Source: Prevotellaceae bacterium (lineage in GTDB: Bacteria > Bacteroidota > Bacteroidia > Bacteroidales > Bacteroidaceae). Taken from it: a stretch of 64,000 nt of DNA. Under the pieces are notes generated by a model. It ran no database searches. It was not told the origin of the DNA and saw nothing but the letters and a program-made list of their open reading frames with translations. The stretch is from contig JAQYET010000069.1 of the NCBI GenBank assembly GCA_028723525.1, positions 100,753 to 164,752 on the forward strand. Reading direction: 5' to 3'. Position numbers and translations under genes: made by a program. The first letter of the stretch is position 1. Each line of letters starts with the position of its first letter. This document shows, one piece after another, positions 1 to 64,000 of the stretch.

Positions 1-182
1 TGTTGCTCCACGACGACCTTCTTGCAACGGGCGGAACGATGAAGGCTTCATGCAACCTCGTCAAGAAGTTCAACCCCAAAAAGGTATATATAAACTTCAT
101 CATAGAACTCGTTAACGAGGGATTTGAGGGAAGGAATATCTTCGACAAGGATATAGAAGTGAGCACCCTAATTCAGGTTTAG
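1..182 (+). CDS. apt: adenine phosphoribosyltransferase, 3' end only
   Basis: The reading frame is open from base 3 and stops at 180-182, giving the last 59 residues. It begins with the PRPP-binding loop of a type I phosphoribosyltransferase (LLHDDLLATGGTMKA) and ends with a short beta-strand tail after FIIELVNEGFEGR, as in Apt, which makes AMP from adenine and PRPP in purine salvage. The 5' part lies left of the window, so start and length cannot be judged. Other PRTases share the loop, but the tail fits Apt best. uvrC follows 81 bases downstream on the same strand, with a parS-like palindrome between them. Confidence 0.85.
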   Translation, partial: LLHDDLLATGGTMKASCNLVKKFNPKKVYINFIIELVNEGFEGRNIFDKDIEVSTLIQV

Positions 183-232
183 TTCTCAGAAAAACATGTC
201 TGTTCCTGCCAAAAAACGACAGGTCCAGACCA

Positions 233-248
233 TGTTCCACGTGGAACA
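233..248. promoter_or_regulatory. parS: parS-like centromere site (ParB/Spo0J binding)
   Basis: TGTTCCACGTGGAACA is a perfect 16-bp palindrome between apt and uvrC. The known bacterial parS consensus is TGTTTCACGTGAAACA, so this differs only by one symmetric pair of changes that preserve the dyad. It ends 15 bases before the uvrC start codon. parS sites normally cluster near oriC, and the candidate origin in this window is about 29 kb away. No parA or parB gene is seen here. Confidence 0.75.
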
Positions 249-263
249 AGCACATAACGTCTG

Positions 264-2099
264 ATGAAAAAAGAAGAAAACGACGCCCGATTGGAGCATC
301 TTAAAAGCATAGTGACATCCCTCCCTTCACAACCCGGCTGCTACCAGTATTACGACAGGGAGGGAACAGTCATCTATGTAGGTAAGGCGAAAAGCCTGAA
401 AAACCGGGTCTCGTCTTATTTCCACAAAGAAGTAGATCGCTTCAAGACAAAAGTACTTGTGAGCAAGATATGGAACATCACCTACACCGTGGTGAATACG
501 GAGGAGGATGCGCTGCTACTTGAGAACTCACTGATAAAGAAATACCAGCCGAAATACAACATTTTGCTGAAAGACGGAAAGACTTATCCGAGCATCTGCA
601 TCACCAAAGAACTCTTTCCAAGGATATTCTCCACGCGCAACATCAACAAGAAGTGGGGGCAGTATTACGGTCCGTATTCAAACGTAAGCACCATGTACGG
701 ACTGCTCGACATCATAAAGGAACTCTTCCACCCACGCACCTGCCGCTTCCCTATCACGCAGGAGGGAATAAAGTCGGGGAAATACAAGCCCTGCCTCGAA
801 TACCACATACACAACTGCGGCGCGCCATGTGTGGGAAAACAGACCTGCGAAGACTACACCCAGAACATCGTTCAGGCGCGGGAAATACTGAAAGGTAACA
901 CCCGGGAGGTGCAGAAAATGATATACGAAAAGATGATGCAGGCAGCCGAGGAACTGCGCTTCGAAGAGGCAGAAATGCTGAAACGCCGCTATTCACTGCT
1001 CGAAAGGTTTGCCTCAAAGAGCGAAGTTGTGAGCCACAGCATCACCAACGTTGACGTATTCACCCTCACAAACGACGACACAAAGGCTTACATCAACTAT
1101 CTGCACGTGACTAACGGTGCAATAAATCAAGCCCTTACGTTTGAGTTTAAGAAGAAACTCGACGAGAGCGAAGACGACATTCTCACCACCGGCATAATGC
1201 AGATACGCGAGCAGGTGGGCAGCGACGCCACCGAGATAATATTGCCTTTCGAACCCGAAACGCAGATACCCAACGCCACAATCATCGTGCCACGGCGAGG
1301 CGACAAGAAACACCTGCTGGAACTCTCGGCAATGAACGGAAAACAGTATCGTTTCGACCGACTCAAGCAGGCAGAGAAACTAAACCCCGAACAGAAACAA
1401 ACGCGACTGATGAAGGAACTGCAGAAGGCTCTCGGAATGAAGAAAATGCCATACCACATAGAGTGTTTCGACAATTCCAACATCTCCGGCACCGACGCCG
1501 TGGCTGGCTGCGTGGTGTTCAAAGGCATGAAACCAAGCAAGAAAGACTACCGTAAGTATAACATAAAAAGCGTTGCCGGACCCGATGACTACGCCTCAAT
1601 GAAAGAGGTGGTGCGCCGCCGATACACCCGCATGATTGACGAAGAACAGCCCCTACCCGACCTCATCATCACCGACGGAGGCAAGGGACAGATGGAGGTT
1701 GTGAGGCAAGTCGTGGAAGACGAACTCCACCTTGACATCGCCATTGCAGGTCTGGCAAAAGACGGTCGCCACCGAACCAACGAACTGCTCTACGGCTTTC
1801 CCCCGGCAACAATAGGCATGAAGACAGACTCCGAACTGTTTCACATCCTCACCCGGCTGCAAGACGAGGTTCACCGCTACGCCATAACCTTCCACCGCGA
1901 CAAACGCTCGAAGCACGCACTGCACTCTGAACTCGACGACATACGCGGCATAGGGGAAAAGACAAAAGACCTGCTGATAAAGAGACTGAAAAGTATCAAG
2001 CAAATAAAATTATCTGATTTACAGATACTTACAGAAATTATCGGGAAACAGAAAGCCAACATCATATACTCACATTTCCACCCACAAGACACCAATTAA
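264..2099 (+). CDS. uvrC: UvrABC system subunit C (excinuclease, dual incision)
   Basis: UvrC makes both incisions flanking a DNA lesion in nucleotide excision repair with UvrA and UvrB. The 611-residue product has the family's usual length and domain order: N-terminal GIY-YIG nuclease at about 20-100 (PGCYQYYDREG, VIYVGKAKSLKNRV), a cysteine-containing segment near 170-195, a UVR UvrB-binding helix near 205-240 (AAEELRFEEAEMLKRR), the RNase H-like nuclease half starting near 395 (IECFDNSNISG), and a C-terminal helix-hairpin-helix (DIRGIGEKTKDLL). The start is the first ATG after the parS-like palindrome. No clear promoter of its own is visible, so cotranscription with apt is possible. Confidence 0.97.
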   Translation: MKKEENDARLEHLKSIVTSLPSQPGCYQYYDREGTVIYVGKAKSLKNRVSSYFHKEVDRFKTKVLVSKIWNITYTVVNTEEDALLLENSLIKKYQPKYNILLKDGKTYPSICITKELFPRIFSTRNINKKWGQYYGPYSNVSTMYGLLDIIKELFHPRTCRFPITQEGIKSGKYKPCLEYHIHNCGAPCVGKQTCEDYTQNIVQAREILKGNTREVQKMIYEKMMQAAEELRFEEAEMLKRRYSLLERFASKSEVVSHSITNVDVFTLTNDDTKAYINYLHVTNGAINQALTFEFKKKLDESEDDILTTGIMQIREQVGSDATEIILPFEPETQIPNATIIVPRRGDKKHLLELSAMNGKQYRFDRLKQAEKLNPEQKQTRLMKELQKALGMKKMPYHIECFDNSNISGTDAVAGCVVFKGMKPSKKDYRKYNIKSVAGPDDYASMKEVVRRRYTRMIDEEQPLPDLIITDGGKGQMEVVRQVVEDELHLDIAIAGLAKDGRHRTNELLYGFPPATIGMKTDSELFHILTRLQDEVHRYAITFHRDKRSKHALHSELDDIRGIGEKTKDLLIKRLKSIKQIKLSDLQILTEIIGKQKANIIYSHFHPQDTN

Positions 2100-2157
2100 C
2101 ACCCTCTCTGCCTGCAGTTTACACCCAACCGCTCCATAATCCGTGGCGTGACATAAA

Positions 2158-2245
2158 GTAAAATCGGCGAAACTGCCGAGCAAATTCGGCGAAATTACTT
2201 TGCAAAATCGCCGAAATTGCAGAGTAAAATCGGCGATTTTACTTT
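2158..2245. repeat. 22-bp tandem repeat cluster A (4 units)
   Basis: Four head-to-tail 22-bp units at 2158-2179, 2180-2201, 2202-2223 and 2224-2245. Each starts G[T/C]AAA and has the core TCGGCGA or TCGCCGA flanked by A/T tracts; the last unit is the near-perfect dyad GTAAAATCGGCGATTTTAC. It lies between uvrC and dtd, and ends about 50 bases upstream of the dtd -33 element. Five other clusters with the same unit and phase occur in this window. No spacers, so this is not a CRISPR array. Confidence 0.9.
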
Positions 2246-2294
2246 TCCATAGAGCATGTATCAGGAGTCGAAAAGGCAGAAAAGGCTGTCTAAA

Positions 2295-2326
2295 ATTGCA
2301 CAATCAGAGAAAAAACACTAACTTTG
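2295..2326 (+). promoter_or_regulatory. dtd promoter (Bacteroidetes -33/-7 type), probably leaderless
   Basis: ATTG at 2295-2298, 20 bases, then TAACTTTG at 2319-2326, matching the Bacteroidetes TTTG / TAnnTTTG pattern. The dtd ATG is only 4 bases after the -7 element, so transcription should begin at or next to the start codon. Confidence 0.65.
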
Positions 2327-2330
2327 CACT

Positions 2331-2783
2331 ATGAGAATCGTAATACAGAGAGTGAGTAGTGCGAGCGTTACCATCGGCGGGAACGTGAAATCTGCCATCG
2401 GAAAAGGCTATCTGATACTCATGGGAGTGGAGGAAAGCGACTCTGAAAGCGATGCCGAATGGTTGGTGAAGAAGGTTGTCGGACTGCGCGTTTTCGACGA
2501 TGAGAACGGCGTGATGAACCTCAACATCGGTCAGGTGGGCGGCGAGATACTCGTTGTGAGCCAATTCACGCTGTTTGCAAGCACCAAGAAGGGCAATCGT
2601 CCCTCATGGCTGAGGGCAGCCCGCCACGAGATTTCCGTGCCGCTATACGAGTTCTTTTGCCGCCGGCTGAAGGAGGAAATGGGCAGAAAGGTGGGCACAG
2701 GCGAGTTCGGGGCAGACATGAAGGTTCTGCTCGTGAACGACGGACCGGTCACTATCTGCATTGACACCAAGAACAAAGAGTAA
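2331..2783 (+). CDS. dtd: D-aminoacyl-tRNA deacylase
   Basis: Hydrolyses D-aminoacyl-tRNAs (and mischarged glycyl-tRNA-Ala), keeping D-amino acids out of translation. The 150-residue product has the normal Dtd length and both active-site signatures: SQFTLFA near residue 80 and the C-terminal NDGPVTICID, which carries the cross-subunit Gly-Pro motif of the dimer interface. The start MRIVIQRVSSASV is the canonical Dtd N-terminus. A -7 promoter element sits 4 bases before the ATG, so the mRNA is probably leaderless. It is followed at 75 bases by a MazG-like hydrolase and then deoC on the same strand. Confidence 0.96.
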   Translation: MRIVIQRVSSASVTIGGNVKSAIGKGYLILMGVEESDSESDAEWLVKKVVGLRVFDDENGVMNLNIGQVGGEILVVSQFTLFASTKKGNRPSWLRAARHEISVPLYEFFCRRLKEEMGRKVGTGEFGADMKVLLVNDGPVTICIDTKNKE

Positions 2784-2858
2784 GACAATCGCGGCGCAAA
2801 CGTGTGTCCATAGCCAAGCATGAGTTGGCTGCATACCCCTTAGACAAACATCATCAGT

Positions 2859-3251
2859 ATGGAACATAACGAAAAAGAAACAAGGCATATAGCCCACTTC
2901 GTTGAAGACAATGGCAAGTCGCTCACCATCGGCGATATGCAGGCTGCCGTTGACGAGTGGGTTAAGACCTACGGAGTGCGCTATTTCTCCGAGCTGACCA
3001 ATATGGCATGCCTCACCGAGGAGGTGGGAGAACTGGCACGGGTCATCTCCAGACGCTATGGCGACCAGAGTTTCAAGGAGGGCGAGAAGTCCAACCTCGG
3101 CGAAGAAATGGCAGATGTGCTGTGGGTGCTTGTGTGCCTTGCAAACCAAACCGGGACAGACCTTACGGAGGAGTTGAGGAAGAGTTTCATCAAGAAAACC
3201 ACCCGAGACAACATGCGTCACCGTCAAAACCCGAAACTGAAGGAACAATAA
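2859..3251 (+). CDS. MazG-like nucleotide pyrophosphohydrolase
   Basis: A 130-residue all-alpha NTP pyrophosphohydrolase of the MazG superfamily. The metal-binding signature is visible as EEVGELARV around residue 54 and, some 25 residues later, EEMADVLWVLVCL, the paired ExxE and ExxD helices that hold Mg2+. Such enzymes hydrolyse (d)NTPs to monophosphates and may act as house-cleaning enzymes; the substrate cannot be read from sequence. It sits between dtd and deoC (19 bases before deoC), which fits a small nucleotide-metabolism operon. Confidence 0.88.
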   Translation: MEHNEKETRHIAHFVEDNGKSLTIGDMQAAVDEWVKTYGVRYFSELTNMACLTEEVGELARVISRRYGDQSFKEGEKSNLGEEMADVLWVLVCLANQTGTDLTEELRKSFIKKTTRDNMRHRQNPKLKEQ

Positions 3252-3270
3252 TTCATTAAACATACACACA

Positions 3271-4161
3271 ATGGAACAGAAAAACAAGTATGAGCAGGCT
3301 CTCGAAAAGTATAACTGCGACATCAATGATGCCGAGGTGAAGGAGGCTGTGAAGAAGATTATCGCAGAGAAAGTGCATGAGAACGACACAATGGAGGTGA
3401 AGAAATTCCTCTTCGGAAGTATCGAACTGACAACCCTGAAGACCACCGACTCGGAGGAGAGCGTTATGGCTTTCACCGAGAGAGTGAACAAGTTCGACGA
3501 GGAATACGCTGACATGCCCCACGTTGCCACCATTTGCGTCTATCCCTGTTTTGCCAAAACGGTGGCAGAAACGCTTGAGGTGGAGGGTGTAGAGATTGCC
3601 TGTGTGAGCGGCAGTTTCCCCTCTTCGCAGGCCCGCATCGAGGTTAAGGTGGCAGAAACGGCACTCGCAATAAAAGACGGTGCAACCGAAATAGACATGG
3701 TTATGTCTGTGGGAAAGTTCCTCTCGGGCGACTATGAGGGCGTTTGCGACGACATACAGGAGATAAAGGCAGCCTGCGGCGGGCACGACCTGAAGGTTAT
3801 CCTCGAAACAGGCGACATCGTTACGGCGTCTAACATCAAGAAAGCGTCTATTCTGTCGATGTATGCCGGTGCCGACTACATCAAGACTTCCACCGGAAAA
3901 GAGAAAATTTCTGCCACTCCGGAGGCGGCTTATGTGATGTGCCAAGCCATAAAGGAATACTACGACGAGACCGGCATACAGATAGGCTTCAAACCTGCCG
4001 GCGGCATCAACACGGTGATGGATGCCATCACTTACTATACGATAGTAAAGGAAGTGCTCGGTGAGAAGTGGCTCACCAACAAGCTGTTCCGCCTCGGAAC
4101 AAGCCGTCTTGCCAACCTGCTGATAAGCGAAATAGAGGGCAGAGAGGTAAAATTCTTCTAA
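3271..4161 (+). CDS. deoC: deoxyribose-phosphate aldolase
   Basis: Cleaves 2-deoxyribose-5-phosphate to glyceraldehyde-3-phosphate and acetaldehyde in deoxynucleoside catabolism. The 296-residue product is the longer class of DeoC. Schiff-base and active-site segments are visible: ATICVYPCF, the EIDMVMS strand, DLKVILETGDI, and ADYIKTSTGKEK with the catalytic lysine, then IGFKPAGGI near the C terminus. The gene closes the rightward dtd-mazG-like-deoC group and is followed by a strong hairpin at 4174-4220. Confidence 0.96.
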   Translation: MEQKNKYEQALEKYNCDINDAEVKEAVKKIIAEKVHENDTMEVKKFLFGSIELTTLKTTDSEESVMAFTERVNKFDEEYADMPHVATICVYPCFAKTVAETLEVEGVEIACVSGSFPSSQARIEVKVAETALAIKDGATEIDMVMSVGKFLSGDYEGVCDDIQEIKAACGGHDLKVILETGDIVTASNIKKASILSMYAGADYIKTSTGKEKISATPEAAYVMCQAIKEYYDETGIQIGFKPAGGINTVMDAITYYTIVKEVLGEKWLTNKLFRLGTSRLANLLISEIEGREVKFF

Positions 4162-4173
4162 TATCCATAAACT

Positions 4174-4220
4174 GTTTTAAGCGGTTAGGGGATTATTTTC
4201 CACCCCCTAACCGCTTAAAC
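4174..4220. terminator. bidirectional intrinsic terminator between deoC and polyprenyl synthetase
   Basis: Arms GTTTTAAGCGGTTAGGGG (4174-4191) and CCCCTAACCGCTTAAAC (4204-4220) pair over about 17 bp with an A/T-rich loop of 12 bases. It sits 12 bases after deoC; the A/T ends give U-tracts in both directions. Confidence 0.85.
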
Positions 4221-4365
4221 ATACCCTTTCTCACTTCCCTGCTCTCTCAAACGAGCATCCGTTGTTCGTGCCTATTCTCTCTCACCGTGCGGTAAGAAAC
4301 AGTCGAGGAGTCGCACTTCATGCCCTCCAAGATGTCCGAGGAATGCCGATAAATCTGCTTTTCAG

Positions 4366-5349
4366 TTATTTATTGCGATGCACTATAAAGTCGATATACG
4401 CCGTGAGAGCGCGTTTTATGTCGTCTTTTTCTACGTTGCGGTCGATGAATTGCTGTGCAAGGTTTCTGAAATGTTCCATCTTTCGCTCCGCATATTCTAT
4501 TCCGCCGTTCTCTTTTGTGAACGCCACTAAAGTGCCGATTTCATCGGTCGTGACGGTGTGTTGCTTCACCTTTCCTGCCAGTTCGAGCATCTCTTTGTTG
4601 CCGGTGGAATTGAGCGCATAGATTACCGGCAGCGTAAGCTTGCCCTCTGCCATGTCATTTCCTGTGGGCTTACCAATCTCCGCCGAGTCGTAATAGTCGA
4701 AAATATCGTCTCTTATCTGGAAAGCAAGACCTATGTTCCTACCGAATTCTCTCGCCTCGGCAAGCTCTTCCTCCCCCACTCCTGCCGACAGCGCACCCAT
4801 TTCGCAGCACGACTCGAACAGGGCGGCGGTCTTCTGTCTAATCACCTGATAATAAACCTCTTCAGAGATGTCTTCATTGTCTATGTTGGTCAGCTGCAAC
4901 ACCTCCCCTGCCGACAGTGTCTGCCCCAGCCGTGCAAGTTTTTTTATAATCAGTTCGTTGTCTGTCTCTGCCACTCTCAGCAATGCCGACGAGAGAATAA
5001 AGTCGCCAACGAGCACTGCCACCTTATTGTTATACGTGGCATTTACAGACGCCTGTCCGCGCCGTTCGTTGCTCTCGTCAACCACATCGTCGTGAACAAG
5101 ACTCGCCGTGTGCAGCAGTTCCAGCCCCACAGCAGCCCTCTGGGTCATGTCACTCACCCCGCCGTAGTTCTTGGCAATAAGCAGGATAAGCATAGGTCGC
5201 ATGCGCTTGCCACCGCGTTGGCGTATGTGGTCAAGCACGTTCTGCAACAATCCGTACTCATGTTCCAGCGTAGAATTGAACAGACCGATAAATTCAGCCA
5301 GTTCGTTACTAATGGGTTGTTTTATGATTGACAGGAAGTCCATAAACAT
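4366..5349 (-). CDS. polyprenyl diphosphate synthase (trans, long-chain)
   Basis: Head-to-tail condensation of isopentenyl units onto an allylic diphosphate, probably making the menaquinone side chain. Both aspartate-rich motifs are present: FARM-like DDVVDESNERRG near residue 90 and SARM DDIFDYYDSAEIGKPTGND near 215. The 327-residue length fits octaprenyl/solanesyl-type synthases; chain length is not predictable here. Two starts are possible, ATG at 5349 or in-frame ATG at 5343. A -7 element for this strand (TAACTTTG-like, read as TAATTTTG at 5361-5368) gives a leader of only a few bases. It is divergent from polA. Confidence 0.93.
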   Translation of the reverse strand: MFMDFLSIIKQPISNELAEFIGLFNSTLEHEYGLLQNVLDHIRQRGGKRMRPMLILLIAKNYGGVSDMTQRAAVGLELLHTASLVHDDVVDESNERRGQASVNATYNNKVAVLVGDFILSSALLRVAETDNELIIKKLARLGQTLSAGEVLQLTNIDNEDISEEVYYQVIRQKTAALFESCCEMGALSAGVGEEELAEAREFGRNIGLAFQIRDDIFDYYDSAEIGKPTGNDMAEGKLTLPVIYALNSTGNKEMLELAGKVKQHTVTTDEIGTLVAFTKENGGIEYAERKMEHFRNLAQQFIDRNVEKDDIKRALTAYIDFIVHRNK

Positions 5350-5360
5350 TAAATTTGCGA

Positions 5361-5408
5361 CAAAATTAGTGTTTTTATCGCATTTATGGAAAAGTTTTTG
5401 TAATTTTG
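5361..5408. promoter_or_regulatory. divergent promoters for polyprenyl synthetase (-) and polA (+)
   Basis: On the minus strand TAATTTTG (5361-5368) lies 11 bases before the synthetase ATG. On the plus strand TAATTTTG (5401-5408) lies 20 bases before the polA ATG. Both match TAnnTTTG. The two -33 regions overlap in the 30-base space between them, so the genes may compete for polymerase. Confidence 0.55.
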
Positions 5409-5428
5409 AGCGTAAAATAAGTATATTT

Positions 5429-8194
5429 ATGGAGAAATTGTTTCTTTTAGACGCATACGCACTTATCTATCGGGCATATTATGCTTTCATAAAAAACCCG
5501 AGAATCAATTCGAAAGGGCTTAACACTTCTGCCATAATGGGCTTCTGCAACACCCTTCACGAGGTGCTGGAAAAGGAAAAACCTACACATATCGGCGTGG
5601 CATTCGACCCCCACGGACCCACTTTCCGCTCTGAGGCATTCCCCGAATACAAGGCGCAACGCGAGGCAACGCCGGAGGACATACGTGCTTCTGTGCCAAT
5701 AATAAAGAACATTCTCGCAGCAATGAACATCCCCACGCTCGAGGCTGAGGGCTTCGAGGCAGACGACGTGATAGGCACCTTGGCTATGAAAAGCGGTGGG
5801 GCGGGCGTACCAACATATATGCTCACACCCGACAAAGACTACGGTCAACTTGTCGGCGGCAACGTTTTCATCTATCGTCCGCGGCATGGCGGAGGCTACG
5901 AGATGCTCGACGCCGATGCCGTTTGCAGGAAATACGGCATCGCTACCCCACTCCAAGTCATCGACTTGCTCGCACTCATGGGCGACAGTGCCGACAACTT
6001 TCCCGGCTGTCCGGGCGTTGGCGAGAAGACGGCAGTGAAACTCATCACGCAGTTTGGCGACGTAGAACAGTTGCTACAGCACACAAACGAACTCAAAGGG
6101 GCATTGAAGCAAAAAGTGGAATCGGCTGTTGACGACATCCGCATGTCGAAGTTCCTCGCAACGATACGCACCGACGTACCGGTGGAATTGGATTTGGAAA
6201 AACTGAAAGTCACCGACCCCGATGAGACCGCCCTGTGCAAAATCTTCGACGAATTGGAATTTAAGACCCTCTCAAAGAAGTTTTTGAAAAACCAAACAAA
6301 ACCGAAAGAAAATCACGTTATACAGCAAGATTTATTCGGTTTTTTCACGGACGAAACTGCGGAAACAGAAAAAACATCGCACAAATCACAGTTAAATTCC
6401 ATTAAAACCGATTACCAACTGATTGAAGATGAGCGCGAAGCACGCAAAATTTGTGATTTTTTATCAACATACAAAATATTAAGTTTAGACACCGAAACCA
6501 CCTCTACCAATGCTATCGAGGCAGAATTGGTGGGTTTGAGCTTCTCTGTGGAGCCTCACAAGGCGTTCTACGTTGCCATACCCGAGGACAGGGAAAAGGC
6601 ACAAACACTTGTTAACATTTTCAAACCGCTATACGAAAGTCCCGACATACAGAAGGTGGGACAGAACATAAAATACGACCTTGAGGTACTGGCAGCCTAC
6701 GGCGTCACACTCGAAGGCGAGATGTGGGACACCATGATTGCCCATTATCTCATCCAACCTGAACTCCGCCACAACATGGATTACATGGCAGATGTATATC
6801 TCAACTATGAAACGATACACATAGAGGAACTCATCGGACCCAAGGGAAAGAACCAACGGTCTATGCGCTCACTGCCTCCGAAAGATGTTTACAGATATGC
6901 CTGTGAGGATGCCGACATCACACTGCAACTGAAAAACGTGCTCGAACCGAAGCTGAAGGATGCCGGAGTTGACAGGCTTTTCCATGAAATAGAGATGCCT
7001 TTGGTGAGAGTACTTGCCGACATGGAACTCAACGGCGTGAGGATAGACACCGCATCACTCGCCGAAACGTCGGCGGCGTTCTCCGAAAGAATGCTCCAAT
7101 TAGAGCAGAAAATCTACCAACTGGCAGACGAGGAGTTTAATATAGCATCGCCGAAACAAGTGGGCGACGTGCTGTTCGGCAAGATGAAGATAGTGGAAAA
7201 ACCCAAGAAGACAAAGACGGGGCAGTTTGTCACCAGCGAAGAAGTGCTGCAAACGCTGCGACATAAACATGAGATAGTCGATAACATACTGCAACACAGG
7301 GGATTGAAAAAACTCCTCGGCACTTACGTCAACGCCCTTCCCAAGTTGATAAACAAGAAAACCGGGCACATACACACCTCTTTCAATCAGACCGTTACTG
7401 CCACCGGACGACTCTCTTCGTCAGACCCTAACCTGCAGAACATCCCCGTGCGAGGCGAAGACGGAAAGGAAATTCGCAAGGCTTTCATCCCCGACCCGGG
7501 CTGCCTGTTCTTCTCTGCCGACTACAGTCAGATAGAACTGCGCGTCATGGCACACCTCTCCGGCGACCAAAACATGATAAGGGTGTTCAACGAGGGTCAC
7601 GACCTGCATGCGGCAACGGCAGCAACGATATATAAAAAGGAAATCGGCGACGTGACACGCGACGAGCGAACGAAGTCGAAGAGAGCAAATTTCGGCATCA
7701 TCTACGGCATCACCGTCTTCGGACTTGCCGAGCGATTGGAGATAGAAAGAGGAGAAGCAAAGCAGCTGATAGACGGATTTTTTGAAACCTTTCCGCAGGT
7801 TCACCACTACATGAAACAGTCGAAACAAATGGCACGGGAGCAGGGCTACGCCGAGACGGTGTTCCATCGGCGACGCTACCTTGCCGACATCAACTCACAG
7901 AACGTCGTGGTGCGCAACTTCGCCGAGCGCAATGCCATAAACGCTCCGATACAAGGCTCTGCGGCAGACATCATAAAGGTGGCTATGATACGCATCCACA
8001 GGCGTTTCAAGCAACTCGGACTCAAGAGCAAGATGATACTTCAGGTGCACGACGAACTCAACTTCAACGTCTTCCCGGAAGAGAAAGAGACCGTAGAAAA
8101 GGTTGTTATCGAGGAGATGCAGAACGCCTATCGTCTCAAGGTTCCGCTCATTGCCGACTGCGGTTGGGGCGAGAACTGGTTGGAAGCCCACTGA
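5429..8194 (+). CDS. polA: DNA polymerase I (with active-looking 5'-3' and 3'-5' exonucleases)
   Basis: Okazaki fragment processing and repair synthesis. Start MEKLFLLDAYALIYRAYYAF is the canonical PolA N-terminus; the frame is open further upstream but without support. 921 residues. N-terminal 5'-3' exonuclease about 1-290 (GDSADNFPGCPGVGEKTA); 3'-5' exonuclease about 335-520 with the DxE motif kept in LSLDTETTSTN (near 354), so proofreading is probably active; polymerase about 560-921 with motif A SADYSQIELR, motif B TKSKRANFGIIYGI and motif C LQVHDELNF. It is followed by a hairpin shared with the convergent gene. Confidence 0.97.
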   Translation: MEKLFLLDAYALIYRAYYAFIKNPRINSKGLNTSAIMGFCNTLHEVLEKEKPTHIGVAFDPHGPTFRSEAFPEYKAQREATPEDIRASVPIIKNILAAMNIPTLEAEGFEADDVIGTLAMKSGGAGVPTYMLTPDKDYGQLVGGNVFIYRPRHGGGYEMLDADAVCRKYGIATPLQVIDLLALMGDSADNFPGCPGVGEKTAVKLITQFGDVEQLLQHTNELKGALKQKVESAVDDIRMSKFLATIRTDVPVELDLEKLKVTDPDETALCKIFDELEFKTLSKKFLKNQTKPKENHVIQQDLFGFFTDETAETEKTSHKSQLNSIKTDYQLIEDEREARKICDFLSTYKILSLDTETTSTNAIEAELVGLSFSVEPHKAFYVAIPEDREKAQTLVNIFKPLYESPDIQKVGQNIKYDLEVLAAYGVTLEGEMWDTMIAHYLIQPELRHNMDYMADVYLNYETIHIEELIGPKGKNQRSMRSLPPKDVYRYACEDADITLQLKNVLEPKLKDAGVDRLFHEIEMPLVRVLADMELNGVRIDTASLAETSAAFSERMLQLEQKIYQLADEEFNIASPKQVGDVLFGKMKIVEKPKKTKTGQFVTSEEVLQTLRHKHEIVDNILQHRGLKKLLGTYVNALPKLINKKTGHIHTSFNQTVTATGRLSSSDPNLQNIPVRGEDGKEIRKAFIPDPGCLFFSADYSQIELRVMAHLSGDQNMIRVFNEGHDLHAATAATIYKKEIGDVTRDERTKSKRANFGIIYGITVFGLAERLEIERGEAKQLIDGFFETFPQVHHYMKQSKQMAREQGYAETVFHRRRYLADINSQNVVVRNFAERNAINAPIQGSAADIIKVAMIRIHRRFKQLGLKSKMILQVHDELNFNVFPEEKETVEKVVIEEMQNAYRLKVPLIADCGWGENWLEAH

Positions 8195-8200
8195 TTACGG

Positions 8201-8232
8201 CAGCCCACTCCCGGCAATCGGGACGTGGGCTG
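8201..8232. terminator. bidirectional terminator between polA and the CapA-like gene
   Basis: CAGCCCAC (8201-8208) pairs with GTGGGCTG (8225-8232), with an inner CCCG/CGGG stem in the loop. It lies 6 bases after the polA stop and just before the convergent gene's stop at 8236. Confidence 0.75.
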
Positions 8233-8235
8233 TTG

Positions 8236-9366
8236 TCATTTCAGTTCCCCAACCCCCTTGTTATACTTATCGAACAAGGCTTTCATGTTGTTATATAAGA
8301 TGTTACGCTTTGTTCGCTCTGCACCGTTAAGCATGCTGTCGGGAATGTCAACGGGATATATTCTGAAGTTTTTATGCCCCGAAATGGCCGGTCGCGACAC
8401 CCACACAAGACGGTATCCGCAGTCTTCGAGCGTCACTTCCCCACCCCGTTTCCTGAAGTCTAACCTCACCATTGCACCCCCGTCGGTGTTCGTCTTTGTC
8501 ATGTTGCTGACATAGTTTCCGAGCGAATACGCCACCATGTTGCCGCCCCGCGTTTCCTTGTTGAGCAGTTCCATTGGCTGCAGTACGTGCGGATGCGACC
8601 CTATCACATGGTCAACGCCCTTCGCCAACAGCCACGTCGCAATGTCGCGTTGCTGCTTGTTTGGCTGCAGCACATACTCCACTCCCCAATGCGGAATGGC
8701 GATGATGATGTCGGGCTGCATAGTCTTCGCCTTCATTATGTCACGTGCTATCTCGGTGGTGTCCATATAGTTAACCACGTTAGGAGCCTGAACCTTCAGT
8801 CCGTTGGTGCCGTAGGTGAAGTTCAGCAGCACCACCCGAAACCCATTTCTCTCCACGAGCAGAGGATATTTCACGTCGCGTTCCTCCTTGTTCTTATATG
8901 TTCCGAGATGCATAACGTCCGCTTTGTCCATCATGTCTATGGTGCGTTCCAGTCCTTTCTGCCGCAAATCGAGACAATGATTGTTGGCAGTCAGCAGGAC
9001 GTCGAAGCCCGCATCAACTGCCGCATCGAGATATTCATCGGGCGCAGAGAAGCAGGGATAACCCTTGTAAGGACGTCCGCCGAGTGTCACTTCGAAGTTG
9101 GCAATCGCCAAATCAGCACCGCTCACCTCCTCCTTTACATATCTGAAGGTCTCCTCGTAGTCGTATGTTCCGTCGCCTTTGCTTGCCGCGTTTATCTGTC
9201 CTTGGTGCTGCATGAGGTCGCCTGCCACAAGTATCGACAGGGTAAACTCGGCGGAGTCTCCATTCTCTGCCTGCCTATTGACGCTCTCCGGGCGCACATC
9301 AGTGTTGCAGGCATTTGCCATTGCCAGCATTGTCAGCAGCAATGTGGTGGATAAAAATTTCTTCAT
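8236..9366 (-). CDS. CapA-family lipoprotein (PGA_cap metallophosphatase-like)
   Basis: 376 residues from the ATG at 9366; the frame extends upstream, but MKKFLSTTLLLTMLAMANAC gives a lipoprotein-type signal with Cys-20. The domain resembles the poly-gamma-glutamate capsule protein CapA, with a calcineurin-like metal centre: AGDLMQHQGQI, IANFEVTLGG, TANNHCLDL and GSHPHVLQPME. In Bacteroidetes such proteins are common outside any capsule locus, and no capBC is nearby, so a role in poly-gamma-glutamate is unproven. A -7 element (TAATTTTA, 9399-9406 on this strand) lies about 32 bases upstream. Confidence 0.85.
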   Translation of the reverse strand: MKKFLSTTLLLTMLAMANACNTDVRPESVNRQAENGDSAEFTLSILVAGDLMQHQGQINAASKGDGTYDYEETFRYVKEEVSGADLAIANFEVTLGGRPYKGYPCFSAPDEYLDAAVDAGFDVLLTANNHCLDLRQKGLERTIDMMDKADVMHLGTYKNKEERDVKYPLLVERNGFRVVLLNFTYGTNGLKVQAPNVVNYMDTTEIARDIMKAKTMQPDIIIAIPHWGVEYVLQPNKQQRDIATWLLAKGVDHVIGSHPHVLQPMELLNKETRGGNMVAYSLGNYVSNMTKTNTDGGAMVRLDFRKRGGEVTLEDCGYRLVWVSRPAISGHKNFRIYPVDIPDSMLNGAERTKRNILYNNMKALFDKYNKGVGELK

Positions 9367-9446
9367 GACAATAATTGTTTTTATGGTTTTTGAGGGTGTA
9401 AAATTACAAAAAAAAAACATAACAGTGATTATTTCGCATGAAAAAC

Positions 9447-9477
9447 TTTGCCATTTCCGTTTTTTTCGCTATTTTTG
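9447..9477 (+). promoter_or_regulatory. promoter of the beta-propeller gene at 9561
   Basis: TTTG (9447-9450), 19 bases, TATTTTTG (9470-9477): a full match to the Bacteroidetes -33/-7 pattern. It implies a 5' UTR of roughly 75 bases. Confidence 0.7.
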
Positions 9478-9560
9478 CGCTGTTGTCCATACCGTCTGCG
9501 ACGCTCTCGAAACGGTAAAGACCGGCAATACAGATTAGCAAAAACAAAACAGTTTACACG

Positions 9561-11135
9561 ATGAAAAGAACGCTTGCAACAACATTCGCGCTTGTCCTTA
9601 GTGCGCTGTCGTTTGCCGATGTGCCCCCGGTTTCGCACCCGAAGATTGGCACCACGACTCAGTCTGACGACGGAGCAATCACCATGACACTGATAGCAAA
9701 GAAGCAGAACTATGGCGGCGGTGCCGACACTCGCGACACCGACATCAACAGTCCTAAGTCTATCAACATCCACCCCGACGGCTCCAAGTACTACGTAAAC
9801 TCGCTTGAGGGCTGCACAACAATAAGTTACGACTTCCGCACGCATAAGAAACTGGCTGTAATCAAACATCATTTCAAGGAGGGCAGTGACGATAATCTGT
9901 GGTCGAAACCCTCCGGACTATACCCGTGGAGGCACTATCACAACAACGTGAACACCTTCTCCGGGAAGCCCGTGGAGAGCACTTTCAGCCACAACGGACG
10001 CTACCTCTGGGTGCCTTACTACCGACGCAGCTTCGACATCAACGCCCAAGACCCCTCGGCAGTGGCAATAATAGACACCAAGACCGACAAGGTGGTGAGA
10101 CTGATGGAGACCGGACCGCTGCCGAAAATGGTGAGTACGTCGCCCGACGGCAAGACAGTTGCCATATCACACTGGGGGAACAACACCGTGGGACTCATCG
10201 ACATATCTTCAGAAAAGCCCGAAGAGTGGCGGCACAAGATGGTGCTCGTGGTTGACCGACAACTCGATTTGAACTTTCCGTTAGACCGTACCGTTGATCG
10301 AGACAACGGCAGCGGATATGCCCTTCGCGGCACAGTGTTCACCCCGGACAACCGCTATCTCATAGTGGGATGTATGGGCGGAGGAGGCGGTATCGCCGTT
10401 ATCGACATCAAGGAGCAGAAATATCTCGGCAGGGTGCTGGGCATGATGAGCAACGTGAGGCATCTTGCAATCTCCTGCGGCTACCTCTATCTCAGTATCA
10501 ACGGCGGCGGAATGGTGCAGAGAATGCTGCTGAAAGACTTCATGGACGTGGCAAGGACCATGAACGGAGCAAACAAGAAAACCGCGATTGTCAAGAACTG
10601 GGAGAACTGCAAGGTGGGAACCGGAGCACGCACCATAAGCATCTCGCCCGACGGACGATATGTCTTCGCTGCCTGCAACAACGTCAGTCAGATATGTGTG
10701 GTTGACACCAAGGTGATGAAAACCATTTGCCGGATTGCCGTGGACAGCTATCCCGTGGGGCTCGACCTCTCTGCCGACGGTCGTTATGTCTTCGTGACAT
10801 CACAGGGAAGGAGCAACCAAGGAGGCAACGCGGTGAACATCTACGAGGTGGAATATAAGAACCCGCCCACCGCGCGCTTCTGTCCGGCATGCGGAGCACC
10901 GCGAACCGACGACATGAAGAAGTGCCCGCAGTGTAACCTTCAGTATGAGGGGATGACCGTGATGAACGGCAACGCCGACACCGACTCTACCCCGCTCCAC
11001 CCCGAAACGCTATCTGCCGACAAGCAGTCTGCCGACGACTCATCAGCAACCAACCACATAGCATTTGCCGGAGGAGCACTCACAGGAGTGCTCTCCGTCA
11101 TGTTTATATACAAGCGTTTGCGCCGAAAAAAGTGA
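9561..11135 (+). CDS. secreted YVTN/YncE-like beta-propeller with zinc ribbon and C-terminal membrane anchor
   Basis: 524 residues. Signal peptide MKRTLATTFALVLSALSFA, then a repeat-rich region (about 25-430) with propeller-blade phrases such as SINIHPDGSKYYVNS, VSTSPDGKTVAISHWGN, ISISPDGRYVFAACNN and LDLSADGRYVFVTSQG. This is followed by a zinc-ribbon-like FCPACGAPRTDDMKKCPQC (about 435-455), a low-complexity linker, and a C-terminal hydrophobic segment (AGGALTGVLSVMFIYKRLRRKK) with a basic tail. The arrangement predicts an exported, membrane-anchored propeller with a metal-binding module on the outer face. Ligand or partner unknown. It stands alone between the CapA-like gene and mutS. Confidence 0.75.
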   Translation: MKRTLATTFALVLSALSFADVPPVSHPKIGTTTQSDDGAITMTLIAKKQNYGGGADTRDTDINSPKSINIHPDGSKYYVNSLEGCTTISYDFRTHKKLAVIKHHFKEGSDDNLWSKPSGLYPWRHYHNNVNTFSGKPVESTFSHNGRYLWVPYYRRSFDINAQDPSAVAIIDTKTDKVVRLMETGPLPKMVSTSPDGKTVAISHWGNNTVGLIDISSEKPEEWRHKMVLVVDRQLDLNFPLDRTVDRDNGSGYALRGTVFTPDNRYLIVGCMGGGGGIAVIDIKEQKYLGRVLGMMSNVRHLAISCGYLYLSINGGGMVQRMLLKDFMDVARTMNGANKKTAIVKNWENCKVGTGARTISISPDGRYVFAACNNVSQICVVDTKVMKTICRIAVDSYPVGLDLSADGRYVFVTSQGRSNQGGNAVNIYEVEYKNPPTARFCPACGAPRTDDMKKCPQCNLQYEGMTVMNGNADTDSTPLHPETLSADKQSADDSSATNHIAFAGGALTGVLSVMFIYKRLRRKK

Positions 11136-11243
11136 GGATTGCTGCACAGAAAGCCCCTCTTTATCACACCCTGCACAGCATAAAACACCCTTTCCCACCC
11201 CTAAAGATACCCTTCCGGCATCTTCTTCGCAACATATCACACA

Positions 11244-11331
11244 CCAATTTCGGCGATTTTACACACCAAATTCGGCGAAATTGCAAAGTAAATCCGGCGA
11301 TTTTGCTAAACAATTTCGGCGATTTTGCTCT
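11244..11331. repeat. 22-bp tandem repeat cluster B (4 units)
   Basis: Units at 11244-11265, 11266-11287, 11288-11309 and 11310-11331, in the same phase as the other clusters. Cores are TTTCGGCGATTTT, ATTCGGCGAAATT, ATCCGGCGATTTT and TTTCGGCGATTTT. It lies 125 bases upstream of the mutS -33 element. Confidence 0.9.
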
Positions 11332-11455
11332 CTCGTTCATAATCTCTTGAAAACCTATTGGGGTTTAAGCGCGGTATGAGTGGTTATAAAATATAATGCC
11401 GAGGGAGAAAAAATGAGAAAACAAAAACTTCAGAGTGCGAAAAAACTACTTATCT

Positions 11456-11487
11456 CTTGGTATTCTCAAGGGAAAAAAGTATCTTTG
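11456..11487 (+). promoter_or_regulatory. mutS promoter
   Basis: CTTG (11456-11459), 20 bases, TATCTTTG (11480-11487); the mutS ATG follows 23 bases later. Confidence 0.65.
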
Positions 11488-11510
11488 CATCTTACAAAAA
11501 TCCAAACGTA

Positions 11511-14138
11511 ATGGCTACCAAAAAGGAAGAGTTGACACCGATGATGAAGCAGTTCTTCTCGTTTAAAGCGAAGCATCCCGACGCCCTGTTGCTGTTCAGA
11601 TGTGGCGATTTCTACGAGACCTACGGCGACGATGCCGTGACATCAAGCAAAATTCTCGGCATCACACTCACTCGACGCAACAACGGCACGAGCGACAAAC
11701 CGGGCACCGAAATGGCAGGTTTCCCGCACCATGCACTCGACACCTATCTGCCGAAACTTGTGAGGTCGGGCAGGAGGGTGGCCATTTGCGACCAGTTGGA
11801 AGACCCGAAACTCGCTAAGAAATTAGTGAAGCGAGGCATCACGGAACTCGTAACCCCGGGCGTGGCAATGAGCGACAACGTGCTCAACTACAAGGAGAAC
11901 AACTTCCTTGCGGCGGTTCATTTCGGCAAAGGGAGCTGCGGCGTGGCATTCCTTGACATCTCAACAGGCGAGTTTCTCACCGGGGAGGGGACCACAGACT
12001 ACGTGGAGAAACTGCTCGGAAACTTCCAGCCGAAGGAGGTTCTGTATGAACGTGGGCGAAAGAACGACTTCGAACGAGCCTTCGGTTCTAAGTTCTTCAC
12101 CTTCGAAATGGAAGACTGGGTGTTCACGGAACAGACTGCCCGGCAGAAACTTTTGCGCCACTTCGAGGTGAAAAACCTGAAAGGCTTCGGCATAGACAAC
12201 ATGCACAACGGCATCACTGCAAGCGGAGCGATACTGCAATACCTTGAAATGACACAGCACACGCAGATTGGTCACGTCACGTCTTTGGCACGGATAGACG
12301 AGGAGAGGTTTGTAAGGCTCGACAATTTCACCATCCGCTCGCTCGAACTTCTGCAGCCGATGCAGGAAGACGGGACAAGCCTGATTGACGTGATTGACCG
12401 CACCGTGTCGCCAATGGGTTCGCGACTGCTGAAGCGTTGGACCGTGTTTCCGCTGAAAGAAGAGCGCGGCATAAACGAGAGACTCGATGTCGTGGAGTAT
12501 TTCTTCCGCCAACCCGACTTCCGCATGCTCATTGACGAGAAGCTGCAAAGCATCGGCGACCTCGAACGCATCATATCAAAAGTGGCAACAGGGCGCGTCA
12601 CTCCGCGCGAAGTGGTGCAACTGAAAGTGGCTCTGCAGGCACTGCAACCGGTGAAGGCGGCGTGCATGCAAGCCGACAACGAGGCTCTCAGGAGGGTAGG
12701 GGAGCAACTGAACCTGTGCGAGGAGTTGCGCGAACGCATCGAACGAGAGGTGGAGAACGACCCGCCACAGTTGGTGAACAAGGGCGGAGTGGTGAGAAAC
12801 GGGGTGAACAGCGAACTCGACGAACTGCGCAACATAGCATACAGCGGAAAAGACTACCTGCTGAAAATACAGGAGCGGGAGACTCAAAAAACAGGCATCT
12901 CGTCGCTGAAGATAGGCTACAACAACGTCTTCGGATACTATCTTGAGGTGAGAAACACATATAAAGACAGGGTTCCGCAGGACTGGGTGCGCAAGCAAAC
13001 GCTCGCCCAAGCAGAACGATACATCACTCAGGAGCTGAAAGAATATGAGGAGAAAATACTCGGAGCGGAGGACAGGATATTGTCGCTCGAATGTCGTATA
13101 TTCGGCGAACTGGTGGCTTCCATGCAGAAATACATCTCCGCGATACAGGTGAATGCCAACCTCGTTGCGCGCCTCGACTGCCTGCTGTCGTTCGCAAAGG
13201 CGGCAGAGGAACACCGCTACGTGCGACCGGTAATCGACCAAAGCGAAGTGCTCGAAATAACACAGGGGCGGCATGCCGTGATAGAAACGCAACTGCCTCT
13301 GGGCGAAACCTACGTGCCCAACGACATCACCCTCGACACCGAACGGCAGCAGATAATAATCATCACCGGTCCTAACATGGCAGGAAAGTCTGCCTTGCTG
13401 CGCCAGACTGCGCTCATAGTGCTCATGGCTCAGATAGGTTGTTTCGTGCCGGCAGAGAGTGCCCGCATCGGATTAGTGGATAAAATATTCACAAGAGTGG
13501 GGGCTTCAGACAACATATCTCTGGGCGAATCGACATTCATGGTGGAGATGACGGAGGCGTCGAACATACTCAACAACGTCACCCCTCGCTCACTTGTGCT
13601 ATTCGATGAACTCGGACGTGGCACGTCAACCTACGACGGTATCAGCATAGCGTGGGCTATAGTGGAGTATCTGCACGAGCATAAGAAGGCGCAGGCACGC
13701 ACCCTCTTCGCCACGCATTACCACGAACTGAACGAGATGGAGAAGAATTTCAGTCGCATAAAGAATTACAACGTGTCGGTGAAAGAGGTTGACGACAGGG
13801 TTATTTTCATGCGAAAACTGCAGCGAGGAGGTTCCGAACACTCTTTCGGAATACACGTAGCACAGATTGCCGGAATGCCTAAGAGCATAGTGAAGCGCGC
13901 CAATACCATACTGAAACAGCTGGAGAACGACAACAGTGGGGTAGGGACGGTAGGCAAACCGTCGGCAGAACAACTCAACAAAAGCCGGGACGGTCTGCAA
14001 CTTTCGTTCTTCCAACTCGACGACCCGGTGCTTTCGCAGGTGCGCGACGAAATCCTAAACATCGACGTAAACAACCTGACGCCGCTCGAAGCACTGAATA
14101 AACTCAACGAGATAAAGAAAATCGTGAAGGGGAAATAA
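11511..14138 (+). CDS. mutS: DNA mismatch repair protein MutS
   Basis: Recognises mismatches and small loops and recruits MutL. The start is ATG 11511 ([12 protein letters not shown]), which follows a good promoter; an upstream in-frame ATG lies within the promoter. 875 residues. The mismatch-binding N-terminal domain has [14 protein letters not shown], corresponding to the conserved Phe-x-Glu wedge. Connector, core and clamp domains follow. The ABC-type ATPase has Walker [15 protein letters not shown] near 618, Walker [16 protein letters not shown], and the family histidine in [10 protein letters not shown]. The C-terminal tail is of MutS1 type. It ends at a hairpin shared with lgt. Confidence 0.98.
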
Positions 14139-14163
14139 TCCCTCACGCGACATGATATAACAA

Positions 14164-14206
14164 AAAGCACACGGACAATGACAAGAAGCCATAGTCCGTG
14201 TGCTTT
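14164..14206. terminator. bidirectional terminator between mutS and lgt
   Basis: AAAGCACACGGAC (14164-14176) pairs perfectly with GTCCGTGTGCTTT (14194-14206), followed by GCTTTT on the plus strand and preceded by an A-run that serves the minus strand. Confidence 0.85.
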
Positions 14207-14221
14207 GCTTTTATCAGAAAA

Positions 14222-15070
14222 TCAGTTCTTAACCGCCTTGCAGCTGCGCCAGATACAGAACAGACCTATTATCACAAAGGGAATGCTGAGCTGCTGCCCG
14301 ATGTTGATGGTCATCGCGGCTTCCTTTGCCACCTGTATGTCTTTGGTGTATTCTATGAAGAAACGGAAGGTGAAAATCAGCGTCAGGCAAAGTCCGAAGA
14401 AGAAGCCTGTGCCCACTCGTCCGGGATATTTGCGGTAGAAATACCAGCCGATGGGGAAGAACAGTGCGTATGCAATAGCCTCGTAGAGTTGTCCCGGATG
14501 GCGCGGACTCATATCCACCCGCTCGAAGATAAACGCCCACGGCACGTCTGTCACCTTACCGATAATCTCCGAATTGACGAGGTTTCCGAGCCTTATGAAG
14601 CATGCTGTGACCGGCGTTGCAATGGCGATGTTGTCAAGTATCTGCCATATACCAAGACCCTGTTTGCGCACTCTGAACCAGTAGATTATGAGTGCGAGGG
14701 TAAGTCCTATGGTGCCTCCGTGACTCGCAAGTCCCTCATATCCCGTGTATTTCCAATCTCCATTGGGCAGGAAGCGGACAGGAACGAAAATCTCCGCGAC
14801 GTGCTCCGGCGAACTAAGAAAATACTCCTCGTCATAGAAAAGGCAGTGCCCGAGCCTCGCCCCGATGAGTATTCCGAAGAAGCAATATATGAGAAGCGGG
14901 TCGAACAAGCCCTCTTTCACGTTCTGTTCCTTATACAGTTTCTTCACGATGAAGTATGCAAGAGCCACTCCAACGAGCCAACACATCGAATACCAGCGCA
15001 CTGCCAAGCCTCCGATACGGAAAATCTCGGCATCGGGATTCCATGTTATGTAAGCCAAAATGTCGGTCAT
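14222..15070 (-). CDS. lgt: prolipoprotein diacylglyceryl transferase
   Basis: Transfers diacylglycerol from phosphatidylglycerol to the lipobox cysteine of prolipoproteins in the inner membrane. 282 residues with several hydrophobic helices. The Lgt signature is visible around residues 160-180 (CFIRLGNLVNSEIIGKVT) with the essential Arg-Asn-Glu set, and RHPGQLYEAIAYALFF follows. Several predicted lipoproteins in this window would be its substrates. It begins 6 bases after the ychF stop and is likely cotranscribed with it. Confidence 0.96.
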   Translation of the reverse strand: MTDILAYITWNPDAEIFRIGGLAVRWYSMCWLVGVALAYFIVKKLYKEQNVKEGLFDPLLIYCFFGILIGARLGHCLFYDEEYFLSSPEHVAEIFVPVRFLPNGDWKYTGYEGLASHGGTIGLTLALIIYWFRVRKQGLGIWQILDNIAIATPVTACFIRLGNLVNSEIIGKVTDVPWAFIFERVDMSPRHPGQLYEAIAYALFFPIGWYFYRKYPGRVGTGFFFGLCLTLIFTFRFFIEYTKDIQVAKEAAMTINIGQQLSIPFVIIGLFCIWRSCKAVKN

Positions 15071-15076
15071 AAGCCT

Positions 15077-16180
15077 TTATACATTAAATCTGAAGTGCAT
15101 TATGTCGCCATCCTGCACCACATATTCCTTTCCTTCTATTCCCATTTTCCCTGCCTCTCGCACAGCCGCTTCGGAGCCATACTTGATATAGTCGTCATAC
15201 TTTATCACCTCTGCCCGTATGAAACCCTTCTCGAAGTCGGTGTGTATCACGCCGGCACACTGCGGTGCTTTCCAGCCCTTGTGGTATGTCCACGCCTTCA
15301 CCTCCATTTCTCCTGCCGTTATGAATGTCTCAAGGTTGAGCAGCGCATAGGCTTTCTTTATCAGTCGGTTGACGCCACTCTCCTCAAGTCCGAGTTCCTC
15401 AAGGAACATCTGTTTGTCCTCATAGGTCTCCAGCGAGGCAATATCCTCCTCGGTCTTCGCCGCAATTACCATTGCCTCGGCATCCTCCTGCCGCGCTATT
15501 TCCTCTATTTTCTTGCTGTATTCGTTGCCGCTCTTTGCCGAAGTCTCATCCACGTTGCACACGTAGAGCACCGGTTTTGAAGTGAGCAAGAACAGGTCGT
15601 GCGCCGCCTTCTGTTCCTCCTTGCTCTCGAAAGTCACCGTGCGCGCGTTCTTGCCCTGCTCCAACACCTCCTTGTAAGCCTGCAGAACGTTCATCAACAC
15701 CTTTGCATCCTTGTTCCCTGCGGCGGCAGTCTTCTGTGTCTTTGCCAGCTGGCTCTCTATCGTTTCAAGGTCTTTCAACTGCAGTTCGGTGTCTATAATC
15801 TCCTTGTCTTCCACCGGGTTGACAGCCGCTCCGCCCTCTCTCACGATGTTGTCGTCGTTGAAGCATCTCAGCACATGTATTATGGCGTCGGTCTCACGGA
15901 TATTTCCGAGGAACTTATTTCCCAACCCTTCACCTTTCGAAGCCCCTTTCACGAGCCCTGCTATATCCACAATCTCGCAGGTGGCAGGCACTATCCGTCC
16001 GGGGTTGACAATCTCTGCGAGGCGTGTCAGCCGCTCGTCGGGCACGGTTATCACGCCCACGTTAGGCTCTATCGTGCAAAAGGGGAAGTTTGCCGCCTGT
16101 GCCTTGGCACTCGACAGACAATTAAAAAGCGTTGACTTGCCCACGTTAGGCAGTCCCACAATACCACATTTCAATGCCAT
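15077..16180 (-). CDS. ychF: redox-regulated ATPase YchF (OLA1-type)
   Basis: Obg-related P-loop protein that prefers ATP and associates with ribosomes. 367 residues, normal length. G1 is GLPNVGKSTLFN at 7-18, switch/G3 DIAGLVKGASKGEGLGN, and NVDE in place of the NKxD guanine-specificity motif, which is the family hallmark. The C-terminal TGS domain includes AWTYHKGWKAPQCAGVIHTDFEKGFI (given here by its ends: AWTYHKG to EKGFI). It sits between the AbiEii-type gene (23 bases upstream) and lgt. Confidence 0.97.
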   Translation of the reverse strand: MALKCGIVGLPNVGKSTLFNCLSSAKAQAANFPFCTIEPNVGVITVPDERLTRLAEIVNPGRIVPATCEIVDIAGLVKGASKGEGLGNKFLGNIRETDAIIHVLRCFNDDNIVREGGAAVNPVEDKEIIDTELQLKDLETIESQLAKTQKTAAAGNKDAKVLMNVLQAYKEVLEQGKNARTVTFESKEEQKAAHDLFLLTSKPVLYVCNVDETSAKSGNEYSKKIEEIARQEDAEAMVIAAKTEEDIASLETYEDKQMFLEELGLEESGVNRLIKKAYALLNLETFITAGEMEVKAWTYHKGWKAPQCAGVIHTDFEKGFIRAEVIKYDDYIKYGSEAAVREAGKMGIEGKEYVVQDGDIMHFRFNV

Positions 16181-16203
16181 CTTGTTATATTCCTGTTTTT
16201 TAT

Positions 16204-16818
16204 CTATTTTGAATAATTATTTATCTCACTAACAATTCTGTTCTTCAACCCCTCCCATTCAAACGGAAGAAGCATTTTAGGCATAATCTGATTTTCTGCA
16301 TCTGTAAAATAAGTTAGGCTCATCAAAGCCCTAAATACAGAATATTCTGGATATTTTTCCCTATAAAATCCAATTATTTCACTAAGACTATAATGCTCAA
16401 GAAGGAAAAACATGTCTATAAAATCTTTCCTCGATCCTCGCCCTTCTATTGCATTAACTTTCATCGCAGCAATATCCTTTGGTGAAGCCAACCTGATACC
16501 TCCTTCCTCTACCATATCATCAATCCAATCATATTTGTAGTTTACGAAGTCAACTTTTACTCCGTTAACTTCATAAGTCCTAATATTTTCAGTATGGTTG
16601 AATATGGTATAATTTCCTATCTTGCCCAATGCTTCATCAATTTCTTCGGCACTCGCATTCCATTTGCCAAAAAAATCTAAATCCACAGATTGCCTGTGAC
16701 CGTATTGCAAAGCCAAAGCAGTACCTCCAACAAGCCTCATTTCGGATAAAACCGGAGCACTCATCAACTCTTTCAAGAGTTCCAAGGTGTCGGGAACGAC
16801 TGTCTCGTATGATAACAT
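16204..16818 (-). CDS. AbiEii/AbiGii-family nucleotidyltransferase (toxin-like)
   Basis: 204 residues. The nucleotidyltransferase fold signature is at 30-55: RLVGGTALALQYGHRQSVDLDFF, with the GG(T)A turn and the metal-binding Asp-x-Asp; the later VDFVNY and RKDFIDMFFLL segments match the AbiEii family (PF08843). In type IV abortive-infection/toxin-antitoxin pairs this is the toxin, acting by nucleotide transfer, for example onto tRNA. The start overlaps the 3' end of the upstream small gene by 46 bases, so translation is probably coupled. Activity and phage defence are inference. Confidence 0.85.
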   Translation of the reverse strand: MLSYETVVPDTLELLKELMSAPVLSEMRLVGGTALALQYGHRQSVDLDFFGKWNASAEEIDEALGKIGNYTIFNHTENIRTYEVNGVKVDFVNYKYDWIDDMVEEGGIRLASPKDIAAMKVNAIEGRGSRKDFIDMFFLLEHYSLSEIIGFYREKYPEYSVFRALMSLTYFTDAENQIMPKMLLPFEWEGLKNRIVSEINNYSK

Positions 16819-17078
16819 CTGTATTCTTCCTCCTTAGTATTTGACTTTGCGCAAATGAAAGCGAGACATATCGGGTCGAGAGTTCTCATCTGCTTGCACT
16901 CTTCCACAATCTTGTCGAGCCCATAGTAAGCGTGTATTATCCTCCAATCGTCAAGAGTACCATATTCCAAAACACGCTGAATGATATGTTGCGGATACTT
17001 ATCCATATCTACAAACTCCATATCCATGTCCCAGAATAACACTTTCGACAATCTTGATATACACTCCTTACTGCTCAT
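16773..17078 (-). CDS. small partner of the AbiEii gene (DUF6922-like, antitoxin candidate)
   Basis: 101 residues from the ATG at 17078 (MSSKECISRLSKVLFWDMD). In Bacteroidetes, proteins of this type (FWD-DMD near the start, then YPQHIIQRVLEYGTLDDW) commonly precede AbiEii nucleotidyltransferases and are assigned to DUF6922. The overlap with the next gene and a shared promoter support a two-gene toxin-antitoxin-like unit. No DNA-binding helix is obvious by eye. The DUF assignment is from memory of the family and should be treated as probable. Confidence 0.7.
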   Translation of the reverse strand: MSSKECISRLSKVLFWDMDMEFVDMDKYPQHIIQRVLEYGTLDDWRIIHAYYGLDKIVEECKQMRTLDPICLAFICAKSNTKEEEYRCYHTRQSFPTPWNS

Positions 17079-17098
17079 TATTAAACTTTTTTCGGTTG

Positions 17099-17129
17099 CA
17101 AAGTTAGTACAAATTAGGCGTATGACAAA
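17099..17129 (-). promoter_or_regulatory. promoter of the AbiEii-type pair
   Basis: On the minus strand TTTG (17126-17129), 19 bases, TAACTTTG (17099-17106). This gives a leader of about 14 bases before the ATG at 17078. Transcription could continue into ychF and lgt, which follow at short spacing. Confidence 0.7.
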
Positions 17130-17145
17130 ACTATTTATGCCCTTT

Positions 17146-17778
17146 TTATTCTCCTGTCGGAATGACATAGGAGAACTCGTCAAAGTTTTCCACACCCATT
17201 TCGGCAAGTTGTCCGCGACTGCGTGCCACGTTTTCCGGTGTGTTGTATCCGGGGATATGAGGCAGGCGCACAACCACTTTCTCTGCCATTCCCTCGTGAG
17301 ACAGCAGCCGGCGCAGGTTGGAAAGCATTCTGCCGGGCGACTGCGAGGTGTATCGCTCATAGATGTCGGCATCCAAGTCTTTGATGTCAATGTAGTAACG
17401 GTCAACGTATGGCAGCAATCTCTCCACATGATGCCATTCCACATTGAGGGCTGTTTCCAGTGTAACATTCCATTCCGCAGGCATCATCCGACAGAAATTC
17501 TCTATGAACACGCTCCGCAGACACGGCTCGCCACCGCCGAAAGTGATGCCGCCTCCGGAGGCAAGGAAATAGAGGTTGTCCGGCATCACCTCGCGAAGCA
17601 GTTCCTCGGGCGTGGCGGTCTTGAATACACCATCGGCACGAAGGCATTCCCTGTTGAGACAATAGCGGCATGAGAGGGTACACCCGTGGAACGCCACAAG
17701 CGTCACAACACCATTTCCGTCAATGCCAAGCCTGTGACGACAGACACCTATCAGAGGTACCCGGACATCATTGCTCAT
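17146..17778 (-). CDS. radical SAM protein, PFL-activase-like
   Basis: 210 residues. The radical SAM cluster motif CTLSCRYC (C33, C37, C40, CxxxCxxC) is followed by GGGITFGGGEPCL, the SAM-binding GGE region, and a DIKDLDADIYERYT strand typical of glycyl-radical-enzyme activases. The ribonucleotide reductase activase NrdG and YjjW-like proteins are alternatives. No glycyl radical enzyme is encoded nearby. Its start overlaps the stop of the upstream cysteine-rich gene by 11 bases, so the two are almost certainly made together. Confidence 0.8.
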   Translation of the reverse strand: MSNDVRVPLIGVCRHRLGIDGNGVVTLVAFHGCTLSCRYCLNRECLRADGVFKTATPEELLREVMPDNLYFLASGGGITFGGGEPCLRSVFIENFCRMMPAEWNVTLETALNVEWHHVERLLPYVDRYYIDIKDLDADIYERYTSQSPGRMLSNLRRLLSHEGMAEKVVVRLPHIPGYNTPENVARSRGQLAEMGVENFDEFSYVIPTGE

Positions 17779-18145
17779 TGTTGCCGACAGGTATTTCTGC
17801 CTGCACTTCCGGAGCCTCTCCGAGAACAGTATCGTTCTGTTCCACCGTGTCAGGTCTATGACTTGGCACGCGACCTCTAAGCAGGTTTCTCTTATCTGTA
17901 AACAACGAACACGACAATGCGGTAAGACTCACACCGAGCCCTGCCACCACAACCGCCTTTCCGAGCATACGCCTGACGCCGAGTTGCTGCTCTATATACT
18001 TCACTTCTTCCTCGCATTTCGGGCATGTCCCCGAGCAGTCGCCTTCAGCGTTACACTCTTCCGGCTCATACTTAATATCGTTTGCCTCGGCTATCCGCTT
18101 GCGTATAGCCTTCAATGTGTTGCATATTCCTTTTCCTTCACTCAT
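17768..18145 (-). CDS. cysteine-rich single-pass membrane protein paired with the radical SAM gene
   Basis: 125 residues from the ATG at 18145. The N-terminal part holds C31, C37, C41 and C44 in EECNAEGDCSGTCPKCEEE, a cluster that could bind iron-sulfur or zinc. A hydrophobic segment follows (about 62-80, LGKAVVVAGLGVSLTALSC), then an acidic, Pro/Glu-rich tail. I do not recognise a named family. The overlap with the radical SAM gene suggests it is a partner or substrate. It has its own -33/-7 promoter at 18181-18212. Confidence 0.7.
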   Translation of the reverse strand: MSEGKGICNTLKAIRKRIAEANDIKYEPEECNAEGDCSGTCPKCEEEVKYIEQQLGVRRMLGKAVVVAGLGVSLTALSCSLFTDKRNLLRGRVPSHRPDTVEQNDTVLGEAPEVQAEIPVGNNEQ

Positions 18146-18180
18146 AGTTCTGTAATTTAAATATTTGTGTTTTATAAATG

Positions 18181-18212
18181 CAAAGTTATAAAAAAATCCA
18201 TTATTCTCCAAA
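18181..18212 (-). promoter_or_regulatory. promoter of the cysteine-rich/radical SAM pair
   Basis: Minus strand: TTTG (18209-18212), 20 bases, TAACTTTG (18181-18188). The implied leader is about 30 bases. It begins just after the terminator of the upstream candidate RNA. Confidence 0.7.
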
Positions 18213-18220
18213 GTTTCGGT

Positions 18221-18257
18221 AAAAAAACAATGCGGTGTCAACCGCTGCCGACACCGC
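18221..18257 (-). terminator. intrinsic terminator of the candidate small RNA
   Basis: Minus strand: GCGGTGTC (18250-18257) pairs with GACACCGC (18232-18239) across a 10-base loop, followed by ATTGTTTTTTT (18221-18231). Confidence 0.75.
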
Positions 18258-18381
18258 TTCCCATGAATTAAAAGAGAAATCTAACCTAATCATAATCATT
18301 CATCAGTCGTCATTTAGTTGAATGTGCCATACGGTTTCCTTATCTGCGAGTTTCAGAATAGTCGTCAACCATCTTTGTTTC
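18222..18381 (-). ncRNA. candidate small RNA or leader-peptide transcript, about 160 nt
   Basis: The stretch lies between a minus-strand promoter (18388-18419) and an intrinsic terminator (18221-18257), with no gene of ordinary length. It holds a 10-codon frame at 18340-18372 (start ATG GTT GAC GAC) preceded by AGGAAACAAAG, so it might encode a very short peptide instead. It does not show the conserved SRP or tmRNA phrases I know. Boundaries are inferred from promoter and terminator only. Confidence 0.5.
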
Positions 18382-18387
18382 CTGATG

Positions 18388-18419
18388 CAAAGATAGTGGT
18401 TTTTGCGCACGGTTGCAAT
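18388..18419 (-). promoter_or_regulatory. promoter of the candidate small RNA
   Basis: Minus strand: ATTG (18416-18419), 20 bases, TATCTTTG (18388-18395). Start of transcription is expected near 18382. Confidence 0.6.
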
Positions 18420-18529
18420 AGGGAAGTTCCTATGCTGTAAGGGGATTTTCCCTATTTGTCAGCATCGTTGGGCAGAAACCGGCTGCGGGTTGGCAGTATA
18501 TCGGCATACAATGGACTGTCTCTTGAGAA

Positions 18530-18617
18530 GTAAAACAGCCGAAATTGCACTGTAAAATCGGCGAAATTACTTTGCAAAATCGGCGGTTTTGCTGTGCAAT
18601 TTCGGCGAATTTGGTCT
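18530..18617. repeat. 22-bp tandem repeat cluster C (4 units)
   Basis: Units at 18530-18551, 18552-18573, 18574-18595 and 18596-18617. The first is degenerate (GTAAAACAGCCGAAATT), the others carry TCGGCG cores. It ends 97 bases upstream of the leuS -33 element, in the divergent region between the small RNA candidate and leuS. Confidence 0.9.
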
Positions 18618-18714
18618 CCGGGAGGATAACTTGCCGGGGGCGAAAGGGTGCTGTTAAGTCCTTATAATGATGTGAATTTGTTGGCATAAGGGTTAAAATT
18701 AAGAACGAAATTCT

Positions 18715-18745
18715 TTTGTGTTTTTCCTTATTTGCAGTACCTTTG
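18715..18745 (+). promoter_or_regulatory. leuS promoter
   Basis: TTTG (18715-18718), 19 bases, TACCTTTG (18738-18745); leuS starts 46 bases downstream. Confidence 0.75.
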
Positions 18746-18791
18746 CAGGCAGATTTGTCCTGATAAAAGAAAAAAATCATAACGAAACATA

Positions 18792-21668
18792 ATGGAATAC
18801 GATTTCAGAGCCATTGAAAAGAAATGGCAGGCGCGTTGGGTGGAGCAACAAACCTACCGTGTGACAGAGGATAAGAAGAAGAAAAAACTATATGTGCTCA
18901 ACATGTTCCCGTACCCTTCGGGGGCAGGACTGCATGTGGGGCACCCCTTGGGATATATCGCAAGCGACATCTATGCACGCTTCAAGAGGCTCGAAGGATA
19001 TAATGTGCTCAACCCGATGGGGTATGACGCCTACGGACTTCCTGCCGAACAATATGCCATACAGACCGGACAGCACCCGGCAATAACCACCGAGGAGAAC
19101 ATCAAACGCTACCGCGAACAGTTGGACAAGATTGGGTTCTGCTTCGACTGGGAGCGTGAGGTGCGCACCTGTGACCCGGGTTACTACAAGTGGACACAGT
19201 GGGCGTTCATGAAGATGTTCGGCTCCTTCTACAGCAATCGTCCGCTCACAGCCGCAGAAGGCGTGGAAACGCCGAAAGCAAGGAGCATAGACGAACTGAC
19301 GGAATATTTCGGCGAGCACGGCACCGAGGGTCTCGACCGCTACGGAGTGGCATGTTCGGAAGAACTGAAGTTCACCGCTGCCGACTGGAACTCGTGGGAC
19401 GAGAAGCATCGACAGGAAACTCTCATGAACTACCGCATTGCCTATCTCGGCGAGACAATGGTGAACTGGTGTGCCGGACTGGGCACGGTGCTTGCCAACG
19501 ACGAGGTTGTTGACGGCGTGAGTGTGCGCGGAGGCTACCCCGTTGTGCAGCGAAAGATGAGGCAGTGGTGTCTGCGCGTGTCGGCATACGCACAGCGAAT
19601 GCTCGACGGTCTGGACAAGGTGGATTGGACAGAGTCGCTGAAAGAGACACAGCGAAACTGGATTGGGCGCAGCGAAGGAGCAGAAGTGAAGTTCCGGGTG
19701 AAAGACTCCGACTCGTCGTTCACCATATTCACCACCCGCGCCGACACCATGTTCGGTGTCACGTTCATGGTTTTGGCACCGGAGAGCGACCTCGTGGGCA
19801 TGCTCACCACCGACAAACAGCGCAAGGAAGTGGAGGAATATGTGGCATACGTGAAGAAACGTACCGAGCGCGACCGCATCTCCGACAAGAGAATTACGGG
19901 AGTGTTCTCCGGTTCGTATGCCATCAACCCGCTCACCGACGAGCCTGTGCCGATATGGATTTCGGAGTATGTGCTCGCCGGCTACGGCACCGGTGCTATC
20001 ATGGCAGTGCCTGCACACGACTCCCGCGACTATGCTTTCGCCCGCCACTTCGGACTCCCCATAGTGCCGCTTATCGAAGGTGCCGACGTGTCGGAAAGCA
20101 GCTTCGACGCGAAAGAAGGCATTGTGTGCAACTCAAAATCGGACAAACTCTCGCTCAACGGACTCACCGTAAAGGAGGCGATAGAGAAGACAAAGCAGTA
20201 TGTTACGGAGCAGGGATTGGGGCGCGTAAAGGTGAATTTCCGCCTGCGCGACGCCATTTTTTCACGCCAGAGATACTGGGGCGAGCCGTTCCCGGTGTAT
20301 TATAAAGACGGCATGCCATACATGATACCGGAGGAATGTCTGCCTTTGGAACTGCCCGAGATTGACCAATATAAACCCACCGAAGACGGACAGCCGCCGC
20401 TGGGACACGCCAAACGGTGGGCGTGGGACACCAAGACCGACAGCGTGGTTGACAAAATGCTCATCGACAACACGACGGTGTTCCCATTGGAACTTAACAC
20501 CATGCCCGGATTTGCAGGCTCAAGCGCATACTATCTGCGCTATATGGACCCCCGCAACGACGACGCATTGGTGGGTAAGGAAGCTGCCGAATACTGGCAG
20601 AATGTTGACCTCTACATGGGCGGAACTGAGCATGCCACGGGGCACTTGATATATTCCCGGTTCTGGAATAAGTTCCTTTTCGACATGGGAGTGTCGTATA
20701 AAGAGGAGCCATACGAGAAACTCGTGAACCAAGGTATGATACAGGGAAGGAGCAACTTCGTGTATCGCGACAACGCCGCAACAGCCGAAAAGGGACATCC
20801 GGTGTTCGTTTCACTGAACCTGAAGAACAAATATAATGACGTCACACCTATCCACGTGGATGTGAACATCGTGTCGAACGACGTGCTCGACACCGACGCT
20901 TTCAAGGCATGGCGACCCGAATACAGCGACGCCGAGTTTGTTACCGAAAACGGAAAGTACGTCTGCGGGTGGGCGATAGAAAAGATGTCGAAGTCGATGT
21001 TCAACGTTGTCAACCCCGACATGATTGTAGAGAAATACGGCGCAGACACCCTTCGGCTCTACGAGATGTTCCTCGGTCCGGTGGAACAGTCGAAACCGTG
21101 GGACACGAATGGCATCGACGGATGTCACCGTTTCTTGAAAAAACTGTGGAACTTGTTCGACAACGCCATTGCCGCAACAGAACATCAGGCTGCCACGAAG
21201 GAGTCGCTCAAGAGTCTGCACAAACTGATAAAGAAGGTGACACAGGACATTCCGCTCTTCTCTTACAACACCAGCATATCGTCGTTCATGATTTGTGTGA
21301 ACGAACTTTCGCAGCAGAAGTGCAACGACCTCAATGTGATGAAGACCCTGACGATACTCATCGCGCCGTTCGCACCACACATTGCGGAAGAACTTTGGGA
21401 GCGTATAGGGCAGCAGGGAAGTGTCTTCGATACCTCATGGCCTGCCTTCAACGAGGAGTATCTGGCAGAAAGCAGCGTCACAATGGGCGTGGCATTCAAC
21501 GGCAAGCGACGCTTCGAGATGGAGTTTGCAGCCGATGCCGACAACAAGACGGTGGAAGAGGCGGTGAGAAACGACGACCGCACGCTGAAATATACAGAGG
21601 GAAAGAAAATCGTCAAGGTGATTATCGTGCCCAAGAGAATGGTGAACATCGTTCTCGGAGGAGCATGA
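18792..21668 (+). CDS. leuS: leucyl-tRNA synthetase
   Basis: Class Ia synthetase charging tRNA-Leu. 958 residues, at the upper end of the family. HIGH-type motif in [16 protein letters not shown] near residue 40, a CP1 editing domain around 240-430 ([14 protein letters not shown], then [16 protein letters not shown]), the KMSKS loop in [14 protein letters not shown] near 731, and an anticodon-binding plus C-terminal extension. The segment of about 85 residues between [12 protein letters not shown] and [10 protein letters not shown] is an insertion region often seen in Bacteroidetes LeuRS. Start ATG follows a good promoter. Confidence 0.98.
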
Positions 21669-21726
21669 GAAACAGTTAGAAAGCAATAATATAAATAGTG
21701 AATAAACCCATAACCATTCATCAACA

Positions 21727-22713
21727 ATGACAATGAACAAAACGTTAATAAAGGCAGAGATGAGGGACTACGTAGGAATTACCCTCGCACTGATGCTGTA
21801 CTCCTTCGGGTTCACATTCTTCCTCATGCCTTACGAAATCGTTACGGGAGGCGTGGCAGGTATCGCCGCAATCGTGTATTATGCCACATCGTTCCCCAAC
21901 TCTTATACCTATTTCCTCATCAATGCTTCGCTATTGATAATGGCTTTGAAGATATTGGGCGTGAAGTTCCTGATAAAAACCATCTACGCCACGTTCATGC
22001 TGTCGTTCCTGTTATGGCTTATGAAAGACTTGGCACCCGTTGATGAAGCCGGCAACATGATAAAAATACTCGGCGAGGGACAGGATTTCATGTCGCTGCT
22101 CGTGGGCTGTCTGATGACCGGAACTGCCCTCGGACTCACCTTTTTGTATAACGGCAGTACGGGAGGAACCGACATCATCGCCGCGTCTGTCAACAAATAC
22201 CGCGACTTCTCGTTAGGAACGGTGCTCATATTCGTTGACTTCATAATAATAGGAAGCTGTCTTTTCATACCTAAGTTCGGGCCCTTCCTCGACCGCATGA
22301 CAATGGTGGTGTTCGGTTTCTGCACCATGATTATAGAGAACTTCATGCTCGACTATATCATGAATCGCCAGCGACAGTCGGTTCAGTTCATGATTTTCTC
22401 GAAGAAATATGAGGAGATTTCAAAGGCACTTGCCGAGGAAACCGACCACACCATGACACTTCTTGACGGTCACGGATGGTATAGTGGCAACGACGTTAAG
22501 GTGATAGTGATGCTCGCCAAGAAGCGTGAGAGCGTGATAATATTCCGCATCGTGAAGATGATAGACCCCAATGCCTTCGTCAGCCAGAGTGCAGTGATAG
22601 GCGTGTTCGGCGAAGGTTTCGACAAGATAAAGGTGAAAGTGAAGAAGAAACACATTGAAAAGGCGAGAATAAAGTTGGAACAACAAACATCAAGAGGAGA
22701 CTTCAGAAAATGA
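21727..22713 (+). CDS. YitT-family membrane protein (DUF161 + DUF2179)
   Basis: 328 residues with about five hydrophobic helices in the first 210, including [21 protein letters not shown] and [17 protein letters not shown], the two halves of the duplicated DUF161 unit. The soluble C-terminal DUF2179 domain starts near 225 ([15 protein letters not shown]). Function unknown in the family; transport has been suggested. ATG at 21727, with an alternative in-frame ATG at 21733. Its stop overlaps the rdgB start by 4 bases. Confidence 0.9.
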
Positions 22714-23381
22714 AGATAGTATTCGCCACGAACAATAAGAACAAACTATCGGAGATAAGAAGAATACTCGGAGCCGGCTTCGAGGTGGTTTCGCTTGCCG
22801 AGATTGGTTGTGATGAAGACATCCCGGAGACCGGAACCACACTCACAGACAATGCCATTCAGAAGGCGCAGTATGTCTTCGAGAAATACGGTTACAGTTG
22901 TTTCGCCGACGACACGGGGCTTGAAGTGGATGCCCTCGGTGGCGAACCGGGGGTGTATAGCGCGCGATATGCCGAGGGAACCGACCACGACAGCAATGCC
23001 AATATGGACAAACTGCTGCGCAAGTTGGGTTACAGCACCAACCGCAAGGCACGCTTCCGCACCGTGATAGCACTGCTTGAGAAACAAGAAAGCAAAGAGG
23101 GTGGGGCAGCAACTGCCACATTGCACACCTTCGAAGGAAAGGTGGAGGGCAACATTATAACCGAAAAACGAGGCAACGAGGGTTTCGGATATGACCCGAT
23201 ATTCATGCCCGAAGGCTACGACAAGACCTTTGCCGAACTCGGAATGGACACGAAGAACATGATTTCTCACCGTGCAAGAGCGGTAAAGAAACTTGCTGAT
23301 TATCTCATGAACGATCAGAAAACGACAGATAAAAGGGAAGAACACATTAACGGAAGAACAAAAAATATCTCGAATAAATGA
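22710..23381 (+). CDS. rdgB: non-canonical purine NTP pyrophosphatase (RdgB/HAM1)
   Basis: Hydrolyses ITP, dITP and XTP to the monophosphates, cleaning the nucleotide pool. 223 residues, some 25 longer than typical because of a basic C-terminal tail. Motifs: [16 protein letters not shown] at the start, [23 protein letters not shown] (from residue 68), [13 protein letters not shown] and [10 protein letters not shown]. Four-base overlaps join it to both the YitT gene and the following glycosyltransferase, so the three are translated as a unit. Confidence 0.96.
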
Positions 23382-24274
23382 AGCGTGAAATATCCGTTTT
23401 GATATCTGTTTTCAACTGCCGATGCCGAGATTTGGTGGAGTCTCTGCATCGGCAGTTGCGCGTTATGGCTGTGGAATATGAGATACTCGTTGCTGATGAC
23501 GGATCTACCGACGACGAAACAATCAGCGAAAACAGGAGTATCAGCTCTTTGGAGAACGTTAAACTCATCGAACGAGGCTTCAATTCGGGGCGTTCAAAGA
23601 TAAAGAACTTTCTTGCGAGAGAGGCCCGATACGGAAATCTCTTGTTTCTTGACGGCGACATGAGTCTAAGGAAAGACGACTTCATCGAAAACTATCTCAG
23701 TCAAGACTCACCAGTAATCTACGGCGGTTACGACATCATCCATGACGACGAAACACTCATGTCGAACCTAAGATACAGATATGAACGCTCGTCGAAGGGG
23801 AACCACTGCGCCGCAATACGCAACCAACGACCCTATCAAAACTTCCACACAAGCAATTTCATGACCACAAAAGACGTTATGCTGCGCTTCCCTTTCGACG
23901 AGCGTTTCAGGCATTACGGCTACGAAGACGTGCTCTGGGGCAAGACACTACGCGACAACGGCATAGTCATAAAGCACATAGACAACCCTCTGACCTTCGC
24001 CGACTTCGAGACAAACAGGCAGTTCGTGAGCAAGACAGAGGAAGCAATGCACACCCTGAGAACATTCTCCGACGAACTAAAAGGCTATTCCTCACTGCTT
24101 GATTACGAAAAAAAGATAAGCACGTTGCGCCTCACTCCGCTAATGCGAATTATCCATAAAATTCTGCATAAACCGTTATTACGCAACTTGGAAAGCAATA
24201 ATCCGAGTATTTTAAAGTTTAATATATACAAACTCCTTTACTTTATAAGCGAAGGAAAGCGAAACATCAAATAA
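23378..24274 (+). CDS. family 2 glycosyltransferase
   Basis: 298 residues. GT-A fold signatures: [19 protein letters not shown] at the N terminus, [14 protein letters not shown], and [19 protein letters not shown], where DGD is the likely metal-binding DxD. A later [19 protein letters not shown] resembles the (E/D)D-x-W acceptor-side motif of galactosyltransferase-like members. Substrate unknown. It overlaps rdgB by 4 bases, and porZ starts 19 bases after its stop. Confidence 0.88.
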
Positions 24275-24293
24275 CGTGCAAAACAAGTTTTCT

Positions 24294-26426
24294 ATGAAGA
24301 AATACATATCATTGGTTGTCGGGATGATTGTATCGGCAACAGCAACGGCTGCGAGCGTAGGGCAGTGGAACGCTTACATGGCATACAGTAAAATCACAGA
24401 TATAGAGCCGTCGGGCAACAAGGTTTACGTGCTTGCAAGCGACAACCTCTTCGCCTACAACCCAAACGACAACAGCATCGAGACATACGACAAACTGAAC
24501 TCGCTCTCCGACACCGGCATTTCATACATAGCGTGGTGTAAGGCAGCGAAGAAACTCGTAATCGTTTACAGCAATCAGAACATCGACCTCGTGCATAACG
24601 ACGGTACGGTGGAGAACAACAGCAGCTTCTACAGCAAGATAATGACCGAGAGCAAGAAAGTTTTCTGCCTCATCATCAGCGGCAAATATGCTTATCTCGG
24701 CACCGCTTTCGGCATCGTGAAACTTGATGTTGAGAAGAATGAGATAAGTGCAACCTACAACATCGGGCACAAAGTGGATAAAATTGAGGTTACGAACAAC
24801 ATCATATTCTGCGCAACAGAGGTTGGAATAAGGCGCGGCGACATGAGTGAAAACCTGCTCGACCCCAACAAATGGACAACAGCGAAGAAAGGAGAAAAGC
24901 CAACTTTCAAGGATGACAACGCCATAACGAAAAGCACAGAGCAGGGATATACCGAACTGATTGCCTACGACGAGAAGAACAAATGCTACTGGAGCACGCA
25001 GAAAGACGGTAAACTGCAGTCGTGGAAACTCGACAACGAGGGCAACAGAACTATCACTGCAAGTGGCATTTTGCCCGATGGACCTACCTACAACTACTTC
25101 ACCACGATGCGGTTCTACGGCGACAAACTGTATAGTTGCGGCGGAAGTTTCACGCGTTGGAGCGACTACAACCGCCCCGGCTGCATACAGACATTCGACG
25201 GAAAGGAATGGTTCAACTATGAAGACAACCTCGGAGAGAAGACAGGAGTGAGCTATGTGGATGTAATGGACTTCGATATTGACCCTACATACACCGCCGG
25301 CGTCAGGCTCATGGCAGGCGGAAGGGCAGGGCTGTATGAGTTTATCGACGGCAAGTTCGCGAAACTCTACAACACAGACAACTCCCCACTGCAGGCTGCT
25401 TACACCGTTCTAAAGAACTCCTTCGTGCTGGCACTGGGCGTGAACTTCGACAAGCGTGGAAACCTCTGGGTGCTCAACGGAATGGCATACGACGTGTGTC
25501 TGCTGAAATACGGAGCCGACGGAAAGTGGGAGAAAATAAATAACGCACAGCTGTTGCAGAGCGGAAATGTGGCACTTCACTATCCCTCACACTCGTTTAT
25601 CGACAGCAACGGACTGCTGTGGTTTGCCAACGACTACTGGCAACTGCCGAGTTTCTACTGCTTCGACACCGAAAACAAAAAACTCGTTCAGTATAAAGAG
25701 GAATTCAAAAACCAAGATGGGCAGAAGTATGTGATTAACGCCATAGAGTCGATAATGGAGAGTAAAGACGGCAATATATGGATAGGAAGCAGCGGAGGAC
25801 CGGCTTATCTGCCAAAGAAACAAATCGGCACAGAGGATAATACGGTGGTACAGGTGAAGGTGCCCCGCAACGACGGCACCAATCTTGCAGACTATCTGCT
25901 AAACGGAATCAACATAAACTGCATGGCAGAGGATGCCGCCGGGCGCAAGTGGTTTGGCACTTTCTCAGACGGTGTGTATCTAATCGACAGCGACAACATC
26001 ACCGAACTGCAGCATTTCACTTTCGAAAACAGCGGTCTTCTCAGCAATTCGATAGAGTCGATTGCCATAAACAACAAGACCGGAGAGGTGTTCTTCGGCA
26101 CCGAAAAAGGTCTTTGCTCCTATATGGGCAACGCTTCGCAGAGCAACGACGAGATGAACGAAGACAATGTTTATGCCTATCCAAACCCCGTCAGACCTGA
26201 ATACAACGGACTGATAACCGTGGTAGGACTCACGTTTAACGCCGATGTGAAGATAACAACGAGCAACGGCGTACTCGTAAATCAGGGTCGCAGCAACGGA
26301 GGAATGTTCACTTGGGACGGGTGCGACCTCAACGGCAAGCGCGTGGCATCGGGCATATATATGGTGCAGACGGCAACAGCCGAGGGCGAGTCGGGCACGG
26401 TGTGCAAGATTGCAATAGTCAACTAA
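24294..26426 (+). CDS. porZ: PorZ-like type IX secretion protein (two beta-propellers and C-terminal domain)
   Basis: 710 residues from ATG 24294; a GTG 18 bases earlier is in frame. Signal peptide MKKYISLVVGMIVSATATAA. Two sets of propeller repeats follow; the N-terminal VGQWNAYMAYSKITDIEPSG and VYVLASDNLFAYNPND phrases resemble PorZ of Porphyromonas, and GNIWIGSSGG and GRKWFGTFSDGVYLID are two-component-regulator-type propeller blades. The C-terminal YAYPNPVRPEYNG to IAIVN is a type IX sorting-domain-like fold. PorZ acts at the cell surface in delivering A-LPS to type IX cargo. Another surface propeller protein cannot be excluded. Confidence 0.8.
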   Translation: MKKYISLVVGMIVSATATAASVGQWNAYMAYSKITDIEPSGNKVYVLASDNLFAYNPNDNSIETYDKLNSLSDTGISYIAWCKAAKKLVIVYSNQNIDLVHNDGTVENNSSFYSKIMTESKKVFCLIISGKYAYLGTAFGIVKLDVEKNEISATYNIGHKVDKIEVTNNIIFCATEVGIRRGDMSENLLDPNKWTTAKKGEKPTFKDDNAITKSTEQGYTELIAYDEKNKCYWSTQKDGKLQSWKLDNEGNRTITASGILPDGPTYNYFTTMRFYGDKLYSCGGSFTRWSDYNRPGCIQTFDGKEWFNYEDNLGEKTGVSYVDVMDFDIDPTYTAGVRLMAGGRAGLYEFIDGKFAKLYNTDNSPLQAAYTVLKNSFVLALGVNFDKRGNLWVLNGMAYDVCLLKYGADGKWEKINNAQLLQSGNVALHYPSHSFIDSNGLLWFANDYWQLPSFYCFDTENKKLVQYKEEFKNQDGQKYVINAIESIMESKDGNIWIGSSGGPAYLPKKQIGTEDNTVVQVKVPRNDGTNLADYLLNGININCMAEDAAGRKWFGTFSDGVYLIDSDNITELQHFTFENSGLLSNSIESIAINNKTGEVFFGTEKGLCSYMGNASQSNDEMNEDNVYAYPNPVRPEYNGLITVVGLTFNADVKITTSNGVLVNQGRSNGGMFTWDGCDLNGKRVASGIYMVQTATAEGESGTVCKIAIVN

Positions 26427-26447
26427 TGCCCGGCAACAGCCTTCAGT

Positions 26448-27464
26448 ATGGAGAGGAAACAGTGGATTGACACGCTGCGCGGGTTTTGCATGATTGCAAT
26501 TCTGCTGTATCACACAGAGATTTACTATTCCGGCAGCTACATCATTCCATACCGGTGCTATGTTCACAACGCGCTGGCAGCGTTCTTCTTCGTCTCCGGC
26601 TACCTGTTCTGCGGCGACATCGCGAGCGGTGGTAAATTCCATTTCGCAGGCAAGATACGCTCGATATTCAGAACCTTAATAATCCCTTACTTCATCTTCA
26701 CCGTTCTTCTCGGCATAATGAAAACCGTCACCGGCAAGGAAGAACTCGCCGAAGTGTTCATGAATATAGTCCTCGGCAAGGCATCATGGTTTGTCGCAGC
26801 CCTCATTGTGGCAGAACTGTTGCTCTCGCTGACAATGCTGATAACGCGCGGAAAAACAGTCCTGTTGTCAACCGTTGCCGCTCTCTCGCTTGCCGCAGCC
26901 TTCGTCATCGGCAACAAATACGCGCCTTCTCCACTCTTCTATGAACAAAATCTGTGGTACGTCAACGATGCTTTATTTGCCTTGGGAATAATGATTTGCG
27001 GAATGTTCTACCGCCGCGGAGAAGCCTTTTTCAACCGTTTCAACAGCATATCATACATATCATTGCTATTTATTATTTCATCAATATTAAAAGCAATAAT
27101 GATGAATGAAGATGCTCAAACTGTCATAGGAAGCATCGAAGTGTCGAATATCCCGCTTTTCTTCGCCGACATCATCGTCACCACACTGTTCCTTGTGGGT
27201 CTCAGTAAGTTGCTCGGCAAACTGCCGTTGGTCGGTTTCACCGGTTCACACTCGCTCGTTTACTACTTCTTCTGCGGCGCAATACCGTCTGCAGTAGCCA
27301 CGTTGTTCGATAAAGCAGGATTTGAATATCGCCACTATTGGCAGGTTGTCGCAGCCCTCATTGTTGTCTATTCCGTTTCCACAGCCGTGGCATACTGCAT
27401 CTATAAGTATTGTCCTATCTTGGTTGGGAAGACGAAGAAGAGAGAACATACAGCTCTGTTCTAA
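26448..27464 (+). CDS. acyltransferase 3-family membrane protein
   Basis: 338 residues with about ten hydrophobic segments. The N-terminal WIDTLRGFCMIAILLYHTE and the later ALAAFFFVSGYLFCG match acyltransferase family 3 (PF01757), which O-acetylates or otherwise acylates surface sugars. It starts 21 bases after porZ and may belong to the same transcript. Its last 50 bases overlap the convergent glycosyltransferase gene. Substrate unknown. Confidence 0.85.
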   Translation: MERKQWIDTLRGFCMIAILLYHTEIYYSGSYIIPYRCYVHNALAAFFFVSGYLFCGDIASGGKFHFAGKIRSIFRTLIIPYFIFTVLLGIMKTVTGKEELAEVFMNIVLGKASWFVAALIVAELLLSLTMLITRGKTVLLSTVAALSLAAAFVIGNKYAPSPLFYEQNLWYVNDALFALGIMICGMFYRRGEAFFNRFNSISYISLLFIISSILKAIMMNEDAQTVIGSIEVSNIPLFFADIIVTTLFLVGLSKLLGKLPLVGFTGSHSLVYYFFCGAIPSAVATLFDKAGFEYRHYWQVVAALIVVYSVSTAVAYCIYKYCPILVGKTKKREHTALF

Positions 27465-28800
27465 CACCCATTCTGCTGAACTGCTTCACCATACGATATT
27501 TCCTACCGATAATTTCCATATCATCATCAGAAAGGTTGAACACGTTAGAATATAACACATAGCGTTCAGTGCCCGTGAAATCAGCCCACTGCCTGTGGTC
27601 GCCATTGAGTTCCACACCGTCTATCTCGCCATTGTTCGGGAAGAATGTTGCCACCTCACTGACGTCTATTTTCCTCTCATCGATATAGTCTATCATATCG
27701 CGGCGCACGTGCCAATAGTTCAAGTGGGCGAGCGAAGCATCCCAACCCTGTGCCATTCTGTCCGGATATATGATGAAATTGCCGGCAATCAGGGCTGCCA
27801 ACATCAGCACATAAATGGCTTTCCGGCGCGTGTATTCGCGCAGCATCATCACCGCAAGCAATGCCAACAGAACATAACCCGCGGTGAAATAACGATGCCC
27901 TATGGGATTGACAATAAACAAACTCATGCCCCATACCACTGAAGTGGAGCCTAATGCCATTACCAACACGTCGCGATAGGTCTTCTCTCTCCATCCTTTT
28001 CGCAACAGAAACGTTGCAATGATGAACAGCAACGGCACAATTCTTCCTAAGTCTGCAAACCGCTGACCGATAACTGCCACGTTCCAAACAAAGTTGTTCA
28101 TGAAGCCCACCGGTGAACCATAGCCTGTGGCATCGCCCCAAGTGCTCTCCGGATTGGATATTATCCAACCCTTCACCGACAACCTCCAGCCGATGAAAAG
28201 AGCGGCAGGAAACGCACCGACAACGTATGGTTTCCACTCCAACGACTTTCTGTTCAGGAACACATCAACCAAAAACAGTCCTCCGCAGAGCATCATTCCG
28301 CGCAGCGAAACTATGCCGAGAAAAGCCAGTCCCAATGTTTTCTGCCACGCACAGCGGCGCAATAGTCCGTTAAGCGACAACAAGAAGAAGAACATCAGCG
28401 GCACTTCTGTCGTTACGAGAGTCATCTGCGACAGAAGTGTGGCGTCTGAAACCATCAATACAAAAGCTGCCACAGCGCTCTTTCTGTCACTGAAATAATG
28501 AGCACAGAGACTCCAAATCTGCCATAATATACCGAAAACAAAAGGCAGCAGAACAATATGCGAAACCGTGAGCGACCGCCCGAAAACCTTCCACGAGGCA
28601 GCCATCAGAGTGGCAATGAACGGCGGATGACCCGGGTCTGTTGCCACGGGAATACTCCCCCAAGCAAATATCCCGTTCTCATATAAAGCATTGCCCATAG
28701 CAGAAATAAACGTGGTGTTGTCCCAGAAAATACCGGTGTGCAACCCCACAACGCCTATCAAAAATGTGATAAATAATAATATAAGTGTCTTTTCAGTCAT
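27415..28800 (-). CDS. membrane glycosyltransferase of the GT39/ArnT (GT-C) type
   Basis: 461 residues, many hydrophobic helices. The first periplasmic loop carries GSIPVATDPGHPPFIATLMA with an acidic residue next to a HPP motif, as in dolichyl-phosphate-mannose-type GT-C enzymes, followed by SDATLLSQMTLVTTEVPLMFF. The C-terminal 100 residues are soluble. Such enzymes transfer a sugar from a polyprenyl-phosphate donor; donor and acceptor are unknown. Convergent with the acyltransferase, with 50 bases of overlap and no terminator between them. Confidence 0.75.
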   Translation of the reverse strand: MTEKTLILLFITFLIGVVGLHTGIFWDNTTFISAMGNALYENGIFAWGSIPVATDPGHPPFIATLMAASWKVFGRSLTVSHIVLLPFVFGILWQIWSLCAHYFSDRKSAVAAFVLMVSDATLLSQMTLVTTEVPLMFFFLLSLNGLLRRCAWQKTLGLAFLGIVSLRGMMLCGGLFLVDVFLNRKSLEWKPYVVGAFPAALFIGWRLSVKGWIISNPESTWGDATGYGSPVGFMNNFVWNVAVIGQRFADLGRIVPLLFIIATFLLRKGWREKTYRDVLVMALGSTSVVWGMSLFIVNPIGHRYFTAGYVLLALLAVMMLREYTRRKAIYVLMLAALIAGNFIIYPDRMAQGWDASLAHLNYWHVRRDMIDYIDERKIDVSEVATFFPNNGEIDGVELNGDHRQWADFTGTERYVLYSNVFNLSDDDMEIIGRKYRMVKQFSRMGVRTELYVLSSSSSQPR

Positions 28801-28941
28801 CTCTCACTGCTATAAAGGCAGATGCAAAAATAGCAAAAAAATCATCAAAACCCACCAATACAAACATAAAATATCGCGTTATGCCGTGAATTACATCCCA
28901 GTTAACCAACCAACACACCGCGAAAGCATATCTTTCGCAAA

Positions 28942-29029
28942 GTAAAATCGGCGATTTTGTTAACCAATTTCGGCGGTTTTGCACTGTAATCTAGCCGAAT
29001 TTACTTTGCAATTTCGGCGATTTTGTTCT
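28942..29029. repeat. 22-bp tandem repeat cluster D (4 units), beside the DnaA-box cluster
   Basis: Units at 28942-28963, 28964-28985, 28986-29007 and 29008-29029; the third is degenerate (GTAATCTAGCCGAATTT). It ends 57 bases before the first DnaA-box-like site. Confidence 0.9.
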
Positions 29030-29086
29030 GCTATATATAACCAACCGCACTCCCACAGAATGCCAACAAGCGAGTGTTAATAACTA

Positions 29087-29380
29087 TGTGGAAAACCATG
29101 TTGATAACTTATGTAATATCCACAACATAACCATCGCAGCCTAAATCATGCGCATAACCACGGTTTTATTTATGCCTTTTAAACAACTTTTCCACACAAA
29201 GTTGGTAGAAAAAGATATAAACTTATTAAATTTGCAGGCATTAAGGATAGTTGTTGATAACTGACTTAAACAGTTAATATAGAAAGAGTAATGGTATTGA
29301 TAACATGTGCATAACTGCGAGCAAGATGTGGATTGAATAAAAAGACTAAAACAAACATAAAGTTTTCAACGTTTTCCACA
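29087..29380. promoter_or_regulatory. cluster of DnaA-box-like 9-mers
   Basis: Against TTATNCACA on either strand: 29306-29314 (TGTGCATAA) is perfect. One mismatch from TTATCCACA or its complement: 29087-29095, 29099-29107, 29116-29124, 29188-29196, 29252-29260 and 29372-29380. TGCGCATAA at 29149-29157 is one off TTATNCACA. Weaker: 29295-29303 and 29327-29335. Eight good sites in 294 bases, on both strands. Confidence 0.75.
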
Positions 29381-29444
29381 CCATATCATACTAATATTCT
29401 TATCTTTATTTCAAGAAAAAAAGAAAAGGTAAAATAATAATGTT

Positions 29445-30434
29445 ATGTTGAAAAACGAATGGAAGGAGAAGGGGTTCGTTGACGAACCAATAGCAGAAGG
29501 GACCGACCTGAAGGCGGAGATAAGGCGTCTGTGCAAGGAGAAGGATGCCGTTATTCTGGCGCATTACTACACCGTGGGCGAGATACAGGATGTTGCCGAC
29601 TTCATCGGTGACTCTCTGGCATTGGCACAGCAGGCGGCAAAGACAGACGCAAAGATAATAGTGATGTGCGGAGTTCACTTCATGGCAGAGACCTGCAAGA
29701 TACTCTGTCCGGAGAAAATGGTGCTCTGTCCCGACCTGAATGCCGGTTGTTCGCTTGCCGACTCGTGCAAGGCTGACGACCTGCGGAAATACAAGGAGGA
29801 GCATCCGGGATATAAGGTTATCAGTTATGTCAACACTACTGCCGCTGTGAAGGCACTGACCGACATCGTGGTTACGAGCGGAAACGCAAAGAAGATAGTT
29901 GACAGTATGCCGAAAGACGAGAAGATAATCTTCGGTCCCGACTATAACCTCGGTTCCTACATCAATTCCATAACTGGCAGGGAGATGCTGCTGTGGAACG
30001 GCGGCTGCCACGTTCACGAGCGTTTCTCGGTGGAAGGAATACTGAAACTGAAGAAAGAACACCCCGAAGCACTGGTGCTGGCACATCCCGAATGTAAAGG
30101 TCCGGTGCTGGCACTTGCCGACATCGTAGGCTCCACGGCAGTGATATTGAAGCACTGCAAGGAAAGCGATAGGAATGAATTCATCATTGCCACAGAGTCG
30201 GGAATACTGCATGAGATAGAGCGTCAGTGTGAAGGAAAGACCTTCTATCCCGTTCCGCCGGAAGTGAGTGAGGACACCGTGGGCTGTTCATGCAACGAAT
30301 GTAACTACATGAAACTTAATTCTCTCGCCAAGATATACAATTCGCTGAAACACGAATGGCCAACGGTGGATGTCTCTGAAGACATACGCAAAGAGGCTGT
30401 TAAGCCCATAGAGCGGATGCTGAAACTGAGTTGA
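29445..30434 (+). CDS. nadA: quinolinate synthase
   Basis: Condenses iminoaspartate and dihydroxyacetone phosphate to quinolinate in NAD biosynthesis, using a [4Fe-4S] cluster. 329 residues. Conserved pieces: ILAHYYTVGEIQDVADFIGDS, MCGVHFMAETCKILCPEKMV with the first cluster cysteine, HPECKGPVLALADIVGST with the second, and GCSCNECNYMKLN with the third near the C terminus. No nadB or nadC is adjacent. It is the first gene to the right of the origin candidate. Confidence 0.97.
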   Translation: MLKNEWKEKGFVDEPIAEGTDLKAEIRRLCKEKDAVILAHYYTVGEIQDVADFIGDSLALAQQAAKTDAKIIVMCGVHFMAETCKILCPEKMVLCPDLNAGCSLADSCKADDLRKYKEEHPGYKVISYVNTTAAVKALTDIVVTSGNAKKIVDSMPKDEKIIFGPDYNLGSYINSITGREMLLWNGGCHVHERFSVEGILKLKKEHPEALVLAHPECKGPVLALADIVGSTAVILKHCKESDRNEFIIATESGILHEIERQCEGKTFYPVPPEVSEDTVGCSCNECNYMKLNSLAKIYNSLKHEWPTVDVSEDIRKEAVKPIERMLKLS

Positions 30435-30556
30435 TGAGGCTCATAGTGGTGCCATGCTCCACTGTAATAAGTCACTGCAGGGTGGTGATTGATGATGAAA
30501 AGGGTTGTTGACAGATTTTTCTTCTGATATTATTTCTTTGTTATCCGATTTTTGTA

Positions 30557-30564
30557 TATCTTTG
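30557..30564 (+). promoter_or_regulatory. -7 element of the 30584 gene (and probably rpoN)
   Basis: TATCTTTG, 19 bases before the ATG at 30584. A TTTG lies at 30537-30540, with a shorter than usual gap of 16 bases. No promoter is obvious between this gene and rpoN. Confidence 0.5.
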
Positions 30565-30583
30565 TATTCAAAAGAAAAAGGTA

Positions 30584-31228
30584 ATGGCAAAGGATAGTTT
30601 ATGGCGGGATGAATACTGGCTTCTGCTGATGCAACTCTATCTCAGGAAGCCTGCCGGGGTGAAGGCTATGTATAGCAAGCCGCTCGTTGACCTGAGCATC
30701 GAACTGCACATACCTCCACAGGTGTTGCACGAGAAGATGTTCAGGCTGCGCAGAATTGACACCCCGAGGATGGAAAGACTGTGGAAAACTTACGGAAACA
30801 GTCCGCAGAAACTTGTCAAGGGGGTGAGTATGCTGCGAAGAATGAACGGTTTCAGCAACGCAGAGGAGTTCTACGACGGCGTGGAGGTGAACGAAAGCTT
30901 CGAGAAATATTTCCGACCGATAGACGGAAGACCCGAACTGAAACCGGTGATGCTGGTGATAATCCTCAACCTTTACTTCCGTCTGACACCTATAACAATG
31001 GTTGAAGACACGCCGGAGATAAGACACCTTGCCAAGATAATGAAGATTAAACCGAGTGTGGTGGTTGAAGTGATGGACATCTTCCGCGTGTTAGACCCCT
31101 ACATGAAAGACGAAGAACCGATTACAAGCAATCTTCTCGACCATTGCCGACAGGTGTGGCAGAGGTTCGGAAACGATAATCCGGAAAAGCTGTCGGCATT
31201 GTCGGCACTGTTGATGGAATATTTTTAG
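30584..31228 (+). CDS. conserved hypothetical protein upstream of rpoN
   Basis: 214 residues, predicted soluble and mostly helical, without signal peptide or membrane segment. It starts MAKDSLWRDEYWLLLMQLYL and includes VDLSIELHIPPQVLHEKMFRLRRID, which could be a helix-turn-helix-like segment. I do not recognise a named family. The rpoN ATG is 5 bases after its stop, so the genes are surely cotranscribed, which hints at a role in gene regulation or at least shared expression. Confidence 0.75.
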   Translation: MAKDSLWRDEYWLLLMQLYLRKPAGVKAMYSKPLVDLSIELHIPPQVLHEKMFRLRRIDTPRMERLWKTYGNSPQKLVKGVSMLRRMNGFSNAEEFYDGVEVNESFEKYFRPIDGRPELKPVMLVIILNLYFRLTPITMVEDTPEIRHLAKIMKIKPSVVVEVMDIFRVLDPYMKDEEPITSNLLDHCRQVWQRFGNDNPEKLSALSALLMEYF

Positions 31229-31233
31229 TTGTT

Positions 31234-32736
31234 ATGTCGCAAAGATTGATACATACTCAGGAGCAGAAACTCGTGCAGCAACAGAAACTCACGCAACAGC
31301 AGATGTTGCAGGTGAAGTTGTTGGAGATGCCTATTGCCGAACTCGAGCAGAGCGTACAGGCGGAAATTGACGACAATCCGGCATTGGAGACAGCACCTGA
31401 CGACGGCGATATGTATGACGAAGAGCCGTCGCAGATGAGCGAAGAGAATGACGAGGAAGACTTTGAGCAACGCACAGAAAGGGAGGAAAGGGAAGACGAA
31501 CTCGACAATGTGCTGCAGAATATGGTCGGCGACGACGAAATGCCGGAGGCAAGCGGACCTTCGATTGGCAATTATGCAAACGCCGATTACGAGGAGATAA
31601 CCTACGGCGACCGCACCTCTTTCTACGACAAACTGAAGGAACAAATGGGCGAACTCGAACTCGACGAACGCCAAAGGGAGATAATGGAGTATATCGTTGG
31701 GTCGCTTGACAATGACGGATTGCTGAGAAAAAAGACAGATACCATTGTTGACGAACTCGCCATATACCATAATATATTTACCTCGGAGAGTGAGGTTGAC
31801 AACATATTAGAGGAAATTCAGGAGTTCGACCCTGCCGGGATAGGGGCGCGGACACTGAAGGAGTGCCTCCTGATACAGATAGATCGCAAGCAGGCTAACC
31901 CCATAAGACTGATGCTGCGCGACGTTATAGACAACCACTACGACGACTTCATCGGCAAACATTGGGATAAGATAGCCCGCAGTATGGGTATAGACGGTGA
32001 CGATGTGGCACGTCTTCAGGAGGAAGTGCAGAAGCTTAACCCTAAGCCCGGAGCGTCTTTGGGAGAGGCTGAAGGAAGGAGCATGCAGCAGATAACGCCC
32101 GACTTCATCATAGATACTTCCGACGACGGAAACATAACGTTCTCGATAACAAAGGGAAAAATACCGGAACTATATATCAGCGAGTCTTTCTCAGACCTCG
32201 TGAAGACATACCGTAAAGACAAAACCCTGCTGAACGCCAAGGAGAAAGAAGCGTTGATATATGCCAAGGAGAAAATAGACAGGGCACAGGGGTTCATAGA
32301 AGCTATAAAACAACGTCGCAACACGTTGTATGTTACGATGCGGGCAATCATAGACATACAGAGAAAATACTTCAGAGACGGAGACGAGGGAGACCTCAAA
32401 CCGATGATACTGAAAGACATTGCCGACCGTACAGGACTGGATATAAGTACAATATCGAGGGTGAGCAACTGTAAATATGCACAGACAAGGTGGGGAACGT
32501 TCAGGCTGAGGCACTTCTTTAGTGACAGCATAAAGACTGAAAGCGGAGAAGAATTGTCAACAAGGAAACTGAAGACCGTGCTCCGTGAGATAATAGACAG
32601 CGAAGACAAGCAGAAGCCTTTGGGCGACGATGCACTGAGCAAGGAGATGAAACGCCGCGGGTATCCCATTGCACGGCGCACTGTTTCGAAGTATCGCGAA
32701 CAGATGGGAATACCGGTTGCAAGACTGAGAAAGTGA
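31234..32736 (+). CDS. rpoN: RNA polymerase sigma-54 factor
   Basis: Alternative sigma factor needing an AAA+ activator. 500 residues. Region I is the glutamine-rich LVQQQKLTQQQMLQVKLLEM, followed by an acidic region II (DEEPSQMSEENDEEDFEQ), the core-binding domain, a helix-turn-helix (ADRTGLDISTISRVSNCKYA) and the RpoN box ARRTVSKYREQMGIP at the C terminus. The usual downstream partners (hpf, PTS genes) are absent; instead a membrane protein starts inside its stop codon. No sigma-54 activator is in the window. Confidence 0.97.
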   Translation: MSQRLIHTQEQKLVQQQKLTQQQMLQVKLLEMPIAELEQSVQAEIDDNPALETAPDDGDMYDEEPSQMSEENDEEDFEQRTEREEREDELDNVLQNMVGDDEMPEASGPSIGNYANADYEEITYGDRTSFYDKLKEQMGELELDERQREIMEYIVGSLDNDGLLRKKTDTIVDELAIYHNIFTSESEVDNILEEIQEFDPAGIGARTLKECLLIQIDRKQANPIRLMLRDVIDNHYDDFIGKHWDKIARSMGIDGDDVARLQEEVQKLNPKPGASLGEAEGRSMQQITPDFIIDTSDDGNITFSITKGKIPELYISESFSDLVKTYRKDKTLLNAKEKEALIYAKEKIDRAQGFIEAIKQRRNTLYVTMRAIIDIQRKYFRDGDEGDLKPMILKDIADRTGLDISTISRVSNCKYAQTRWGTFRLRHFFSDSIKTESGEELSTRKLKTVLREIIDSEDKQKPLGDDALSKEMKRRGYPIARRTVSKYREQMGIPVARLRK

Positions 32737-33365
32737 TGACGGAGAAACGACTGATACTTCTCTCAAGGGTGATAAGTTCTGTTATATCACCGTTCTATCT
32801 GCCTATGTTCGGCATGATAGTGCTGTTCATGTTCACATATCTCGGCATGCTCGACCCTTGGATAAAGTTGCGCGTGCTGCTGATAGTGTATATCTTCACG
32901 GTGATAATACCCACATACCTGATACGGTTGTATCATTACTACCACGGCTGGACACCGATACAGATTGGTTCTAAGGAGAGGCGAATGGTGCCTTACGTAA
33001 TAGCGATAGTGTGTTATTTCGTCTGTTATTACATCATGAACCTGCTCCACATGCCTCACTTCATCGGTACGGTGATAATGGCAGCGTTGATGTTGCAGGT
33101 GGCTTGTGCCCTTGTCAACCTTCGTTGGAAAGTTTCCACCCACGCAGCGGCTATCGGAGGAGTGATAGGTGCACTGATAGCATTCTCGTTTCTCTTCTCT
33201 TTCAACCCCACGTGGTGGCTTTTCTTCCTGTTCTTCATGTCGGGACTGGTAGGCACAAGCCGCATGATACTCCGCCAGCACACCCTTACGGAGGTGTCGA
33301 TGGGCTTCCTCATGGGTATAGCGGTGGCTTTTCTCTCGGTGATGTTCTACAGAAATATAGTGTGA
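32736..33365 (+). CDS. PAP2-like / phosphatase-related membrane protein
   Basis: 209 residues from the ATG at 32736, which overlaps the rpoN TGA (TGATG). Six or so hydrophobic helices. The C-terminal part has STHAAAIGGVIGAL and TSRMILRQHTLTEVSMGFLMGI, reminiscent of the SGH and H-x-x-x-D regions of PAP2 phosphatases but with weak conservation (TH instead of SGH, H...E instead of H...D). So it may be a PAP2-fold protein of uncertain activity. Cotranscribed with rpoN. Confidence 0.65.
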   Translation: MTEKRLILLSRVISSVISPFYLPMFGMIVLFMFTYLGMLDPWIKLRVLLIVYIFTVIIPTYLIRLYHYYHGWTPIQIGSKERRMVPYVIAIVCYFVCYYIMNLLHMPHFIGTVIMAALMLQVACALVNLRWKVSTHAAAIGGVIGALIAFSFLFSFNPTWWLFFLFFMSGLVGTSRMILRQHTLTEVSMGFLMGIAVAFLSVMFYRNIV

Positions 33366-33399
33366 TGTAAGGTTTAAACATGATATAAACATAAGAATT

Positions 33400-33906
33400 A
33401 TGAATCCACAGGTAAGTATAATAATGGGCAGCACGAGTGATATGCCTGTTATGGAAAAGGCAATGAAGTTTCTCGATGAAATGGAAATACCGTTCGAGGT
33501 GAACGCTCTCTCGGCTCACCGCACACCTAAGGCAGTGGAAGAGTTTGCCTTGAACGCCGCAGGTCGTGGCATAAAGGTTATCATTGCGGGTGCAGGAATG
33601 GCAGCGGCGTTGCCCGGTGTGATTGCAGCACAGACTACACTGCCCGTAATAGGAGTTCCGATAAAGGGCTCGGTGCTCGACGGTGTTGATGCGATGTACA
33701 GCATACTGCAGATGCCGCCGGGCATTCCGGTGGCTACGGTGGCTATCAACGGAGCGATGAATGCCGCAATACTCGCAATGCAGATGATAGCACTCTGCGA
33801 TGAGACTGTGGCAAGGAAATTTGCCGAATATAAGTCGGGACTTGGAAAAAAGATTGAAAAGGCAAACAAGGAACTGGCTGAAATAAAGTTCAAATACAGG
33901 GTTTAG
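33400..33906 (+). CDS. purE: N5-carboxyaminoimidazole ribonucleotide mutase
   Basis: Converts N5-CAIR to CAIR in purine synthesis. 168 residues, class I PurE length. GSTSDMPVMEKA at the N terminus, ALSAHRTPKAVEEF with the catalytic histidine, IAGAGMAAALPGVIAAQT and PVIGVPIKG are all present. The class implies a separate PurK, which is not in the window. ispG starts 10 bases after its stop. Confidence 0.97.
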   Translation: MNPQVSIIMGSTSDMPVMEKAMKFLDEMEIPFEVNALSAHRTPKAVEEFALNAAGRGIKVIIAGAGMAAALPGVIAAQTTLPVIGVPIKGSVLDGVDAMYSILQMPPGIPVATVAINGAMNAAILAMQMIALCDETVARKFAEYKSGLGKKIEKANKELAEIKFKYRV

Positions 33907-33916
33907 TATTGTTTCT

Positions 33917-35320
33917 ATGCGTAGAATTACTTCAGTGACAATGGTCGGCAAGGTTGCTATAGGAGGCGCCAACCCCATCAGAATACAGTCGATGGCGACC
34001 ACCGACACCACCGATACCGAGGCTTCTGTGGCGCAGGCAAAGCGCATTATAGATGCCGGGGGCGAACTGGTGCGCTTCACCACGCAGGGAGTTCGCGAAG
34101 CAGAGAACATGAAGAACATACGTGCAGCACTGCGGGCAGACGGATATGATGCCCCGCTTGTTGCCGACGTTCACTTCACTGCACACACTGCCGACGTGGC
34201 AGCGCAGCACTGTGAGAAGGTGAGAATTAACCCAGGAAACTACGTTGACCCCGGTCGCACGTTCAAACATCTTGTATATACGGATGAGGAATATGCCTGC
34301 GAACTGAAGAAGATAGAACGCAGACTGGTGCCGTTCCTGAACATCTGCAAGGAGCATCACACCGCAGTGCGCATCGGAGTCAATCATGGCTCGCTGTCAG
34401 ACCGCATCATGTCGCGCTACGGAGACACCCCGGAGGGTATCGTGGAGAGCTGTATGGAGTTTCTGAGGATATGCAGGCGCGAGGATTTCAACGACATCGT
34501 AATATCCATCAAGGCGTCTAACACGGTGGTTATGGTGACTACAGTGAGGATGCTTGTGGAGACAATGAACCGTGAGGACATGCACTATCCGCTACACCTC
34601 GGCGTCACCGAAGCAGGAGAAGGTGAAGACGGACGGGTAAAGAGTGCCGTTGGTATAGGGGCGTTGCTTACTGAAGGCATCGGCGACACTATCCGAGTGT
34701 CGCTCTCGGAAGAGCCGGAGGCAGAGATACCGGTTGCAAGAAGTATCGTGGAATTTGTCCCGGAGTGTACCGAACTGCGCCGAACTGCTGTGATAAAAGA
34801 CGACACTCTGTTCCTCGATATTGCCGCTTCCACGTGGGAAGAACTGCAACTGAAAGCGTCAATGGCTGCCGGGGCGATACTGATAGACAAGCGTGCCCAC
34901 AATCTTTGCATATCGTGCAGGGCGGCGGATGACGCGACATTTGCTCCAACACAGGAGGAACTCGTGTCGCTTCAGGACTCTATCCTGCAGGCAGCGCGCA
35001 TCAAGTTCACCAAAACAGAATACATCTCTTGTCCCGGTTGCGGCAGAACACTCTACGACCTGCGCTCCACCATTGCCCGTATTAAGGAGGCAACGAAAGG
35101 TATGGTGGGCGTGAAGATAGGTATCATGGGCTGCATCGTGAACGGTCCGGGCGAAATGGCAGACGCCGATTACGGGTATGTAGGGGCAGGACGAGGCAAA
35201 ATCAGTCTCTATAAAAACAAGGAGTGTGTGTTGAAAAACATCCCGGAGGAAGAGGCTGTTGAACGTCTTCTGGAACTTATTGCCAACGACCGGCAGACTA
35301 CTTCGACAGCGACCGAATAA
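33917..35320 (+). CDS. ispG: 4-hydroxy-3-methylbut-2-en-1-yl diphosphate synthase
   Basis: Penultimate step of the MEP isoprenoid pathway, a [4Fe-4S] enzyme. 467 residues: a TIM barrel (about 1-265, with IQSMATTDTTDTEA, VADVHFTAH, RINPGNY, NHGSLSDRI), a middle segment of about 90 residues, and the cluster domain (YISCPGCGRTLYD near 371, GCIVNGPGEMADADYGY near 404). The length is between the compact E. coli type (372) and the long type with a full middle barrel. The last 23 bases overlap the convergent gene. Confidence 0.96.
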   Translation: MRRITSVTMVGKVAIGGANPIRIQSMATTDTTDTEASVAQAKRIIDAGGELVRFTTQGVREAENMKNIRAALRADGYDAPLVADVHFTAHTADVAAQHCEKVRINPGNYVDPGRTFKHLVYTDEEYACELKKIERRLVPFLNICKEHHTAVRIGVNHGSLSDRIMSRYGDTPEGIVESCMEFLRICRREDFNDIVISIKASNTVVMVTTVRMLVETMNREDMHYPLHLGVTEAGEGEDGRVKSAVGIGALLTEGIGDTIRVSLSEEPEAEIPVARSIVEFVPECTELRRTAVIKDDTLFLDIAASTWEELQLKASMAAGAILIDKRAHNLCISCRAADDATFAPTQEELVSLQDSILQAARIKFTKTEYISCPGCGRTLYDLRSTIARIKEATKGMVGVKIGIMGCIVNGPGEMADADYGYVGAGRGKISLYKNKECVLKNIPEEEAVERLLELIANDRQTTSTATE

Positions 35321-36092
35321 AGGTATGGCTGCCCATCACTGCCTTCACCTTGACAAGTGAACCGCGGAGTGATACAAACTCGCTCAGCCCTACGTGTGTA
35401 CCGGTGGGCGAGTGCCAGTCGTATGTATATCCGATTTGCGTCCACGGGTATGGATTTTCCGGCTGATAGGCGAGTGACAGGTTATATTCAAACCAGTCTC
35501 GATGACCTTCCGACACTCCCTCGGGATATGTCAACTGTGCCACGCGGTCGTTTGTTTCAGGGTCGCGAGACGGTCTGAACAGCGTGTTTGCGTCGATATA
35601 CATCAGCACCACATGCGTGTTCTGCGACTCCATCGGCAGTCCCAACATCTGAATTATCCTCATACGGCTCTCCACGGAGTCCATTTCTGCGAAGCACCCG
35701 GCTTTCTTTTTCCATTCAGCAGGTATCGTAAACCACGACTCGTTGGCAGCAAGGCGGAACGTGTCGGTGGAGTTTTGGTACAGCACGGCATATTTCTCCT
35801 TCATGAAAGAGGCAACGAGCACCATGTCGGTATTGCCAATCCTTATCCATTCCTGACCGTTTCCGCTGTCTGTCTTGTCAATACTTACAAGCGTGTTCAC
35901 CAACTTGTTCTGCGTCGGTTGTGCCGCATCCTCCACCGCCTGCTTGTAAAGTGCGTGCAGCCTCACCGTGTCTTCATACCAAACGCCGTCCCTCTGCCGC
36001 CTGTTTCCACCATTGCCTGCCACGCAATAACTACCTGCCAGCAGCAGCATAACCACAAACACAATCTTCTTCTCAATTCTTTTCATTTCCAT
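35298..36092 (-). CDS. exported hypothetical protein
   Basis: 264 residues. Begins MEMKRIEKKIVFVVMLLLAGSYCVAG, a signal-peptide-like segment; with Cys just before the cleavage region it might also be a lipoprotein. The mature part is soluble with no motif I recognise; it includes WFTIPAEWKKKAG and YDWHSPTGTHVGLSEF. It may be the last gene of no operon: 41 bases separate it from the ABC exporter, which ends at 36134 on the same strand, so cotranscription is likely. Convergent overlap of 23 bases with ispG. Confidence 0.6.
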   Translation of the reverse strand: MEMKRIEKKIVFVVMLLLAGSYCVAGNGGNRRQRDGVWYEDTVRLHALYKQAVEDAAQPTQNKLVNTLVSIDKTDSGNGQEWIRIGNTDMVLVASFMKEKYAVLYQNSTDTFRLAANESWFTIPAEWKKKAGCFAEMDSVESRMRIIQMLGLPMESQNTHVVLMYIDANTLFRPSRDPETNDRVAQLTYPEGVSEGHRDWFEYNLSLAYQPENPYPWTQIGYTYDWHSPTGTHVGLSEFVSLRGSLVKVKAVMGSHTFIRSLSK

Positions 36093-36133
36093 AACATCTA
36101 TAATCAGTTTTTGTTTTTTAATTTAAGTATTGT

Positions 36134-37960
36134 TTAACTCTGCATCTCATGCAGTTTCTTATAGTACCCGTTCATGGCGAGAAGTTGCTCGTGGGTGCCG
36201 CGTTCAACGATTTTTCCCTCGTGGAGCACGCATATCTCGTCGCTGTTCTTGATTGTTGACAGGCGGTGGGCAATGGCTATTGTTGTTCGCGTTCTCATGA
36301 GCCGTTCCAGTGCGTCCTGCACTAATCGCTCGCTCTCGGTGTCAAGAGCCGATGTCGCTTCGTCGAGAATGAGTATTGGAGGGTTCTTCAGTATGGCGCG
36401 GGCGATGCTCAGTCGCTGCCTCTGTCCGCCCGAAAGTCGCCCGCCGCGGTCGCCGATGTTGGTTTCGTAGCCGTTTTCCGAACTCTTGATAAACTCGTGA
36501 GCATTGGCTATCTTTGCCGCTTTCACAATGTCTTCTTCCGTGGCATTGTCAACGCCGAAGGTGATGTTGTTGGCAAAAGAGCCGTTGAAGAGGATAGCCT
36601 CTTGGTTCACGTTGCCGATGAGTTGGCGCAGGTCGTGTATGCCGAGGTCTTTAACGTTGATGCCGTCTATGAGCACCTCGCCCTCCTGCACGTCGTAGTA
36701 GCGCGGTATGAGGTCAACAAGCGTAGATTTTCCGCCGCCACTCTGCCCCACGAGGGCAATCGTCTTGCCTTTCGGTATGGTGAGATTGATATTGCGAAGA
36801 ACCCATTTCTCGCCATATCTGAACGACACATTGCGGAACTCTATCTCCTTTTCGAACGACCCGATGTGCTTGGGATGCTCCGCCTCCACGATGTTGTTTT
36901 CTGCCAGTAAAATCTTATCCACTCTCTCCATCGATGCCAATCCCTTGGGGATATTATAGCTTGCCTTCGAAAATTCTTTAAGAGGATTGATGACAGAGTA
37001 TAGTATCACCATGTAATATATGAACACCGGACCCGACAATGCCATGTCGTTGAGCACCAGAACTCCGCCGAACCACAGCACTATTACTATCATCAGCGTA
37101 CCGAGAAACTCGCTCATGGGATGCGCCATTGCCTGCCTTATGTTCACGCGCATTATGTTGTTGCGGTAGTCGGAGTTCACTTTGTCGAACCGTCTGTTCA
37201 TCTTCTCCTCGGCGTTGAACGCCTTTATGATGCGCAGTCCGCCGAGAGTTTCCTCCACTTGGCTCATCGTGTCGCTCCACAGAGCTTGTGCCTTTATCGA
37301 CTTCTGTTTAAGTTTTCGCCCCACAAATCCCATGAACCACCCGAATATAGGCACGAAGATTACTGCGAAAAGCGTGAGTTGCCACGAGGTGGCGATGAGC
37401 GTTATCAGGTAGGCGAGTATCAATATAGGGTTTTTGAAGAGCATATCGAGGCTCGACATTATCGAGTTTTCTATCTCCTGAACGTCTCCACTCATTCGTG
37501 CTATGATGTCTCCCTTGCGCTCTTCGCTGAAAAATCCCAGCGGCAGCGAGTTTATCTTCTCATACAGTTGGTTTCGTATGTCTCGCACTATTCCCGTTCT
37601 TATCGGCACAATCGTTGCCGAGGAGAGGAAGTAGGAGGCGGTTTTCAGAGCCGTCATCAGTGCGAGGAAGAGTCCTATGACGAGCAATGTCGCCGTTGGT
37701 CCGAGACCGTTCACCATTTCCTGAACGTAGTAGTTCATGTTGTTCATGAACACATCCTTCACCTGTCCGCTTCCCCATGCCATATACTCGAAGTGCTCTG
37801 CCGTCTCTTTTGTTTCGAAAAGGATTTGCAGTATCGGCACGAGAGCCATGAATGAGAATATGTTGAGCACTGCCGACAGGATGTTGAAAACCACTGTCAG
37901 CAGCAGATATTTCTTGTATGGCGGTACAAATCGCCTAAGCACTTGCAGGAACTCTTTCAT
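36134..37960 (-). CDS. ABC exporter, MsbA-like half-transporter (TMD-NBD)
   Basis: 608 residues. Six transmembrane helices in about 20-330, then an ATPase domain with Walker A GQSGGGKSTLVDL near 407, Q-loop region, signature LSGGQRQRLSIARAIL near 511, Walker B PILILDEATSALD near 530 and the switch histidine in IAIAHRLSTI. It is of the homodimeric lipid/drug exporter type; MsbA (lipid A core flipping) is possible but not proven. No partner subunit is adjacent. Confidence 0.9.
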   Translation of the reverse strand: MKEFLQVLRRFVPPYKKYLLLTVVFNILSAVLNIFSFMALVPILQILFETKETAEHFEYMAWGSGQVKDVFMNNMNYYVQEMVNGLGPTATLLVIGLFLALMTALKTASYFLSSATIVPIRTGIVRDIRNQLYEKINSLPLGFFSEERKGDIIARMSGDVQEIENSIMSSLDMLFKNPILILAYLITLIATSWQLTLFAVIFVPIFGWFMGFVGRKLKQKSIKAQALWSDTMSQVEETLGGLRIIKAFNAEEKMNRRFDKVNSDYRNNIMRVNIRQAMAHPMSEFLGTLMIVIVLWFGGVLVLNDMALSGPVFIYYMVILYSVINPLKEFSKASYNIPKGLASMERVDKILLAENNIVEAEHPKHIGSFEKEIEFRNVSFRYGEKWVLRNINLTIPKGKTIALVGQSGGGKSTLVDLIPRYYDVQEGEVLIDGINVKDLGIHDLRQLIGNVNQEAILFNGSFANNITFGVDNATEEDIVKAAKIANAHEFIKSSENGYETNIGDRGGRLSGGQRQRLSIARAILKNPPILILDEATSALDTESERLVQDALERLMRTRTTIAIAHRLSTIKNSDEICVLHEGKIVERGTHEQLLAMNGYYKKLHEMQS

Positions 37961-38097
37961 TGTGTGTTATTATATAGCCTGTCTGAGAAGTTTGTTTCCG
38001 CGGATTGATTTCTGTATATGGCAAAAACAACCTTTGCAGGCAGAAAGCCGTTTCTGCCTGCAAAAGTAACTAATAAATAGTTTCTTACAAAATTTTT

Positions 38098-38475
38098 TCA
38101 GTTTTTCTTTGCTGCGATGCACTCTATCTCTACCAGTGCTCCCTTAGGAAGTGCTTTCACGGCGAATGCGCTGCGTGCCGGATATGGCTCGCTGAAGAAC
38201 TCTGCATAAACCTCGTTCATCTCGGCGAAGTCGGCTATGTCGGCGAGCAGCACTGTGGTTTTCACAACGTCGTTGAGGCTCAGTCCTGCCTCTTTCAATA
38301 TGGCCTGTGCGTTGAGCAGCGACCGGTGTGTCTGTGCCTTGATGCCTTCGGGGAATGTTCCCGTTGCCGGGTCGAGCGGAATTTGTCCGCTGGCATATAC
38401 GAAACCGTTTACTTCAATGCCCTGGCTGTATGGTCCGATGGCTGCCGGAGCGTTCTTGGTGCTTATTACTTTCAT
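38098..38475 (-). CDS. RidA-family enamine/imine deaminase
   Basis: 125 residues, normal RidA length. Signatures: APAAIGPYSQGIEVNGFVYASGQIPLDP at the N terminus (given by its parts: APAAIGPYSQG, VYASGQIPLDP), VVKTTVLLADIADFAEMN and PARSAFAVKALPKGALVEIE, with the Arg that binds the carboxylate. RidA removes 2-aminoacrylate-type intermediates made by PLP enzymes. It has its own promoter at 38524-38555. Confidence 0.95.
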   Translation of the reverse strand: MKVISTKNAPAAIGPYSQGIEVNGFVYASGQIPLDPATGTFPEGIKAQTHRSLLNAQAILKEAGLSLNDVVKTTVLLADIADFAEMNEVYAEFFSEPYPARSAFAVKALPKGALVEIECIAAKKN

Positions 38476-38822
38476 TCGTTTCAGATTTTTATTTGTAACA
38501 ATCTATTTGTTTTTCTCTCGCCGCAAAGTTATGCAAAAATCCCAATACTGCCAACAATAATCCGTGATTTTGTGGCAGCGACAGTCATTTTTTAACCTCA
38601 ATCGGTCATTAAGTATTCTAATGAACCTATCGGGGTTTATTGCCGTTATTGCCCTTTCATACCCCGCCTGACGGCATATCTCTTCCCGAAAGTTGTTATA
38701 CGTGAAAGTAAAATCGGCGAAATTGCGGAGCAAAATCGCCGATTTTGGTTTTCAATTTCGCCGATTTTACAATGTAATTTCGGCGGAATTGGTTTTCGTT
38801 ATGCCGTGTTCTGTGAGTCGAT
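38476..38822. other. intergenic region with ridA-like promoter and repeat cluster E
   Basis: 347 bases, no supportable gene. Minus-strand promoter: GTTG (38552-38555), 20 bases, TAACTTTG (38524-38531). AATCGGTCATTA (38594-38605) begins a short inverted repeat (GGTCATTA...CTAATGAACC) and matches the start of the element at 59101-59140. Repeat cluster E is at 38708-38795. Confidence 0.6.
38708..38795. repeat. 22-bp tandem repeat cluster E (4 units)
   Basis: Units at 38708-38729, 38730-38751, 38752-38773 and 38774-38795. Two units carry the complement-type core TCGCCGA, so the orientation of the central base pair varies while the dyad is kept. It lies between the PAP2 gene stop and the ridA-like promoter. 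Confidence 0.9.
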
Positions 38823-39782
38823 TTACCTGCAAACGCGCTTCGACAGGGCGTAAAGAAGGAAATAGAAGAGCAGTCCGGAAGCGAGTCCGGCAATGGCGTC
38901 GATAGCGTAATGAGCCTGAATATACACCGTTGCGAAGCAAAGCAGGACATAGAGCGGCATCAGTGTCCACACGAGCCAGCGTTTCCTGCTGTGCCATGCC
39001 AGCATCATCAGCACAGTGCTGCATCCCACGTGGCTGCTCGGGAATGCTGCCGTGGGTCGTTCGCCGGCTTGCTTGGCAGACTCCACGAGCTGATAGAACA
39101 CACCGTCGGTATCTCCCGGTGACGGCAGACACTCCTGATTGCTGCTGAAATACTGTCCGAGGTCGGGGAATATGCCCTGTGATATGCTATCGATGCCCAC
39201 GGCGTGGAAGTAGAATGTGGGTCCCACGACGGGCACGAAGATAAATATCACGTAGTAAAGGAAGAACGCCCCGAGCACCACAAACGCCGCACGGTGGAAC
39301 TCCTCGTAGCGTGCCACGAAATAGAACACCACCACGAGTGCTATCATCGGGTAGTAGGAGGCATATCCGAGGTCCATAAGTTCGCTGAAGATGTGGCTCG
39401 GAAAGGTCTGCGAGAACAGCAATGCGGGCTGGAAACCGAACAGCGACTGCTCCCAAGAGGCAAACACATGGTCGAGATTGGGGAACATACGGTTGATTTC
39501 GTATGTGTCGGGATACCACCACGAGAGCAGTGCCATTTGTGCTGCAATGCGTATCAGGCGGGTCACACGGCACGGCCACATGCGATAGACGAGCCACTGT
39601 GCCGCCGTCATTGCCACCACTCTGGCGCGCCCCCAGAGCATTGCCTTGGGGTGAACGGCATCGGTGTAGCAGAACAGGATTACCACTGTGGTGAGCACGA
39701 GATAAGCCATCACGACCCATTCCACAGCCATCAGCCCTTTAACGGGCTTCTCGGCAGAGAAATATTTCTTTATATTCTTCAT
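38823..39782 (-). CDS. PAP2-family membrane protein (AUR1/IPC-synthase-like)
   Basis: 319 residues from ATG 39782 (MKNIKKYFSAEKP); an ATG 42 bases further upstream is also in frame. Six or more hydrophobic helices. C-terminal PAP2 motifs: PTAAFPSSHVGCSTVLMM (SSH in place of SGH) and HYAIDAIAGLASGLL (H-x-x-x-D). The long N-terminal half and the FVPVVGPTFYFHAVG segment resemble inositol-phosphorylceramide-synthase-like PAP2 proteins, which some Bacteroidetes use for sphingolipid head groups. Substrate not certain. The epimerase gene ends 72 bases upstream on the same strand. Confidence 0.8.
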   Translation of the reverse strand: MKNIKKYFSAEKPVKGLMAVEWVVMAYLVLTTVVILFCYTDAVHPKAMLWGRARVVAMTAAQWLVYRMWPCRVTRLIRIAAQMALLSWWYPDTYEINRMFPNLDHVFASWEQSLFGFQPALLFSQTFPSHIFSELMDLGYASYYPMIALVVVFYFVARYEEFHRAAFVVLGAFFLYYVIFIFVPVVGPTFYFHAVGIDSISQGIFPDLGQYFSSNQECLPSPGDTDGVFYQLVESAKQAGERPTAAFPSSHVGCSTVLMMLAWHSRKRWLVWTLMPLYVLLCFATVYIQAHYAIDAIAGLASGLLFYFLLYALSKRVCR

Positions 39783-39854
39783 GTTATCAGGTTTGTTTCG
39801 TGCGGCAGAGACGGGTGTTGCCAAAATCCGTTCACGCCACAGGCTGTTGCAATG

Positions 39855-40847
39855 TCAAATCCACTTGTTTGCACGATACCACTCCACCGAGCGTCTCACG
39901 CCCTCCTCCAATTCCACGGTGGGGCTGTAGCCGAGTTCCTCTCGTGCCGGTTTGATGTCGCAGAGCCAGTTGCGTTGCCGCATGATGTTATATTTGTCGT
40001 CGTTCAGGGCGGTTATCTTGCGTGTAATCCTGCTGTATCGCTCGCCCACGAACGTCACTGCCCGGAGCACTGCCAGCGGAGCCTTGATGCGCAGGAGCAT
40101 GCCCACGCCGAGGTGCTTCCTGAGCAAGTCGCTGAACATCTGCGAGGAGTAGCTGCGCCCGTCGGTAAGAAAGTAACTTGCTCCGGTGCGCCCCCGCTCG
40201 ATTGCGAGGAACACTGCCTGCACCACATCGTCAACATATACGAAGGTGATTACCTGCCGGCGGAAGCCTACGGCGAAGTCAACATGATTCTTTATGCTCT
40301 TTGCCATCATGAAATAGTCGCGCTCCCGCGGGCCGTAAACCCCGGTGGGGCGGAGCACTACGTATGGCAACGACGACTGTTCGCGGAGGAAGTTCTCTGC
40401 TGCCAGTTTGCTTTGTCCGTATGCGGTGTTTGGTACAGGGGTGTCGTTGTCGGTAATCTCGCGGTAGGGCATGTCCTCCCGAGCCGGCCCGAAAACGCTG
40501 AGGCTGCTGAGATAGATAAACTTTCGTATCGGCATTTCGAGCGACAGGAGTGCCATCACGAGATTTTTCGTGCCCTCGGTGTTCACGCGGAAGAAGTCGT
40601 TGCGGTCGATGCACTTCGTCACTCCGGCGGCATGCACCACGTAGTCGAACCTGTGCGGTGCGAGAGCCTCGCGCATCTGCTTCTCGCTGTCGAGGTTGAG
40701 TTTGATGAAGTTGATGCGCTCGTCGGTGAGATACTTTGTAGAACTGCTGCCTCTGATGGCTGCCCATGTCTCCATGCCCCGCCTCAAAGCCTCCTCTGCA
40801 ATGAAACTTCCGATGAACCCAGTGGCTCCGGTTATGAGAATTTTCAT
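39855..40847 (-). CDS. NAD-dependent epimerase/dehydratase (extended SDR)
   Basis: 330 residues. N-terminal Rossmann motif MKILITGATGFIGSFIAEEA (GxxGxxG), YVVHAAGVTK, YLSSLSVFGP and the catalytic YGQSK (YxxxK). It fits sugar-nucleotide epimerases or hydroxysteroid-dehydrogenase-like members; the substrate cannot be assigned. A -7 element (TAACTTTG, 40853-40860 on this strand) lies 5 bases before the ATG, so the mRNA is probably leaderless. Confidence 0.85.
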   Translation of the reverse strand: MKILITGATGFIGSFIAEEALRRGMETWAAIRGSSSTKYLTDERINFIKLNLDSEKQMREALAPHRFDYVVHAAGVTKCIDRNDFFRVNTEGTKNLVMALLSLEMPIRKFIYLSSLSVFGPAREDMPYREITDNDTPVPNTAYGQSKLAAENFLREQSSLPYVVLRPTGVYGPRERDYFMMAKSIKNHVDFAVGFRRQVITFVYVDDVVQAVFLAIERGRTGASYFLTDGRSYSSQMFSDLLRKHLGVGMLLRIKAPLAVLRAVTFVGERYSRITRKITALNDDKYNIMRQRNWLCDIKPAREELGYSPTVELEEGVRRSVEWYRANKWI

Positions 40848-40852
40848 GGCTG

Positions 40853-40860
40853 CAAAGTTA
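40853..40860 (-). promoter_or_regulatory. -7 element of the epimerase gene, probable leaderless start
   Basis: TAACTTTG on the minus strand, with only 5 bases to the start codon. The -33 element is weak (TTTC about 20 bases upstream). Confidence 0.55.
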
Positions 40861-41086
40861 GTCAGAAAAAATGAGTTTGTGAAAAAAAGCAGGGAAATTT
40901 GAATGTAAGTCGTGGTTTCCTAACATTATATATGCTCCTGAACCACTCAAAATACCCTTCCCAATCTCCTCTTCATCGCAATTTTCCGCACCTTTTGAAT
41001 TAAAAAAGTGAAATAAATATGGTATTTTATGGAAATGTCGGAAAAAATAGTTATCTTCGCACTTGATAATCAATTATAATCGGATT

Positions 41087-43324
41087 ATGGCAAAGGGAAA
41101 AAACAGTGGCAAACGGCTCACTAAGAAAAGATTGGTGGAGATGCTCTCCACTTTGTTCCAAACCAACCCTAACGAGACTTTCAGTTTCAAGCAGATATTC
41201 AAGCAACTGCATCTCACCAACCACCCGGAGAAGATGCTCGCCATTGACATCATGGAGGCAATGGCATGGGACGACTATCTCAGTAAGGTGTCGGAGAACT
41301 CCTATAGGCTGAACACTCACGGGCAAACCGTTGAGGGAACGTTCATCAGGAAGGCAAACGGCAAGAACTCGTTCATCCCCGACGGTTCCGACAAGGCGGT
41401 GTTTGTGGCAGAGCGTAACTCGCAGTTTGCACTCACCGGCGACCGTGTTAGGGTCACGATGATGGCTCGGCGAGAGAAGCATATAAAGGAAGCAATGGTG
41501 ATAGAGATAATCAAGCGCGCACACGACGAGTTCGTGGGACGGCTCAAGGTGGAGCGCGACTTTGCGTTCCTGATAAGCGACTCAAAGATATTCGTGCACG
41601 ACATATTCATCCCCAAGCGTAAGCTAAAGGGCGGAAAAGACGGCGACAAAGCCGTGGTTCGCGTCACCCACTGGCCCTCGCATGACGATAAGAACATCGT
41701 GGGAGAGGTGGTTGACGTGCTCGGAAAGGTGGGAGAGAACAACACCGAGATGCACGCGATACTCGCACAGTATGGTCTTCCCTACAAATATCCCAAGACA
41801 GTGGAGGCTGCCGCAGATAAGATAGATGTCCGGATAAGTGCAGAGGAGATTTCCCGCCGCGAGGATTTCCGAAACGTGATGACATGCACGATAGACCCGT
41901 ATGATGCCAAGGACTTCGACGATGCGCTGAGCATCAGGCAGGTTGGCGACGACTGGGAGGTTGGAGTGCATATTGCCGACGTGTCGCACTACGTGAAGGA
42001 AGGCTCAATCATCGACAAGGAGGCTTGCAAGAGAGCAACAAGCGTCTATCTCGTTGACCGCACCATACCGATGCTTCCCGAACGCTTGTGCAACTTCGTC
42101 TGCTCACTGCGCCCCGACGAGGAGAAGCTTTGCTACAGCGCAGTGTTCGTTCTCGACGACGAGGCGAACATAAAGACGTGGCGACTGGTGCACACCGTGA
42201 TAAAGAGCGACCGCCGTTTCGCCTACGAGGAAGTGCAGGACATTCTGGAAAAGAACGGCGTGAAGGAAGGCACCGGCGAGCCATCGCCCATACGGGTGCA
42301 CAGTCTGGCAGAGGCGAAGACAAGCAAACCGATAGACTGCGGCGACGCCAAAGCCACTCCCCAACTGGTTTGCGGACTGCTGATGCTTGACAAACTGGCA
42401 AAGAAGCTGCGCGACAAACGATTTAAGAATGGCGCGGTGAAGTTTGAAAGAGAGGAACTTCACTTCGATGTCGATGAGAAAGGAAAACCCACGAGGGCGT
42501 TCTACAAGAAATCGAAAGACGCCAACAAACTCATCGAAGAGTTCATGCTGCTTGCCAACCGCAAAGTGGCAGAGAGCATAGGAAATGTGGAGAAGGGCAG
42601 GAAAGCGAAGACGCTGCCTTACAGAATACACGACCGTCCCGACCCGATAAAGCTGGACAACCTCTCGAAGTTTATCGCACGCTTCGGATATAGGATAAAC
42701 ACTGCCGGCACGAAAGGGCAAATATCGCGCTCGCTCAACAAACTTATGGACGACGTAAGCGGCAAGCGGGAGCAGAACGTGATAGAAATGGTGGCTCTGA
42801 GGGCTATGATGAAGGCAAAATACAGTGTCCACAACATAGGGCATTACGGTTTGGCGTTCGACTACTACACCCATTTCACCTCGCCCATACGCCGCTTCCC
42901 CGACATGATGGTTCACCGTTTGCTCACCCGTTATCAGGAAGGTATGCGCTCGGCAAACAAAGACCACTACGAGGAATTGTGCGAACACTCAAGCGACATG
43001 GAGACTCTGGCACAGCAGGCGGAGCGCGAATCAATCAAGTATAAGATGGTGGAGTTCATGGGAGAGAGGCTTGGCAACGAGTATGATGCCCACATCAGTG
43101 GCATAACGAGTTACGGAATATATGCCGAGATTGACGAAAACCACTGCGAGGGAATGATTTCCATGCACGACCTTGACGATGATTACTACGACTTCGACGA
43201 GAAAAACTACATGCTTGTAGGTCGCCGCAGGCACCATAAATACCAACTTGGCGACCCGATACGCATAATGGTGGCGCGCGCGAACATAGAGAAACGACAG
43301 CTCGATTTCGTGATAGCCGACTGA
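41087..43324 (+). CDS. rnr: ribonuclease R
   Basis: Processive 3'-5' exoribonuclease that degrades structured RNA. 745 residues from ATG 41087 (MAKGKNSGKRLTKK); the frame is open 24 bases upstream. N-terminal winged-helix segment (about 15-80), two cold-shock-like domains, the RNB catalytic domain from about 265 (TIDPYDAKDFDDALSIR, with the catalytic aspartates, then RTIPMLPERLCNFVCSL), and a C-terminal S1 domain (HISGITSYGIYAEIDENHCEG). A -7-like TATCTTCG lies at 41052-41059. Confidence 0.96.
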   Translation: MAKGKNSGKRLTKKRLVEMLSTLFQTNPNETFSFKQIFKQLHLTNHPEKMLAIDIMEAMAWDDYLSKVSENSYRLNTHGQTVEGTFIRKANGKNSFIPDGSDKAVFVAERNSQFALTGDRVRVTMMARREKHIKEAMVIEIIKRAHDEFVGRLKVERDFAFLISDSKIFVHDIFIPKRKLKGGKDGDKAVVRVTHWPSHDDKNIVGEVVDVLGKVGENNTEMHAILAQYGLPYKYPKTVEAAADKIDVRISAEEISRREDFRNVMTCTIDPYDAKDFDDALSIRQVGDDWEVGVHIADVSHYVKEGSIIDKEACKRATSVYLVDRTIPMLPERLCNFVCSLRPDEEKLCYSAVFVLDDEANIKTWRLVHTVIKSDRRFAYEEVQDILEKNGVKEGTGEPSPIRVHSLAEAKTSKPIDCGDAKATPQLVCGLLMLDKLAKKLRDKRFKNGAVKFEREELHFDVDEKGKPTRAFYKKSKDANKLIEEFMLLANRKVAESIGNVEKGRKAKTLPYRIHDRPDPIKLDNLSKFIARFGYRINTAGTKGQISRSLNKLMDDVSGKREQNVIEMVALRAMMKAKYSVHNIGHYGLAFDYYTHFTSPIRRFPDMMVHRLLTRYQEGMRSANKDHYEELCEHSSDMETLAQQAERESIKYKMVEFMGERLGNEYDAHISGITSYGIYAEIDENHCEGMISMHDLDDDYYDFDEKNYMLVGRRRHHKYQLGDPIRIMVARANIEKRQLDFVIAD

Positions 43325-43342
43325 CATCAACAATCTGAATAA

Positions 43343-44206
43343 ATGGACACAAGACAAATAGACAACATTTTAAAAGGACAGAGGCTGTGGGTTATAGCCG
43401 CTGTAGTGGCGACGTTGGTCATTGCCGCCATATCCGTTATTTCGCTGTCGCAGTGCTCTTCAGACACTGCCGACGACGGAGAGTCGCTCTCCGTGGCAGC
43501 AGCACTCGACAGTCTGGAGCAGAGATTGCCCGGGGGAACGGGCTTCTTGGTGAAGTTTGCCGACGAGCGACGCCACTGCCTGTTCTATCTCAACGGCGGA
43601 CATCTGTATAAGTTTGACGGCATCACGAAACGCCTTGACGAGGTTCTCTTCACCGCTCTCACCGAAGGAGCGGCGATATACTACAACGACAGCGACATCA
43701 ATGCCGGCATACGCGAGGCGGTGTTGTCGCCCGACGGAGAGTTTATCATGCTCACAGCCGCGGTGTCGCCTACCGGAAAAGACGGCAAGGCGATGCAAGG
43801 TCTTTACAGGATGAACACCGTCAACCTCACCATCGATGCTCTCGCACAGGGTTATGTGGCGCGTGAGGGCGACCTATTCTTCGTCTCCGTGATAGACAAG
43901 AACACCGGTAGGCAGCGTGCAATGCTCGGTTTCGACAGGTCGGGGAAGCAGGTATCGCGCGAGAAACAGCAGGAGATGCTCAAGGCTTACAAGCCCGATG
44001 TGAAGCCGACCGCCGATGAAGAGGGTGCGGAAGGTGACGGGCAGGCTCTTTCGGGAGGCTCCGACAATGCAACCCCGGCAGTGAATAGCGGCAGCGGAGT
44101 GTCTTCTTCGGCAGATGTTACGAAAGACAAGGCGGAGGAGACACAGGCAAAGCCGGCTTCTGCTCCTGCCACGGCAAAGCCTGTGCAGGCATCTGATAAG
44201 GAATGA
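43343..44206 (+). CDS. single-pass membrane protein of unknown function
   Basis: 287 residues. One hydrophobic segment at about 15-40 (LWVIAAVVATLVIAAISVISL) ending in SQCSSD, which could be a lipobox. The middle region has LSPDGEFIMLTAAVSPTG, a propeller-blade-like phrase. The last 70 residues are low-complexity, rich in Ala, Asp, Lys and Pro. I do not recognise a family. It follows rnr by 18 bases and overlaps the next gene by 4 (ATGA), so the three form one transcription unit. Confidence 0.7.
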   Translation: MDTRQIDNILKGQRLWVIAAVVATLVIAAISVISLSQCSSDTADDGESLSVAAALDSLEQRLPGGTGFLVKFADERRHCLFYLNGGHLYKFDGITKRLDEVLFTALTEGAAIYYNDSDINAGIREAVLSPDGEFIMLTAAVSPTGKDGKAMQGLYRMNTVNLTIDALAQGYVAREGDLFFVSVIDKNTGRQRAMLGFDRSGKQVSREKQQEMLKAYKPDVKPTADEEGAEGDGQALSGGSDNATPAVNSGSGVSSSADVTKDKAEETQAKPASAPATAKPVQASDKE

Positions 44207-44856
44207 GAAGGATTTTTTACAGCCATAAGGAAGAACTATGGAACAGTTGGAGTCATGCCGGCGGCATTTTTCTCGGTGTCGTCGTAGGCTCCGTATTCCT
44301 TTATATGTGTTTCGCGAAAGGCAACGGTTGGGCAACGGCAGGCATCACGCTATATCTTTTCGGCATGCTGATGTCGTATGTAGCGAGCACAGCATATCAT
44401 GCCGTCAGTGCGTGGTCGAAGTGGAAATCACGCCTCAGAAAGTGGGACCATGCCGCAATCTATTGGCACATCGCAGGCAGTTATTCGCCCATAACACTGA
44501 TAGCACTGCGGCAGGAAGGCTATTGGGGCTGGGCATTGTTCTCTTTTATATGGCTCGCTGCGATAGCCGGAACGATAGTAAGTTTCTGCAAACTGAGTGA
44601 GCACAGCATCGTTGAGACGGTTTGCTTCGTGCTTATGGGGCTTTCGGTGCTCGTGGCTTTCGGTCCGCTTCTCAACAATGTGAGTACCGCTTCGATAGTT
44701 TGGCTCATCGCGGAAGGGGTGGCATATATCACCGGGGCAGTGTTCTATTGCGTCAATAAACGCAAGTATATGCACACGGTGTTCCACTTCTTTGTGCTCT
44801 TAGGGTCGGTGTGCCATATTGTTTCGGTGTGGGATATGCTGTTGGAGCGGCTTTGA
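44203..44856 (+). CDS. hemolysin III / PAQR-family membrane protein
   Basis: 217 residues, seven hydrophobic helices. Family metal-site motifs: SYVASTAYHAVSAW, RKWDHAAIYWHIAGSYSP and MHTVFHFFVLLGSVCHI, with the Ser, His and Asp set of the zinc-binding PAQR/alkaline-ceramidase-like superfamily (TrhA/YqfA). The name hemolysin III is historical; activity here is unknown. It overlaps the preceding gene by 4 bases and ends before a bidirectional terminator. Confidence 0.92.
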   Translation: MRRIFYSHKEELWNSWSHAGGIFLGVVVGSVFLYMCFAKGNGWATAGITLYLFGMLMSYVASTAYHAVSAWSKWKSRLRKWDHAAIYWHIAGSYSPITLIALRQEGYWGWALFSFIWLAAIAGTIVSFCKLSEHSIVETVCFVLMGLSVLVAFGPLLNNVSTASIVWLIAEGVAYITGAVFYCVNKRKYMHTVFHFFVLLGSVCHIVSVWDMLLERL

Positions 44857-44903
44857 GGAGAAGAGGCTTGCCGGGATTTATTTGTGTTTTTGCTGTGATG
44901 TTT

Positions 44904-44941
44904 AATGATTTCGGGGGTAAAAAGTTACCCCCAAAATCATT
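44904..44941. terminator. bidirectional terminator between hemolysin III-like and proline-rich genes
   Basis: AATGATTTCGGGGGTAA (44904-44920) pairs with TTACCCCCAAAATCATT (44925-44941) apart from one mismatch pair. T-rich on both sides. Confidence 0.85.
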
Positions 44942-44958
44942 TTATTTGATAAAAGAAA

Positions 44959-45798
44959 TCAATATGCAGGCTCCAAGTGCCAGCCTCTGCTGTTGCCTGA
45001 AGACGGGTTGCTTGCCGGCGGGTCGGTGCTTTGCTTACTGCTTGCAGGTTTTTTCTTCTTAGGTTTAGCGGCAGGCGCGGTGTTCTTAGGTGCGGGTTTG
45101 GCAGCCGGTTTTTCCGTTTGTATGTCGCGATTGGAGGAAACGTCGGTCGCATTGTTACCGCTTTCGGTTGCCGTGTTGCCAGTGGTGTTGCCGATGCCTT
45201 CAATCTCTCCGTTGTCGGTTTTGTTCCGAACATCCTCCGTTTCGTTCTCAACATTGTCCTCGGTGGAGCCGATTTGGTCGGCGTTATTGTCGGGTGTGCT
45301 GTCGGTTGGCTTGAAACCATTCTCGTCATACTCTTCTTCTGTTTCGCCCTCATCGATGACATTGCTGATGTCGGCAATCTTGTCTTTCAGCACGAAGAAG
45401 TATAATGCCGTTCCACCGCCACCGAGCAACAGCAGCGCGGCAATCAAAATGACGATGATAAGTCCGGCTTTGCTCTTCTTCTTTGGCGGCATGTATGGCT
45501 GCGCAGGTTCCGGAACGGGAGTCGGTATCACCGGTTTTACCGGTTCCATCGGCGGTTCCGGTGCAGGAGGTGGTACCGGTGCGGGTGCTTCCGGCACGGC
45601 AGGGGGGGCTGCTTCCGGCACTTCAGGTTGGACTGCTTTCGGCACTTCAGGTGTCACGATAGGTGGTGTTTCCGGAACTTTCGGCACTTCCGGCACGGCA
45701 GGAATTTCGCTTACAGGGGGGACCGGTACCGGTGGTTCCGGCGGGGTTGAGCCCGGAATTGGCGGCGGACCCATTGGTTTTTCATTGTCAATAGTCAT
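44959..45798 (-). CDS. proline-rich single-pass membrane protein
   Basis: 279 residues from ATG 45798 (MTIDNEKPMGPPPIPG). Residues 9-110 are Pro/Glu/Val repeats (PEVP, PVPP), followed by KKKSKAG, one membrane helix (LIIVILIAALLLLGGGGTALYFFVL, about 117-141), an acidic Asn/Thr-rich segment and a Lys/Ala/Pro tail. Residue counts are approximate. The topology (cytoplasmic proline-rich part, periplasmic tail) recalls bacterial membrane adaptor or TonB-like proteins, but no family is recognisable. The long antisense frame here is a consequence of the repetitive composition. Confidence 0.7.
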   Translation of the reverse strand: MTIDNEKPMGPPPIPGSTPPEPPVPVPPVSEIPAVPEVPKVPETPPIVTPEVPKAVQPEVPEAAPPAVPEAPAPVPPPAPEPPMEPVKPVIPTPVPEPAQPYMPPKKKSKAGLIIVILIAALLLLGGGGTALYFFVLKDKIADISNVIDEGETEEEYDENGFKPTDSTPDNNADQIGSTEDNVENETEDVRNKTDNGEIEGIGNTTGNTATESGNNATDVSSNRDIQTEKPAAKPAPKNTAPAAKPKKKKPASSKQSTDPPASNPSSGNSRGWHLEPAY

Positions 45799-45919
45799 AA
45801 GTCTCAGTTTTATAAAATTTGGTAATATCTGCAAAGATAGCAACAATAAAAATCTCATGCAAGTTTTTACGGAAAAAAATAAATGCCGCTTCCTTTAACA
45901 ATAAGGTTTTAACCATAAA

Positions 45920-47548
45920 TCAGAAAGGAACTCTCGAAACAAGCTTCAGTCGCTTTCCGTCTGTGGAATTGATGGTTATGCGCTCGCAGTGCAGCATCAG
46001 GCGGCTGCCTGGAAGCCCATACAAGGCATCCCCGACGATAGGGGCAGCCAAGCCGTCGCGGTGGGCACAGTGCACGCGCAGTTGATGAGTGCGCCCTGTT
46101 ACGGGATAAAGTGCGATGCGTGCCTTGTCTCCGTCTATTCCTATTATATTATAATGTGTCACAGCCTCGCGCCCGTTCTTCCGGTCGATAATCTGCCGCG
46201 GACGGTCGAGAGGGTTGGGGCGCATGGGCAGCGAAACCGTTCCGGTATGTTCTTTAGGTACCGGCGACACTAATGCGACATATCTCTTCTCCACCAATCG
46301 CTGTTCAAACTGCCGTTGCAGGCACTTCTGTGTCTCGGCGTTTTTTGCAAAAATGAGCAATCCCGATGTCTCCATATCAAGGCGGTGCACAACGAGTGGC
46401 TCGGTGTCATCGCTGCATTTCGCTTTCAATATGTCGAACACCGACTCACGCCTTATCTTCCCCGGCACACTCAACATTCCCGAAGGCTTGTCAACAACCC
46501 ACATATTATTGTCTTCATATACTATCGGCAACTCACGGCTCACATCGTTCTCCTGCGGATTGGGGTCAACTTCCAATCCCTGCATCATCCACGACAATAT
46601 CGGCAGACAGCGACTTCTGCACGAAGGATAGTAAGCGAGATGGTGACGTATCTCGCTTTGCGGCGACTCTCCCCACCAAAACTCGGCCATGCACAGTGGA
46701 TGCAATCCGTTGCCATAGGCATATTGCAGCAGCTTTGGAGCACAGCAGTCGCCTGCCGCCGCAGGAGGTAACGCCCCTCTGAAGTCGCTGAAGATGTCAA
46801 CGATATTCTTCACTTCGCCCCTCGCGTTCAGCATTTCGTATTGGCTGAAAAGCCAGCGTTGCAGACTGTCTGACATCTCCCTGCGTTGCCGTCGTAGCGC
46901 AGCGAGCCGCTCTTCGATACCGCGCAAAGCGTCTTCGGCACGCGCCACAATCGCGGCATGCGCTTTTTGTATTCGCTTCAGTTCGGCTTTCTGAAACTGA
47001 CTCTCGCGTATCAGTTGGCTGCGCACTTCTGGTTCGATGTTGTGCTGCATGCGTATCATGTCGCGCAACCTCTTCGACCGCTCCATCACAGCCTTGTGTC
47101 TTTCGACAGCCCTCCGCTCTTCCTCGCGACGTTCGGCGAATTCGCGCCTCAATCGCAGCGTTTCCGTATTGTGTTCGATACTGTCAATCAGTCTGTTGAC
47201 AGCCGAAATCTCCTTCTCTCTCGTTTTGAAAACACCGTCAGCCTGTTGTGCATCATACACCGGAGGAACGAACCACCCTCGGTTGTTACCGCCTTTAAGA
47301 AGTCCGCTGAAAGTAGCGAGGAAGCCAATCTCCGGCATGCCCCGCTTGTCTTTCCTGCCCGTTTCCACCACCAGCACACCGAACATCTTGCCCCGGTCGG
47401 CATCTCTCTTTATGCCCGGATGCGACTCGATGTATCTGCACACCTCTGCTACTGCTGCCTCACAGAGCGGATGCGGTTCGTAGCAGAATGGATAAGTGAA
47501 GCGCGGTGGCGGCAATAATGCTGTTTCAAGCGGATGTATCTTTTTCAT
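45920..47548 (-). CDS. RluA-family pseudouridine synthase with N-terminal extension
   Basis: 542 residues from ATG 47548. The C-terminal 220 residues hold the RluA catalytic domain: VHRLDMETSGLLIFAKN with the catalytic Asp near 387, QRLVEKRYVALV, and GRTHQLRVHCAH. The first 330 residues are an extension with a coiled-coil (about 130-250) typical of the longer Bacteroidetes members, possibly for RNA binding. Most likely target is tRNA position 32 and/or 23S rRNA 746; other uridines are possible. It stands alone. Confidence 0.9.
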   Translation of the reverse strand: MKKIHPLETALLPPPRFTYPFCYEPHPLCEAAVAEVCRYIESHPGIKRDADRGKMFGVLVVETGRKDKRGMPEIGFLATFSGLLKGGNNRGWFVPPVYDAQQADGVFKTREKEISAVNRLIDSIEHNTETLRLRREFAERREEERRAVERHKAVMERSKRLRDMIRMQHNIEPEVRSQLIRESQFQKAELKRIQKAHAAIVARAEDALRGIEERLAALRRQRREMSDSLQRWLFSQYEMLNARGEVKNIVDIFSDFRGALPPAAAGDCCAPKLLQYAYGNGLHPLCMAEFWWGESPQSEIRHHLAYYPSCRSRCLPILSWMMQGLEVDPNPQENDVSRELPIVYEDNNMWVVDKPSGMLSVPGKIRRESVFDILKAKCSDDTEPLVVHRLDMETSGLLIFAKNAETQKCLQRQFEQRLVEKRYVALVSPVPKEHTGTVSLPMRPNPLDRPRQIIDRKNGREAVTHYNIIGIDGDKARIALYPVTGRTHQLRVHCAHRDGLAAPIVGDALYGLPGSRLMLHCERITINSTDGKRLKLVSRVPF

Positions 47549-47983
47549 GAAGTTTCGTTTATCGGCGGCTAAGTTACAAAAAAACAATGAATAAGAGTAC
47601 ATTTGCACGTATTTAAATGACTGTAAATATTGATTTTATAACTATCAGCTGGGCTATTTGAAGAAAATGAAATTAAATAAAGCATTTATGCTATGATTTG
47701 AATTTTTCTGGTTGCTATTGAAAAAAAAACTATTTTTTTTATAATTTTTTTTGGCGGAAAAAACAAAAATAAATATATTTGCAGCCATGTAACAAAAAAC
47801 CTATGTGTCAAGAGGATGCAAAATGGTAGGAAAAGAGAATATCTGTTCGCAGATAAAGACAATATATAAGTGATAATATTGCTTGTCAATATTCAAGAGA
47901 TGAATAGAAAGAGAATTATAAAAATAATAACTAACCGTGTGGAGGCGTCATTGTTGGCAACTCCCTAATTAAAACTTAATTGT
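47549..47983. other. long leader and promoter region of the cytolysin-like gene
   Basis: 435 bases, very A/T-rich. Promoter TTTG (47750-47753), 20 bases, TATATTTG (47774-47781), then a 5' UTR of nearly 200 bases. It contains two hairpins: ATCTG-TTCG-CAGAT (47841-47854) and AATATTG...CAATATT (47875-47893), and two short frames (from ATG 47816 and 47823, 16-17 codons). No repeat cluster is present here. Confidence 0.6.
47750..47781 (+). promoter_or_regulatory. promoter of the cytolysin/C10 protease unit
   Basis: TTTG (47750-47753), 20 bases, TATATTTG (47774-47781). It predicts initiation near 47788 and a leader of about 195 bases. Confidence 0.7.
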
Positions 47984-49669
47984 ATGATAAATAATCTTTT
48001 TAAAAAACTTTTGCCGGTGTCGGTGGCAGTATGTGCCATGACATTGGGTTCTTGTAGTGATACCGATTTGCCCATCGATGGCTTTGAAGAAGACACACAG
48101 TCGGGAATCGCTTCTTACCTCAACAGTCTTCCGTTAGCTCCGGGCATGACCCGTGCAGGTGCTCCTATAGACCCGGATGATGGCACGCCAATACCTATTG
48201 ACGATGCAGACGAGTCTGTTGTTGAACCGGGCAAGGCAGTTCTTGAGGGTATTCCCGGCTATTGGGTAAAGACGTCACGTCGTTATAAGATGACCCAGAC
48301 CTTCGACGAGAACATTCTTTTCGACCCGACGACAGACATGCTTTATCCGGGATGCGTATTAAAGGGCAGTTCCATTGCCGACGGTACGTATGCAATGATA
48401 AGCGACTGCAAGACAGGTGATGTGACATTCTCTATCAACCTTGTTCCTGCCAACCCGCAAGAGCGAGCCGAAACATCCGCAACAATACCGAATATCCGCA
48501 AAAGCGAATATCAGGAAGTATGGAACAAGTGGGCTAACATGGACTGGAAAGAGTCGCCTGTGACAACTATAGAGAGTGTTGACAAGGTGAGTTCACAGAC
48601 AGAACTTGTTACAAAACTTGGTGCAGCGGTTAAAAGTTCGATTGCAGACGGAACCCTGAACTTCGGTTTTAACTTCAGTGGCAAGAAGAACCACATACTC
48701 GCTCGCCTCATACAGAAGTCTTTCTCCGTTTCTACCGATGCTCCTAAGAACGGTACAATATTTGAAACGGTAAACAAGGAATATCTTGATGGTTATCAGC
48801 CTGTTTATGTTTCCAACATCAACTACGGACGCATAATCTACCTCTGCATCGACACTGATGAGAAAGAGACAGACATCAATGCTGCCATAGAGTTCGCTAT
48901 GAAGAAAATCAAAGGTACGGATGTTGACATAAGTGCTGACTTGGAGACACACTACAGGAACATTCTTGCCAAGAGTGACATCCGAGTGCTGATGTTCGGT
49001 GGAGGCAAAACCTTACAGCAGGAAGTGCTCAAGGGAGACATTGATGGTTTCCAGAAATACCTCATGGCAGACATCCCGATGGAGCAGATGCACCCGATAA
49101 GTTTCTCGCTCCGTTATGCTTCCGACAACTCTCAGGCTCGTGTCGTTACAAGCAACGAGTTCACTATCACACAGCGCGACTTTGTTCCTGATTTCAGCAA
49201 GGTACGCATGACACTCCGCGTGATAGGTTTCTCCGGCTACAACGATGGTCCTTTCCCTAACCTTGACTACAAGGCAAACCTCTGGGGAAGAGTTGCCGTA
49301 AGCGTGAATGGCGAAGAAAAAGAACTCGTAAGCTATGACAGGGACAACTCTTTCTGGTTCAACTACCGTGAAACTCCGGAGGTGATGCACGAAATAACCA
49401 AAGGTGGCTATGAGACTATTGATTTCTCACGCAACCCGAATGACAACATCCAAGATTTCATCGACCACCAGAAGATAACATTCATTACCGACCTGCATAC
49501 TGCATCTCAGCCATATAACTACGACTATGGTTACACAGTATTCAACCATACTCTTGGCACCGCTTATTCGGTTTACAAGTCTGACCAGCCTGTCGTTCGC
49601 CTCGAGTGCTCTTATGGACCGATAAAGATTCATACATACGTACAGATTTACGATATGAAATTCTTCTAA
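47984..49669 (+). CDS. thiol-activated (cholesterol-dependent) cytolysin-like lipoprotein
   Basis: 561 residues. Lipoprotein signal with MTLGSCS (Cys-24). CDC-family (PF01289) marks: ILFDPTTDMLYPGCVLKG, matching the YPGALL region; PVYVSNINYGRIIYLCI, matching the conserved P-V-Y-I-S-x-V-x-Y-G-R segment; PISFSLRYASDNSQARVVTSNEF, matching the region before domain 4. The tryptophan-rich undecapeptide of Gram-positive toxins is not visible, so cholesterol binding is doubtful and the protein may act on other membranes. The C10 protease gene follows 32 bases later. Pore formation is inferred from the family, not shown. Confidence 0.85.
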   Translation: MINNLFKKLLPVSVAVCAMTLGSCSDTDLPIDGFEEDTQSGIASYLNSLPLAPGMTRAGAPIDPDDGTPIPIDDADESVVEPGKAVLEGIPGYWVKTSRRYKMTQTFDENILFDPTTDMLYPGCVLKGSSIADGTYAMISDCKTGDVTFSINLVPANPQERAETSATIPNIRKSEYQEVWNKWANMDWKESPVTTIESVDKVSSQTELVTKLGAAVKSSIADGTLNFGFNFSGKKNHILARLIQKSFSVSTDAPKNGTIFETVNKEYLDGYQPVYVSNINYGRIIYLCIDTDEKETDINAAIEFAMKKIKGTDVDISADLETHYRNILAKSDIRVLMFGGGKTLQQEVLKGDIDGFQKYLMADIPMEQMHPISFSLRYASDNSQARVVTSNEFTITQRDFVPDFSKVRMTLRVIGFSGYNDGPFPNLDYKANLWGRVAVSVNGEEKELVSYDRDNSFWFNYRETPEVMHEITKGGYETIDFSRNPNDNIQDFIDHQKITFITDLHTASQPYNYDYGYTVFNHTLGTAYSVYKSDQPVVRLECSYGPIKIHTYVQIYDMKFF

Positions 49670-49701
49670 ATACCGTATTATAAACAAAAAAGAAACAGAT
49701 T

Positions 49702-52506
49702 ATGAGAAAATTAGTATCATTGTTTTCTGTGCTTTTACTGTTCTGCATGGGAGCCTTTGCAGGTCCGGTGGATCAGTCGGAGGCACTGAAAATTGCAGGC
49801 AACTTCATGGGTTCCGGCAGCAACCTGAAGATAAATTACAAGTCATCTTATAAGATTGCACGTGCAAACCAAGCGGAACAGAACCTGTTCTATGTAATCA
49901 ATCGTGGCGACAATCAAGGTTATGTTGTTGTGGCTGCAGACAATAGGGTGATGCCGATTTTGGCATATTCAGACAAGGGTAGCCTTACGGAAGAAGACAT
50001 ACAGAACCATCCTTCGATAAAGTGGCTTTACGAAGAATACGGCAATCAGATTAAGTGGGCTATCAATAACCTGCCTGATGTGCCGTCGGATGAATATCGT
50101 AAGGTGTCTGCTGCACGTGCGGCAAACTACGAAGTAGAGATTTCGCCATTGCTCGAAGTGTCGAACGACCGTTGGACGAGACTTTCATCTCCTATCAGCT
50201 GGGGACAGAGTTGGCCGTTTAACCTGTATGCTCCTAACTATCGTTACAATGGCTATTCGTATCCAACAGTTGCCGGATGTGTGGCAACTGCAATCTGTAC
50301 GGTAATGCGTTGGCACAAATGGCCGCGTAAAGCGACCGGTTCAGTAAGTTATTATTGGAAAGGTAATTACATGGCACTGAATTTCGATGGGAACGGTTCG
50401 GAGAACGCGTCTTACGATTGGTCGCAGATGCCTTCGGGCGTTGACTCTTACGGACGTGACCGTTCTACCGGACGAAAACTGAGCGACGTGCAGGCTGATA
50501 ACATCGGTCGCTTGCTCCGAGACATCGGTTATGCCGTGCAGATGGACTACAATCCGGCTTCGTTCGGTGGCTCTGGTGCTTATGTATTCAATGCACCGCG
50601 TGTGCTCATGAACAATTTCGGCTATCGCAACACTGTTCGTTTCCTTGAGCGCAACAACTATTATCAGGCAGACTGGATGAAGAATATCCACGACGAACTC
50701 CGCGACTACGGTCCTGTGGTTTATGCAGGCTTCTCAAGCGGTGGCGGTCACTGCTTCGTACTTGATGGTTACGCTTCTAACGGATACGTACATGTGGACT
50801 GGGGTTGGAACTATTCTTCCAACGGATGGCACCTGCTCAACGTACTGCAGCCCGGTACTGAAGGCATCGGCGGAGGAAGCGGAGGATACAAAAGCAGTCA
50901 ACAGATGCTTCGCTATCTCTACCCCGACCGCGACAACGACCCCGACCCGGAACCAAATCCTAACCCAAATCCGGAACCTGACGAAGAAGAGAACGGCTCA
51001 AGCCTTTACATCTATTCGAAGGCAACACAGTCGCAACTCGCACAGGCAAACTCTCAACCTGTTACAATAACAGTGGGAAACAACAATAAGACAGCTTCTT
51101 ATTCAGGACGCCTTGCAGTGGCTATCTATCAGGATGGCGACCAGTATTCAACTATCGTAGGCACCACAAATGCCCTGATAGGCGCAAACAGTGCAAAGAA
51201 CGTCACGTTCTATGCTAACCTTGCAAATGTCAAGGCAGGCAATTACAAACTCACCGTAAACTATGCGTATGGCTCCACTTACAAGGCCATCGATGCAGAG
51301 GCAGGCAGTGTTACAATAGGAAACATCGACCCGGAACCGGATCCGCAGCCGGAACCGATAGTAGAGAAAGGTCCGGAATTGTATTCAGTGCAGAAAGTTG
51401 TTGAATATGTAACGAAAGGCACGAATACCAAAATCACCATGACAATAGCCAATGAGGGTGATGCCGCTTATAATGGCAAGTTGATGCTCTATGCCCTTGC
51501 AGAAGGCAGCAATGATGTCAATGAGGCTGTTCTCATCTCCGAAGGTAATGCAAAGATAGACAAGAGCCAGCGCGTAACATTCTCATTCTACACGAATGAT
51601 GATTTCAAAAAGCTGGAGGCGGGCAAATATTACCTTATTTCAGGATACATGCTTGATGGAGAAGAGCAGGCTGTTAAAATCAACTCTGATGAGCAGGTAT
51701 GGAAGATTGGCGAACTTACGATAAACGAGCCGGAAAATGAAGAAGAGGAAGAGGTTGTGAACGACATAAAGCTTCAGACCGTATTCTTCTATCAGGGAGG
51801 CACATATCTCGGTTCAGACAACTCAACCATACTCACAAGCAACAGCAACTTCACGGCTCGTGTTTACTTGAGGTCAATGACTGGTTTCGAAGGTCGCGTT
51901 AAGTTCTACGTCACCGACACTCAGTATGGAACTAAGAGTCTTAACAGTAATTTGGGAATAACCAAGACAATCAATCTTGCTGCAAACAGCAACGGATATG
52001 TTGACATTACTTTCCCGACACGTTATTTCACCAAGAATCGTTACTATGTGAACATCCTTTATAACACTGGCGGTTCGCAGTGGCTTTACTATCCGACAGA
52101 CGTCGTTCCGTTCTACGTTAACAATGCTGCCGGAGAATATGAAGGAAATGACGGCAACCCGACAATGGGTCCGACCTTTGACTTCGATGTATTGCCAAAT
52201 GTCAACAACAATTTCCAGTCAATAGGCTACAAAGCCGAAGGCAGTGAGATTATCAATGGCAACACTACCGGCATAAATGAGGTTGGTATGTCAGGCGATT
52301 TCTCTCTGATGCCGAGCGTTGCTACTTCCGACATTACTATCACGTCTGCAGTAGATTGCAGTGCAAGCATTTTCAATTCTCAGGGTAAACTCTTCGCTAA
52401 GTTTAACCTGAAAGTAGGCGACAACACCGTAAGTGTGGCAAATCTCACATCAGGAGTATATTTCGTGAAGATAAACGACGTTACTCTGAAATTCATCAAG
52501 AAGTAA
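49702..52506 (+). CDS. C10-family cysteine peptidase (streptopain/interpain-like) with type IX sorting tail
   Basis: 934 residues. Signal peptide MRKLVSLFSVLLLFCMGAFA, inhibitory propeptide to about 150, then the SpeB-type protease: catalytic Cys-193 in TVAGCVATAICTVMRWHKWP, His-350 in SSGGGHCFVLDGY, and VHVDWGWNYSSNGWH. SpeB itself has Cys-192 and His-340 in precursor numbering. A PDPEPNPNPNPEPDEEE linker (ca. 413-433), three adhesion-like beta domains and a C-terminal type IX sorting domain (SIFNSQGKLFAKF to LKFIKK) follow. The protein is therefore predicted to be secreted or surface-held through the type IX route. Encoded with the cytolysin-like gene. Confidence 0.93.
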   Translation: MRKLVSLFSVLLLFCMGAFAGPVDQSEALKIAGNFMGSGSNLKINYKSSYKIARANQAEQNLFYVINRGDNQGYVVVAADNRVMPILAYSDKGSLTEEDIQNHPSIKWLYEEYGNQIKWAINNLPDVPSDEYRKVSAARAANYEVEISPLLEVSNDRWTRLSSPISWGQSWPFNLYAPNYRYNGYSYPTVAGCVATAICTVMRWHKWPRKATGSVSYYWKGNYMALNFDGNGSENASYDWSQMPSGVDSYGRDRSTGRKLSDVQADNIGRLLRDIGYAVQMDYNPASFGGSGAYVFNAPRVLMNNFGYRNTVRFLERNNYYQADWMKNIHDELRDYGPVVYAGFSSGGGHCFVLDGYASNGYVHVDWGWNYSSNGWHLLNVLQPGTEGIGGGSGGYKSSQQMLRYLYPDRDNDPDPEPNPNPNPEPDEEENGSSLYIYSKATQSQLAQANSQPVTITVGNNNKTASYSGRLAVAIYQDGDQYSTIVGTTNALIGANSAKNVTFYANLANVKAGNYKLTVNYAYGSTYKAIDAEAGSVTIGNIDPEPDPQPEPIVEKGPELYSVQKVVEYVTKGTNTKITMTIANEGDAAYNGKLMLYALAEGSNDVNEAVLISEGNAKIDKSQRVTFSFYTNDDFKKLEAGKYYLISGYMLDGEEQAVKINSDEQVWKIGELTINEPENEEEEEVVNDIKLQTVFFYQGGTYLGSDNSTILTSNSNFTARVYLRSMTGFEGRVKFYVTDTQYGTKSLNSNLGITKTINLAANSNGYVDITFPTRYFTKNRYYVNILYNTGGSQWLYYPTDVVPFYVNNAAGEYEGNDGNPTMGPTFDFDVLPNVNNNFQSIGYKAEGSEIINGNTTGINEVGMSGDFSLMPSVATSDITITSAVDCSASIFNSQGKLFAKFNLKVGDNTVSVANLTSGVYFVKINDVTLKFIKK

Positions 52507-52528
52507 TATCTTTTTGACCGAAACTAAC

Positions 52529-52570
52529 GAACCGGGGTGCAGACTTTGTGCTCCGGTTCTCATTTTTTTT
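52529..52570 (+). terminator. intrinsic terminator after the C10 protease
   Basis: GAACCGG (52529-52535) pairs with CCGGTTC (52553-52559), followed by TCATTTTTTTT. It begins 22 bases after the stop codon. Confidence 0.8.
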
Positions 52571-52642
52571 ATATATATAAACCGCGAAATTATGATAATT
52601 TGGTGAAAATAAGTATCTTTGCAGGGAGAAACGTTTTTGCAA

Positions 52643-53128
52643 ATGGAATATGACAACAGTGGTGTGAGGCGACAGGACAGGTTGCTCGATGAGGCGAGTG
52701 CCGTGAAGTTGCTGCGCGAGAGTGAGTATGGGGTGCTGTCGATGATTGACGAGAACGGACTTCCGTATGCCGTGCCGGTGAACCATATATGGGATGGCGG
52801 ATCGTCGATATACATCCACTGCGCGCCGGAAGGCAGGAAACTGCGAGCCATAAAGAGCCACCCCGAGGTGAGTTTCTGCGTTGTCGGGCATACAAATCTG
52901 CTCCCTAATAAGTTCACCACCGAGTATGAAAGCATCGTGATAAGTGGCAAGGCAAGCATCGGACTGACCGAGGAGGAGCGGTGGCACGCGCTCGAACTAC
53001 TGCTCGACAAACTCTCGCCCAACGACAAGACCATCGGACTGAAATACTCCGAAAAGTCGTTCCACAGAGTAGATATTATCCGCATAGACATTGAAAAATG
53101 GAGCGGTAAGGCAAAGAGAGTAACTTAA
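52643..53128 (+). CDS. pyridoxamine 5'-phosphate oxidase-related flavin-binding protein
   Basis: 161 residues from ATG 52643; a -7 element (TATCTTTG, 52614-52621) lies 21 bases upstream. Split-barrel fold signatures: EYGVLSMIDENGLPYAVPVNH, SIYIHCAPEGRKLRAIKSHPEVSFCV, as in the NimA/PNPOx-like family. Members bind FMN and include nitroimidazole-resistance proteins; resistance cannot be inferred from this alone. The lipoprotein-like gene follows 23 bases later. Confidence 0.88.
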   Translation: MEYDNSGVRRQDRLLDEASAVKLLRESEYGVLSMIDENGLPYAVPVNHIWDGGSSIYIHCAPEGRKLRAIKSHPEVSFCVVGHTNLLPNKFTTEYESIVISGKASIGLTEEERWHALELLLDKLSPNDKTIGLKYSEKSFHRVDIIRIDIEKWSGKAKRVT

Positions 53129-53151
53129 AAATCAACAAAAAAATTGAAAGC

Positions 53152-53817
53152 ATGAAAAGCAAGATTAGAACAATGACTGCCGTTACGGTGGTGGTGGCGT
53201 TAGGATTGTTCGTTTCCTCGTGTTTAAGGAGTAACACCGGCTCGAAGAAAGCAGAGGAAGCGGAGCAGGAGAACACCGTGGCTGTGAAGAAATACGGCGA
53301 TGTTGACGCAGCGCAGATTATGGACTGCTACATCACTCAGGACGATGCCACGTGGCTGGGCGTGACCAAACGCCTCGGACTGAAGCCGAAAGGGGAGGGC
53401 ATAATGAGACAGGCAGACTTGAAAATGAACTTCTTCTCACGTGGCATTGACTATGATGCCACGACAGACAAGTTTGAAGTGGCAGAAAAAGACGGCATCG
53501 CAATAGCCGTACTGGAGCATAAGATTGACGGTGTTTCGTGGGAATTGCTGCTTGCAGACAAGGCGGAATACGATGCCGCAATGGAAAGGATGAAGGAGCG
53601 GAAGGATTATAAAGATGATGCCGAGATGATGAAACTCTATGAAAATGATGCCGACCTGAACTTTGACAAAATCTTTATGAAGGGCGTTTACGACGAGAAA
53701 CTGAGCAAGGATGCGGGCATGCGGTTGGGCACCGCCTACTATATCTTCTTCGAAGGCAAGCGAAGCGACTGTTACGTCATATCGTTCTCGCACGGAAATG
53801 GTGACATAGAAATATAA
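53152..53817 (+). CDS. predicted lipoprotein of unknown function
   Basis: 221 residues. MKSKIRTMTAVTVVVALGLF then FVSSCLRS gives a lipoprotein signal with Cys-24. The mature protein is acidic and rich in Asp and Lys, with no motif I recognise. Likely cotranscribed with the flavin-binding protein. A strong terminator follows 11 bases after the stop. Confidence 0.7.
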   Translation: MKSKIRTMTAVTVVVALGLFVSSCLRSNTGSKKAEEAEQENTVAVKKYGDVDAAQIMDCYITQDDATWLGVTKRLGLKPKGEGIMRQADLKMNFFSRGIDYDATTDKFEVAEKDGIAIAVLEHKIDGVSWELLLADKAEYDAAMERMKERKDYKDDAEMMKLYENDADLNFDKIFMKGVYDEKLSKDAGMRLGTAYYIFFEGKRSDCYVISFSHGNGDIEI

Positions 53818-53828
53818 TAATACGCGAT

Positions 53829-53872
53829 GTGGCGCAATCGAAAGATGTTTTTCCCGATTGCGCCACTGTTTT
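53829..53872 (+). terminator. intrinsic terminator
   Basis: GTGGCGCAATCG (53829-53840) and CGATTGCGCCAC (53855-53866) form a perfect 12-bp stem, followed by TGTTTTT. Confidence 0.88.
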
Positions 53873-53885
53873 TCTTTTTACCCCC

Positions 53886-53925
53886 AATCGTTCATTAGAC
53901 CGCATACTGATTATGTTCGATTGTC
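53886..53925 (+). repeat. 40-bp element, left copy of an inverted pair
   Basis: Matches the reverse complement of 59101-59140 at about 32 of 40 positions, including TCATTAGA, GATTATGT and CGATTGTC. The two copies bracket the IS, the sigma operon and the CRISPR array. Confidence 0.55.
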
Positions 53926-53940
53926 GAGAAGATTGTCCGA

Positions 53941-53981
53941 CATATTATCGAAGTCGTAGCGGGCTACGTCAAGATAATATG
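53941..53981. repeat. hairpin/cruciform-forming sequence
   Basis: CATATTATC (53941-53949) pairs with GATAATATG, with an inner CGTAGC/GCTACG stem. It lies between the terminator at 53829 and the IS. Function unknown. Confidence 0.55.
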
Positions 53982-54043
53982 GCTGATAAGATGCCGGCAA
54001 GCGGACGAAAGCAGTCGTGGAACGATACAATTAACATAATTTA

Positions 54044-55071
54044 ATGTGAGTTCGACTAATTCAGAACAGTGTAAGCTGTGTATCAATTTCCCTTTCGACA
54101 TTGATACACGGCTTTTTAGGAAACAGACAATATGCGGCAATGGCTCCCAAAGTGTTTACTATGAAATTGTGGAATGCCCTGTGTCTGGAGTGTTCTATCT
54201 GCGCGATGTTCTTGAGTTCATCATTCACTGTTTCAATGATAGCCCTTTTCCTCAGTATTACACAGTCTGCAACACTCCTCAGTGCTCCCTTCATATTGCT
54301 TTTTAGTTTAGTTATGAGCTGTATACCGTCGACGAAGAGTTTCTGGAAGAGTTCCTTACTTATATATCCTTTATCACCGATAAGTTTTCCATATATGGAA
54401 TCTACAAAAAGGCTTTGTATTCCAGAGGTTTCCTGTCGTCTACATCTCCTGGTGTTATCATAAAGCTCAGCAGTTCTCCCATCTCATTGCAAATCAAATG
54501 TAACTTGAAACCGAAGAACCATCCCATAGAGGATTTACCTCTCTGGGCAATTCCATCGAATACCTTGTGGATGTGAATCCTCTGATTGCGACATACTCTT
54601 AGAGTAGTGCTGTCTACAAAACTAATCCCGGTACACTTGCCCAAAAGTACCTTCTTAATAAACAGATAGAGAGGTATGGCAACCTCCTTTTGGAGCTCAA
54701 CGAAACGAGTATATGATACAACATTAGGAAACAAATGACGCAGATGATTGCACACTTTTTCCTGATAAAAGTGTTTTATGCAACGATAACCCGAATCATG
54801 GAAAAGGATGACGATCATCATTATTTCTGCCTTTGACATTGTAGATTCACGGTGATATTTCCGTTTATTGACCGGCTGTAGCGTATATTTTGCCATCATT
54901 GCGTCAAAAAACTTGCAGAAATCATCAGCCATATAAAATATTTCAGTAACTTTGTCCTCGGTGATCATAGCGATTTTTGTTTGTAATTCTTTGTTATTCA
55001 GTACTATAAAGATACAACAAATTTCGCTAATCACCAAATTCTTAGACACTTATATTTCGTCGAACTCGCGT
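54044..55071 (-). mobile_element. IS982-family insertion sequence (about 1028 bp)
   Basis: The transposase resembles IS982-type DDE enzymes (see the pseudogene entry). Ends: ATGTGAGTTCGAC at 54044 and, in inverted orientation, ACGCGAGTTCGAC ending at 55071, 11 of 13 matching. I see no convincing target duplication, so the exact edges are provisional. Confidence 0.75.
54061..54968 (-). pseudogene. IS982-family transposase, frameshifted
   Basis: Read from ATG 54968 (MITEDKVTEIF), the frame runs through FFDAMMAKYTLQP, the helix-turn-helix-like region, ISFVDSTTLRV with a DDE Asp, and SMGWFFGFKLHLICNEMGE, then stops at AFL near 54402. Reading one base back at the five-T run in GCCTTTTTGTAG restores VDSIYGKLIGDKGYISKE and the rest to LTLF at 54061. 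So one T is missing, or a -1 slip is needed. Family members normally have one frame, so I call it broken. An earlier in-frame ATG at 55049 is also possible. Confidence 0.8.
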
Positions 55072-55076
55072 AAAAA

Positions 55077-55120
55077 TATCTGCAAGATTTATGCTGTAAA
55101 GGTACGAAATCTTGCAGATA
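55077..55120. repeat. 14-bp perfect inverted repeat beside the IS
   Basis: TATCTGCAAGATTT (55077-55090) and AAATCTTGCAGATA (55107-55120) with a 16-base loop, 5 bases outside the IS end. It may be a terminator for transcription leaving the sigma operon, or an insertion target of the IS. Confidence 0.6.
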
Positions 55121-55188
55121 TACGCAAGTAAATTGCAATATAATTTACTGTAAATAAAACGAATATAAAGTTTTTAAGGAACGACTAT

Positions 55189-55232
55189 GTAAAATCGGCG
55201 AAATTATAAATCAAAATCGGCGAATTTACACG
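55189..55232. repeat. 22-bp repeat cluster F (2 units)
   Basis: Units at 55189-55210 and 55211-55232 in the same phase as the other clusters. No third or fourth unit can be seen on either side. It sits between the IS and the end of the 55285 gene. Confidence 0.8.
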
Positions 55233-55284
55233 CTGATAGTTGGTCGGTTGCCTGAGGTTTTCCGGCTTTTTGGAACGCAAAAGT

Positions 55285-56094
55285 TTATCTTTTCTTCAGG
55301 CTTTCTATCGATGCTTCCAACATTCCGCGTGACATCTTGTCGGAAGTTTTTGAAATCATCTCGTCGATAACATCCTTAACGATACTCACTTCGGCATCAC
55401 TGAGACAACCCGACTCCTTGCACAGGTTATAGATGTGTGATATATAACTGTTGGCATAGACGCCTTTCGGGTTTTTCATGAAGTTGTCACGGAACAGTCC
55501 GAACCGCATAAACCAGTTTTCCGAGTTGTTTTCGACGTTCTTACCCATAGGTTTTATGGAAAAGCCTTCCAGTATCTTCTGCTTTGCTTTCTTTGGAATA
55601 CGGGCGTAGGATATAATGATGCGCCCCTCCACAGCATCGTTTTCAGGCTCGTTCCACTCCACGGCGTAGGCATATCTGAACTCCTTGTTTGCCTCATCAA
55701 TGAAGTTAACGTTGACGTAGTTGGCATACTGCAGACCTATGGCGATGCTCTCCATGTCGTTATACATCACGCTCCGCCGCTTGTAATCTGTATCATTGGA
55801 TACCGCGCTCTCCCAATATTCGGAATACGCTTCCTCGCTGTCGCTGCGTATGGCAGACTTCAACTCGTCTATCAGTTTGATGTCGCCCGCTTTGATGGTG
55901 AACGTGTAGGTGTCGAGTGTTCCCACCAACTGCTTCGTCATTGGGTCGCGTGTCTTGGAGTGCGACTCCTTCATCTGCACCTTATTGTTGCCTATAAAAC
56001 TGTCCAATGCGCGCTTAATGTTCTGCTGCGCAAGCATCGCCTGCGGCATGAGAAGCAGGCAAAGACCGATTGCTAATGTTCTTAACTGTTTCAT
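55285..56094 (-). CDS. exported hypothetical protein of the ECF sigma operon
   Basis: 269 residues. Signal peptide MKQLRTLAIGLCLLLMPQAMLAQ, then a soluble domain with no motif I recognise (ALDSFIGNNKVQMKESHSK, YAVEWNEPENDAVEGRIIISY). It starts within the last bases of the anti-sigma-like gene (overlap 4 bases), so it is the third gene of the sigma operon and probably an envelope target or sensor of that system. Confidence 0.7.
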   Translation of the reverse strand: MKQLRTLAIGLCLLLMPQAMLAQQNIKRALDSFIGNNKVQMKESHSKTRDPMTKQLVGTLDTYTFTIKAGDIKLIDELKSAIRSDSEEAYSEYWESAVSNDTDYKRRSVMYNDMESIAIGLQYANYVNVNFIDEANKEFRYAYAVEWNEPENDAVEGRIIISYARIPKKAKQKILEGFSIKPMGKNVENNSENWFMRFGLFRDNFMKNPKGVYANSYISHIYNLCKESGCLSDAEVSIVKDVIDEMISKTSDKMSRGMLEASIESLKKR

Positions 56095-56771
56095 AACTCT
56101 GTGATTATTTGGTTGTTATTGTCTGTAAATTCAATGCTGCCATCCTCCATATATGCTGCGCTGTAGCCCATTGTCTCCATCTGCGAAACCACCAGCCGGC
56201 GTTTCATTTCGAGCATATCCTCCTCCATTTTCTGCAGTTCGTCGTTCAGTCTGCGGTTCTCTTCCATGAGTCTTTTTATGCTCTCCTCTGCCGTTATGCC
56301 GTCTGCGATGTTACTGCCTGCCTGTTGTCTTTGGCGCGTTGCGGGTGTTGCGGTCTTTGCTTCTGCCGTTTCCGTCACCGCTGCCATGCCTTCCGTTGGC
56401 TGCGATATGTTCGTTGCGCCGCCCTTTTCGCTGCTCTTTTGTTCCGTCTTCGCCTGCACTGCTACCGTTTCCGTTGCTCCTTGCGGCGTGGTTTTCAGCA
56501 TTGTGAAGGTGATGACTGCCAGCAATGCCACAGATGCAGCGGCAATCCACCATATCATCGCCGGCTTTCGGCGCCTCGTTTCCTCCTTTTCCGCACCGTA
56601 TGCCGTGCCGCAGCCTAACAGACGGAGCATCTCCTTATAGTCAGCCCAACAGTCAGGCACATCGTCGCGGCGGAAATATCGCGCCAGCAAACGTTCCTCT
56701 TCGAGCGTCGTCTTGCCGTCCATGAACTTCTCCAGCAATACCTCCATGTCTTTTCCTGAACCTGTTTTCAT
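56091..56771 (-). CDS. anti-sigma-like single-pass membrane protein
   Basis: 226 residues from ATG 56771 (MKTGSGKDMEVLLEKFMDG). The cytoplasmic N-terminal 65 residues (LEEERLLARYFRRDDVPD) resemble the short anti-sigma domains found next to Bacteroidetes ECF factors. One membrane helix at about 71-92 (PAMIWWIAAASVALLAVITF), then a Thr/Ala-rich stretch and a coiled coil (about 160-195, ENRRLNDELQKMEEDMLEMK). The start overlaps the sigma gene stop by 4 bases. Role inferred from position and topology. Confidence 0.75.
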   Translation of the reverse strand: MKTGSGKDMEVLLEKFMDGKTTLEEERLLARYFRRDDVPDCWADYKEMLRLLGCGTAYGAEKEETRRRKPAMIWWIAAASVALLAVITFTMLKTTPQGATETVAVQAKTEQKSSEKGGATNISQPTEGMAAVTETAEAKTATPATRQRQQAGSNIADGITAEESIKRLMEENRRLNDELQKMEEDMLEMKRRLVVSQMETMGYSAAYMEDGSIEFTDNNNQIITEL

Positions 56772-57268
56772 CTCCTGTTCCTCCTTCTTATTTCTTCGAG
56801 TAGCGAATGGCGGGCGCGCGACAGCAGCGTAGATACCGATGACACCGTGATGCCCAACCGCTTTGCAATGTCCTCGTGGCTCAACTGTTCGTCGTGTCGC
56901 ATGCGCAGTATGGCGTGCTGTGTGGTTGGCAGTTGTTCCAATTTCCTCATCAGCCACTGCTCCTCCTCGTCGGCTTCTATCCGCTCTGCCGGCGTTTTGG
57001 CAGGCGAAGACAAGTCGCGTTGACGGTCGTCGAGTGTCACGGTGCGCTCCCGTCGTTTGCGGTCGATGCTCATGTTCCGCGCCATTATCGCTGCAAGGTT
57101 CTCCGTCTTGCCCCTTTCGTCGAGTTCGTTGCGCATCTGCCATAGCCTCAGCATCACCTCTTGGGCAATGTCTTCAGCCTCGGCACGCCCCATTCCGAGA
57201 CTCATGCCCACCTGCAAGGCTCTCTTTCGCAGCCCCATCGCCAACTTTTCGTATGCTTTTATCTCCAT
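56768..57268 (-). CDS. ECF sigma-70 factor
   Basis: 166 residues from ATG 57268 (MEIKAYEKLAMGLRKR); the frame extends to an earlier ATG at 57304. Sigma region 2 at about 15-80 (RAEAEDIAQEVMLRLWQ, AAIMARNMSIDRKRR) and region 4 at about 110-160 (LEQLPTTQHAILRMRHDEQLS to RLGITVSSVSTLLSRAR) with the helix-turn-helix. It heads a three-gene operon with the membrane and exported proteins, the usual arrangement for envelope-responsive ECF systems. No promoter is clear upstream, between it and the CRISPR array. Confidence 0.9.
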   Translation of the reverse strand: MEIKAYEKLAMGLRKRALQVGMSLGMGRAEAEDIAQEVMLRLWQMRNELDERGKTENLAAIMARNMSIDRKRRERTVTLDDRQRDLSSPAKTPAERIEADEEEQWLMRKLEQLPTTQHAILRMRHDEQLSHEDIAKRLGITVSSVSTLLSRARHSLLEEIRRRNRR

Positions 57269-57346
57269 TGCTGTAAATATAACGCATCCCACCCGGATTA
57301 TCAAACACGTTTAACATAAAATAACTCTTGCCAATTTAGTCCTATT

Positions 57347-58899
57347 ATTTTAATCCTTGTTATAATGGATATTATGTACATCCACTTCGCTGTTGGGAGT
57401 GTGACCGATTGCGTTTTAATCCTTGTTATAATGGATATTATGTACATCAACTCATGCGCTACGATGGCAAGAAGTACGGTTTTAATCCTTGTTATAATGG
57501 ATATTATGTACATCCTGATAGGCAATGGCATGGAATGGTAATCAGTTTTAATCCTTGTTATAATGGATATTATGTACATCAGGCTTCCTGAGATAGATTT
57601 GCATCAGCAGGTTTTAATCCTTGTTATAATGGATATTATGTACATCCCGTGCGCGTATTACTCACGAAGGAACGTAGTTTTAATCCTTGTTATAATGGAT
57701 ATTATGTACATCTTGGTGGAAATATTTCAATAGAATTCGGTGGTTTTAATCCTTGTTAAACTGTATATTATGAACATCTGGTAAACTTGAATAAAAACGA
57801 CGCTGTAAGTTTTAATCCTTGTTATAATGGATATTATGTACATCCGTGACCGTGACGACCATGTTACGGTGTATGTTTTAATCCTTGTTATAATGGATAT
57901 TATGTACATCAGTGTACCTATAGGGGTCATCCCATATTTCGTTTTAATCCTTGTTATAATGGATATTATGTACATCAGCAACGCTCCCCATGTGCCAAGG
58001 TCGCTCGTTTTAATCCTTGTTATAATGGATATTATGTACATCGGTACAGAGGAAAGCCACGAGTGGGACGGCGTTTTAATCCTTGTTATAATGGATATTA
58101 TGTACATCAGTACCACAAGCAACTAACGGCGCAGTTCAGTTTTAATCCTTGTTATAATGGATATTATGTACATCTGCCAAGTTCCACACCTCCCCAGCCA
58201 CGAGTTTTAATCCTTGTTATAATGGATATTATGTACATCGCTGCTTTACGTTACCACCTTTAACCACCTGTTTTAATCCTTGTTATAATGGATATTATGT
58301 ACATCAGCCTTGCTCTGTACCTCCTTGTCGAAAAAGTTTTAATCCTTGTTATAATGGATATTATGTACATCCTCCAGTGCTTCAGACCTCTCAGCGACAT
58401 GGTTTTAATCCTTGTTATAATGGATATTATGTACATCACGAGGTGTTGGAAAACCGCATGGTCGATGGTTTTAATCCTTGTTATAATGGATATTATGTAC
58501 ATCGCCTTGCGTGTGTTTGTGTCATACTCTCCCGTTTTAATCCTTGTTATAATGGATATTATGTACATCCAAAGTCGCCACTACCCTCGCATACCTTCTG
58601 TTTTAATCCTTGTTATAATGGATATTATGTACATCACGTCGAAGATACGCCCCCTACAGAAAGGAGTTTTAATCCTTGTTATAATGGATATTATGTACAT
58701 CTGATATGTGCAAGAAGTGTTTGAATTTCCGGTTTTAATCCTTGTTATAATGGATATTATGTACATCCCAATCACCTGGATTATAACCGAGAGATAGGTT
58801 TTAATCCTTGTTATAATGGATATTATGTACATCATGGCTAAAATAGTTTTATTTGAAGAAAGCGTTTTAATCCTTGTTATAATGGATATTATGTACATC
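57347..58899 (-). CRISPR. CRISPR array, 24 repeats of 36 bp, 23 spacers
   Basis: On the plus strand each repeat starts GTTTTAATCC, has CTTGTTATAATGG in the middle and ends ATTATGTACATC. Repeats begin at 57347, 57413, 57479, 57545, 57611, 57677, 57743, 57809, 57875, 57941, 58007, 58073, 58139, 58204, 58270, 58336, 58402, 58468, 58534, 58600, 58666, 58732, 58798 and 58864. All spacers are 30 bp except one of 29 (58175-58203). Read on the minus strand the repeat ends GGATTAAAAC, the usual AAAC handle, so transcription is leftward like the cas genes and the leader is to the right. The leftmost repeat has one change at its outer base, as expected of the terminal repeat. The repeat at 57743 has four changes. 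Confidence 0.98.
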
Positions 58900-59156
58900 T
58901 TGTTTTGTATAAGCATGTGTTTTACAGACGATTATTTGCTGTTATTCGTCTGTAAAACACGCGCTTTTAGTGATTGTAAGGGTCTTTTCATCGTATTTTT
59001 TGTTTCTATTATCATAAAGTTGTCAAAGAACTACTATGTCTGAACATGCCTTTCGGTTCAGGGTGTTACGCCTATTACAAAAACAAACCACGGCGTGCCG
59101 GACAATCGGACATAATCTGTCAATGTTCTAATGACCGATTTGGTGATAAGAGATTA
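58900..59156 (-). promoter_or_regulatory. putative CRISPR leader
   Basis: 257 bases between the array and the Csx2-like gene stop. Contains the perfect inverted repeat GTGTTTTACAGACG (58917-58930) / CGTCTGTAAAACAC (58947-58960), 17 bases from the leader-proximal repeat, and an A/T-rich middle. I see no clear TAnnTTTG promoter on the minus strand. The right part holds the element at 59101-59140. The inverted repeat could instead terminate the cas transcript, but no T-run follows it on the minus strand. Confidence 0.55.
59101..59140 (-). repeat. 40-bp element, right copy of an inverted pair
   Basis: Reverse complement resembles 53886-53925 at about 32 of 40 positions. It ends 16 bases before the stop of the Csx2-like gene. 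Confidence 0.55.
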
Positions 59157-60473
59157 TCATTTCTTATCATAGTATTTTATATAATAATCCACATGCTTTT
59201 TAAGTTCTTCGATTATTGTAGCTGAACTTTTGCTCGCCTTATTATTGTTCTGCGACTTGTCGATATTGTGCGCTATAGTGTTGCGTATGTTTTGCAAAAC
59301 CCAGTATTTCTGTATGTATTCCTTTTCGAATGTTTTGAATATTTTGTCGTGTATCTCTATTCTGTAATCATAATCTGCCGTACTTTCTACTTCTCTTTTC
59401 TTTTTATAATCCTTGTGCAAGGCACCCTTCACGAAGTCGCGAATATCCTTATCGGTGTGTTTTTTAATGTCTGCGGCTTCGCAAAACGATGTCAGTAGCC
59501 CCTCGCAGAGCGTTATTGCGGCAGAGCCATAGTTGTGACATTCTAAGTGCCATTGTGCAAGTTTTATCTGAAAGAGGGAGTCTTTGAGGTCTGTTCCGTT
59601 GAAACGTTTCGTGAAACCGTTAACTACCGGCTTGACGATGAGTTTTGCAAACTCCGGCATTCCCTCCTTATCCCACTTCGTTTTATTCAGTTTGTCCACC
59701 TGTTCTCTCATGTCGGCGATCATGTTGAGGTTGTTTGTCTCGGCGAAATTCAGGAGTTTTCCGGCTATTTCCTTGTTCCCCGACTCATTGATAAGTTTCG
59801 AAATCTTGTATGTGTTGCCAAATTCCGAGAAGCTGTATGCCCCCGAAATCCATTCATACACATCCATGAGGCTTTTCATTTCCACCACAGGAGTCTTGTC
59901 TCCGAGTTCTTCGCTTGCCTCAAACATTCCGTATGATATGCTTTCAATCTTTATGTTTCGCCTGCTTACATTTGAGATATATGCCATGCAGTTCATGATA
60001 TAGATTGGCAGGGAGCGGAAAGAGTGGGTTATATCCAAGTATATTTCATCTCCGGTGTTGAGCATTCCCTCGATAGAGAATATCTTCTTTATGTTATATC
60101 GTATCTCCTCTTCGGTGATGCCATATTTAATCATTACCACGCGCGAACCGTTCCCGATGGCATTCTCAACAGCCTTTACGTATTCGGCGGGGAAGTCGTC
60201 GGGGTTGGAGTGTGCGTTCTGTTTTTCGCAAATTCCACCGATGTCCCAGTACATTGGGTCGTGTTCAATGTCTCCTTTGAAGTTCCGGTACACCTCTTCC
60301 CACATTGATTTTGTCGTGCCTATTAGTATAAGTTTGTCTATGTTGTGGTATTCCTTCAGTGCTTTGGCTATGAACGTGGTCTCGATTACTGTCTCGTCTT
60401 TTGGAAACATGTATTTTGCCGGACGATATTCGCGGTTCTTTGCGTGTCCGATGAATGATATTAGTACTTTCAT
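59157..60473 (-). CDS. CARF-HEPN CRISPR ribonuclease, TM1812/Csx2-like
   Basis: 438 residues. N-terminal CARF-like Rossmann domain (MKVLISFIGHAKNREYRPA, LILIGTTKSMWEEV, DEIYLDITHSFRSLPIYIMN), the last phrase being typical of the TIGR02221 family. The C-terminal HEPN domain carries the catalytic R-x4-H as RNTIAH (R397, H402). In type III systems such proteins are activated by cyclic oligoadenylate made by Cas10 and cleave RNA non-specifically. It lies 36 bases downstream of csm5, in the place often taken by csm6, and is transcribed with the csm genes toward the array. Ligand ring size is unknown. Confidence 0.9.
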   Translation of the reverse strand: MKVLISFIGHAKNREYRPAKYMFPKDETVIETTFIAKALKEYHNIDKLILIGTTKSMWEEVYRNFKGDIEHDPMYWDIGGICEKQNAHSNPDDFPAEYVKAVENAIGNGSRVVMIKYGITEEEIRYNIKKIFSIEGMLNTGDEIYLDITHSFRSLPIYIMNCMAYISNVSRRNIKIESISYGMFEASEELGDKTPVVEMKSLMDVYEWISGAYSFSEFGNTYKISKLINESGNKEIAGKLLNFAETNNLNMIADMREQVDKLNKTKWDKEGMPEFAKLIVKPVVNGFTKRFNGTDLKDSLFQIKLAQWHLECHNYGSAAITLCEGLLTSFCEAADIKKHTDKDIRDFVKGALHKDYKKKREVESTADYDYRIEIHDKIFKTFEKEYIQKYWVLQNIRNTIAHNIDKSQNNNKASKSSATIIEELKKHVDYYIKYYDKK

Positions 60474-60509
60474 ATATTTGTATTTGTTATTGTTAAATGA
60501 TGGGGTTGT

Positions 60510-62159
60510 TTATTTGCTTTGTAACAAGCACTCAGTAAGTTCCGACCTCCACTCTTCTCCGATAACGCCTATTATGCCGTTCTTTTCCTTCGATATCTTC
60601 TTTTGTTCCTTGCCCGGCAACATCCTTATGGCGTCAATCAGTGCGTCGAACTCTGTTCTGCCGAAGGTGTGGTTGTCGGTTTTCATCCATTTCTTCGTGG
60701 TGCCGAGCAGGTTGCCCAACGACTTCACTCCCTTTATTGCTTCGCATAACGGTTTTCTGAATTTGTTTTCCGACTCCTCGCGAAGTTTGTTTGCGGCATC
60801 TTGAATTTCAGCATCCTTTGCGGCTTTACACTGATTGAAGAGTTCGGTGTGTGCCTTGCCATTCGGCAGTACTTTTCCTGCCTCGCCCGATTTCTCCATT
60901 GCCTTGTCCCACTCTTTGTTTTTCATCAGCCTCTTTGTCTCCGCAATGAATTCGGCATATTCGCGCTCCATTATCTCGCGTTTTTTCTTTTCCTCGATTT
61001 TCTTCTTGTCGAGTTCGGTTTTCGTTTCTTCGATATTGGCTCTGTTTATGTTGCCAGCCTCGTCTGTGGATATTGCTTTCAGTTTTGCAAATCCCATGAG
61101 TTGCAGTTTGCCGTTGTGCTCTGCCACCCGTCGCGACTTATATTTCACCTTCCCGTCTGCCCCTTTCTTGTTCTCCCAAACTCCGGTGTTGATGAAGTCT
61201 TGATACTGATAGTTGCCGGTGATGGAGTGAAACCCTGCTCCGGCAGACATCTTTATGATGCAGTATGAGTTGTCTTTGGGTATCATTGCGATGAGTTCGT
61301 TGAGGAAATCGATTATTTCTTCAGTACGGTCTGCACTGTTGTAATATTCGAAAAACTCTATCTCGTTGATCAGATACGCCCTCGTTGCATTGTTGATTGC
61401 CTCGAAGAGTTTTTCCAAACCACCCTCAAGAAGCATTGTTTTCTTTCCCTCGTGGCTGATGCTGCCCTTCTTTTTCAGGCGCAGAAGGTCATATTCGGTC
61501 TTTTTCAGGTCGATTGTTCCTGCGCCTTTAGTTCCCGGTTTCACACATTCATATAATGTATTGAAGCCATACGGCGAGTAATGGCTGTTGGTGTTATCAA
61601 CTCCGTGTTTCCACCCTCCATACCATTCGTCATCGTAATTGTCTTTCATAAGATTGAACAACTTGCTGTTCACAAGAACCGTTGAAGACATAATTATGTC
61701 GCCCACATTGATGAAGCGCATGAAGTCGGTGCCCTCTTTCAGTGAGCCATACACCGAAGCAAAGTCTTTTTCTCTCTCCCTGATATGGTTGAACAGTGCC
61801 GAGCGTATCGCGCCTTTCAGCGAGCTGCCGGGCACTATGGGCTTGTTCTTCAGTTTCGTGCGCATGAACGACTTTATCTTGTTTGACGTGTCTGCAGGTG
61901 CTTGGAAAACAAACCGTGTCACTTCGGGCAGTTTGTTCCCTATTATCTGCGATAGTCCTTTGTCGTTTCCGGTCTGAAAATAACTTTCCAGCCTGTTCAA
62001 GTCGATGCCGTTTTCTAACATCCTGTCGATGTCGAGGACATGCACCTTGTTGTCTTTCTTCACGAAGTCGATACCCGGATACCAGTCGTTCTCGTCTCCT
62101 GCGCATACCGACAACGGAGAGATAACCTCAAACTCTATGTTATATCGTCTTTCTGTCAT
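60510..62159 (-). CDS. csm5: type III-A effector subunit Csm5, with long C-terminal extension
   Basis: 549 residues. RAMP-type N-terminal part: FEVISPLSVCAGDENDWYPG and the glycine-rich PGSSLKGAIRSALFNHI near residue 92, FLINVGD-like FMRFINVGDIIMSSTVLV, then AGAGFHSITGNYQYQDF near 305. Csm5 caps the 3' side of the crRNA in the Csm complex and helps recruit maturation nucleases. The family usually ends near 350-400 residues; here about 150 more follow, charged and helical (TKTELDKKKIEEKKKREIME and later). The start overlaps the csm4 stop by 4 bases. Confidence 0.9.
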   Translation of the reverse strand: MTERRYNIEFEVISPLSVCAGDENDWYPGIDFVKKDNKVHVLDIDRMLENGIDLNRLESYFQTGNDKGLSQIIGNKLPEVTRFVFQAPADTSNKIKSFMRTKLKNKPIVPGSSLKGAIRSALFNHIREREKDFASVYGSLKEGTDFMRFINVGDIIMSSTVLVNSKLFNLMKDNYDDEWYGGWKHGVDNTNSHYSPYGFNTLYECVKPGTKGAGTIDLKKTEYDLLRLKKKGSISHEGKKTMLLEGGLEKLFEAINNATRAYLINEIEFFEYYNSADRTEEIIDFLNELIAMIPKDNSYCIIKMSAGAGFHSITGNYQYQDFINTGVWENKKGADGKVKYKSRRVAEHNGKLQLMGFAKLKAISTDEAGNINRANIEETKTELDKKKIEEKKKREIMEREYAEFIAETKRLMKNKEWDKAMEKSGEAGKVLPNGKAHTELFNQCKAAKDAEIQDAANKLREESENKFRKPLCEAIKGVKSLGNLLGTTKKWMKTDNHTFGRTEFDALIDAIRMLPGKEQKKISKEKNGIIGVIGEEWRSELTECLLQSK

Positions 62160-63178
62160 AAGCCATCGTTAAGTTTTATCGGCAATGTTATTGCCTTTCC
62201 GCATCTCCATACATGGTGATTGAAGGCTGTGCCGTTATTGATTTTTGGCGTGAGGTCTGCTGTTTTTCCTATCTTTCCACCGTCGAAGCCGTCGGGTTTA
62301 GAGAACACCGAGCCCGGCACGAAGCCGTAGATGACATTCTTTCGGTATCTGTTGAACGGATATGTCGTTATCCACCCGCCCCGCCGCATCACCTCGTAGG
62401 CGGCATGTTCGCCGTCGAGCATCTGCCTCAACTGCGACTCCGACTCTGGGAAAAACATCGACAGATTGAGCAGATAACGGCAGTCGCAGTCCGGTTGGTC
62501 TATCGTCATTGTTCCCGAAGAGTATTCGAATAGTCCGTAACCCACGTTTCTGTCGGTTCCGATACCCTCTACTGCGAGGATGTTCAGTGCCGTCTCAAGC
62601 AGTGATGTGTTGCCGGTGGCGATGAAGTACAGTCCGGAGAAGTCTTTGAATGTAATCCTGTCAACATAGTATGGCAGCGCATCCTTATCCCCGGTTCGGC
62701 TCTCTATCTTCACCCTTTGGCATGTTTCCGATGTCATGAAGTCGGCAGGCATGTCGTTACTGCATATATACTCTCCTTGTATTTGTGAGAAGATATTGTC
62801 CTTCTCGTCGTCAAATTTTCTCCCGGAGAGAACTTCGCCGTATCGTTTGCTGTCTATCCATTTCACTTTCTTCACCTTCTTCATCAGCGATATGTCTGCA
62901 TGCTCCACAAGTTTTGCATTTAGCGGAACCGGCAGGAACAGCACCGGAGACAGGCTTTTATCCTTCTGATAGAAAGGAAAGAGGCTGCTCAGACAGAAGC
63001 CAAGGTCGCCGTTATCCGGAATGTCGTGCCCGGTTTTTGCCAGACATGACATCAACGCAGAGTACATAGTGTCTGACTGTATCGACTTCAGACTCGTACT
63101 GCTGTCATCACGCTGGTCGCTTATGTGAAGCGGCGAGGTGAAATGAAGTTTATATATCTTATATTCTGACATAGGCAA
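62156..63178 (-). CDS. csm4: type III-A effector subunit Csm4
   Basis: 340 residues; start at ATG 63178 or the in-frame ATG 63172 (MSEYKIYKL). Csm4 marks: YKLHFTSPLHISDQ, SDTMYSALMSCLAKTG, a lysine-rich KKVKKVKWIDSKRYGEVL segment, and near the C-terminal half VEGIGTDRNVGYGLFEYS, the G-x-G-x-G-like RAMP loop. Csm4 holds the crRNA 5' handle and contacts Cas10. It begins 8 bases after the csm3 stop and overlaps csm5 by 4 bases. Confidence 0.92.
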   Translation of the reverse strand: MPMSEYKIYKLHFTSPLHISDQRDDSSTSLKSIQSDTMYSALMSCLAKTGHDIPDNGDLGFCLSSLFPFYQKDKSLSPVLFLPVPLNAKLVEHADISLMKKVKKVKWIDSKRYGEVLSGRKFDDEKDNIFSQIQGEYICSNDMPADFMTSETCQRVKIESRTGDKDALPYYVDRITFKDFSGLYFIATGNTSLLETALNILAVEGIGTDRNVGYGLFEYSSGTMTIDQPDCDCRYLLNLSMFFPESESQLRQMLDGEHAAYEVMRRGGWITTYPFNRYRKNVIYGFVPGSVFSKPDGFDGGKIGKTADLTPKINNGTAFNHHVWRCGKAITLPIKLNDGL

Positions 63179-63186
63179 GGGTGCTG

Positions 63187-63843
63187 TTATGCTTTCCAGT
63201 TGTTTGCTTCGGAGAGTTCATCCCAATACATTTCGCCGAACTTTATTTGTCCGTATCCACGCGAACCTGAACCTCCGATGTAGTCGTTTTCTATCAAGCT
63301 CATTCCCTTGTTGAATAAATCGAGCATCTCTTGTTCGTTGTCATCGTCCCAGATGTTGATGATGAACTCTGCATTGAACACCGCCCCGGCCGGCACTCGC
63401 TCTATCTGTCGTAGATTATTTGCCACGCCCTGCACTCTGTCTATTGTGTTTTCGAACTTGTTTTCGGTGTAAGGCATGTCGAGACTTTCGCACTCGATAA
63501 GTTGCTTTACAGACTCTTCGGTGAGCATGGCATCCCTTACTATCAGTTTCGATGGCAGTGTGCCACTGTCGTTTTTGTTACCATTTTCTGTTATTCCGAA
63601 CAGGTTGTTCACCTCACTATTTAAGCCTATTTCCGGCGACCCGGCAACTTGTTCGAGCAGGCAGCGCATCTTGCCTTTCAGCGAACTTCCGGGAATGTAT
63701 GGTTGATTGCCTTTGCTTGCCAGTTTAATCACGGGAATATCGATGCCGCCGATTTCCACATTATCTTTGCTTCCACCGATATGCAGTCCGGTGATGAGCG
63801 TTATCGTTGTGCGTATCCTTATTTTCTTTGTTAATTGTTTCAT
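63187..63843 (-). CDS. csm3: type III-A effector subunit Csm3 (target RNA cleavage)
   Basis: 218 residues from ATG 63843 (MKQLTKKIRIRTTITL); upstream in-frame ATGs at 63852 and 63879 are less likely. ITGLHIGGSKDNVEIGGID holds the conserved Asp (GGID) that cuts target RNA at 6-nt intervals, and QPYIPGSSLKGKMRCLLEQ is the RAMP glycine-rich loop. YIGGSGSRGYGQIKF is the C-terminal G-rich motif. Csm3 forms the repeated backbone of the complex. Because the Asp is kept, RNA cleavage is probably active. Confidence 0.95.
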   Translation of the reverse strand: MKQLTKKIRIRTTITLITGLHIGGSKDNVEIGGIDIPVIKLASKGNQPYIPGSSLKGKMRCLLEQVAGSPEIGLNSEVNNLFGITENGNKNDSGTLPSKLIVRDAMLTEESVKQLIECESLDMPYTENKFENTIDRVQGVANNLRQIERVPAGAVFNAEFIINIWDDDNEQEMLDLFNKGMSLIENDYIGGSGSRGYGQIKFGEMYWDELSEANNWKA

Positions 63844-64000
63844 GGCTCTTATGTTTTTTATTTTTCCTAAAATCCGCAACTATCATCCAATACACGATTA
63901 AGGGTAGATTTATGAGTCGTTAGTAGCAGCTTTCAGTAAAAAGCAACAGCACAACATCAATATGTAGCCACCATCCCCTTACCCCACGATGCGACTTGAG
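63844..64000. other. region upstream of csm3, no gene supported
   Basis: In the complement, frames are short (stop codons within 30 codons) and none looks like csm2 or cas10. Csm3 is usually preceded by these, so they may lie just beyond the right edge or elsewhere. No clear -7 element is visible. Confidence 0.4.

Follow-up and report, generated by a model that had tools for sequence, protein, structure and literature searches.

Dyad-symmetric intergenic elements of helically phased 22-bp units with a probable chromosome-organising role in a Prevotellaceae bacterium and its relatives

The window, a 64-kb stretch of DNA from a Prevotellaceae bacterium (genome G000; G345 is its sister species and other G numbers are genomes compared), carries short tandem arrays between genes such as uvrC, mutS, leuS and nadA. 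Six arrays with a 22-bp step had been claimed in the initial annotation, and all of them were confirmed at their coordinates, with four units in five arrays and two units in the sixth. They are given below together with the arms of the first element, the arms being a mean picture drawn from all elements sampled.

2158..2245, no strand assigned: four-unit 22-bp array between uvrC and the D-Tyr-tRNA deacylase gene; whole element about 2093-2307
2093..2157, no strand assigned: left arm of the first element, made up of roughly three degenerate modules of 22 bp with phased A/T
2243..2307, no strand assigned: right arm of the first element
11244..11331, no strand assigned: four-unit array upstream of mutS; whole element about 11179-11393
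18530..18617, no strand assigned: four-unit array upstream of leuS; array of the same type at the same place in G345 and G270
28942..29029, no strand assigned: four-unit array upstream of nadA; no array here in G345, G270 or G438
28875..29073, no strand assigned: 199-bp segment (array and arms) at nadA, present in G000 and missing in G345
38708..38795, no strand assigned: four-unit array between the L-PSP endoribonuclease gene and the PAP2 gene; whole element about 38643-38857
55189..55232, no strand assigned: two-unit array adjoining a DDE transposase fragment; in G345 the array at this place has four

The core GTAAAATCGGCGATTTTAC has its only exact match in the window at 2224-2242, and allowing up to three mismatches led to 12 matches on both strands versus 0.01 expected; a better description of the unit is (G/C)YAAWWTCGSCGAWWTTR(C/G) followed by 3 bp. 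Beside the two-unit array at 55189, the DDE transposase fragment covers 54405-55049; units of this array may have been lost to an insertion. Upstream of nadA, positions 29087-29380 hold 7 of the 25 DnaA-box-like sequences of the window (up to one mismatch to the DnaA box consensus; 13.4 expected in the whole window), and the GC skew changes there from negative to positive, as it also turns elsewhere. The array at 28942 may thus adjoin a replication origin. A protein with a match to the thiol-activated cytolysin domain (PF01289, E 7.8e-29) is encoded at 47984-49666.

In a sample of 465 kb (the window and 400 kb more) from the G000 assembly of 2.80 Mb in 151 contigs, 33 chains of the unit YAAWWTCGSCGAWWTTR were detected. 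Exactly four units were present in 30 of the 33, the exceptions being one three-unit chain, one two-unit chain and one single weak unit. Confinement of the clusters to the window, or random unit number and phase elsewhere, had been named at the outset as what would speak against a family, and neither was found. Similarly, the genome-wide search for a 22-bp periodic core suggested in the initial annotation yielded many four-unit clusters, which are intergenic and also occur in related species. The pattern TCGSCG-N16-TCGSCG gave 316 forward and 310 reverse matches in G000 versus 0 and 2 for the same pattern read backwards, corresponding to about 139 elements when scaled from 32 elements per 73 forward matches; a plain density estimate led to about 190. 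When ORFs below 700 nt overlapping a core were set aside, the elements lay between called ORFs in 32/32 cases in G000 (one overlapping its neighbouring ORF by 26 bp), 20/21 in G345 and 18/18 in G270. With short ORFs retained, 5 of 27 G000 arrays found by self-similarity fall inside an ORF.

Conservation in G000 extends to about 65 bp on each side of the arrays, and the right flank is, as a motif, the reverse complement of the left. The element is therefore taken as about 215 bp and dyad-symmetric, with four strong units and about three degenerate ones per side. The centre TCGSCGA was found in 99 of 124 G000 units, and AAAAT, AATTT and AAATT are the commonest half-units. TpA is rare in these tracts, with 2/248 half-units in G000 versus 49.2 expected (2/250 in a second count), 0/164 versus 22.2 in G345 and 5/132 versus 23.7 in G270. 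Within the arms, A/T content repeats every 10.25 bp in G000 (power 0.293 versus a null 99% level of 0.042) and every 10.0 bp in G345 (0.098 versus 0.048); no A/T period of 10-11 bp was detected in the G270 arms, where the best was 7.25. Outside the G000 arms (-130 to -65) the null was also exceeded, more weakly, with 0.060 versus 0.031 at 11.5 bp. The A/T maxima of the G000 arms coincide with the core positions modulo 22: among 22 phases, modules -2 and -3 rank first and -1 third, -4 and -5 are weak, and -6 to -8 return to first rank by narrow margins. The outer boundary of the element is accordingly approximate. In G345, modules -1 to -4 have the best of the 22 phases with a weaker effect than in G000, and phasing is partial in G270 (module -2 first, -1 and -3 second).

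Base pairing in G000 is below that of shuffled columns within units, between neighbours and across the whole array, the paired fraction of neighbouring units being 0.721 versus 0.778±0.008 in shuffles; units 1 with 3 and 2 with 4 pair as expected. Perfect 5-bp dyads between neighbouring units were counted in 5/93 cases versus 27.7 expected in G000 and in 11/61 versus 18.4 in G345 (P 0.0135). The low pairing and the rarity of perfect neighbour dyads in G000 indicate that a hairpin in RNA or DNA is avoided. No hairpin avoidance was observed within units of G345, and in G270 it was not significant within or between units. The two arms within one G000 copy showed no covariation, pairing no better than arms of different copies.

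The short TCGSCG pattern matched 211/399 genomes, with the backward control often as high, reflecting chance or coding repeats; a longer pattern was therefore used to survey the genus. Among 398 genus genomes it matched strongly (forward/reverse) in G000 (308/297), G659 (32/35), G270 (27/22) and G525 (23/23), and more weakly in G635, G438, G345 and G602. A sequence model built from 30 G000 elements, R1, was run on 16 chosen genomes and found matches in 13. G000, G270 and G345 were the richest, their counts being "at least" values, followed on both strands by G525 (72), G659 (64), G635 (60) and G438 (43); few matches were obtained in G571 (11), G602 (10), G467 (4), G658 (2), G526 (2) and G206 (1), and none in G299, G005 and G035.

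The LeuRS of the sister species G345 is 91% identical to that of G000. A four-unit scan of 400 kb of G345 led to 21 matches with a different centre, TCGCCCA/TGGGCGA, and a motif retrained on this species gave 29 places, with 7 (scores 2-22) dropped. An array of this type was found upstream of leuS in 3 of 20 genomes examined, namely G000, G345 and G270. Mapping by hand from alignment blocks and element lists assigned an array in G345 to 10 of 12 testable G000 places, and an automated count gave 6/9 from G000 to G345 and 6/6 in the reverse direction; the gap between both counts is explained by three places without automated anchors and one with only two clear G345 units. Cores at nine shared places are 0.55-0.73 identical, versus 0.645±0.063 at different places, and the outer flanks at shared places are 0.65-0.91 identical. 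Place is thus mostly retained, but not the letters. In G438 several other units are used, and a 22-bp-step array was present at 3 of 6 G000 places. Four G438 arrays, at C13:30264, 58227, 64963 and 132192, consist of the 22-bp unit AACAAAGTTAATAACTTTGTTG or one close to it, and one of these occupies the uvrC place.

The elements were spread along the chromosome more evenly than by chance in G000 and G270. The coefficient of variation of the spacing was 0.49 in G000 versus 0.83±0.13 for random intergenic slots (0 of 2000 draws), and 0.32 in G270, likewise over-dispersed (0 of 2000 draws); the value of 0.71 in G345 did not differ significantly from intergenic slots (P 0.167). Intervals below 5 kb were absent from the samples of G000, G270 and G345 versus 16.2 expected in all (7.7, 3.8 and 4.8 in these species). 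On the G345 chromosome, the 87 places listed, condensed from 150 matches (150 of 576 candidates were scored), include one interval below 5 kb versus 12.8 for uniform places, and every tenth of the chromosome contains some of them. The genes flanking the 32 G000 elements are tandem in 14, divergent in 10 and convergent in 8 cases (slots: 51, 25 and 17), with no orientation preference seen, and in G270 divergent places were 0/18 versus 8/42 slots (P 0.09).

Thirty copies from the sampled part of G000 were compared in 870 comparisons. Mean identity was 0.713 among cores (0.714 for independent draws; maximum 0.894) and 0.349 among arms (0.357; maximum 0.554), and about four of the 870 comparisons exceeded the simulated 99.9% level in cores and in arms each. 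On average, the copies in this part of G000 thus show no more similarity than independent draws would, which makes a young transposable family unlikely. At nadA, the sides of the 199-bp segment lie 3 bp apart in G345, and the array is also absent in G270 and G438, so that G000 alone of four species has the segment. The simplest reading is a gain of the element at nadA in G000. With one element as query no match was obtained in a plasmid collection, and with another the phage search led only to a 28-base match in two Aeromonas phages, which disfavours a mobile element of plasmids or phages. In a scan of viral contigs, one IMG/VR contig (L161 1369) was seen to carry a four-unit array mixing CAGTG and CGSCG centres.

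Arrays with a 22-bp step were also detected independently of their sequence, as self-similarity at a fixed step in intergenic DNA; the floor of this detection at lag 22 is about three units and degenerate arrays are missed (27 arrays versus 32 elements in G000). In 1.58 Mb from 80 named loci, belonging to Prevotellaceae and to some other Bacteroidaceae (LeuRS at most 79% identical among the matches listed), 40 intergenic arrays were found at step 22, versus 0, 7, 1 and 7 at steps 20, 21, 23 and 24; excesses also occurred at steps 14 (10), 28 (6) and 35 (6). Such 22-bp arrays are present in 34 of 72 Prevotella-type loci. The TCGSCG pair occurs in 1/80 named loci (L040), so the exact TCGSCG family is rare among them. 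The units differ by species and are dyadic (p<=0.05) in 16/46 cases versus 6/81 controls, and array length was 3-5 units in 127/129, with detection starting at about three. Congeners with other centres include G136 (9 arrays in 160 kb), G640 (3 in 160 kb), G401 (3 in 20 kb) and G005 (1 in 20 kb); no array was found in 40 kb of G299. A YAA...TTR frame is kept in 9/9 arrays of G136, 0/3 of G401 and 6/46 of the named loci; in shuffled arrays the mean was 3.5 of 6, with values up to 6. Three other Bacteroidaceae genera gave 7 arrays at step 22 (1/7 dyadic at p<=0.05) and 11 at step 21 (4/11) in a small sample of ten stretches from seven genomes (200 kb) chosen among short-pattern matches; the 21-bp step arrays, some of them dyadic, lie in L266, L267, L269 and L271. 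In an equally small sample of other families (ten stretches, ten genomes, 200 kb), no array at step 21 or 22 was detected.

The constraint on these elements acts on double-stranded DNA, namely on phase, tract structure, unit number and distance. With a probability of about 0.5, we read them as docking and wrapping sites on double-stranded DNA for one multimeric protein that folds or pins the chromosome. A folding role is suggested by the spacing together with the mixed gene neighbours, and a chromosome-organising role of the elements is probable. The 22-bp dyad unit corresponds to two helical turns of 11 bp each, and its A/T tracts lie on one face. A single multimeric protein would, as dimers, bind the central units cooperatively and wrap the flanking DNA; if there are four such dimers, this would account for arrays usually stopping at four units. 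The elements would then anchor the chromosome or fold it into domains of some 10-20 kb. Sites and reader would drift together between species, giving rise to species-specific centres. The initial proposal of sites on one helix face for a dimeric protein is favoured by the 22-bp phase, the avoided hairpins, the tracts without TpA and the arms in phase, but no binding protein was found. Arms, changing centres, even spacing and family-wide occurrence go beyond that proposal. Lrp/AsnC proteins can be tetramers of dimers, and the fourfold unit limit would suit such a tetramer, with Lrp/AsnC as a candidate. G000 and G345 have two Lrp/AsnC paralogues each, and the recognition helix of both is identical between the species. 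With the same helix despite a different centre, an Lrp specific for each dialect is unlikely and Lrp/AsnC was rejected as centre-specific reader; an Lrp reading only the outer YAA/TTR frame is compatible with these data.

Several alternatives have to be weighed against the docking and wrapping sites. A selfish interspersed repeat, MITE-like or REP/BIME-like, copying itself between genes is unlikely, though the most probable of these alternatives, and target immunity would account for its copies almost never being close. The clean 199-bp gain in G000 alone among four species agrees with it, a whole-element gain being equally compatible with a mobile element, as do the occurrence of the longer pattern (19/398 genus genomes including its own, the forward counts ranging from 308 to as few as 0 or 1) and the three of six G000 places without an array in G438. 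However, the copies match on average independent draws from the motif, positions are mostly retained in G345, and no obvious target duplication was seen by eye at the one junction, that at nadA. Very improbable is an element acting as RNA, either as tandem hairpins (terminators or stability elements) or as a structured RNA, although the units are dyads and some units of other species pair well by eye. In the excerpts of PMC8040213, candidate structured RNAs on opposing strands are described mostly near uvrC and as seemingly exclusive to Prevotella; these may correspond to the array 2158-2245. G000 nevertheless avoids pairing, as does G345 between its units, there is no clear orientation bias in G000, and RNA gives no reason for the exact 22-bp step. 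The pairing tests and the absence of an Rfam match in the window thus disfavour a structured RNA.

If a single transcription factor controlled a large regulon, its operators would equally be phased dyad sites near genes, and one three-unit array was found upstream of the same gene in G602 and G526 (L170, L172), a gene that presumably encodes an HU-type DNA-binding protein. We consider a regulon improbable, as convergent places are as common in G000 as among slots, the neighbours in the window, for example uvrC, mutS, leuS and nadA, are unrelated, and over-dispersion is not expected from it. The least probable explanation is intrinsically curved DNA that, with no dedicated protein, places plectoneme tips in negatively supercoiled DNA. 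It draws on A/T tracts without TpA in a phase of about 11 bp, discussed in the excerpts of PMC4132750 as a bacterial code, but shape alone does not require the uniform centres of G000 (TCGSCGA in 99/124 units), and the unit number is small and narrow.

Interspersed intergenic palindromic repeats that form hairpins are known from enterobacteria as REP/BIME and ERIC. The G000 arrays are likewise interspersed, intergenic and palindromic, but they avoid hairpins instead of forming stem-loops and step by exactly 22 bp. In plasmid iterons, direct repeats spaced by roughly two turns of the helix seat a protein on one face at one origin; the phasing is alike, whereas the arrays lie at an estimated 140-190 chromosomal places. 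From MITEs they differ in the lack of an obvious target duplication by eye (one junction), in arms that pair no better within one copy and in the absence of near-identical recent copies among 30. BrickBuilt of Porphyromonas gingivalis has, according to the excerpts of PMC4596501, 23-nt units in 1 to 22.8 copies in 19 elements, with a leader and a tail unlike each other and small inverted-repeat ends. Both consist of tandem units of comparable size that lie between genes and are bordered by flanking segments (PMC4596501), but the G000 unit has 22 bp and four copies in 30/33 chains, which places it outside BrickBuilt as excerpted. The phase of about 11 bp, the A/T runs without TpA and the stretches of about 100 bp of the phased AT-tracts in the excerpts of PMC4132750 are all found here; those tracts are, however, a statistical signal in coding and intergenic DNA, whereas the G000 elements are discrete, spaced and sequence-specific. 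The nearest described thing is PINSR of the Prevotella intermedia group, an intergenic repeat of 188 bp with 177 and 184 copies in two strains, about three quarters of its places common to both, no terminal inverted repeats and no known function in the excerpts of PMC4755523. Its range is given as confined to the P. intermedia/nigrescens group. The G000 elements are similar in being intergenic, in length, in copy number (about 139-190 estimated) and in places mostly kept, and PINSR may be a relative, judged by its excerpted description. That description mentions no 22-bp unit or dyad (PMC4755523), and compared with the missing terminal inverted repeats of PINSR, the G000 arms are symmetric as a motif and unpaired within a copy. 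The name PINSR was not found in the open-access literature outside PMC4755523. The initial statement that no family of this form had been described holds for the 22-bp four-unit form, as no such Prevotella, Bacteroides or Porphyromonas repeat was found in the open-access literature, and is qualified by PINSR with its 188 bp as a possible relative.

Short intergenic repeats of bacteria are often dismissed as junk or hairpins, and the copies described here avoid hairpins. Helical phase over about 215 bp, a unit number near four, distances of at least about 5 kb and mostly stable places with changing letters amount to a constraint of chromosome architecture, which is directly testable, and the arrays themselves can serve as bait for finding the protein. 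The Prevotella group is abundant in the human gut. Tentatively, and with less confidence than for the docking and wrapping sites in G000, we suggest a class throughout the Bacteroidaceae that would hold to a period of 22 bp (21 bp in some genera), to a dyad form and to 3-5 units, with the sequence free and species-specific; these would be self-renewing protein-wrapped sites at regular distances, with arrays replaced in place by other dialects. If true, this family-wide class would parallel, in bacteria, the sites of positioned nucleosomes or of domain boundaries.
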